In this document: piece after piece, positions 1 through 32,951 of the stretch | How the letters are laid out: each line of letters starts with the position of its first letter | How positions within the stretch are numbered: the first letter of the stretch is position 1 | Source of the DNA: Candidatus Peribacteria bacterium RIFCSPHIGHO2_01_FULL_55_13 | Lineage (GTDB): Bacteria > Patescibacteriota > Gracilibacteria > Peribacterales > Peribacteraceae | Assembly: GCA_001788925.1 (NCBI GenBank) | Contig: MFXS01000011.1 | Coordinates: forward strand, 8,916 to 41,866 | Length of the DNA stretch: 32,951 nt | Direction: 5' to 3' | Program-made: the position numbers and the translations under genes | The notes under the pieces: model-generated | What the model was told of the DNA's origin: nothing | The model's input: the letters and a program-made list of their open reading frames with translations, nothing else | Database searches by the model: none

Positions 1-1
1 A

Positions 2-661
2 AAACAGGGAGAACACATCGCGTTTGTCGGGCATTCGGGCTCGGGAAAATCCACACTCGCATCGCTCATCAACCGTTTTTATGACGTCACCGAAGGCGCG
101 ATTACCATCGACGGTATCGATCTCCGCGACCTCGATCTCCCCTGGTGGAGAGGAAGCGTAGGGCTCGTGCTCCAAGACAACACGATGTTCAACGATTCAA
201 TCATCGAGAATATCCGCTACACCCGCGCCGATGCGACCGATGCCGAAGTGTTCGAAGCGGCGAAGCGTGCTGCGGCGCACGAGTTCATCCAACGCATGCC
301 CGAAGGCTACAAGACCGTGATCGGGGAGCGCGGGATCAAGCTCAGTGGCGGCGAACGCCAGAGACTCGCAATCGCCCGCGCGATTTTGAAGAAGCCTTCG
401 ATTGTCGTGCTGGATGAGGCAACCAGTGCTCTCGATTCGATTACTGAGCGCTCTGTGCAGGAAGGCATCAAGGAACTGATCAATGGCCGTACCTCTTTCA
501 TTATCGCCCATCGCTTGTCGACAGTCCGGGCAGTGAATCGTATAGCGGTCCTGGCGGGAGGAAAGCTGATCGCCCTCGCGCCGCATGAAGAGCTGTTGAA
601 GACCTGCCCTGTATATAAGGAGATGGTGGAGCTGCAATCTCATGGGATGCTTGCGGAATAA
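2..661 (+). CDS. ABC exporter ATP-binding domain, C-terminal fragment
   Basis: This is the last 219 residues of an ABC transporter; the membrane part lies upstream of the window. The nucleotide-binding domain is complete from just before the Walker A motif (GHSGSGKST, fragment residues 10-18). It has a Q-loop region (VLQDN), the signature LSGGERQR, Walker B with D-loop (VVLDEATSALDS) and the H-loop (IIAHRLST). The arrangement and the phrase ATSALDS are typical of MsbA/LmrA-like half exporters, in which two transmembrane domain-ATPase chains dimerise to expel lipids, peptides or drugs. The substrate cannot be inferred. The stop is TAA at 659-661. The last 35 bases of the gene are repeated imperfectly about 100 bp downstream. 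Confidence 0.93.
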   Translation, partial: KQGEHIAFVGHSGSGKSTLASLINRFYDVTEGAITIDGIDLRDLDLPWWRGSVGLVLQDNTMFNDSIIENIRYTRADATDAEVFEAAKRAAAHEFIQRMPEGYKTVIGERGIKLSGGERQRLAIARAILKKPSIVVLDEATSALDSITERSVQEGIKELINGRTSFIIAHRLSTVRAVNRIAVLAGGKLIALAPHEELLKTCPVYKEMVELQSHGMLAE

Positions 662-834
662 ATGGCTTGCCCTGCTAGCCCTGAGTTGTATCGAAGGGAG
701 CGAGTCCGCCTCAGCGGACGAGTCGAAGGGTGGAGCTGCAGAGTCATGGGATGCTGGCGGAATAGGGAAAACACAGCACAGAGAGCAGGCATACTTGCCT
801 GCGGTCCCGGTCATGGCCTGCTGGCAGAAATAGA
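626..834. repeat. Degenerate duplication of the ABC gene 3' end
   Basis: Bases 626-660 (GTGGAGCTGCA...GCGGAATA), the coding end of the ABC exporter, recur at 730-765 with about four mismatches. A third, weaker echo (GGTCATGGCCTGCTGGCAGA) lies at 809-828. The copies flank a palindromic element. I see no gene in 662-923 beyond this repeat debris. Confidence 0.7.
679..730. repeat. Dispersed palindromic repeat (CCCTGAG...CGAAGGG family)
   Basis: 679-698 matches the palindromic word CCCTGAGCTTGTCGAAGGG with small changes. It is followed by a perfect 6-bp stem (GTCCGC/GCGGAC, 704-709 with 714-719) and a second CGAAGGG end at 724-730. Related copies in the opposite orientation lie inside pheS (18420-18438) and purM (24678-24698), so this is a mobile or gene-converted small repeat family. 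Confidence 0.75.
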
Positions 835-923
835 GACATTTTCCCTTGCGCCCCCCCCCAAAGGAACGCCTAGGCTCGATACAGCTGGATCTTTTTTCAC
901 CATCACGAACAAGGAGGATCACA

Positions 924-1457
924 ATGTTCCGATTGCATCCAACGCCTCAAGATCTCATGGTCCGAGCGGCACAGTGGACCCTATCGCAATGTGGGGTTCT
1001 GGTAGAGGGGGAGAGGCCACCAGTTGCTTCTACCATTCAGCTCAGTAGTGGTAGATGTCATACTCATGAATGTCGGGGTGGGATCATCGAAGAGCACTGG
1101 CCGGGGGTTCCCGTCTTCCAAATGCTCACTGTGCCCAAGGTTCACGGAGGAACTATTACGTCCTGTGTGAAGATCGGTGGGTACTGGAGCGGTCCAGTGC
1201 GCTTATACCATGAAGGGGATAAGCCTGAATCCTCATTGTGGAGGATGCTGATCTTACCTGAGGCAGTTGGGTTCCTCGGGGAAAACCCAGAATACGGGGC
1301 ATGCCGGTACGACCGTGGAGAAGGCGACATCTGGGAAGTCTTTATCAACCCTGTAGGGAAGATGCAGACTTGGCCGGGTCTAACAAACGTAGGCCACCAC
1401 GCGGCCTACACAAACAATCTATTGCCTGACTATGCCTTCCGTGAAACGTTTCAATAG
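924..1457 (+). CDS. Hypothetical protein, 177 aa, with a strong SD
   Basis: I do not recognise the family. The start at 924 is chosen because AAGGAGG at 911-917 sits 6 bases before the ATG; longer upstream starts lack such a site. The product is soluble-looking, with no signal peptide or membrane helix, and is rich in Gly, Trp and Pro, with several Cys and His in the first third ([11 protein letters not shown]). The strong Shine-Dalgarno is exceptional in this window, where most genes have none. Together with the orphan status this suggests a recently acquired gene. It is followed by a terminator at 1477-1514. Function unknown. Confidence 0.65.
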
Positions 1458-1476
1458 CTCTATCGAGATCCAGCAC

Positions 1477-1514
1477 AAAAAACCGCCTGTAACTCGGAGT
1501 TATAGGCGGTTTTT
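1477..1514. terminator. Bidirectional intrinsic terminator
   Basis: The arms AACCGCCTGTAACT and AGTTATAGGCGGTT form a 14-bp stem with one G-U pair and a 3-base loop. The stem is bordered by A6 on the left and T5 on the right, so it can terminate either strand. It separates the orphan gene from the tuf promoter. Confidence 0.9.
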
Positions 1515-1602
1515 ACCATTTCGAAGGATGGCATCCACGCAAATCGCATACCGTTGGGCTTCCAAAAAACCCGCCGATTTTGCAAAGCTCATGGAAATCC
1601 AG

Positions 1603-1632
1603 TTGACGCCCACTAAAACTCTTCCCTACACT
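1603..1632 (+). promoter_or_regulatory. Sigma-70-type promoter of tuf-rpsJ
   Basis: TTGACG (1603-1608) and TACACT (1627-1632) are separated by 18 bp, directly after the terminator and 63 bp before the tuf ATG. Expected start is near 1639, giving a leader of about 57 nt. It is one of the few places here with a good -35 box and a real leader. Confidence 0.7.
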
Positions 1633-1695
1633 GGCTTGGCTTTTTGCGGCTCTTTGCCGCAGCCGCACTTTACCCTCAAATTTCCCTTTCTCCCT

Positions 1696-2877
<1,182 letters not shown>

Positions 2878-2887
2878 GTTAGTAATC

Positions 2888-2940
2888 GTGGATGGTGGAT
2901 GGTGAATAGTTCTCAAAACGATGCACCATGCACCATCCAC
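2888..2940. repeat. GGATGGT-word hairpin between tuf and rpsJ
   Basis: A 17-bp stem with one mismatch: 2888-2904 (GTGGATGGTGGATGGTG) pairs with 2924-2940, loop 19 nt. Each arm is a tandem of a 7-bp word. It has no T-tract, so it is probably not a strong terminator, and rpsJ is likely to be cotranscribed. Confidence 0.85.
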
Positions 2941-2976
2941 TATCTATCCATCACCTCCGCTCTTTTCCTCCCTTCT

Positions 2977-3402
2977 ATGAACCCTACGAAGAAGCCTGCC
3001 GCTCCGAAAAAGAAAGCCGCTCCGAAGGCTAAATCCGATGCAAAGGCGGAAGTGGGGACAAAGTCCGCTGAGGCGGCCAAGAAGATGGAATCGGGAGTAA
3101 AAGGAATTCGCATCCGTCTTTCGGCATTCGATCATATCGTGCTCGATGAAGCTGCCGGAAAGATTGTGGAGACAGCCGAGCGCAGCGGCGCCATCGTCCA
3201 CGGCCCGATTCCTTTGCCTACAAAGATCCGCAAGTTCACGGTGAACCGCTCCACCTTCAAGCACAAAGACGCGCGCGATCAGTTTGAAATGCGTACGCAC
3301 CGGAGATTGATTGATCTGGCGGAGACGACGTTCAAGACGATTGAGAGCTTGCAATCTTTGAGTTTGCCGAGTGGTGTGGATATTGAAATTAAAATGGGGT
3401 AA
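2977..3402 (+). CDS. rpsJ: Ribosomal protein uS10 with a Lys/Ala-rich N-terminal extension
   Basis: uS10 is a small-subunit head protein that also serves as NusE in antitermination. The core from about residue 42 is standard ([48 protein letters not shown]). It is preceded by about 40 residues rich in Lys, Ala and Pro ([10 protein letters not shown]), making 141 aa against about 102 usually. The start at 2977 is the first ATG after the tuf hairpin; an earlier in-frame codon at 2899 lies inside the hairpin. There is no SD, only a pyrimidine tract. rplC does not follow: the next gene is convergent, so rpsJ is cut off from the rest of an S10 operon. Confidence 0.95.
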
Positions 3403-3417
3403 AAAATTGAGAATTGA

Positions 3418-3477
3418 GAATTGAGAATTGAGAATGGAGAATTACATTCTCAATTCTCCATTCTCAATTCTCAATTC
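3418..3477. repeat. GAGAATT-word perfect hairpin between rpsJ and rnc
   Basis: 3418-3443 and 3452-3477 are perfectly complementary over 26 bp with an 8-base loop. The arms are tandem copies of a 7-bp word (GAGAATT), and further copies extend left to about 3407. It fills the gap between two convergent genes and may end both transcripts, although the stem is AT-rich. Confidence 0.95.
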
Positions 3478-4167
3478 CTATGCCCATTTCTTCGCTTTGA
3501 GCGCCGCCTTCGCAGCATCCAGCTCTGCACGCTGCTTTGAGCTTCCCGAGCCTTCGGCAATTTTTTCCGTGCCAATGAGCGCCGCGGAGATAAATTTCTT
3601 ATCATGGTCCGGACCTGCTTCGCTGACCACTTCATAATGCGGCGTAACGCCAAGAAGCTCCTGGGCCTTCTCCTGGAACATGCTTTTCTCATCGCGATGC
3701 TTTCCGGCCGCGAGCAACTCCCGTAGCCGCGCGAGAATAAATTCCTGGCAGAAACGTTGTGCGGCATCGAATCCCTGATCCATGTAAATAGCTCCTATGA
3801 GCGCCTCCAGCGCATTGGCAAGCGTGGAAGGCTTCTCGCGGCCACCGCTGGCCTCCTCCCCGCGGCTCAGGTGCAGATACGCTCCAAGCTTCATTTCCTG
3901 TGCTACGAAAGCCAGATGCTCGCCTTTAACGAGCGCAGAGCGGTAATTCGTCAACTCCCCTTCGGGCTTGTCGCTCACACGGAAGAGGTATTCCGTCGCA
4001 ACCAGTTCCAGAACGGCATCACCGAGGAATTCAAAGCGCTCATTGTGCTTCTTAAGCCCAGACCGGCGGACTGCGCTTCGGTGCGTCAGCGCTTCAAGGA
4101 GAAGATCTTTATCACGAAAGACCACACCGATGTTTTTCTCCAGCGTTACGAGAGGGGCGGGGGGCAT
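3478..4167 (-). CDS. rnc: Ribonuclease III
   Basis: This double-strand-specific endoribonuclease processes rRNA and structured mRNA. It is 229 aa, the usual length. The catalytic signature ERFEFLGD is at 43-50 (E46 and D50 being metal ligands), a second motif ANALEALIGAIYMD follows, and a C-terminal double-stranded RNA-binding domain ends in AELDAAKAALKAKK. The Asn in ANALEA replaces the Asp of E. coli ADTVEA, a variation I believe is common outside proteobacteria. It is the last gene of a minus-strand cluster behind nusB and converges on rpsJ. The abundance of hairpin repeats around here would give this enzyme many potential substrates (inference). Confidence 0.96.
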   Translation of the reverse strand: MPPAPLVTLEKNIGVVFRDKDLLLEALTHRSAVRRSGLKKHNERFEFLGDAVLELVATEYLFRVSDKPEGELTNYRSALVKGEHLAFVAQEMKLGAYLHLSRGEEASGGREKPSTLANALEALIGAIYMDQGFDAAQRFCQEFILARLRELLAAGKHRDEKSMFQEKAQELLGVTPHYEVVSEAGPDHDKKFISAALIGTEKIAEGSGSSKQRAELDAAKAALKAKKWA

Positions 4168-4180
4168 TGGTTATAGGGTA

Positions 4181-4284
4181 GCGAAGGTTGCGGGGTTTGC
4201 GAAGATAAGGGTTGCGAAGGTTGCGCAGTTTGCGGGGGTTGCGGAGAACTCCGCAACCTTCGCAACCTTCGCAAACCCCGCAAC
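4181..4284. repeat. GGTTGCGAA-word hairpin between nusB and rnc
   Basis: Tandem GGTTGCG(A/G)(A/G) and GGTTTGCGA words in the left arm (4181-4247) face their complements in the right arm (4250-4284), including a 19-bp match to GGTTGCGGGGTTTGCGAAG. The same word family recurs inside folP (7197-7236) and upstream of purM (23890-24000). Confidence 0.85.
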
Positions 4285-4692
4285 CTATTTCTTTTCTCCA
4301 TGCGCAATCGCATTCAATACCCCATTTACAAACTTCCCACTCTCCGGCGTCCCGAACTCTTTCGCAATCTCAATCGCCTCGTTCATGACCACGGCCGGAG
4401 GTGCATCGTTGCCGAACAACAGTTCGAAGCAGCCGAGAAGGAGCGTGCATCGTGAAACAGGATCCATACGGTCAAGCGTCCACCCCGGAGCGTGTGTTTG
4501 CACCATAACCTTAATCTCCTCCTCTTTCTTGAGCACTCCGTCCAGGAGCGTACTCGCAAACTCCAGATCAGCCTCCCCGTTCTGGCCGCCGCAATTGCGC
4601 TCTAAAGAGCTGTCTGTATCAATGGGCCGTGCATCGCGCTCGAAGAGCGTTTGCATGACGGCGATACGGGAGAGGTGTCTGCGACGCGCCAT
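4285..4692 (-). CDS. nusB: Transcription antitermination factor NusB
   Basis: NusB binds boxA RNA together with uS10 (NusE) in rRNA antitermination. It is 135 residues, normal length. It starts with the typical SRIAVMQTLFERDA helix and has the conserved C-terminal block VMNEAIEIAKEFGTPESGKFVNGVL. The ATG at 4692 immediately follows the stop of the upstream small gene, so translation is probably coupled. Its partner uS10 is encoded about 900 bp away on the other strand. Confidence 0.94.
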   Translation of the reverse strand: MARRRHLSRIAVMQTLFERDARPIDTDSSLERNCGGQNGEADLEFASTLLDGVLKKEEEIKVMVQTHAPGWTLDRMDPVSRCTLLLGCFELLFGNDAPPAVVMNEAIEIAKEFGTPESGKFVNGVLNAIAHGEKK

Positions 4693-4878
4693 TTAGGCCT
4701 TGATGCGTGTAATACCCTTCAACGCCTTGCCGGCTTTATCCTTCGGCTCCGCAGGAACTCCGTACGGCGAATTCATGCGGTTCCGGAGCTTCAGAAGCTG
4801 CTTGCGTTCGTAGGTAGCCTGATGGCGGTTGCCATCGCTCTTTGCCCGCCGTTTCTTTGGTGTAGGACGTTTACCCAT
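4693..4878 (-). CDS. Small basic protein, probably ribosomal bL32-like
   Basis: A 61-residue, very basic protein (GKRPTPKKRRAKSDGNRHQ...ERKQLLKLRNRM). The basic N-terminus, a central His, and the position ahead of nusB and rnc suggest bL32, which often sits near rnc. The zinc-binding cysteines seen in many bL32 proteins are absent, so the assignment is tentative; another small RNA-binding protein is possible. Its stop codon abuts the nusB ATG. A candidate promoter upstream is TTTACA (4919-4914) and TAGTCT (4896-4891), spacing 17. Confidence 0.55.
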   Translation of the reverse strand: MGKRPTPKKRRAKSDGNRHQATYERKQLLKLRNRMNSPYGVPAEPKDKAGKALKGITRIKA

Positions 4879-4936
4879 GGAAGTGCGGAAAGACTACGGA
4901 AATGCGTTATCTGTGTAAAGCAAATACGAGTGTTAC

Positions 4937-5000
4937 ATGGCTAAATGGTTAAATGGTTCGCAAGCGACACCTAACCATTTAGCCATTCAGCCATTTAACC
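4937..5000. repeat. GGTTAAAT-word hairpin
   Basis: GGCTAAATGGTT (4939-4950) pairs with AACCATTTAGCC (4973-4984), and further 8-bp AAATGGTT and CCATTTAA words extend both arms. It lies between the divergent L32-like gene and the pilin-like genes. Confidence 0.8.
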
Positions 5001-5033
5001 CCATATCTCCATCTACCCGCTTTCTTCCTTTTC

Positions 5034-5042
5034 TGCTATAAT
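5034..5042 (+). promoter_or_regulatory. Extended -10 promoter, near-leaderless
   Basis: TGCTATAAT is a perfect extended -10 (TGNTATAAT) with no good -35. It ends 10 bases before the ATG at 5053, so the predicted start leaves a leader of about 4 nt. An ATG-TGA mini-frame at 5044-5049 lies in between. Confidence 0.75.
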
Positions 5043-5052
5043 TATGTGATTT

Positions 5053-5856
5053 ATGGCCTTTCTCCGCATATTCGAGGCGATTGCCGGCGTACTCATGGAA
5101 ACCGCATACGCGGCTGCGGTGTGCCCCGTTGTGTGGCTCCCCTGTCCGGGAGCGGAGAGCTTCAGCGGGTACGTGGGCCGCATCGCAGGCACCATCGGTG
5201 GCGCAGCGCTCGGGATCACGACGGCGATGCTGATTTTCTACAGCCTGAAACTGGCAACGAGCGGCCAAGACGAGAGCCATGCGACGGAGGTGCGCAGCGC
5301 TTACCTGCATGTGATCTACGGCGCGGTGCTCATCGCCGGCGCGTCGTTCATTGCAGCGACGGTGCCCGCCAGATCCGGAGTAGCCCAGCCCACATCGATG
5401 CTTCTCAACGTCCTCGTGCCCATGCGCAACTTCTTCTTCACGATGGTGGCCGCGGCTCTCACCATCAACATCGCCTTCCATGGCGCCAAGCTCATTGTGG
5501 TGCAGGAAGAAGGTTCTCTGGACGCGTCCCGCAAAGGCATCATCAAGGGCGTCATCGGGCTTGCGGCGGTATTTCTCGCCGGTACCGCGGTCAATACGTT
5601 CGGATTTAATGCGTTCACAGGCGCGTACACGGGCGTGACGACGCTCTTCATCAGTGAAGAACTCACCGGCATCGGCCGCTTCCTCATCACGATCCTGGGG
5701 GCGCTCGCCGTCGTCTGTATGGTGGCCGCGGGATTCTTCCTCGTGATCTCCGCCGACGAACAGCTCAAGGATCGCTCCAAGAAAATCATCATCAGCGTCG
5801 CCGTCACTCTCATCGTGGTGTCGTCCGCCTACGTTATCCTCAGCGTCTTCTTCTGA
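5053..5856 (+). CDS. Membrane protein of three VirB2/T4SS-pilin-like hairpin units
   Basis: 267 residues, almost entirely membrane helices. Three units of similar design can be aligned at about residues 42-103, 125-183 and 205-266. Each has a hydrophobic helix, a short polar turn with acidic then basic residues (TSGQDESHATEVR, VQEEGSLDASRK, SADEQLKDRSKK), and a second hydrophobic helix. This is the pattern of the TrbC/VirB2-type and T4SS_pilin families, which are frequent in candidate-phyla genomes, but normally one unit makes one subunit. The next gene overlaps by one base (TGATG) and has the same plan, so the two are probably cotranslated partners. No secretion ATPase lies in the window. 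An export or pilus role is inference. Confidence 0.75.
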   Translation: MAFLRIFEAIAGVLMETAYAAAVCPVVWLPCPGAESFSGYVGRIAGTIGGAALGITTAMLIFYSLKLATSGQDESHATEVRSAYLHVIYGAVLIAGASFIAATVPARSGVAQPTSMLLNVLVPMRNFFFTMVAAALTINIAFHGAKLIVVQEEGSLDASRKGIIKGVIGLAAVFLAGTAVNTFGFNAFTGAYTGVTTLFISEELTGIGRFLITILGALAVVCMVAAGFFLVISADEQLKDRSKKIIISVAVTLIVVSSAYVILSVFF

Positions 5857-6767
5857 TGAGCATCTCTACAATCCTCGCCGGCGTCCTCACGGAAAGCGTG
5901 TTCGCGTTCAACGCCAGTGACGCCATCGATGCGATAGGCGTCGGGACCGGGCCCAACGCGCCCAACCTCCCCTCGGGCAACGGCATGGGATTCGGAGGAA
6001 TCCTGTATAGCGTGGCATATAGCTTCATTCCCATCGCCGCGGTGGCGGCACTCCTTGCGATGACGATCGCGGGATTCTTCCTGGCCTTAAGCGGCAGCGA
6101 AACCCAGACCACGACCGCGCGGCGCGTGTTTATCAGCAGCCTTGCGGGGCTTGCGCTTATGAATCTCGTTGATGTCTTCGCATCGTCGCTCATTTCCAAG
6201 ACATTCGGCGTCGATCCGGCCAGCCTGGCTCCCATCGGCGGCCCCACGATCCTGACGGATCCGTGGAGCGCGGGAGACATTATCGCCGGCGAAGCACGCG
6301 ACCTCATCGCCTTCCTGGAAGTCCCTCTCGGCATCCTTTGTGTGGTGATGATCATCGTTAGCGGCATCCGCGCCATCGCGAATTTCGGTTCGGAAGACGG
6401 CGTCGCTCAGCTGCGGCGCACCGTTCTCTTCACGGTAGCGGGCTTCATTCTGGTGTACATGAGAAGTACCTTTGTCGCCGGCAACCTCATTGCAGGAGGC
6501 GGCATCGCATTCGGCTCACCGATGAGTACCATTCATATCATTCTGCTCATTCTTAACCGCATCTACTTCTACGTGTTCATTCTGGCAGTCGTCATGATCA
6601 TCTATGCCGGTATTCTCATGATCGTGAACATCGGCAAAGACGAACAATATAGCCGTGCCAAAAGTCTCATCATCCGCGTCGCCATCGGCCTTCTGGTAAT
6701 TGTGGCCAGCGGCGGCATCGTGTACCTGCTCACGAGCATAGCTCCGCAGCCAGCTATCATCCCTTAG
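5856..6767 (+). CDS. Second three-unit pilin-like membrane protein
   Basis: 303 residues. After a short N-terminal hydrophobic stretch and a Gly/Asn/Pro-rich segment (about 30-48), three two-helix units follow at about 55-113, 152-212 and 232-295. Their polar turns are SGSETQTTTARR, NFGSEDGVAQLRR and NIGKDEQYSRAK, the last being a textbook T4SS_pilin-type turn. The ATG overlaps the previous stop (TGATG at 5854-5858), so expression is coupled. The 3' end overlaps the convergent folP by 11 bases. The two proteins differ in sequence, suggesting an old duplication of an already triplicated gene. Function unknown beyond the family resemblance. Confidence 0.75.
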   Translation: MSISTILAGVLTESVFAFNASDAIDAIGVGTGPNAPNLPSGNGMGFGGILYSVAYSFIPIAAVAALLAMTIAGFFLALSGSETQTTTARRVFISSLAGLALMNLVDVFASSLISKTFGVDPASLAPIGGPTILTDPWSAGDIIAGEARDLIAFLEVPLGILCVVMIIVSGIRAIANFGSEDGVAQLRRTVLFTVAGFILVYMRSTFVAGNLIAGGGIAFGSPMSTIHIILLILNRIYFYVFILAVVMIIYAGILMIVNIGKDEQYSRAKSLIIRVAIGLLVIVASGGIVYLLTSIAPQPAIIP

Positions 6768-7581
6768 AAATAAGAAAAATTTCCCTGGCAACATCGAGCG
6801 CTTGCTTGATGTCTTTGACGTCGTGCGTCCGGATGAACGCGGCACCGTTTTGGGCGGCGATGACCGATGCCGCGATCGTCCCCGGAAGGCGCTCTGCCGT
6901 GGGAAGATTCTCCGGGCCTGCTAGAAAGGATTTGCGCGAAGGACTCACAAAGATCGGGCATCCGAGATCCTGGAATTCTGAAAGCCGCGCGAGGATCTCA
7001 AGCGAATACTTGGCCTCGCTGCTCACGAAATGCCCGAGGCCCGGATCCAGGATGATACGGTCTTTCGCGATGCCGGCCTTGATCGCAGCTTCGGATCGCT
7101 CCTTCAGAAATGCTTTGATGGTTTTAATCACGTCATCGTACTGTGTTTCTGCAATCGTCGTGCGCGGCGTGGGATCTTTGGAATACATCAATACTAACTT
7201 CGCAACCTCCGCAAACTTCGCAACCTCCGCAAACATTCTTTCATCCCCCCTTCCCGCCGTCACATCATTGACCATCGTTGCCCCCGCTCCGATAGCTTCT
7301 TCGGCAATCGATGCCTTATAGGTATCCACCGAGATTTTCGCTTCTGGAAACGCACGATGAACCGCTTCGATCACGGGAATCACCCGGAGACGTTCCTCCT
7401 CCAGAGTGACGTCTTTCGATGTTGGCCCTGTGGACTCTCCGCCAATCTCGATCCAGTCGGCGCCTTCTTCAAGCATTTCTCCTGCACGTGTCACTGCCGC
7501 ATCGACTGCATTCCACTTTCCCCCGTCGTAGTACGAATCGGGAGTGACATTGAGGATGCCAACAATTTGTGTCGGAGGCAT
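6757..7581 (-). CDS. folP: Dihydropteroate synthase
   Basis: Condenses p-aminobenzoate with 6-hydroxymethyl-dihydropterin diphosphate in folate synthesis. 274 aa. Motifs in order: GILNVTPDSYYDGG (8-21), GGESTGP (47-53), SVDTYK, MVNDV, DPGLG, SPSRKS and IRTHDV. Two usual signatures are changed: GGESTRP reads GGESTGP, and the strand normally ending in M-H reads LMYSK. Between the NDV motif and that strand lies FAEVAKFAEVAK (117-128), encoded by a tandem GCGAAGTTTGCGGAGGTT-type repeat that also occurs in intergenic hairpins. The start at 7581 gives the canonical N-terminus; a codon at 7623 lies in a repeat hairpin. CATAAT (7593-7588) sits 6 bases before the ATG. Confidence 0.92.
   Translation of the reverse strand: MPPTQIVGILNVTPDSYYDGGKWNAVDAAVTRAGEMLEEGADWIEIGGESTGPTSKDVTLEEERLRVIPVIEAVHRAFPEAKISVDTYKASIAEEAIGAGATMVNDVTAGRGDERMFAEVAKFAEVAKLVLMYSKDPTPRTTIAETQYDDVIKTIKAFLKERSEAAIKAGIAKDRIILDPGLGHFVSSEAKYSLEILARLSEFQDLGCPIFVSPSRKSFLAGPENLPTAERLPGTIAASVIAAQNGAAFIRTHDVKDIKQALDVAREIFLISKG
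7197..7236. repeat. GCGAAGGTT-word tandem inside folP
   Basis: CTTCGCAACCTCCGCAAA occurs twice in tandem within the folP coding region and encodes FAEVAK-FAEVAK. It is the same word family as the hairpins at 4181-4284 and 23890-24000. Confidence 0.85.
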
Positions 7582-7593
7582 GCCAGAATTATG

Positions 7594-7655
7594 AATGAGC
7601 AATGAGTAATTAGAAATGAGCAATTGCTCCCTGCTAATTTCTCATTGCTCATTCG
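7594..7655. repeat. ATGAGCAAT-word hairpin between glgP and folP
   Basis: ATGAGCAATGAGTAATTAG (7594-7612) pairs with CTAATTTCTCATTGCTCAT (7634-7652) with one mismatch. The right arm runs into the 3' end of the phosphorylase gene, so its last residues (TNEQ) and its TGA are written in repeat sequence. Confidence 0.85.
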
Positions 7656-9312
7656 TCCATGCTTTCTTCCCATACTCCCCCACGCACCGGTGCGTATTGA
7701 AGAATCCGATGAGACCAATACTGCGCTTCATTCTTCGGATCCAGCGCACATGATCCTTATATTCGAATTCGGGAATGAGTTCATATTGCAATTGCGTATA
7801 GAGATCTTCGGCGTCCACCTGCGTCGTTTCTTCCGCATTAGGAAGGGCTGAAGCCAAAGGGCCTATTCTCCAGCCGGCTTCTGGATCCCTTGCAAACGCC
7901 TCGATCCACCAGCCATCGAGCGTAGAGAAGTTGAGTACGCCGTTGACGCAGGCCTTCATGCCGGATGTTCCCGAGGCCTCGTGGAGGCGCGTGGGAGTAT
8001 TGAGCCACACATCCGCACCAGCGGTGAGAAGCTGCGCCAGATCGGGATTGTAGTTGGGTACATAGACGATACGAACGCTATCGCGAATTTTCCGGCTGCG
8101 CTCGATCATGCGCTGGATCACGCCTTGGCCGAACGGGTCCTGGGGATGCGCATTTCCCGCGTGGATGATCTGCACCTTCCCCTGGCAGACCTCGGCGAGG
8201 CGTTCGAGGTTGGTATAGAGAAGCTCAGGCCTCTTATAGGAAACCACACGCCGGGCGCTCGCAATCGTCAGGCAATGCGGATCCAGCGGCACATCGGTGA
8301 ACTGGTTGGCATGGGAGATGAGACGATCTTTGGCCAACTGGTGCATCTTCCAGAGCTGATCATCCGGCAGCTCGCGGCACTTTTCCGCAAGCAGTTGCGG
8401 GCTTTCGCGCCAGCCATGGATGTAGGAATCGTAGAGGTTCTGGAATTCCGGTGCGGTCCAATGGACGTGATGGACGCCGTTGGTGATGGCGTCGATCTGC
8501 GCCCACGGAAACATCCGGCGCGAGACTTCGCCATGCACCTGCGAGACACCGCAGGTATAGCGGCTCAAGCGGATGGCAAGCTCGGTCATGGAAAGACGAT
8601 CCTTTCCTGCGATCTCACGGATATGCCACGGCAATTGATCGCCGGCAACGCGGTACGCGAGATCGTAATCAAACACGTCATGCCCGGCGGCCACGGGTGT
8701 GTGCGTCGTAAACGCGCAGGAGCGCTTCACGTCATCATTGTTCCAGTTTCGCTCCCGTAGTAACTCCAATGTGAGAAACGCCGCGTGCCCCTCGTTCATA
8801 TGAAACTTGGCAATGTCGCTATACCCCATTGCTCGAAGCATCTTCACGCCGCCAATGCCCAGCACGATCTCCTGCTTCAGGCGCATCGCGCCGTCGCCCC
8901 CGTAAAGATGAGAAGTGATTTGGCGGTCCTCGGGCGCATTCTCCGGAAGATCGGTATCCAGAAAAATCACAGGAACAGTCGCCAATGCGCCCTTCAGCTC
9001 GTAGATCCACGCCCCCACCTGCACCGCCCTTCCTTCGCATTGGACCGTAATGCGTTCATCCGCTTTGCGCAGGAATTGCGACGGACTCCATGAAACAGGC
9101 TCATATTTCTGCGTGCCATTCGAGTGGATAGTCTGGCGCATATAGCCGTGCTGCCAGCACATCGAAATACAGGCTGCGATCACTCCCGTATCCGCCGCAG
9201 AACGCATGATATCGGCCGCAAGCATCCCGAGGCCCCCGGCAAACGTGGGCATCCGGCTCTCGAGGCCGATTTCCATGGTGAAGTATGCGACAGTGAGGGG
9301 ACTTTTTGGCAT
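7642..9312 (-). CDS. glgP: Alpha-glucan phosphorylase, short archaeal/Thermotoga-type form
   Basis: Cleaves alpha-1,4-glucans with phosphate to glucose-1-phosphate (GT35). At 556 aa it is the short form, lacking much of the roughly 800-residue animal/E. coli type. The N-terminus YFTMEIGLES and GGLGMLAAD, then HMNEGHAAF, TTHTPVAAGHD, ITNGVHHVHW and YKRPELL precede the pyridoxal-phosphate motif EASGTSGMK (445-453; K453 is the predicted PLP lysine) and DGWW. The likely partner is the divergent phosphohexomutase, which would convert glucose-1-phosphate to glucose-6-phosphate. An extended -10 TGATATAAT (9328-9320) ends 7 bases before the ATG, implying a leaderless mRNA. Confidence 0.94.
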   Translation of the reverse strand: MPKSPLTVAYFTMEIGLESRMPTFAGGLGMLAADIMRSAADTGVIAACISMCWQHGYMRQTIHSNGTQKYEPVSWSPSQFLRKADERITVQCEGRAVQVGAWIYELKGALATVPVIFLDTDLPENAPEDRQITSHLYGGDGAMRLKQEIVLGIGGVKMLRAMGYSDIAKFHMNEGHAAFLTLELLRERNWNNDDVKRSCAFTTHTPVAAGHDVFDYDLAYRVAGDQLPWHIREIAGKDRLSMTELAIRLSRYTCGVSQVHGEVSRRMFPWAQIDAITNGVHHVHWTAPEFQNLYDSYIHGWRESPQLLAEKCRELPDDQLWKMHQLAKDRLISHANQFTDVPLDPHCLTIASARRVVSYKRPELLYTNLERLAEVCQGKVQIIHAGNAHPQDPFGQGVIQRMIERSRKIRDSVRIVYVPNYNPDLAQLLTAGADVWLNTPTRLHEASGTSGMKACVNGVLNFSTLDGWWIEAFARDPEAGWRIGPLASALPNAEETTQVDAEDLYTQLQYELIPEFEYKDHVRWIRRMKRSIGLIGFFNTHRCVGEYGKKAWTNEQ

Positions 9313-9319
9313 TCATATC

Positions 9320-9334
9320 ATTATATCATAGAAT
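9320..9334. promoter_or_regulatory. Overlapping divergent -10 elements of glgP and the hexomutase
   Basis: On the minus strand TGATATAAT (9328-9320) serves glgP with 7 nt to its ATG. On the plus strand TAGAAT (9329-9334) sits 12 nt before the ATG at 9347. The two genes have only 34 bp between them, so the two polymerases would compete for the same DNA. Confidence 0.6.
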
Positions 9335-9346
9335 TAGGGCGTTCTC

Positions 9347-10750
<1,404 letters not shown>

Positions 10751-10770
10751 AAGGACTCTGTAAAGCCAGG

Positions 10771-10808
10771 GATCTGAGATCTGAGATAATAATTGAATAA
10801 ATTATTTG
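10771..10808. repeat. GATCTGA-word repeat and AT hairpin after the hexomutase
   Basis: GATCTGAGATCTGAGAT is followed by AATAATT...AATTATT complementary blocks. This may end the hexomutase transcript. It also places a TTGATC-like box ahead of the -10 of the next small gene. Confidence 0.55.
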
Positions 10809-10842
10809 ATCAATCCTGTACCGTGCTATACTTATCGCTCTT

Positions 10843-10992
10843 ATGGGACTTTTTCGTAAGCGGCCGAAGCCCGAAAAGCACGTCAAACGCCTAGTCGTCG
10901 GGTTCATTTTGGGAGCCGCGATCAGCTCGATCGTGGGAAAGAAGCTCGTGGAGATTGATGAGGAGAAGGAAGCGGAACCGGAGGACAGATAG
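10843..10992 (+). CDS. Small membrane protein, 49 aa
   Basis: Product starts MGLFRKRPKPEKHVKR, then one membrane helix (LVVGFILGAAISSIVG), then an acidic tail (EIDEEKEAEPEDR). Basic head, helix and acidic tail resemble small YtxH-like proteins, but no family can be assigned. Support for it being real: an extended -10 TGCTATACT (10824-10832) ends 10 bases before the ATG, the same geometry as the pilin-like gene at 5053, and the frame fills the gap between its neighbours, stopping 1 base before the convergent asparaginase stop. Confidence 0.65.
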   Translation: MGLFRKRPKPEKHVKRLVVGFILGAAISSIVGKKLVEIDEEKEAEPEDR

Positions 10993-10993
10993 A

Positions 10994-11986
10994 TCATTCG
11001 TCCAACTCCCCCACCAGACTCTTCTCCATAATCTCCTGCAACCTGCGATGGTTCCGGGTCTGCCCCAGCGCCCACATCAGTTTCACGATGGCGCATTCGA
11101 AGGTCATGTTCTTGCCGCTGATGACGCCGATGCGTTCGAGCGTTAATTGTTTGCGATAGCGCTGGAGATCGACAGTCCCGCGCACCAGTTGTGAGGTGAT
11201 GACGATCGGAATATCGCGCTCGGTGGCCTGCTTGAGCCACGGAATAACGGTATCGGGAAGCATTCCCGGCCCGTAGGTGCGAAGCACGATGCCGTGGGGG
11301 TTGCTTGCAAGCACCGCCTGGAAATATTCCTCGCGCAGCCCCGGATGCAGCGTGAGAAGAACAACATTCGGATCAAACTCCGGCCGACATTCCAGTGACC
11401 TCTTGCGGCGAACGAACCGCCACGGATGGAGTTTCACTTCAATATTGAACTCCGCGAGTGGAGGGAATTTCGGGCTGTCGAACGTCCTGTCTATGGACTG
11501 GTCGATCTTCTTGGACCGGCACCCGCGCAGCACGCGAGGCCCAAGGACAACCGCGACTTCCGCAAGATCCAGCTGCGCGGCACGGATGGCATAGACGAGG
11601 TTCGTACGCCCGTCGCTGCCCATGTCGTTGATCGGCAATAATGCGCCGGTGAGGATGACGGGCTTACTGAGGCCCTGCAGCGCAAAACTCAGCGCACATG
11701 CGGTATAACTCATCGTGTTGGTGCCGTGGACGACCACGAATCCCTCGTACTCGTCGTAGATCCGCTCGATGGTCTTGACGATCTCCACCCAGTGCTCGGG
11801 AGTGATATCCGAAGAGCCCATGGTTCCAAGCGTAATGAATTGGAGGGATACTTCGCGCTGCAATTCCGGCAAAAAGCGATGAATTTCCGTGAGTGACTCG
11901 ATGGGCTCGATACGACCGGTTTTGGTATTCATTTTCATTCCGATGGATCCGCCGACGTAGAGCAAGGCGATTTTTGCGCGTGGCAT
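10994..11986 (-). CDS. L-asparaginase-like protein (type I family) with altered active-site motifs
   Basis: 330 aa, the length of type I (cytoplasmic) asparaginases, which hydrolyse Asn to Asp. The first motif, usually TGGTIG, reads VGGSIG (11-16), so the nucleophilic Thr is a Ser (S14). The second, usually HGTDTM, reads HGTNTM (87-92): the catalytic Asp is Asn90. The RGCRSKK block with the expected Lys (K160) is kept. The codon for Asn90 is clear in the DNA (CACGGCACCAACACG). It may be an enzyme with altered chemistry or a non-hydrolytic relative; GatD-type amidotransferase subunits share the fold but normally keep HGTD. TAAACT (11998-11993) lies 6 bases before the ATG. Confidence 0.85.
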   Translation of the reverse strand: MPRAKIALLYVGGSIGMKMNTKTGRIEPIESLTEIHRFLPELQREVSLQFITLGTMGSSDITPEHWVEIVKTIERIYDEYEGFVVVHGTNTMSYTACALSFALQGLSKPVILTGALLPINDMGSDGRTNLVYAIRAAQLDLAEVAVVLGPRVLRGCRSKKIDQSIDRTFDSPKFPPLAEFNIEVKLHPWRFVRRKRSLECRPEFDPNVVLLTLHPGLREEYFQAVLASNPHGIVLRTYGPGMLPDTVIPWLKQATERDIPIVITSQLVRGTVDLQRYRKQLTLERIGVISGKNMTFECAIVKLMWALGQTRNHRRLQEIMEKSLVGELDE

Positions 11987-12035
11987 GGTTGAAGTTTAGT
12001 GCAAAGGGAATCTGGAGTGAATGGAGGCTTAGACG

Positions 12036-12120
12036 ATGAAGGAAACCAGGGAAACCAGGGAACAGATTCTATTCTTGTGTGGCAGCTGTTCCTTGGTCTC
12101 CTTGGTTTCCCTGGTCTCCT
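12036..12120. repeat. GGAAACCA(A/G)-word hairpin downstream of gmk
   Basis: GGAAACCAGGGAAACCAGGG with ACAG in the left arm faces CTGTTCCTTGG...TTTCCCTGGTCTCC in the right arm. The same word family forms the hairpin at 12727-12823, so gmk is bracketed by related elements. Confidence 0.85.
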
Positions 12121-12712
12121 ATTCTCGAATCACCCTCTCCACTTCCCCAATCGTCCCCGCAATCTTCCCGTCATGGTTCACCACCTGCGCATCGCAAAGT
12201 TTGGCATACGTAAGCTCCCGGTCCATGCTCGCGATCCGGCGTTCCAATTCCTCCGCACTGATCGGCGCGCGCTTGGTGATACGGGCGATAAGCTGCGCAC
12301 GGTTTTCCGGCATGATGAAAATCGACTGTAACTGGTAAGGAGCATCGGGATTCCGGAAAAACTGATGCGTCCGGATGCTGTCGTATCCCTGCACATCCAC
12401 TTCACGAACGACTGTTTTTCCTGATTGAATCGCCGGGAGGATTTCCTCGATGAGCGTTCCGTAGCGCGCTCCGCCATGCACTACAGCCGACTCAAGGACT
12501 TTGCCCTCCGCGAGCATCGCATCAAAGGATACTTCGGTGACAAAGTGATACAGATCATCGCCTTCGCCCTTGCGCCGCTCACGCGTAGTCGCCGACTTCG
12601 GAAACACGAACTCCGGGTGCTTTCGGCGCAGCTCTTTCAAGATAACGCTTTTACCAACGCCACTGGGGCCCATCAGAAGCACAAGTTTTCCGGCAGTCAT
12701 ATTTTGCTGCAT
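12119..12712 (-). CDS. gmk: Guanylate kinase
   Basis: Phosphorylates GMP to GDP. 197 aa from the ATG at 12712. The P-loop GPSGVGKS is at residues 15-22, followed by KSATTRERRKGEGDDLYHF (the GMP-binding ATTR...GE...Y.F pattern) and the VVREVDVQGYDSIR block. A second ATG at 12700 (MTAGK) would also fit the family. I prefer 12712 because TACGAT (12724-12719) lies exactly 6 bases upstream, as in many leaderless starts here. Far-upstream in-frame codons read through a repeat hairpin and give ETKETKETRE-like nonsense. Confidence 0.92.
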   Translation of the reverse strand: MQQNMTAGKLVLLMGPSGVGKSVILKELRRKHPEFVFPKSATTRERRKGEGDDLYHFVTEVSFDAMLAEGKVLESAVVHGGARYGTLIEEILPAIQSGKTVVREVDVQGYDSIRTHQFFRNPDAPYQLQSIFIMPENRAQLIARITKRAPISAEELERRIASMDRELTYAKLCDAQVVNHDGKIAGTIGEVERVIRE

Positions 12713-12726
12713 GTGCTGATCGTATC

Positions 12727-12823
12727 GTGAGGAGACCAAGGAAACCAAGGAGACCAACGAACAGGCGCTATACAGCAACAGCATCTGTTCCCTGGTTTCC
12801 TTGGTTTCCTTGGTTTCCTCTTC
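12727..12823. repeat. GGAAACCAA-word hairpin upstream of gmk
   Basis: A 36-nt arm beginning GAGGAGACCAAGG faces a complementary arm ending CCTTGGTTTCCTC with about four mismatches. The loop is about 22 nt. The unit is a 9-bp word. Confidence 0.9.
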
Positions 12824-12835
12824 CCGGATCATGCC

Positions 12836-12864
12836 TTGCTCAAAATAATAATTCGTGGTATCAT
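12836..12864 (+). promoter_or_regulatory. Promoter of the putative long ncRNA
   Basis: TTGCTC (12836-12841), 17 bp, TATCAT (12859-12864), with TG one base before the -10 (extended -10). Predicted start is near 12871. No plausible protein start follows on this strand. Confidence 0.6.
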
Positions 12865-12870
12865 ATCCTA

Positions 12871-13427
12871 ATTGCTCTTTCGCATCCTCCCGACCCAAGT
12901 CACGTCAGCTTAAGCTGACTGTAACAAGTCACGTCAGATTCATCTGACGTGACAAGCAGGGAGAAGTGAGAAGTGACACCGCGCTACGGTGGGCGAGACG
13001 GCTTACGCTTTCTCTTCACCATCGGGCTCGGCCATCCGAGGGCTAGCCCCTCGGCCCCGCACCTTTTTCCGTCGATCCTGGAAGCGGAAAAAGGTGCGGG
13101 GGGAGTCACTTCTCTCTCCTCCCTGCTTACTCTGCGGCTTGACCACCGCACCGTAGGTTCCCTCCCGTTTTCTATTGAAAGGGGGAGGTGATCTGCCCTT
13201 TGGTCCCGCACCCGCGGGACCAGGAAAAAACCAACACACACTCGACGTGTTGCCGTCGTAAAACCGCAACAAGCAGGAAACAAACACAAACAGGGTGATG
13301 GCCCGTAAAACCATCAAAAGGGTAGGGAGCGCACGGACAGGTCGCCCGTGCACCGCTCGCCCTTCACCTCGGTGAAGGCCAGCACCGAGGACACCAGTCT
13401 CTCAAAAAGAAGGGTGTCCTCTTTTTT
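12871..13427 (+). ncRNA. Putative structured non-coding RNA, about 560 nt, unidentified
   Basis: About 560 bp lacks a credible gene but is dense in complementary pairs ending in a textbook terminator. Seen: palindrome GTCAGCTTAAGCTGAC; an 11-bp stem (12928-12938 with 12943-12953); a 23-nt closing stem (12955-12977 with 13105-13127, two mismatches) enclosing a perfect 17-bp hairpin (13055-13071 with 13085-13101); a hairpin GGTCCCGC/GCGGGACC near 13203-13222; an extended GAGCG-CACGG/CCGTG-CGCTC hairpin near 13325-13365; and CCTTCACC/GGTGAAGG. I searched by eye for the conserved cores of RNase P RNA, tmRNA, SRP RNA and 6S and did not find convincing matches. A divergent housekeeping RNA (RNase P RNA being the first suspect) or a new class is possible. 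Confidence 0.6.
13387..13427 (+). terminator. Intrinsic terminator of the putative ncRNA
   Basis: GAGGACACC (13387-13395) pairs perfectly with GGTGTCCTC (13413-13421), followed by six T. The orientation fixes the plus strand as the transcribed strand. Confidence 0.88.
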
Positions 13428-13441
13428 GTATTTGAATGACG

Positions 13442-13762
13442 TTACTTTTGTTCTCCACTGATCGTGATCCCTTTTTGCAGGGGCATGTATATATACGTGA
13501 ATGGGAGATACAGAATGACTGCAGAGAGTGCTCCCATGATACCGGCGATGAGCGGCGTGACTGCGATCATGATGAATCCGACAACGACAGAGCCGGCGTA
13601 GGATCCTGTCTGCATATTTGCATACGGGGCACCTGTATTTGCCAGGATAAAAAGAAAATTCAATACCCCATAGACCAATCCGAAGGAGACGCCGAGCGCG
13701 CCGCAAATTTTGACGAAGGACCCGGGAGTTAGGGTGCGATAGTGCGTGGTGACGATGGTCAT
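13442..13762 (-). CDS. Small integral membrane protein, 106 aa
   Basis: Start at 13762 gives MTIVTTHYRTLTPGSF followed by two long hydrophobic segments (about residues 18-42 and 53-88) joined by a short polar loop (NTGAPYANMQTGSY), then a basic tail. The plan (cytosolic 'tP.S' lead-in and two helices) resembles DUF3566-like proteins, but this is a weak impression. An in-frame extension to 13972 would overlap the ATP-grasp gene and is rejected. It sits 64 bp after the ATP-grasp gene in the same direction, so the two may be cotranscribed. Confidence 0.6.
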   Translation of the reverse strand: MTIVTTHYRTLTPGSFVKICGALGVSFGLVYGVLNFLFILANTGAPYANMQTGSYAGSVVVGFIMIAVTPLIAGIMGALSAVILYLPFTYIYMPLQKGITISGEQK

Positions 13763-13826
13763 GATGGAAAGCGTACGCGCCTCCTCTGGCCGGATGAAGG
13801 CGGCTTTGCGAAAGAAGGGTGTCTTT

Positions 13827-14975
13827 TTACCGATCTTGAAGCACCCGCTGCATCGAGCCACTGATGATCCACCTCCATGCGTCAGGCTCGGAAATCGAGT
13901 GAGCGCTACCCAGCCAATCTCGAACGGACGCCAAAGACGGACGTCTATTGACTTCCAGAAGCAAAAAATCATCCGTTCCCTCTTTTTGAATCATATCGAC
14001 ACCAAGCACCAGCTCATCAATTTGACCTTTTTTCATACCGAGAGCACGACCAATACCGGATGCGGTTGTTGCTACTTTCTTCGGAAGTAAGGGGACTTTC
14101 CTATCGAGCCCGTGTGCCGCAAGAATATTCCGCTCAGTCTGATTGTACGGATGAGATTGAGGCAATGGATTCAAACAGATACGACCACCTGTCGTCTGGT
14201 CATCATCATGAAGAAGAATATGGTTTGATGTTATAGCTCTGGAATCCAGACAGAATTCACTGTCGGCATATTCTAATTCCTTCATAGAATTTTTTGCGAC
14301 GTCTCCTTTGGTTGCTCTGTTCTGTCTTAAATGCATGCTGTGAGGAGGCCCATAACTGATGTGAGATGCGATGATCTCCCCCGTACAATCGACGATGACC
14401 TTGTAGCACGTAGGAGCTTTTCCTGGCGTATCAAGATAATCCTGCGCAAGCCATTCGTTGGGATTTCCATGTGCTTCCATCCACGCGCGGAAGCGTTGAA
14501 GCTGGTCAGGATTTTCTATTAAATATTTCCCCTGACCTCTCGCCATCGTCTCATTTTTCATGACGATCGGCTTTTGAGAAGGGCGGCCGTTGTAATCTCC
14601 GTACGCAAGCGTCGGAGGAGTCTGAATGCCTGGCACATGCTGTCTCAAAAATTCTATTTCTTCAAAGAACGGAGGACGCGGACTGGACTTACTTGCTCCT
14701 TCAACACGCCCTGCTTTTCGTACGGGAACTCCATACTCATCTGACAAAGAAGTAATAATTCTCTGAATCGCTTCGTATCCTAATTTCCGTTCACGAACGA
14801 CGCGTTCGCGGCTAACAGACTCCGAATATGACGCTCTGGAGGGAATAGTTTCATAGGTTTCAGTTCCCCGGGATGTATGCCGTGCTGGCGAAGAAACTCT
14901 TTCCACGGTCTCCGTGCCCACAGATCTTGTGGAAGGAGATACAGCCTGAGGAGCTGGTTCGTACCAATCGCTCAT
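13827..14975 (-). CDS. ATP-grasp domain protein of unknown substrate
   Basis: 382 aa. The first 65 residues are a Ser/Thr/Arg/Glu-rich, probably disordered segment. From about residue 120 an ATP-grasp fold is recognisable: KPIVMKNETMARGQGKYL (nucleotide-binding Lys and flexible Gly loop), EWLAQDYLDTPG (the ExxxQ-like hinge region), KVIVDCTGEIIASH, and the metal-binding end GVDMIQKEGTDDFLLLEVNRRPS (D...E.N pattern). RimK, glutathione synthetase and carbamoyl-phosphate-type ligases share this fold: they couple ATP to formation of an amide or peptide bond. The substrate cannot be told. ATG 14975 is preferred over GTG 14984. No SD; CCTCCT precedes the start. Confidence 0.75.
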   Translation of the reverse strand: MSDWYEPAPQAVSPSTRSVGTETVERVSSPARHTSRGTETYETIPSRASYSESVSRERVVRERKLGYEAIQRIITSLSDEYGVPVRKAGRVEGASKSSPRPPFFEEIEFLRQHVPGIQTPPTLAYGDYNGRPSQKPIVMKNETMARGQGKYLIENPDQLQRFRAWMEAHGNPNEWLAQDYLDTPGKAPTCYKVIVDCTGEIIASHISYGPPHSMHLRQNRATKGDVAKNSMKELEYADSEFCLDSRAITSNHILLHDDDQTTGGRICLNPLPQSHPYNQTERNILAAHGLDRKVPLLPKKVATTASGIGRALGMKKGQIDELVLGVDMIQKEGTDDFLLLEVNRRPSLASVRDWLGSAHSISEPDAWRWIISGSMQRVLQDR

Positions 14976-15024
14976 AGGAGGCACATGCTGATCCTCTTAT
15001 TTTCCTTGTCAAGATCCTGGCTTC

Positions 15025-15504
15025 CTACGGATACGTCAGCACCATCGCCCCCTCATGCGTGATGCCTCCTCCCCTGCCCGTGAATGTGACAGGAACGGTT
15101 TTGGCAGACTTATTCACGCTTCCCACAAACGTCGCGCTCGCCGGAATGTTTATGAAAAAGGGTGCGCACACTCCGGACATCGATCCCGTAAGTGCTCCGT
15201 CGCCGTAGTTGCCTTTGAAGCTTCCTTCGCACGTCCCCGAAACCACACCCGTCACGCCGCCTCCGCCAAGCGGAATCGTCATCGTGACTGTCACGGCATT
15301 TCCTTTGTATTCGTACACGCCGGTCGCCACGACGTCGCCTTCTTCCGCCTCGTCTGCCTCGACTTCGCGCATCAGACAATCCATAAGCTCTCTGTCCTCG
15401 CAATGCGTGAAGTAATAGCCGACGGCCTCATTGGAACCGAGCGCCACAAGTATGAGCAGAACCAGAAGAAATGCCGTCATAGATCCGCAACCGAGTTTTG
15501 CCAT
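15025..15504 (-). CDS. Hypothetical secreted or membrane-anchored protein
   Basis: 159 aa. An N-terminal hydrophobic helix (MTAFLLVLLILVALG, about 9-23) acts as signal or anchor. An acidic stretch (REVEADEAEEGD) follows, then a Gly/Thr/Val-rich domain with alternating polar and hydrophobic residues, suggesting a small beta-sandwich or barrel (VTVTMTIPLGGGGVTG, SGTCEGSFKGNYGDGALTGSMSG). Four Cys occur after the helix. No family recognised. It stands between the tRNA pair and the ATP-grasp gene. Confidence 0.6.
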   Translation of the reverse strand: MAKLGCGSMTAFLLVLLILVALGSNEAVGYYFTHCEDRELMDCLMREVEADEAEEGDVVATGVYEYKGNAVTVTMTIPLGGGGVTGVVSGTCEGSFKGNYGDGALTGSMSGVCAPFFINIPASATFVGSVNKSAKTVPVTFTGRGGGITHEGAMVLTYP

Positions 15505-15574
15505 TACTGTTCATTCAAAGGGAAAGACTGAGGGAAGTCAAACTGCCTCTTGATAGGAGATGAGTGATTGTATT

Positions 15575-15650
15575 TGGTGGAGCTCAGGGGACTCGAACCC
15601 CTGGCCTCTTCCATGCCATGGAAGCGCTCTACCAGCTGAGCTAGAGCCCC
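15575..15650 (-). tRNA. tRNA-Ala(GGC)
   Basis: A complete cloverleaf reads on the minus strand from GGGGCTC (15650) to an encoded CCA (15577-15575). The acceptor pairs GGGGCTC/GAGCTCC contain the G3-U70 wobble that marks alanine tRNAs. The anticodon stem CTTCC/GGAAG holds loop ATGGCAT, anticodon GGC. The T-arm AGGGG-TTCGAGT-CCCCT is intact. Confidence 0.96.
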
Positions 15651-15676
15651 ACGTGAGTTATATGAGAAGCAGAAAA

Positions 15677-15753
15677 TGGTGCGCCCGGCAGGATTTGAAC
15701 CTACGACTTCCAGATCCGCAATCTGGCGTTCTTCCAGGCTGAACTACGGGCGC
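15677..15753 (-). tRNA. tRNA-Arg(GCG)
   Basis: A complete cloverleaf on the minus strand: acceptor GCGCCCG/CGGGCGC, D-stem GTTC/GAAC with A20, anticodon stem CCAGA/TCTGG with loop TTGCGGA, T-stem GTAGG/CCTGC, discriminator A and encoded CCA. The anticodon GCG reads CGC and CGU. Most bacteria use ACG edited to ICG instead, so this one is worth noting. It is 26 bp from tRNA-Ala and probably in the same transcript. Confidence 0.94.
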
Positions 15754-15870
15754 ACAAGATAAGCAAAGAGCGAGCCGAATGAGGGTAGCATTGAGATTTT
15801 GGCCACACAATCATTCAGGAGAAGAAAAGATCCCCCCGACTCCTCACTCATGACGATCCGTCAACCTCCA

Positions 15871-16296
15871 CTAAGACGACTTCGAAGCACTATTACTCCA
15901 ATCAATAGGAACAAGACCATCGTCCTCATGGCCGCGAACGTCTCCGACAGGAATCTCTATCGGCATGACGGACGGATCAGCGATGACGCTCGGCACATGC
16001 CATACTCTTGGAGGCGCGTAAGGAATGCCCTCTCCATTGTCCGGGTTTGCAGGAGTCTTGATGGGATCGGGGCGCGGGTTTTGGCGTTCGTCATTGCGTC
16101 CGGACTCATAGGTAAAATGCAGCGCTGCTCCTCCAAAAAGCACAACAGCCAATCCTGCGCCGATCATCTTTGAGCGGTTGCGTTCCCTATACGTTGCAAG
16201 ACGTTCTTCCCCTCGTGCATGCTCCTCGATGATACCCTCAGCCTTGCCGTCCTCAAATCTTTGGTCCGCTATTGCTTCTATTTGAGCATCATTCAT
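15871..16296 (-). CDS. Hypothetical single-pass membrane protein
   Basis: 141 aa. A charged N-terminal segment (QIEAIADQRFEDGKAEGIIEEHARGEERL..., about 1-42) precedes one membrane helix (MIGAGLAVVLFGGAALHF, about 44-61). A Pro/Asp/Gly-rich external tail follows (NPRPDPIKTPANPDNGEG, then VRGHEDDGL). No family recognised. No SD; the upstream region is AT-rich (AATAAT about 10 bases before the ATG). Confidence 0.55.
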   Translation of the reverse strand: MNDAQIEAIADQRFEDGKAEGIIEEHARGEERLATYRERNRSKMIGAGLAVVLFGGAALHFTYESGRNDERQNPRPDPIKTPANPDNGEGIPYAPPRVWHVPSVIADPSVMPIEIPVGDVRGHEDDGLVPIDWSNSASKSS

Positions 16297-16369
16297 AATG
16301 TAATTATTAACACTATTTACGTCAAAAGCAAGTATTGATTTTGAGCTTTTCTCACACGCTCCAGACCCC

Positions 16370-16375
16370 TAGAAT
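16370..16375 (+). promoter_or_regulatory. -10 element of leaderless purE
   Basis: TAGAAT with exactly 6 bases to the ATG at 16382, so the predicted transcription start coincides with the start codon. No good -35. Confidence 0.6.
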
Positions 16376-16381
16376 CGACGC

Positions 16382-16831
16382 ATGCACGTCATCCTCTTCC
16401 TCGCATCCAAATCCGACGCAGACTTTGTAAAACCTATGGAGGACATCCTGAAGGAATTCGGGGTTCCGGTAAAAACGGTGATGGCCTCGGCGCACAAAGT
16501 GCCGGACAAAGTGGTGAAGATCGTGGAGGAGCTCAACGCGATGACAGAGCCGACTGTCGTGATCACAGTGGTGGGGATGAGTAACGGCCTCGGGGGCGTC
16601 GTCGCCGGAACCTGCATCCACCCGGTCATCAACTGTCCGCCGCATAAGGATCTTGATGAGTATCACACAGATATTCACTCCAGCCTCCGCATGCCCAGTG
16701 ATGTTCCGGCACTTACGGTGATTCATCCGAAGAACGCAGCGCTAGCCGCCGTCCGCATCCTTGCTGAAGGTAATGCGGAACTAAGGAAGAAGGTTGAGGA
16801 GCGGTTGGCGAAGATCCAGTCCGCGTATTAG
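16382..16831 (+). CDS. purE: AIR carboxylase, class II PurE type
   Basis: Purine pathway enzyme making CAIR. 149 aa. SDAD (11-14) and ASAHKVPDK (35-43) are common to all PurE. The middle motif GMSNGLGGVVAG (65-76), NCPPHKD and HSSLRMPS (99-106) match the class II enzymes of the animal PAICS type (AGRSNGLG, SCPP, SSLRLPSG) rather than class I bacterial PurE (GAGGAAHLPG, SxxQMPxGxP). Class II enzymes use CO2 directly and need no PurK; Treponema is a known bacterial example. purM lies 7.7 kb away. A TAGAAT 6 bases before the ATG suggests a leaderless mRNA. Confidence 0.9.
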   Translation: MHVILFLASKSDADFVKPMEDILKEFGVPVKTVMASAHKVPDKVVKIVEELNAMTEPTVVITVVGMSNGLGGVVAGTCIHPVINCPPHKDLDEYHTDIHSSLRMPSDVPALTVIHPKNAALAAVRILAEGNAELRKKVEERLAKIQSAY

Positions 16832-16839
16832 GGCTAGGC

Positions 16840-16905
16840 CTAGAATACTAGGACGACCCGCATCTCTCCTGCTTTCCTAGTACTCTAGTATTCTAGTACT
16901 CTCGT
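16840..16905. repeat. TAGTATTC/TAGTACTC-word hairpin before the UDG gene
   Basis: Left arm CTAGAATACTAGGA, right arm of 8-bp words TAGTACTC, TAGTATTC, TAGTACTC. The last word carries TACTCT (16897-16902), 8 bases before the next ATG, where a -10 box would be expected. Confidence 0.85.
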
Positions 16906-16910
16906 ATTGC

Positions 16911-17465
16911 ATGGAACTAACACTCCCCTCACTCGAAACTCAATTCAAATCTTGGAAGGGATGCCCACTTTCGGAGAAGGCAAATCCCGTCTTTGGTGAA
17001 GGAGCGGAAGCAGCCTCCATCATGTTCGTCGGCGAGGCGCCGGGAGAACAGGAGGATAAAACCGGACGCCCGTTTGTGGGAGCCGCCGGGAAGTTTCTGG
17101 ATGAACTTCTTACGTCGATCAATCTCAAGCGCGAAGACGTCTATATCACGAATGTCGTAAAGTACCGCCCTCCGGAGAACCGCGAGCCGACGGATCTGGA
17201 GAAAGAGCAGTGTATGCCTTGGCTGAAGCTCCAGATTTCACTGATCAAACCCCGCGTGATCGTGCCCCTCGGCCGCCATGCGCTCGGACATTTCCTAAGC
17301 AAGACAACGATCTCCAACGCCCACGGCAAACCCCACAAACTGACGGATGGCGTCACGGTATTTCCCATCTACCACCCGGCGGCGGCGCTCCATAACGGCG
17401 GACTGCGCCAGGCGCTCTATGATGATTTCAAAGCGCTGGGAGAATTTTTGAAAGGGCTAGAATAA
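16911..17465 (+). CDS. Family 4 uracil-DNA glycosylase with an incomplete Fe-S cysteine set
   Basis: Removes uracil from DNA. 184 aa. The active-site block [22 protein letters not shown] (41-62), [14 protein letters not shown] (80-93), [11 protein letters not shown] and YHPAAAL are those of family 4 enzymes. That family binds a 4Fe-4S cluster through four Cys. Here C18 and C101 are kept, but the first position reads W15 (SWKGCPL) and the KCRPP cysteine is Y85. The usual late motif RG reads NAHG. So it probably lacks the cluster, or binds it differently. It is flanked on both sides by the same repeat word. Confidence 0.9.
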
Positions 17466-17526
17466 CAGAATACTAGAGTACTAGGATGAATCAGCACTCA
17501 GACTTCCTAGTATTCTAGTACTCTAG
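17466..17526. repeat. TAGTATTC/TAGTACTC-word hairpin after the UDG gene
   Basis: AGAATACTAGAGTACTAGGA pairs with TCCTAGTATTCTAGTACTCT, two positions changed to wobble. It is the same word family as 16840-16905. TACTCT at 17519-17524 is exactly 6 bases before the next ATG. Confidence 0.9.
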
Positions 17527-17530
17527 CCCT

Positions 17531-17893
17531 ATGTCCACCCTTCCCTTCGGCATCGCCGTTGCGGCTCTCTTTTCCCTCACGTCGCTTCTGATTGTGCTTT
17601 TCCGTGTGAGTCCCCTCACAGCACCCGCTCAGGCGCTGCCCGCATTTTTCATCGCGCTGTTTCTCACCGTCAGCACCGTCGGCACGATCGCCTTCATCGG
17701 TCTTTGGAGATTTCTGCCCTGGCACGTATGGGACACGGGGAAAATCACGGCGATTTCGCTTCGGCAGGGAATCTTTCTGGGCCTCGCGATGACCATCGTA
17801 ATGCTCTTTTTGGTCCTGCAACTCCTCAACTGGTGGATGACGATCCTGATTTTCGGGGTATTTGTGCTGATTGAGCTCGCCTGCAGGCATTGA
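17531..17893 (+). CDS. Integral membrane protein, 120 aa
   Basis: Three to four hydrophobic segments (about residues 5-27, 36-60, 76-98, 100-116) separated by short loops; RFLPWHVWDTGKITAISLRQG is the main polar loop. No family recognised. The frame ends 41 bp before the pheS ATG. TACTCT from the repeat arm lies 6 bases before the ATG. It is probably coexpressed with pheS, but a functional link is not evident. Confidence 0.65.
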   Translation: MSTLPFGIAVAALFSLTSLLIVLFRVSPLTAPAQALPAFFIALFLTVSTVGTIAFIGLWRFLPWHVWDTGKITAISLRQGIFLGLAMTIVMLFLVLQLLNWWMTILIFGVFVLIELACRH

Positions 17894-17934
17894 CGGACTT
17901 ACCTTGGGGCGCCTCCCTCTGTACTCTAGTGCCG

Positions 17935-18969
17935 ATGGCAGCAGCAGCTCACGACTGGCAATCCTACGCCGCGCGCATCGCGGAGTCCCCTTCCGCCGAT
18001 GCCCTCGCCGCAATCGAGCATGAACTCTTCGGGCGCAAGGCCGGCGTGCTTACGGTGGCATTGAAGGATATGGGAACGCTCTCGCCCGATGAACGACGCG
18101 CAAAAGCTGTGGAGCTTAACGAAGCGAAAAAATCCTTCACGGAAGCAATCGAGCTCAAGCGCAAGGAACTCGGGAGCCCCTCGGGCGATCAGCTAAAGAT
18201 CGGAGACGGCATCGACGTGTCGATGGAACTTCCGGCACATGAGGAAGGACATCTGCATCTGATTCCGGAGTTCATCCGCAGCATCGAGGAAGTCTTCGGT
18301 CGCATGGGGTTCGATGTCTGGACAGGACCGGAGATCGAAACAGAGGATCTGAACTTCAACCTGCTCAATATTCCACCGGAGCACCCGGCCAGAGACGGTC
18401 AGGACACGTTCTGGATAAACCCTTCGACAAGCTCAGGGCAAGGCCCCAACTCGAAGCAGGTTTTGCGCACGCACACGTCCCCCGTCCAGATCCGCTACAT
18501 GCAGACCCACAAGCCACCGTTTCGCATGGTCTGTCCCGGCAAGGTCTACCGCAAAGATTCTGATGCGACGCACTCTCCCATGTTCCATCAATTCGAGGGG
18601 CTGATGATCGGCAAAGATATCACCGTCGGGCACCTCAAGGCCGTGCTCATCGAGGCGCTCACCGAACTCATCGGCCGCAAAGTGGAATTCCGTTTCCGCA
18701 CGGGCTACTTCCCCTTTGTGGAACCGGGCCTCGAAATGGACATGATGTGGCAGGGAGACCTGAGCGAAAGTCGCGAAGGCAAATGGCTCGAAATGGGCGG
18801 CTGCGGCATGGTGCATCCAAACGTCCTTCGCAACGTCGACATCGACCCTGAGCAGTGGCAGGGATTCGCCTTCGGTTTCGGCGTGGAAAGGCCGCTCATG
18901 ATCAAGCATCGCATCCCAGATCTGCGCAGTTTCTATGAGGGAGATCTGAGATTTTTGAAGCAGTTTTAA
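17935..18969 (+). CDS. pheS: Phenylalanyl-tRNA synthetase alpha subunit
   Basis: Catalytic subunit of the alpha2-beta2 class II enzyme. 344 aa: an N-terminal coiled coil (1-85), then the class II core with GPEIETEDLNF, LRTHTSPVQIR, FHQFEGLMIG, MGGCGMVHPNV and motif 3 GFAFGFGVERPLM. Residues 162-172 (NPSTSSGQGPN) sit between DTFWI and VLRTHTS, where other PheS have a much shorter link; they are encoded by the 19-bp palindromic repeat CCCTTCGACAAGCTCAGGG. The ATG at 17935 is preferred over a TTG at 17890. TACTCT lies 7 bases upstream. pheT does not follow, so the beta subunit must be encoded elsewhere. Confidence 0.95.
   Translation: MAAAAHDWQSYAARIAESPSADALAAIEHELFGRKAGVLTVALKDMGTLSPDERRAKAVELNEAKKSFTEAIELKRKELGSPSGDQLKIGDGIDVSMELPAHEEGHLHLIPEFIRSIEEVFGRMGFDVWTGPEIETEDLNFNLLNIPPEHPARDGQDTFWINPSTSSGQGPNSKQVLRTHTSPVQIRYMQTHKPPFRMVCPGKVYRKDSDATHSPMFHQFEGLMIGKDITVGHLKAVLIEALTELIGRKVEFRFRTGYFPFVEPGLEMDMMWQGDLSESREGKWLEMGGCGMVHPNVLRNVDIDPEQWQGFAFGFGVERPLMIKHRIPDLRSFYEGDLRFLKQF
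18420..18438. repeat. Palindromic repeat inserted in frame in pheS
   Basis: CCCTTCGACAAGCTCAGGG, the reverse complement of the family seen at 679-698, encodes PSTSSGQ within the aminoacylation domain. Confidence 0.9.
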
Positions 18970-18978
18970 GAATCCAAA

Positions 18979-19008
18979 AAAGCCGCCAGCGAGCGCTGGC
19001 GGCCTTTG
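18979..19008. terminator. Bidirectional terminator between pheS and the surface protein gene
   Basis: GCCGCCAGC (18982-18990) pairs with GCTGGCGGC (18995-19003), loop GAGC. A6 precedes on the left, which is a U-tract for minus-strand transcripts, and CTTTGTTGTT follows on the right. It serves both convergent genes, best on the minus strand. Confidence 0.88.
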
Positions 19009-19043
19009 TTGTTGCCCCTTTCTTGGCAAGGCTTTCGTTTAGT

Positions 19044-20852
19044 TTAGGCGAATATCTGGAACCAGAACCTGGCATCCAACGTAGATAGAACCTCGAGGAC
19101 GCCATCTCCGTCCAAATCTCGCAAATCTTCCACGCGAACGATGATAACGTCCGTACGCGGAGTTTCCCCCGCTATGGGTGTCACCGTCAGATCACATTGG
19201 GAGTTCACATTCACCGCTAGATCGGAATCGGGATAGAGAATCGTGCATCGCAGCACGTCTCCGTCCGGGTCCGAGAACCGCGTGTTGGGGATAAAAAGTT
19301 CAACCCCAACATTTCCGTCATAACTCGACTCCGGAGCGGAATCGACCGGGCTCTGGTTCTGAACCTGGTCATTGCTGACCGTGGTCTGAACCGCAGATGA
19401 CACGTTGTTACCAGTATTTGCATCGTTCGCCGTTGTGACGACCGATGCCTGATTCACAACATTCCCGAGCGTCTCCGACGTGTCATCATTTACAGAGTAC
19501 GTGATGACTGTCTCTCTTGTTGTCCCAGCAGCCAGTTCGAATGTGCACGATACATTGGTATCGTACGTGCACACCGTGCTGTTGGTAGAAACAAACGTCA
19601 GGCCAGCGGGCCCGGCGTCACGCAGCGTAACGCTGGCAGCATCCGGTCCATTGTTGGTTACAATGGCCGAATATTCTACCTGCGCGTTGTCTGTGGCCTG
19701 ATTCGAACCGCTCAGGGTGACACCGAAGTCTGCTACCGATGAAACCCCGATCACGTTGAATGTGATCATACCGACGGCGGAATCCATGCCGTCACTTGCG
19801 CGATAGGTGAAGGAATCCGTCCCCGAAAACGTCGCGTTTGACGTATAGGAGAAGGTTCCATCGGCATTCTGCGCGACGGAACCGTCTTGCGGTTGGGACT
19901 CAAGCGACAATGTAACGGTATCGCCATCAACGTCGATTTTAGGAACATCGACGATGAACGTTTCCCCCGCGTTGGCGTCAAACGACAAGTCCGGCGCAAC
20001 AGGGGGGTGATTGAAGTTCGGGTCAGTCAACGTGAATGTCCCGAAGTCAGCCGCGATTCCGTCCGAGGCGCGGTACGTAAACGAATCCGTTCCGAGGAAT
20101 CCTTCCCCGGAGGTATACGTAAACGTACCGTTTTCATTTGCAACGAGCGTGCCATGAGCAGGCTGCGTAGCGATGTCAATACGGACCACTTGGCCCGGGT
20201 CGAGGTCGATCTTTGGGATGTCCAAGACATACGGGACACCGGTTTCGATCTCAAAAGACAAGTCGTTCGCGATCGGAGCCTGATTCGGCCTCACAAAAAC
20301 CGAAATGGTCCCCGTATCACTCCCGTCGCTATCATGAGCAGAATACTCAATGACCAAATTTCCGCTGAAATCCGCGTCAGGTGTGATAGTGACAATGTCA
20401 CCTTCCACCAAGACATTTGCTGATCCCTGCCGCGCTTCGGCGAGAATCTGGACAACGTCACAATCGACATCATCCACGTAGAATGCAGCATCAACTTGGG
20501 CTTCCTCCCCTTGATTGATTTCCTCCAACGCGGCGTCATTCGCCACAGGAGCCAACGTGGCGACCGACCGCGGTCCTTTCGTGTTCAGGTCGTTGACAAG
20601 AATCAATACATCAACAGGGGAGAATGCCCCATCGCGATTGATGTCGTAACCATTCGGTGCTGGGGCGAAGATGGCCAACTCCCCTTCAGGCTGATCGACG
20701 GTGAGTAGGGGTGGGTCCACCACATCTCCCGCCAGCATCTTCCTGCTCTCCAATCTCTCGAATTTCTTGTGGTGGTTTTGACGCCGGGGCTGACGCTTTG
20801 CACGACGAGGACAAAGAACCCGAACGAACCAAGCTGCAATAGACTTCTTCAT
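19044..20852 (-). CDS. Planctomycete-style surface protein: LEPR-XLL-like motif, dockerin-like segment, cadherin-like repeats
   Basis: 602 aa. A basic N-terminus (PRRAKRQPRRQNHHKK) leads to FERLESRKMLAGD (31-43), which matches the LEPR-XLL-type motif at the N-terminus of many planctomycete surface proteins. At 62-90 a dockerin-like half repeat follows (YDINRDGAFSPVDVLILVNDLN; Ca-binding N.DG...P.D pattern). Two near-identical cadherin-like units (about 190-276 and 282-367; GTFTYTS...GTDSFTYRASDG) and a DUF11-like domain (about 372-500; NNGPDAASVTL) complete it, with a C-terminal Asp-rich Ca-loop (DLDGDG). It is probably exported and Ca-bound at the surface. The start has an SD-like GGGAG 8 bases upstream, unusual here. 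The architecture suggests transfer from Planctomycetota. Confidence 0.85.
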   Translation of the reverse strand: MKKSIAAWFVRVLCPRRAKRQPRRQNHHKKFERLESRKMLAGDVVDPPLLTVDQPEGELAIFAPAPNGYDINRDGAFSPVDVLILVNDLNTKGPRSVATLAPVANDAALEEINQGEEAQVDAAFYVDDVDCDVVQILAEARQGSANVLVEGDIVTITPDADFSGNLVIEYSAHDSDGSDTGTISVFVRPNQAPIANDLSFEIETGVPYVLDIPKIDLDPGQVVRIDIATQPAHGTLVANENGTFTYTSGEGFLGTDSFTYRASDGIAADFGTFTLTDPNFNHPPVAPDLSFDANAGETFIVDVPKIDVDGDTVTLSLESQPQDGSVAQNADGTFSYTSNATFSGTDSFTYRASDGMDSAVGMITFNVIGVSSVADFGVTLSGSNQATDNAQVEYSAIVTNNGPDAASVTLRDAGPAGLTFVSTNSTVCTYDTNVSCTFELAAGTTRETVITYSVNDDTSETLGNVVNQASVVTTANDANTGNNVSSAVQTTVSNDQVQNQSPVDSAPESSYDGNVGVELFIPNTRFSDPDGDVLRCTILYPDSDLAVNVNSQCDLTVTPIAGETPRTDVIIVRVEDLRDLDGDGVLEVLSTLDARFWFQIFA

Positions 20853-20892
20853 GAGAATTCTCCCGATACAAAAAGTGTGACTAAACGAAAGC

Positions 20893-20942
20893 CAATGATT
20901 TGAAAGGAGCGTACAAAACGCTTCCTTTCATACGAATCATTG
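20893..20942. repeat. Long hairpin in the leader of the surface protein gene
   Basis: CAATGATT (20893-20900) pairs with AATCATTG (20935-20942). Inside it GAAAGGA-GCGT pairs with ACGC-TTCCTTTC with one bulge, loop ACAAA. It lies between the predicted promoter and the ATG at 20852, so it would fold in the mRNA leader. It is not a tandem-word repeat like the others. Confidence 0.75.
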
Positions 20943-20957
20943 CGCTTTGTACTTATC

Positions 20958-20985
20958 AATTTAAACTAATTTGACTTATTGTCAA
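20958..20985 (-). promoter_or_regulatory. Candidate promoter of the surface protein gene
   Basis: On the minus strand TTGACA (20985-20980), 16 bp, TAAATT (20963-20958), in a very AT-rich block (20940-21015) unlike the rest of the window. It would give a leader of about 100 nt containing the hairpin at 20893-20942. Confidence 0.5.
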
Positions 20986-21081
20986 TTTAGTATTTTATAT
21001 CAAATAAGCCAATAGATGCGGTTTATGAAAGAAAAAGTGCCACTGTTCCCCTCCTCACGAATATCCAGAGAATCGCCCTTC

Positions 21082-21720
21082 CTAGTGCGTAGAACCCCAT
21101 TCCTTAGGATTCTTCGAAAATGACGCTACGCGCGTTACCTCATCAGCGGTCAGCTTTCCCTGCTCCGCTGCAACCGTAAGAAGCATCCCGAGCGTGGCCA
21201 GCGGGTGGAATTTCAAACGATGCTCTTGGGCTGCTTCGGAGGCGGCATAGAGTTCGTACGTGAAAATAGCGACCACATCGGTAACAACGGCTTGGGCCTC
21301 CGTCCGCAATGCATCCACGGAAGAGACGGCGCTGCCGCCCGTAGAGAGAAGATCTTCAATGAGGACGACGTGCTTGCAGAGCTCCAGGTGGCCTTCGATA
21401 CGCTTGCCCATGCCATGCTCCTTCGGTTTTGATCGGACATACACGAAGGGGAGGTGCATCCGGTCGGCGACAAGCGCCGCCCAGCCGATGGCCGCAGTGG
21501 CGGTTCCGGCGATAGCATCCGGGGGAATGTGCAGGTTACGGACGCGGCTCACAAGCGCATCCACAACGAACTTCCGCGCATCGGGGTGGCCATAGAGCAG
21601 GCGGTTATCGCAGTAGATGGGAGACTTGATGCCGCTCGTCCAGGTGAACGGCGGATTGATCGAAAGGCGCACGGCACCACAATTGATGAGGAGTTCTGCG
21701 ATGCGGGTTCCGTGTGGCAT
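21082..21720 (-). CDS. pyrE: Orotate phosphoribosyltransferase
   Basis: Converts orotate and PRPP to OMP in pyrimidine synthesis. 212 aa. Family blocks: F.W.SGIKSPIYCDNR (25-40), AGTATAAIGWAA, YVRSKPKEHGMG (94-105) and the PRPP-binding motif VVLIEDLLSTGGS (118-130). The ATG at 21720 gives the normal N-terminus; a longer frame runs into rsmG and is rejected. An extended -10 TGCTATGCT (21735-21727) ends exactly 6 bases before the ATG. It is divergent from rsmG with 35 bp between the start codons. Confidence 0.93.
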   Translation of the reverse strand: MPHGTRIAELLINCGAVRLSINPPFTWTSGIKSPIYCDNRLLYGHPDARKFVVDALVSRVRNLHIPPDAIAGTATAAIGWAALVADRMHLPFVYVRSKPKEHGMGKRIEGHLELCKHVVLIEDLLSTGGSAVSSVDALRTEAQAVVTDVVAIFTYELYAASEAAQEHRLKFHPLATLGMLLTVAAEQGKLTADEVTRVASFSKNPKEWGSTH

Positions 21721-21726
21721 GGCGCA

Positions 21727-21747
21727 AGCATAGCAGAGGATTAGAAT
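21727..21747. promoter_or_regulatory. Back-to-back leaderless promoters of pyrE and rsmG
   Basis: Minus strand TGCTATGCT (21735-21727), 6 nt from the pyrE ATG. Plus strand TAGAAT (21742-21747), 8 nt from the rsmG ATG at 21756. There is no room for classical leaders or SD sites. Confidence 0.7.
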
Positions 21748-21755
21748 GGGAAAGC

Positions 21756-22442
21756 ATGATCGAACGTTTGCCCGCACAGGAAGAATTGCTTCACCGGCTT
21801 GTCGATGTATTCCTCGCAGAAAACGCGAAAGTAAATCTTTCGGCGCACCGGACGAAGGAAAAAGTATGGGAAGGGAATGTGATGGATTCGCTGGCAGGCA
21901 TCCAGTGCCTTCAACAATTTTCAATTCTCAATTTTCAATTTTCAATTCTCGACCTCGGCACCGGCGGCGGCTTCCCTCTCCTCCCACTGGCAATCATGTT
22001 TCCGCAACATCGATTTACGGGACTCGATTCCGTCCGCAAGAAAATGGACGCCGTCGAACGCATTGTTTCTTCGATGAATCTTTCCAATGTGATGCTGCTC
22101 ACCGGGCGCGCCGAAGAACTTGGAAGAAATCACGCGCATCGCGAGCAGTACGACATCGTGACAGTCCGAGCCGTTGCGGAGACCGCAATTCTTCTCGAAT
22201 ACTGTGCGCCCTTTGTGAAAGTCGGCGGGAAGATACTCCTCTGGAAAAGCATGGACATCGATGAAGAGATTTCCTCAGCATCTGGGGCTGAAGCGAAATT
22301 ACACCTTCAAAGAAAATCACCGATAATCTATGAACTGGGGAATGACTGGGGCCAAAGGCAGATTCTCATCTATGAGAAAATAAAAGCGACACCAAAGGAG
22401 TATCCTCGCTCTGTCGGCTCTGCGAAGAAGCACCCCTTATAA
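21756..22442 (+). CDS. rsmG: 16S rRNA m7G527 methyltransferase
   Basis: SAM-dependent enzyme modifying the 530 loop of 16S rRNA. 228 aa. N-terminal helices with VNLSAHRTKEKVWEGNVMDSL, SAM motif I DLGTGGGFP (66-74), then GLDSVRKKMDAV, TGRAEELG and TVRAVAE. Just before motif I residues 55-64 (FSILNFQFSI) are encoded by tandem TTTTCAA/TTCTCAA words, a 7-bp repeat lying in frame in the first strand of the Rossmann fold. Because that strand is hydrophobic, the repeat-encoded residues may be tolerated. The start at 21756 follows TAGAAT by 8 bases. Its stop overlaps a TATAAT at 22438-22443. Confidence 0.92.
   Translation: MIERLPAQEELLHRLVDVFLAENAKVNLSAHRTKEKVWEGNVMDSLAGIQCLQQFSILNFQFSILDLGTGGGFPLLPLAIMFPQHRFTGLDSVRKKMDAVERIVSSMNLSNVMLLTGRAEELGRNHAHREQYDIVTVRAVAETAILLEYCAPFVKVGGKILLWKSMDIDEEISSASGAEAKLHLQRKSPIIYELGNDWGQRQILIYEKIKATPKEYPRSVGSAKKHPL
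21915..21949. repeat. TTTTCAA-word tandem inside rsmG
   Basis: Five 7-bp units of TTTTCAA/TTCTCAA lie in frame in rsmG. The same word forms part of the intergenic hairpin at 23076-23128. Confidence 0.9.
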
Positions 22443-22448
22443 TTGCCC

Positions 22449-22474
22449 CCTGCTAATTTCTCACTGCTAATTTT
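22449..22474. repeat. CTGCTAATTT-word repeat before rlmE
   Basis: CTGCTAATTTCTCA is followed by CTGCTAATTTTG. It is related to the repeat at 7630-7652. It fills the short gap between rsmG and rlmE. Confidence 0.65.
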
Positions 22475-22475
22475 G

Positions 22476-23072
22476 ATGCCCAAACGCTACCTCCCCAACG
22501 ACAAGTGGGCACGCAAAGCCAAAGACGAAGGCTTCCGCGCACGCTCGGTGTACAAGCTTCAGGAGCTGGATGAGAAGTTTCATTTAATCAAACCCGGAAT
22601 GGTCGTCTTGGATCTCGGTGCAGCACCAGGATCGTGGCTGCAGTACGTCAGCGGGAAGATCGGGCCGAAGGGACTTGCGATCGGAATGGATCTTCAGGAG
22701 ATTAAAATGATTGCGCCAAATGTTCACACAGTCGTCCAAGACATCATGAAACTTGACGAGGTTGTCGAGCAAACCAGCAAACAAGCAAACGATCGCCCCG
22801 TTGACCTCCTCCTCTCCGACGCCGCCCCTTCCACATCCGGCATCCACGACGTGGATCAGTGGCGAAGCATCGAATTGAATCAGAGCGCGCTCGCGGTCGG
22901 CAAGCGCATCCTGAAATCAGGAGGACGCTGCGTGCTCAAGGTCTTCCAGGGAGCCGACTTCGATGGCTTCATCAAAGATGTGAAGCGCGAGTGGAAGGAT
23001 GTCCGCATCATCAAAGCCCAAACCAGCCGCGATCGCAGCACCGAGGTCTATGTGATCGCTCAAAAGGCATAA
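22476..23072 (+). CDS. rlmE: 23S rRNA Um2552 2'-O-methyltransferase (FtsJ/RrmJ family)
   Basis: Methylates U2552 of 23S rRNA on the 50S subunit. 198 aa. The catalytic tetrad is intact: K27 (RSVYKLQE), D115 (LLSDAAPSTSG), K155 (CVLKVFQG) and E190 (RSTEVYVI). SAM motif VVLDLGAAPGSWLQ is at 43-56. In the variable loop before D115, residues about 98-105 (EQTSKQAN) are encoded by three CAGCAAAC/AAGCAAAC words, another short tandem repeat in frame. The start follows rsmG by 33 bp, so the two rRNA methyltransferases are probably cotranscribed. Confidence 0.94.
   Translation: MPKRYLPNDKWARKAKDEGFRARSVYKLQELDEKFHLIKPGMVVLDLGAAPGSWLQYVSGKIGPKGLAIGMDLQEIKMIAPNVHTVVQDIMKLDEVVEQTSKQANDRPVDLLLSDAAPSTSGIHDVDQWRSIELNQSALAVGKRILKSGGRCVLKVFQGADFDGFIKDVKREWKDVRIIKAQTSRDRSTEVYVIAQKA
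22768..22790. repeat. AGCAAAC-word tandem inside rlmE
   Basis: AGCAAAC occurs three times at 8-bp spacing in frame in rlmE, in a surface loop upstream of the catalytic Asp. Confidence 0.8.
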
Positions 23073-23075
23073 TAC

Positions 23076-23128
23076 GAATGAAAATGGATAGGATAATTTT
23101 CAATTTTCAATTTTCCATTTTCCATTCA
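23076..23128. repeat. Hairpin with TTTTCAA words between rlmE and ftsE
   Basis: GAATGAAAATGGA (23076-23088) faces TCCATTTTCCATTC (23115-23128), with TTTTCAA copies in between. It occupies nearly the whole gap. Confidence 0.75.
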
Positions 23129-23139
23129 CGCTAGGTGCC

Positions 23140-23889
23140 ATGATCCTCCTCAAGGGAGTCACAAAAACATTTGGCACGACCACGGTTCTTCGCGATGTCA
23201 CCGTGAAGATCGATCCAGGGGAATTTGTCTGTATCACTGGGAAAAGCGGAGCGGGGAAATCGACACTATTACATCTTTTGACTGGTGCAGAGGCTGTGAC
23301 CAAGGGCAGCGTTGAAGTGGACGGCGTGGATCTGCGCAAAGTACCGACGCCGGTAATGCAGCTGTATCGCCGGCGCATCGGGATCGTGTTTCAGGATTAC
23401 AAACTGATCGGCCACATGACCGTCGCCGAGAACATCGGCTTCCCGCTCGAAGTCTGCGGCATTCCGGACGCCGAGATTGACCGCAGGGTGCATCAGCTTC
23501 TAAAAGACCTCGATCTCAGCCGGCACGCATCCAGCCTTCCCGCAGCGCTTTCCGGCGGCGAACAAGCGAGAGTCGCCATCGGCCGGGCCATCGTGCATAA
23601 GCCGATGATTCTGCTGGCCGATGAACCCACGGGAAACCTAGACCATGAAGGCAGTAAAAATATCCTGGAGATTTTCAAAAAGATCCATGAGAACGGAACC
23701 ACGGTGATCATCGCAACCCACGATATCGCGCTCGTGCAGTCTATCCATGCCCGCCGCATTCATATTGAAGATGGAAAGATCGCGAGTGACGCGAAGCATC
23801 ACCAGAGTCATGCATCATCCCATCATGCATTGGAGCAGAAGGAACCGCACGGGAAGAAGAAAGTGAAGGTGACGGCAATCGGGGGGTAA
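23140..23889 (+). CDS. ftsE: ABC transporter ATPase, FtsE-like
   Basis: 249 aa. Walker A GKSGAGKST (34-42), Q-loop VFQDYKLIGHMTVAENI, signature LSGGEQ (137-142), Walker B ILLADEPTGNLD (157-168) and H-loop ATHD. The combination FQDYKL and AENI.FPLEVCG is typical of FtsE, which with FtsX regulates cell-wall hydrolases at division; LolD/MacB-type ATPases are the alternative. No FtsX-like permease follows, since the next gene is purM. After the normal end near residue 215 a His- and Lys-rich tail follows (KHHQSHASSHHA...), encoded by near-palindromic CATGCATCATCC sequence, perhaps another repeat read as protein. Confidence 0.85.
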   Translation: MILLKGVTKTFGTTTVLRDVTVKIDPGEFVCITGKSGAGKSTLLHLLTGAEAVTKGSVEVDGVDLRKVPTPVMQLYRRRIGIVFQDYKLIGHMTVAENIGFPLEVCGIPDAEIDRRVHQLLKDLDLSRHASSLPAALSGGEQARVAIGRAIVHKPMILLADEPTGNLDHEGSKNILEIFKKIHENGTTVIIATHDIALVQSIHARRIHIEDGKIASDAKHHQSHASSHHALEQKEPHGKKKVKVTAIGG

Positions 23890-24000
23890 AAGGTTGCGGG
23901 GTTTGCGAAGGTTGCGCAGGTTGCGGAGTTCCCACAATCCACAATATTAGAGCGTCTGTACTCCGCAACCCCCGCAAACTACGCAACCTTCGCAAACTTC
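23890..24000. repeat. GGTTGCGAA-word hairpin between ftsE and purM
   Basis: Left arm AGGTTGCGGGGTTTGCGAAGG plus GTTGCGCAGGTTGCGGAGT; right arm ACTCCGCAACCCCCGCAAAC plus TACGCAACCTTCGCAAAC. Loop about 35 nt. Same word family as 4181-4284 and folP. Confidence 0.9.
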
Positions 24001-24028
24001 ATGGATTTCCGTTAATGGATCTCCTCTA

Positions 24029-24034
24029 TATACT
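24029..24034 (+). promoter_or_regulatory. -10 element of leaderless purM
   Basis: TATACT with exactly 6 bases to the ATG at 24041. No convincing -35, because the repeat hairpin lies just upstream. Confidence 0.6.
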
Positions 24035-24040
24035 TCCATT

Positions 24041-25144
24041 ATGACGACATACAAAGACTCCGGCGTCGACGTTGCCGCAGGCGACAAGGCATCAAAGGCG
24101 GCATACAACGCCGCTGCGTCGACGTTTGCCTCACGCAAAGGAATGATTGGCGCACCAGTGTTTGAAGAAGGGGGATACGCAGGCTTTCTCGACATGGGCG
24201 ACTACTACCTGGTGATGACCGATGACGGGACGGGAACGAAAATCGACGTCGCTCTTGCTGCTGGGAATTGTAAAACCCTCGGATCGGATCTCCTCGCAAT
24301 GGTGACGGATGATGCGGTATGCACGGGTGCGGAAGTGATCGCCGTGAGCAATACGATTGATATCGCCAAAGTGGATCCGAAAATTATTGGAGATCTGATG
24401 CGGGGACTGAGTGACGCCTGCACTGCTCAGAAAATCGTGATCCCCGCAGGAGAAATCGCCGAAGTCCCGGGCGCAGTACATTCTGCTACCTGGAGCGCAA
24501 CTGCCATCGGCATCGTCGCCAAAGACCGGGTGATCGATACCGGTAAGATTGCTGTTGGAGATGCAGTGATCACGCTCAAAGAAAATGGCGCACGCAGCAA
24601 TGGGTTTTCATTGATCCGGAAAATTCTGAGCGAGGAGTGTGGAAAAGAGTGGTGGGGAGAAAGGGGCCAAGGGCCAACCCTTCGACAAAGCTCAGGACAG
24701 GGGGCCAAGGGCGCAACATGGGGAGAGTTGGTGCTTACACCTAGTGTTGTCTATCACGCTGCAATTCTCGAATTGATCGGCCGTCACGGAAAAAAGCCCG
24801 TGATCAACGTGAAGGGCATCGCACACATCACCGGCGGCGGCATCGGCAGCAAGTTCCGCAGAGTGCTCAAAAAAACGGGCCTCGGCGCAACACTCACGGA
24901 TCTTTTTGATCCTCCGGAATGGCTCACCGAAATCGCCGCGATGGGAAATGTTGCAACGGAGGAATGCTACAAAACGTGGTGCATGGGTAACGGGATGCTG
25001 ATCGTTGTGGATCCCAAAGATGCGCAGGAAGCGATTACGAATCTCAAGAAATCCGGGATCGAGGCGAAGATATGTGGAGAGATAACCAAAGATTCAGCGA
25101 TCATGGTGAAAGCGTTCGACGGAAGTATCCTGAAATTTCAATAA
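24041..25144 (+). CDS. purM: Phosphoribosylformylglycinamidine cyclo-ligase (AIR synthetase)
   Basis: Closes FGAM to AIR with ATP in purine synthesis, making the substrate of PurE. 367 aa against about 345 usual. Motifs: YKDSGVDVAAGD (4-15), DDGTGTKID (61-69), ENGARSNGFSLIR (181-193), KGIAHITGGG and EECYKTWCMGNGM. The extra length includes residues 207-224 (GERGQGPTLRQSSGQGAK) in the linker after GFSLIRKILSE. This is encoded by a copy of the palindromic repeat (24678-24698) flanked by GGGGCCAAGGG direct repeats. TATACT is 6 bases before the ATG. A hairpin at 25157-25179 follows. Confidence 0.95.
   Translation: MTTYKDSGVDVAAGDKASKAAYNAAASTFASRKGMIGAPVFEEGGYAGFLDMGDYYLVMTDDGTGTKIDVALAAGNCKTLGSDLLAMVTDDAVCTGAEVIAVSNTIDIAKVDPKIIGDLMRGLSDACTAQKIVIPAGEIAEVPGAVHSATWSATAIGIVAKDRVIDTGKIAVGDAVITLKENGARSNGFSLIRKILSEECGKEWWGERGQGPTLRQSSGQGAKGATWGELVLTPSVVYHAAILELIGRHGKKPVINVKGIAHITGGGIGSKFRRVLKKTGLGATLTDLFDPPEWLTEIAAMGNVATEECYKTWCMGNGMLIVVDPKDAQEAITNLKKSGIEAKICGEITKDSAIMVKAFDGSILKFQ
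24663..24712. repeat. Palindromic repeat with flanking direct repeats, in frame in purM
   Basis: CCCTTCGACAAAGCTCAGGAC (24678-24698) is flanked by GGGGCCAAGGG at 24663-24673 and again at 24701-24712 with an extra G. The flanking repeats could be target-site-like or part of the element. Confidence 0.85.
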
Positions 25145-25156
25145 TCGCCTGCGGTA

Positions 25157-25179
25157 GAGACGCACTTGCAGTGCGTCTC
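25157..25179 (+). terminator. Hairpin after purM
   Basis: GAGACGCAC and GTGCGTCTC form a perfect 9-bp stem with loop TTGCA, 12 bp after the purM stop. There is no T-tract (CGTAAAA follows), so termination is uncertain; it may stabilise the mRNA 3' end. Confidence 0.5.
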
Positions 25180-25230
25180 CGTAAAATGATCCCATTGCAC
25201 CACGATTCCAAAGGTGTATCTTCTTTCTAC

Positions 25231-25899
25231 ATGGTCGAACGCTCTCCTGTTCTCGATCACGCAAATACTAAAAACCATGCCCGTGCTGTCCCAACACTTC
25301 TTCAGGGAAGCATGTATTCCCTCGCGCTTCTTCTCTCGGCAGCCGGATGCCAAGAACCGGTGAGATCTGTCGCGCCTGTTCCGGCGACGGTCAGGCCGGA
25401 TACACCACAAGCACCGCGGCTCGCGGACATGAAACGCGGAACTGACCTGTTTGATCAAACGTTCATTCTGGACGACAGCGGAACGGAAGCGGGCTTCTAC
25501 CGCTGCATGGACGGAATCAGGATCGAAGTGAACGGCACATCATTCCTAATCGCCAGCGTGTACGTGAACAAGATGGAGATTTCGGGAAAGCTCATCGCTC
25601 CGATAGCGATGCTTGCGACCGCACAACGGGGAGAAGATGACGATGTGGATGTTGTATTCAGTGTGCCGGAAAGCGCAGATGCTTCGAAAGAAAAAAACGA
25701 TGGGAAGAAACTGAATGAACGCAAACAGACAATCCCGTTTGCAAAACTTTTAGAGCTGGCTCAAGGCCTTGTGGACGGCCAAGCGTCTGCTGGGAATCCT
25801 GATTTTACGTACAAGCTTCCGGGATACAACATCCTTCTGGGCATCAAAACAGAAATGCCTCAGGCAGATCCCAGCATGATTGCGAAGAACACATATTGA
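25231..25899 (+). CDS. Putative lipoprotein, 222 aa
   Basis: Residues 28-40 form a short hydrophobic stretch ending in a lipobox (LLSAAGC, Cys at 40), so the mature protein would be lipid-anchored. The n-region is unusually long (27 residues); an ATG at 25312 would shorten it but lacks basic residues. The mature part is acidic, with FILDDSGTEAGFYRCMDGIRIEV and EDDDVDVVFSVPES, and no domain I recognise. The start at 25231 is favoured because TATCTT (25217-25222) lies 8 bases upstream. Confidence 0.6.
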   Translation: MVERSPVLDHANTKNHARAVPTLLQGSMYSLALLLSAAGCQEPVRSVAPVPATVRPDTPQAPRLADMKRGTDLFDQTFILDDSGTEAGFYRCMDGIRIEVNGTSFLIASVYVNKMEISGKLIAPIAMLATAQRGEDDDVDVVFSVPESADASKEKNDGKKLNERKQTIPFAKLLELAQGLVDGQASAGNPDFTYKLPGYNILLGIKTEMPQADPSMIAKNTY

Positions 25900-26073
25900 C
25901 AGGAGGAAAAACGGCGGTAGCATCCGCTTCGTCGTGCACCAGAGGACAAACCTCCTCGGCCTCGCTCTTCTCCTCCTTACGGCGGAAGGCAGGCTGCGTG
26001 CGTAAAAAACTGAAATAGCACCACGAGCCTCCCTTCCCAGCCGAGGCACGTTTTTCGTGCCGGAGATTTTTTT
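25896..26073 (+). other. Gap of about 200 bp with possible promoter and terminator; candidate small RNA
   Basis: TTGACA (25896-25901), 16 bp, TAGCAT (25918-25923) could start a transcript near 25930. It would end at the hairpin GGCACG-TTTTT-CGTGCC (26045-26061), followed by GGAGA and seven T. Inside are GC-rich complementary blocks (GAGG/CCTC, GCGG/CCGC). No credible reading frame and no known RNA core recognised. Confidence 0.35.
26045..26073 (+). terminator. Hairpin with T-tract
   Basis: A 6-bp stem GGCACG/CGTGCC with loop TTTTT, a 5-base gap, then TTTTTTT. The spacing to the T-tract is longer than ideal. Confidence 0.6.
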
Positions 26074-26098
26074 CTATTTCCTATTTCACCTTTACATC

Positions 26099-26356
26099 AT
26101 GAACACTTTTTCTTCCTCCCATGTCATTGAAGATGACGTTGGTCGCTATGGTCCTGATGAACGCTCAAGAATGCGCGCGTTTGGAATCCGAGTTGAACTG
26201 CCGGTGCGAAACCCCGTAGAGAATGCTCTACAGCACATCCGCCAACTGAGCACGAGCATCACCGAAATGGACGCCATGCAACAACCGCAGATTGTCGATC
26301 GAATGGTCCAGCAACGGTCCGCGTTGGTGTCGGTGCTTCCGGAAATCGGTTACTGA
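26099..26356 (+). CDS. Hypothetical protein, 85 aa
   Basis: Soluble, mixed-charge protein with a helical middle (NPVENALQHIRQLSTSITEMDAMQQPQIVDRM). No family recognised. The start at 26099 is chosen because the in-frame extension from 26057 lies in the terminator T-tract and would encode an unlikely FFYFLFHLYI lead. No SD; a pyrimidine-rich run precedes the ATG. Confidence 0.5.
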   Translation: MNTFSSSHVIEDDVGRYGPDERSRMRAFGIRVELPVRNPVENALQHIRQLSTSITEMDAMQQPQIVDRMVQQRSALVSVLPEIGY

Positions 26357-26375
26357 TCCGTGTATCATGAGACGC

Positions 26376-26489
26376 ATGCATCAGCGTAATACCCGCGCGG
26401 CCCTCCTCCTGGCCCTCTCCCTCCTTGCGATCCTCACGATCCTGAAGGAAAACGATATCCGGATCTGGGCGTGGCTCGGGGGCGCATAG
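26376..26489 (+). CDS. Small membrane peptide, 37 aa
   Basis: MHQRNTRAALLLALSLLAILTILKENDIRIWAWLGGA is a basic head, one membrane helix (ALLLALSLLAILTIL) and a short aromatic tail. The ATG at 26376 is preferred over 26367 because TATCAT (26363-26368) ends 7 bases before it, the spacing found upstream of many genes here. Short, so it could be spurious. Confidence 0.45.
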   Translation: MHQRNTRAALLLALSLLAILTILKENDIRIWAWLGGA

Positions 26490-26622
26490 TCATCTCTACG
26501 CTTGAGAAAACCCTAAACGGTATTTGAGTGGGTTTATAGGCGGCGTTCGCGAAACAGAACTTTCCTAAACCGGCCTCTTACACCCTTGTGTGCTTGGAGC
26601 AATTCCGGTAAGTAACGCGGTT

Positions 26623-27003
26623 ATGACAAGCAATAACACCACGATGAAGTCATCGAAAGAGCAAAAAAGCAACGAATCGGACCTGGAGACGATAGCGCTT
26701 CTGGAGAAAACCGAAGAGCAGCGCCTCCACAAAGCCGTGTCGGATATGGAGAAAGAGGAGCGGGCGTTCTCCGCATCCGCAGAAGCGCAGCGGACGAGCG
26801 AGGACGAGCGTCTTCGCGAGGAAGCGAACGGAGCGCTGCGCGCATTTCGGGACAAAGAGCTTCCGGAGAAATTCCTGGAACAGGAGCGGTATCTTGAAAA
26901 GGACTGCCTGGACATGGAAAACACCGTGCGCAAAAAACTCCCCGCTGCCGCAAACGCGCTGAACAAAAAAGTTCTTTCTCCCGATTTCCTCATGCTGCTC
27001 TGA
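26623..27003 (+). CDS. V-type ATPase peripheral-stalk subunit, NtpF/AhaH-like
   Basis: 126 aa, nearly all charged heptad-like helix (MEKEERAFSASAEAQRTSEDERLREEANGAL...) expected to form a coiled coil. Sequence alone is not diagnostic, but it sits first in the operon, right before subunit I, as NtpF does in Enterococcus (order F-I-K-E-C-G-A). There it pairs with subunit E in the peripheral stalk. The ATG at 26623 is favoured over 26590. The stop is 1 base before the ATG of the next gene. The 133 bp upstream holds an AAACCC/GGGTTT hairpin near 26513-26540; I could not place a clear promoter. Confidence 0.7.
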   Translation: MTSNNTTMKSSKEQKSNESDLETIALLEKTEEQRLHKAVSDMEKEERAFSASAEAQRTSEDERLREEANGALRAFRDKELPEKFLEQERYLEKDCLDMENTVRKKLPAAANALNKKVLSPDFLMLL

Positions 27004-27004
27004 C

Positions 27005-28942
27005 ATGGCAATCGTCCCAATGCAAAAGGTCGCCGTCCTCGCCTACCGCCCCCTGCGGGAGGAAGTTCTAGACGTACTCCAAGACGCGGGAGTGCTGCAC
27101 ATCAGCGAAGCCGAGCCGGAAATGCGCGTAGACCACAGCGAAGTGAATTACCGCATCGCGGAACTGCACTTCGCCATTAATATACTGAAGTCCATCGCGC
27201 CGAAGAAGGTACTTGCCGCCGCACTCGCCCCCCATTCCATCGAAGCAATCTTGGCGAGCCTCCCCCGTACCGATGTCCGCGGGATAGTCGACGAATTGCA
27301 TGCCCTAGAAAAGAGCGATACGGACGCTTCGGCCGTGCTAAAAGAGGCCCAAACGCTCGTGCAAACACTCGTGCCCTGGCGCAAGCTTCCGTACCGGTTG
27401 GATCTGCAACGTACGACAACGTATACCACTCTCCTGCTTGGCGTTGTTCCCCGCGCCGCATTCTTCGCGATGAAAGCGGCGTTGCAGGAGCATCTGCCGC
27501 GCTCGACTGTTTCAAACATCAACATGGAGGATGCCCGTGTCATGACTGCCGCAGTCGTATGGAACGACGACATTGCCCATTTTGAGGAAGTCGCAACCAC
27601 GAACGGCTGGATAGGGATCGATCTGCCGCACATGCACGGAGCCCCCGAAGAACTCCTGCAAAAAGCGCGCACGTCTTCGGAGGAGGCATTCCGCAAGCGC
27701 CTGTCGAATGCCGACCAACGCATGCGCCTCGTCGAGCATCTCCCGGATCTCCTGCGTATTTCCATCTACGTGCAGTGGCTGGACCACAAACAACACGCAC
27801 GCGAAATGCTGAAAGAGTCCCATTCGCTCATGACCCTGCTCGGCTGGATGCCGTGTAATGATGTAGCGAACCTCGAACAGAAACTGCAAAAATTGTCTCC
27901 CGCCATCGCCGTCGTCCATGCAACGCCCTCTCCCGAGGAAGAGGCTCCCGTGCTCCTGAAAAACCTGAAGCTCATCACCCCGTTCGAAAGCGTGACGAAG
28001 CTCTACGGACTGCCTCGTGCGCATGAGATGGATCCCACCCCGATGCTCGCGCCGTTTTTCATCCTCTACTACGCTCTGTGCCTGACCGATAGCGGATACG
28101 GGGCCGTGCTCGCCCTCGTGATGACGGGAGCGATCTGGAAAACCAAAAAAACCATTGAGCAGGCTCCCCTGTTATGGCTGCTGCTCTTCAGCGGGATCGT
28201 ATCGTTTTTTGTCGGTATTCCTTTTGGGGGATGGTTCGGCTTAAGCCCCGATCAAGTGCCAGCATTCCTGTCACGTGAAGGGGTAGAGGGCAGACTCTTT
28301 CTTGGTCAGGTTTGGAATCTCAGCCAACAGAGCGGTATCAATTTTCTACAGTACCTTGCTCTCGGTCTCGGCATCACCCATATCTTCTTCGGCATGTTTC
28401 TTGCCGGGTACCATAAGTGGGTCCACGGACAAAGGGCTGCGGCACTTTGGCAAGATTTCAGCGCCCACCTCGCGCTCGCGATCCTCCTGCTTATGTTCTT
28501 CGTTCCCCAGGAGTGGAAAGAGACTGTTCAAACTATATTTTACGGAGCCATTGCCCTGCTCATCTGGGGAAAGGGCTACGGTACCAAGTGGTACTTGCGT
28601 CCTCTTATGGGCTTTCTGAGCTTTGCCAACATGATGATCGGCCTTCTCAGCAATAGTTTGAGCTACCTGCGTATTCTCGCCCTCGGTCTCGTGACGGGTG
28701 CCATCGCCATGGCCGTGGATCAGGTCGCGGTAGAGATGGGCAAGCTCTTCCCGTGGTTGTTCATTCGTATCCCCGTCGTGATCCTCATCGCCGTCGTAGG
28801 GCATACCGTCAGCATCGCCCTCAACGCGCTGGGCAGCTTCATTCACTCCGGTCGCCTCCAGTTCATTGAATTCTTCGGTCAGTTCTTCGAGGGGGGAGGG
28901 AAACCGTTTTTACCCTTGTCCCGCTCCACCGCCGCGAACTGA
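27005..28942 (+). CDS. ntpI: V-type ATPase subunit I (a subunit)
   Basis: The stator subunit forming the ion half-channels against the K ring. 645 aa: a cytosolic N-terminal half (about 1-350), then seven or eight membrane helices starting at PFFILYYALCLTDSGYGA. The essential channel arginine lies in the conserved LSYLRILALGL block (R556). VVGHTVSIALNALGSFIHSGRLQFIEFF near the end is the family signature. It starts 2 bases after the previous stop (TGACATGG), so translation is coupled. Confidence 0.96.
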   Translation: MAIVPMQKVAVLAYRPLREEVLDVLQDAGVLHISEAEPEMRVDHSEVNYRIAELHFAINILKSIAPKKVLAAALAPHSIEAILASLPRTDVRGIVDELHALEKSDTDASAVLKEAQTLVQTLVPWRKLPYRLDLQRTTTYTTLLLGVVPRAAFFAMKAALQEHLPRSTVSNINMEDARVMTAAVVWNDDIAHFEEVATTNGWIGIDLPHMHGAPEELLQKARTSSEEAFRKRLSNADQRMRLVEHLPDLLRISIYVQWLDHKQHAREMLKESHSLMTLLGWMPCNDVANLEQKLQKLSPAIAVVHATPSPEEEAPVLLKNLKLITPFESVTKLYGLPRAHEMDPTPMLAPFFILYYALCLTDSGYGAVLALVMTGAIWKTKKTIEQAPLLWLLLFSGIVSFFVGIPFGGWFGLSPDQVPAFLSREGVEGRLFLGQVWNLSQQSGINFLQYLALGLGITHIFFGMFLAGYHKWVHGQRAAALWQDFSAHLALAILLLMFFVPQEWKETVQTIFYGAIALLIWGKGYGTKWYLRPLMGFLSFANMMIGLLSNSLSYLRILALGLVTGAIAMAVDQVAVEMGKLFPWLFIRIPVVILIAVVGHTVSIALNALGSFIHSGRLQFIEFFGQFFEGGGKPFLPLSRSTAAN

Positions 28943-28982
28943 TTCCTTTCGTCCTTATTTCTTTATTTTTTTCCTCATTTCT

Positions 28983-29600
28983 ATGCTGAACCGGCTCTCT
29001 GCCCCATCGAACCTCAAGGTCGTATTCGGGGTCATCATCGCCATGTTGGCGTTTCCATTCTTTGCCGTAGCGCAGGAAGCAGTCGTCAATCTTGCCGGTG
29101 ACAACGCCCAAGCGACACAGTGGGCCCTCTTGCTCGGTTTTATCGGTGCGGGTACGGCAACCGCACTTTCCTGTCTCGGCTCCATCCTCGGCGTCAGCCT
29201 TGTAGGACAAGCCGGCGCGGGTCTGCTCACTGAAAAGCCGGAGCTCGCCGGCAAGGTCATCACGCTTGCCGTGCTCCCGGGATCGCAGGGTCTCTACGGT
29301 ATGGTTATTTCGCTGCTCTTCATTTTCTCGTATGCGCCGCTCATCTCCGAACAGGCGAACGTTACGACATTGCAGGGCTTCATGCTCTTCGCCGCGTTCC
29401 TTCCGGTGACGTTCACCTGCCTCTTCTCGGCTCCCTACCAGGGAAAAGTATGTTCCGCCGGTCTCCACATGCTCGCGAAGGACGGTCGCCTCGCGGGTCG
29501 CGTCATTACGCTCGCTGCCCTTGTCGAAACATACGCGCTGCTCGGATTCCTCATCTCATTTTTCCTGTTGAACACCTTTAAAGCTGCGGTCCTCAGTTAA
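28983..29600 (+). CDS. ntpK: V-type ATPase K subunit (proteolipid), Na+-type motif
   Basis: Rotor-ring subunit. 205 aa: a signal-like N-terminal helix (12-30), then two helical hairpins as in Enterococcus NtpK. The first hairpin has VLPGSQGLYG (98-106) with no carboxylate; the second has PYQGKVCSAG (151-160) and LVETYALLGF (180-189). The residues that bind Na+ in E. hirae NtpK (T64, Q65, Q110, E139) correspond to S101, Q102, Q153 and E182, so all oxygen ligands are kept with Thr replaced by Ser. This suggests Na+ rather than H+ transport. The start at 28983 has a pyrimidine tract and no SD. Confidence 0.94.
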   Translation: MLNRLSAPSNLKVVFGVIIAMLAFPFFAVAQEAVVNLAGDNAQATQWALLLGFIGAGTATALSCLGSILGVSLVGQAGAGLLTEKPELAGKVITLAVLPGSQGLYGMVISLLFIFSYAPLISEQANVTTLQGFMLFAAFLPVTFTCLFSAPYQGKVCSAGLHMLAKDGRLAGRVITLAALVETYALLGFLISFFLLNTFKAAVLS

Positions 29601-29620
29601 TTTTTTCATCCCGTCCTTTC

Positions 29621-30178
29621 ATGGCCATCCAAGACATCATTACGGCGATTACCGCGCACACCGATCAGGAAATCGCAAAGGCGAAGCAGGCCCATGCGCA
29701 ACGCCTTGCGCAGATGCGGGCGACCGCTCAGCAGAATCTCGCGACCCGCAGGGAACAGATTACGGAACAGGTCGCCGAAAAGAAGCGACAGTTTACGATC
29801 AAAGCCGAGTGCCTTGTGTCCGCGCAAAGGCGCAATGCCGTCACGACCGTGCGCCAGCGACTCCTCGATGAAACCTATGACGCGGCTCTGAAGCACTTTG
29901 CCGGCCTTTCCGACGATGCCGCAGAACCGCTCCTGCAGGCATGCCTGAATTCGATTACCATAAAAGGAACACTGCATCCCGCAGCACAGCACGCGAAACT
30001 ACTGAGTCGCATTGCTTCCCCGGAACAATTCACTGTCGGCGCGGTCATCGATGCACGCGGGGGGTTTCGCTTCATCTCCCCCACGATGGAAAAAGACTGC
30101 ACGTTTGAAACTCTGGTTGCATCCGTGCTGCGCCCCGCAACCGAACTCGAGATGACCCGCATGCTCTTCAGCGTCTGA
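29621..30178 (+). CDS. ntpE: V-type ATPase subunit E
   Basis: Peripheral-stalk subunit. 185 aa: an N-terminal long charged helix (about 1-75; HTDQEIAKAKQAHAQRLAQM...) and a C-terminal globular part with GAVIDARGGFRFISPT, the usual glycine turn of subunit E. Position between K and C fits. The ATG follows CCCGTCCTTTC, no SD. Confidence 0.88.
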   Translation: MAIQDIITAITAHTDQEIAKAKQAHAQRLAQMRATAQQNLATRREQITEQVAEKKRQFTIKAECLVSAQRRNAVTTVRQRLLDETYDAALKHFAGLSDDAAEPLLQACLNSITIKGTLHPAAQHAKLLSRIASPEQFTVGAVIDARGGFRFISPTMEKDCTFETLVASVLRPATELEMTRMLFSV

Positions 30179-30183
30179 TTCTG

Positions 30184-31194
30184 ATGTTCCAAACGTCCTC
30201 CCTCATCGGCCAGAAATACGCTTTCGCTCACGGGCGCATAGCGACATTACGGCAGATGCTGATGACTTCTTCGGACGTGTTCCGGCTGGTGGGCTCCCAT
30301 GGCATGCAGGATCTGGAACAGATCCTCACGGAATTGCGGATCACTGACGAAATCGACCAGTCGCTCCGCAACGCTGATGCCATCCTCGACGCGCTCAATA
30401 CATGGCTGCGGACCGAAGTGGAGCAGATGGTTCTTCCCGAGCAGGCTAAAGTCTTTCGCATTCTCTGGCTGGAGAATGACGTCCCTCTCGTCGCGTATCT
30501 CCTGAAGAAGCGCCATGGGTTCACGTCCCCCATCAGCCGCGAACCGGCCAGCGCACTTTCCTCCTTCGATCCGGAAGCGCTCCGCGCCATGATCGGAAAC
30601 GGCGAGCCGGGAAAACTCCCCGGCGATCTGGTGCAATGGGTGAAGGAGATGGTGAGCAAGGAAGGAGCTCTTCCTGAACAACTTGACACCGAAACCGCCC
30701 GCTTCTTCGCCACGATGCGGCTGAAGATCGCGAAGGAATCGGGAAGTACAGACATCGCACGCTACGTCCGCAATACCATCGACAGCCAAAACGTCCGCAC
30801 GGCTCTGCGGCTTCTGGGGAAGGAAGAAAAGGACCCCGCGATGCACTTCCTCCACGGCGGCGCGATTCCGGTCGCACATCTCACGGGCTCCTTAGAAACG
30901 GTTCGTGCCGCGATCGAGCATTCCCCTCTTCACTTTCACATGCTCAAAACCCTCGACCGCTTAGAAGATGGAAATGCGGTGGAACAAGGACTGCGTGGGC
31001 TTCTCGCCAAAGATCTGGAAACGATGTGGCAGAGCATCCTGGGCGTGGAAGCACCCTTCGCCTTTGCTGCGACCGCAGTACAGCAGTTCCGCACCCTCCG
31101 CGCCGTCATCATCGGCAAGCGCAACGGACTTTCGCCCCAAGAGATCGCACGCATTCTTCCGCCGTTTATCGGCAGTTCCCGTTTCACCGCCTGA
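30184..31194 (+). CDS. ntpC: V-type ATPase subunit C (d subunit)
   Basis: 336 aa, all-helical protein that couples the central stalk to the K ring (V-ATPase d/AC39 family). Family-like features: FAHGRIATLRQMLMTSSDV near the N-terminus, repeated helical thirds, FRILWLENDVPLVAYLLKKRH in the middle and AVQQFRTLRAVIIGKRNGLSPQEIARILP near the end, the conserved 'R.iii..k..gl....i' C-terminal motif. The stop overlaps the next ATG (TGATG at 31192-31196). Confidence 0.9.
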   Translation: MFQTSSLIGQKYAFAHGRIATLRQMLMTSSDVFRLVGSHGMQDLEQILTELRITDEIDQSLRNADAILDALNTWLRTEVEQMVLPEQAKVFRILWLENDVPLVAYLLKKRHGFTSPISREPASALSSFDPEALRAMIGNGEPGKLPGDLVQWVKEMVSKEGALPEQLDTETARFFATMRLKIAKESGSTDIARYVRNTIDSQNVRTALRLLGKEEKDPAMHFLHGGAIPVAHLTGSLETVRAAIEHSPLHFHMLKTLDRLEDGNAVEQGLRGLLAKDLETMWQSILGVEAPFAFAATAVQQFRTLRAVIIGKRNGLSPQEIARILPPFIGSSRFTA

Positions 31195-31547
31195 TGTCGC
31201 AGTACCGCATCGCCATGGTCGGCTCCCAGGAAACCATCGCGGGGTTCTCCCTGCTGGGCGTGGATACTGTTCCCGCGGCTTCTCCGAAGGATGCGGTGGT
31301 AGAGCTCTTTGCCCTCCGTAAGAAAACCACGACGGACGGTCATGGAATCGCACGACCCCTCTACGCCATCATTTTCATCACGGAGGATTTTGCCGTCGGC
31401 ATCACACAGGAAGACGAAAAAAAGCTCGCACAGGGTGCGCTTCCGGCTATCATCACGATCCCTTCGCACCGCGGCTCGAGCGGTTACGGTCTCGAACGCC
31501 TCAAGCGCATCGTCGAACGCGCAGTCGGTTCCAATATCCTCGCGTAA
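31194..31547 (+). CDS. ntpG: V-type ATPase subunit F (NtpG)
   Basis: 117 aa central-stalk subunit. Begins [21 protein letters not shown], the typical 'vigd...v.GF.laGi' start, with [11 protein letters not shown] in the middle and the end [31 protein letters not shown] (I.iP...g.......i...v..avG). Translationally coupled to ntpC by a one-base overlap. Confidence 0.92.
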
Positions 31548-31573
31548 ATTCATCCATCTTCCCTATCCCCAAT

Positions 31574-32951
31574 ATGTCCGCAACGATCACTAAAGTCTCC
31601 GGCCCTCTCGTCGTCGCCAAAGGAATGGCTGGCGCGAAAATGTTTGAGGTCGTGCGCGTTGCCAAAGACCGGCTCATCGGCGAAGTCATTGAGCTGCACG
31701 GCGACAGCGCTTCCATTCAGGTCTACGAGGAGACGAGCGGCATCGGTCCGGGTGAACCCGTGGAACGTACCGGAGAAACCCTTTCCGTGGAGCTGGCTCC
31801 CGGACTTCTGACTTCGATCTACGACGGCATCCAGCGTCCGCTGGAGCTCATCGAGCGCGAAGCCAAGAGCCCGTACATTACCCGCGGCATTTCGGTACCG
31901 GGTCTCGACCGCAACAGAAAATGGGACTTCGTCGCCGTGAAGAAAGCAGGCGATGCTGTCGTGGAGGGGGACATCCTCGGCACCGTCCAGGAAACCACTC
32001 TCATCGAGCACCGCGTCATGGTTCCGGTGGGCATGAGCGGCATCCTAGAACGCATCGTTTCAGGATCGCATCGTATCGAAGACACGATTGCCGTGATCCG
32101 CGGAGTGGACGGCAAAGAGCACGCTGTTGCTATGTTGCAGCGGTGGCCGATCCGCATCCCGCGCACGGCCAAAGGCAAGCTCATTCCTTCCTCGCCCCTC
32201 GTCACCGGCACCCGCATTCTCGATACGCTCTTTCCCATGGCAAAAGGTGGGGCAGGATGCATTCCAGGACCGTTCGGCGCGGGAAAAACCGTGACGCAAC
32301 AAAGTCTTGCAAAATACTGCGACGCCCAGGTCATCGTCTACATCGGCTGTGGAGAGCGCGGCAACGAGATGACGGAAGTGCTCACGGAATTCCCGCACCT
32401 CACCGACCCCAATACCGGAGAGCCGCTCATGAAGCGCACCGTCCTCATCGCCAACACCAGCAACATGCCGGTCGCCGCACGCGAAGCAAGCGTGTACACG
32501 GGCATCACCATCGCCGAGTACTACCGGGACATGGGTTACGACGTCGCGCTGATGGCGGACTCCACGTCCAGGTGGGCGGAAGCCATGCGCGAGATGTCGG
32601 GACGTCTGGAGGAAATGCCGGGGGAGGAAGGATATCCCGCCTATCTCGGCTCGCGCACCGCGGGATTCTATGAGCGAGCGGGATGTGTGGAGTGCCTCGG
32701 CTCCGACAAGCGCAAAGGATCGCTCACGGTGATCGGTGCCGTATCGCCCCCTGGAGGAGATTTCTCGGAACCGGTGACGCAAAATACTCTGCGCGTGACC
32801 AAGGTGTTCTGGGCTCTCGATGCCAAGCTCGCGTACAAACGGCATTTCCCCGCCATCAACTGGCTGCAGAGTTACACACTCTACGCGGAAACGCTGGGCA
32901 CCTTCTTCAGTCGGTCCATCGCGGAGGACTACATGCAAAACCGCGAACGCG
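31574..32951 (+). CDS. ntpA: V-type ATPase catalytic subunit A, partial
   Basis: ATP-hydrolysing subunit of V1. 459 codons are visible; about 120 C-terminal residues lie beyond the window. N-terminal barrel ([18 protein letters not shown]), the A-type nonhomologous insert region ([10 protein letters not shown]...[10 protein letters not shown]), Walker A GPFGAGKT (232-239), [59 protein letters not shown] and [21 protein letters not shown]. All catalytic residues seen match active enzymes. The frame is open to the end with no disruption. No SD; the ATG follows CTTCCCTATCCCCAAT. Confidence 0.97.

Follow-up and report, generated by a model that had tools for sequence, protein, structure and literature searches.

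The question raised by this locus is whether the gene-free stretch beside the guanylate kinase gene, gmk, in a Peribacteraceae genome (Patescibacteria/CPR; 1.17 Mb, 43 contigs) contains a gene for a structured RNA and, if so, whether that RNA is a diverged housekeeping RNA or belongs to an undescribed class. The initial annotation had left this choice open. The window, i.e. the whole stretch of DNA that was analysed, is 32,951 nt long, and the RNA gene occupies window positions 12,856–13,427 on the (+) strand (~555 nt). Its limits, its fold, a pseudoknot, a kissing loop, a leader motif and its single-copy synteny are shown by comparative sequence. These results support an undescribed class, though there are no transcription data.

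The RNA gene and its elements

The RNA gene is divergent from gmk, and on its 3′ side it stops short of a convergent ORF whose function is unknown. The elements identified, with window coordinates, are as follows. Our own numbers for genomes (G), loci (L) and families (f) are used where they are needed to distinguish entries.

12119–12721 (−): gmk (guanylate kinase; Pfam PF00625, E 1.8e-23), divergent neighbour, outside the RNA
12856–12864 (+): extended −10 promoter element, TGGTATCAT, TGnTATAAT-like, in the same position before the leader in the listed Peribacteraceae homologues
12874–12884 (+): BoxA-like leader motif, GCTCTTTCGCA, directly downstream of the predicted transcription start
12887–12896 (+): P1 5′ strand, CTCCCGACCC, partner of 13320–13329
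12901–12953 (+): two lineage-specific leader hairpins, from the fold of the source genome, not in aligned relatives
12956–12977 (+): P2 5′ strand, GCAGGGAGAAGTGAGAAGTGAC, near-invariant within the family, covarying columns 10:156, 11:155 and 12:154
12978–13100 (+): P2 interior, with P3/P3a (12978–13031), the P4 hairpin (13036–13054) and the variable P5 hairpin (13056–13100)
13105–13126 (+): P2 3′ strand, GTCACTTCTCTCTCCTCCCTGC, pattern in 37/74 family genomes with ≤3 mismatches
13133–13150 (+): P6 hairpin, loop UUGACCA, kissing partner of the H loop
13156–13222 (+): two lineage-variable hairpins, from folds and alignment
13225–13241 (+): A/C-rich unpaired linker 1 (ACAAACACA type), in nearly all homologues
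13243–13271 (+): candidate second pseudoknot, CGACG/CGTCG and TGTTGC/GCAACA
13279–13292 (+): A/C-rich linker 2, AACAAACACAAACA, conserved
13293–13315 (+): H-type pseudoknot, S1 GGG/CCC and S2 GATGG/CCATC
13320–13329 (+): P1 3′ strand, GGGTAGGGAG, partner of the P1 5′ strand
13329–13351 (+): H hairpin, loop CAGGUCG, kissing partner of the P6 loop
13387–13427 (+): intrinsic terminator, 9-bp stem then TTTTTT

The initial annotation had described a gene-free stretch with RNA features, and this held, as all of the elements that it named are present. Its −35/−10 pair can be found in the sequence (TTGCTC, 12836–12841, and TATCAT, 12859–12864, spaced by 17 bp). However, the promoter claim held only in part, because the conserved part is the extended −10, and a simple sigma-70 scan gives no −35/−10 call. 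The nested fold is also present, as a 22-position stem (12956–12977 with 13105–13126) around a near-perfect 18-bp hairpin (13056–13100), but its designation as the closing stem failed, as this stem closes only the internal domain P2. The true closing helix is P1, formed by the leader (12887–12896) and 13320–13329. The further hairpins and the terminator, which ends with TTTTTT at 13427, were confirmed.

From the sequence alone, transcription is predicted to start at ~12870, about 6 nt past the extended −10. This element is also found in 31 further family or class loci, which were retrieved by means of it. The 5′ to 3′ order is promoter, leader, P1 5′ strand, P2 arm (P3, P4, P5), P6, A/C-rich linkers, candidate pseudoknot, H-type pseudoknot, P1 3′ strand, H and terminator. 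In general form, the promoter is TGnTATAAT, the leader GAUUYGUUCUUUnACA, the linkers are of the ACAAACACAAACA type and the P1 3′ strand is GGGUAGGGAG. Homologues measure about 280–530 nt from the start to the H hairpin. Some subclades have lost P1, H and the kissing loop of P6: H is absent jointly with this loop in L023, L034, L038, L049 and L050, and P1 is absent in a minority of homologues with short leaders. The terminator stem and U-run are also found on the (+) strand in L002, L003 and L004. The arrangement of the second pseudoknot is repeated in the same three loci, and this remains a candidate, recognized by inspection without statistics.

The stretch has an MFE z of −12.0, and none of 100 shuffles was as stable. 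Fold energy by itself is weak evidence, and conservation and covariation in relatives are strong evidence. ORFs of 72–130 aa that overlap the stretch cross variable hairpins, and homologues of the RNA differ from one another by numerous indels. A coding reading was rejected by inspection, with no formal coding test.

Two copies of a palindromic repeat (AAGGAAACCAAGG / CCTTGGTTTCCTT) flank gmk, at 12732–12818 and about 12010–12110. A similar palindrome is in the same position in G002 (L002), and it resembles an interspersed palindromic repeat.

Distribution

More than 60 homologues were collected. A DNA search found the RNA in 3 of 4 genus mates (72–78 % identity), and a motif search of 84,980 GTDB species recovered 13 stretches, nearly all from entries titled Candidatus Peribacteria or Peregrinibacteria and one from an entry titled only Patescibacteria. 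R1, a covariance model built on the 3′ domain, matched 60 of the 70 family genomes at E≤0.1, and about 53 at E<1e-3 after removal of one false match. A diverged copy lies beside gmk in G008, G012, G018, G059 and G077, which are family genomes without a clear R1 match. In the other R1-negative family genomes, the contig ends at the gmk flank or there is no convincing gmk. Pattern loci L029, L037 and L040 and model matches L149 (G152) and L150 (G071) were judged by eye to be due to chance and were excluded.

We note that eight family genomes (G003, G040, G041, G051, G060, G071, G078 and G082) are without the RNA and have only weak gmk matches; G071 is a single contig. Joint loss and assembly gaps are both possible.

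Outside the family, R1 gave a single match in about 161 other class genomes, and this was judged false. R1 finds no homologues there, and the class-wide claim rests on synteny and shared architecture. Diverged homologues were found beside gmk at L128, L131, L132, L158, L187–L195, L197–L203, L205 and L207, which represent families f2, f4, f7, f9, f18 and f21 of the class, i.e. at least six families beyond Peribacteraceae. They have in common the same promoter, A-rich linkers, a (U)AGGGA element and, mostly, pseudoknot or kissing pairs. L129 (f16) and L204 (f23) are possible homologues only. Several other families of the class (f3, f6, f11 and f20) gave no sign of the RNA next to gmk, and neither did 19 gmk loci from other classes of the phylum.

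Covariation and tertiary contacts

Covariation analysis with related genomes, which the initial annotation had proposed as a check, was strongly positive. In an alignment of P2/P3/P4 from 18 sequences, 89.6 % of cells are paired and 21 pairs have changed on both sides. The covariation score is 0.282, versus 0.160 for shuffled alignments (0/500 as high), and pairing falls to 39–53 % in slid registers. Helices 2, 3 and 5 of the P2 interior include 3, 4 and 6 pairs, respectively, with changes on both sides. For P1, a genome's own duplex has an energy of −12.7 kcal/mol, versus about −9.8 kcal/mol when strands are swapped between genomes (0/10,000 permutations); examples of the strand pairs are CUCCCUGUCUU/AGGACAGGGAG and CCUGUCUUAU/AUAAGACAGG. 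Pairing of the leader with the A/C-rich linker was also considered, and no consistent register was found.

The H-type pseudoknot was recovered in an unsupervised search of 37 homologues, with a mean score of 22.5 versus 10.5 for shuffled sequences, and 25 of the 37 beat all 20 of their own shuffles. In seven loci (L008, L023, L031, L036, L050, L056 and L057), this search preferred an alternative, namely pairing of the S2 hairpin loop with the P1 3′ strand or neighbouring bases. This may represent a conformational switch.

Six families retain complementary P6 and H loops although the loop sequences differ between them (0/20,000 permutations). In most of Peribacteraceae the kissing pair is UGACCA/UGGUCA, with variants AGACC/GGUCU, CGACC/GGUCG, GACU/AGUC and GACG/CGUC. 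The pairs found in other families are listed below.

L207: UCGACUC/GAGUCGA
L132: ACGACGA/UCGUCGU
L131: CCAAUC/GAUUGG
L158: CCAACA/UGUUGG
L201: CCGGCUA/UAGUCGG

No clear P6/H kissing was found in L203 and the f9 clade. As the homologues are kin, the permutation counts overstate independence, and the limits of helices and loops were partly set by hand, with kissing loops set by hand throughout. Despite this, a kissing interaction retained with different sequences in six families is hard to account for otherwise.

The BoxA-like leader

The published BoxA consensus, GYTCTTTAANA, was derived from gammaproteobacteria (PMC5725501), and our BoxA call is built on it. Among 64 homologous leaders, 54 match it at ≥8 of 10 positions (shuffles: mean 5, maximum 10) and 34 at ≥9 of 10 (shuffles: mean 0.46, maximum 3), with five leaders matching at 10/10. 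The leader of the source genome matches at only 8/10, and the leaders of L131 and L132 lack a BoxA-like motif. No other unpaired element of the RNA is as well conserved as this motif. In L188, L192 and L198–L200, the promoter is further upstream, yet the BoxA-like motif is kept as a unit, and it is therefore not merely initially transcribed sequence. In another genome of the family (G048), 800 kb contain 513 extended −10-like sites, and none of these is followed by a 9/10 BoxA match.

BoxA is otherwise mainly a ribosomal RNA signal. Upstream of the G048 23S rRNA gene, the best BoxA match is 8/10, some 455 nt away, and in the source genome (G000) the 5′ end of the 16S rRNA gene is off the contig. 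The genes rpsJ (S10/NusE), rnc and nusB are at window positions 2899–4692, within about 10 kb of the RNA.

The 16S rRNA of G000 (L214 1–1201, G000:C7) has ...CCTGCGGATGGAACATTTCCTT as its apparent end and lacks the CACCTCC that normally serves as the anti-Shine-Dalgarno sequence, and no 23S follows. This could be genuine, but an intervening sequence or a misassembly could also be behind it. In G048, a group I intron lies within the 23S rRNA gene (L259 12328–15838), and 5S comes after this gene. The 32 kb of upstream sequence that was read gave no 16S match, so that the rRNA operon is apparently split.

Searches for known RNAs

Another check proposed was a search of Rfam. Rfam 15 (4,227 families, including raiA, OLE, ROOL and GOLLD), searched with permissive filters, gave no match in the window that reached the gathering cut-off, and nine homologous loci searched at E≤0.05 gave one tRNA and nothing else. 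The permissive matches, for the most part eukaryotic microRNA models that fell on the unrelated inverted repeat at 12732–12818, were dismissed as chance.

The common housekeeping RNAs were considered individually. RNase P RNA (RF00010) is not in the window and there is a separate copy elsewhere in the source genome, at G000:C26:3–314 (E 2e-17), which is below the cut-off because the contig end cuts it. For tmRNA (RF00023), ARAGORN and Rfam were negative in the window, and above-cut-off tmRNAs are on other contigs of the RNA-bearing genomes G002, G004, G013 and G014. For 6S RNA (RF00013), there was no match in the window or elsewhere in its own genome, but G026 has a 6S-like match (E 2.8e-7, below the cut-off) as well as this RNA. 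SRP RNA (RF00169) was matched neither in the window or homologues nor in 11 genomes of the class. SRP identity is hence excluded only through the missing Rfam SRP signature, which leaves one formal gap, though we think this identity very unlikely. A literature search found no paper on Peribacteria and non-coding RNA, and nothing else of relevance.

Alternative explanations

One alternative is that a known housekeeping RNA, SRP RNA above all, has diverged strongly here and that its usual copy is difficult to detect. In its favour, SRP RNA is unaccounted for, as RF00169 finds none in the 11 class genomes. However, neither the window nor the nine homologous loci gave a useful Rfam score, and RNase P RNA, tmRNA and 6S-like RNA are elsewhere in RNA-bearing genomes. 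SRP RNA is one long rod with a GGAA-type domain IV, and the architecture found here does not fit it. Class genomes that lack the RNA beside gmk (e.g. G025) also lack an RF00169 match. We regard this explanation as very unlikely. Equally improbable is a cis-acting element for gmk expression, whether a shared promoter region, an antisense RNA or a leader. Every flank that was read places the RNA next to gmk in divergent orientation, and genomes without the RNA are mostly without a gmk match too, but the promoter points away from gmk, the RNA has a terminator of its own ahead of the following gene, and the covariation is internal to the RNA.

Two further possibilities are unlikely but harder to dismiss. 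The RNA could be a decoy regulator, in which BoxA binds NusB-S10 or the Nus complex and tunes rRNA antitermination or the supply of S10, the body serving only for stability. The 5′ motif is indeed the most conserved single-stranded part, and the RNA is short enough to reach its own terminator. However, covariation extends across the whole body, and a kissing loop and a pseudoknot are kept over families, none of which a simple decoy needs. Alternatively, it could be a scaffold that assembles from RNA only, with P6/H kissing between molecules; homo-oligomers made of RNA only are described for OLE, ROOL and GOLLD (PMC12286853). It is large and ornate with no obvious catalytic core, which would suit this, but comparative data cannot distinguish intramolecular from intermolecular kissing, and there is no sequence relation to OLE, ROOL or GOLLD.

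Proposed role and significance

The explanation that we prefer, with moderate confidence, is that the gmk-divergent RNA represents a previously undescribed class of large structured RNAs and is independently transcribed and trans-acting, probably transcribed with the aid of BoxA and NusB-NusE, and probably of the RNP-type housekeeping kind. Its existence and fold are well supported. Transcription, NusB-NusE binding and the RNP role are inferred; the BoxA/NusB-NusE step is plausible, without transcription or binding data, and the biochemical function has not been shown.

Under this proposal, transcription would begin about 6 nt after the extended −10, and the BoxA-like element on the nascent 5′ end would probably recruit NusB-NusE(S10), letting RNA polymerase read through a long, untranslated and strongly folding template, as it does for rRNA. 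The RNA would form a ring closed by P1, with the long P2 arm, A/C-rich single-stranded linkers and the H-type pseudoknot beside P1. The kissing helix would dock the 3′ hairpin H on P6, and the intrinsic terminator would end the transcript. Most likely, it would form the RNA core within a housekeeping RNP or take part in the biogenesis of ribosomes, though there is no direct evidence for a partner protein or activity. A bolder reading, which is no more than possible, is that this is a non-ribosomal non-coding RNA under rRNA-type BoxA antitermination that is essential, e.g. for ribosome biogenesis, throughout one class of Patescibacteria.

The large structured RNAs of bacteria fall into very few known classes, and new biology has repeatedly come from those whose function was not known. 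Genomes of the candidate phyla radiation are tiny, and retention of an RNA of 300–550 nt over one of its classes implies an important job. The BoxA-like leader offers a concrete handle for testing; if confirmed, it would mean that antitermination of the rRNA type also serves a non-coding RNA that stands alone. The survey of gammaproteobacterial BoxA targets, by its own statement, left out non-coding RNAs (PMC5725501). The alignment and element list are sufficient for building an Rfam family.

Comparison with known RNAs

The gmk-divergent RNA is similar in length to tmRNA and, like it, includes pseudoknots, but no tRNA-like domain or tag frame was found in it. With the raiA motif RNA (ModT), it shares being chromosomal, structured, trans-acting and conserved over large bacterial groups. 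However, it has no Rfam match, and the raiA motif RNA is described from Bacillota and other phyla (PMC11706538) and is not known to us from Patescibacteria. OLE, ROOL and GOLLD are likewise large ornate non-coding RNAs with long-range contacts, but the gmk-divergent RNA matches none of them in Rfam and is chromosomal, single copy and beside gmk. A BoxA-like motif that lies at the transcript's 5′ end and precedes a long-range helix is shared with the BoxA leaders of rRNA operons (and suhB), but the transcript here is not an rRNA or an mRNA, and its length is just about 300–550 nt.
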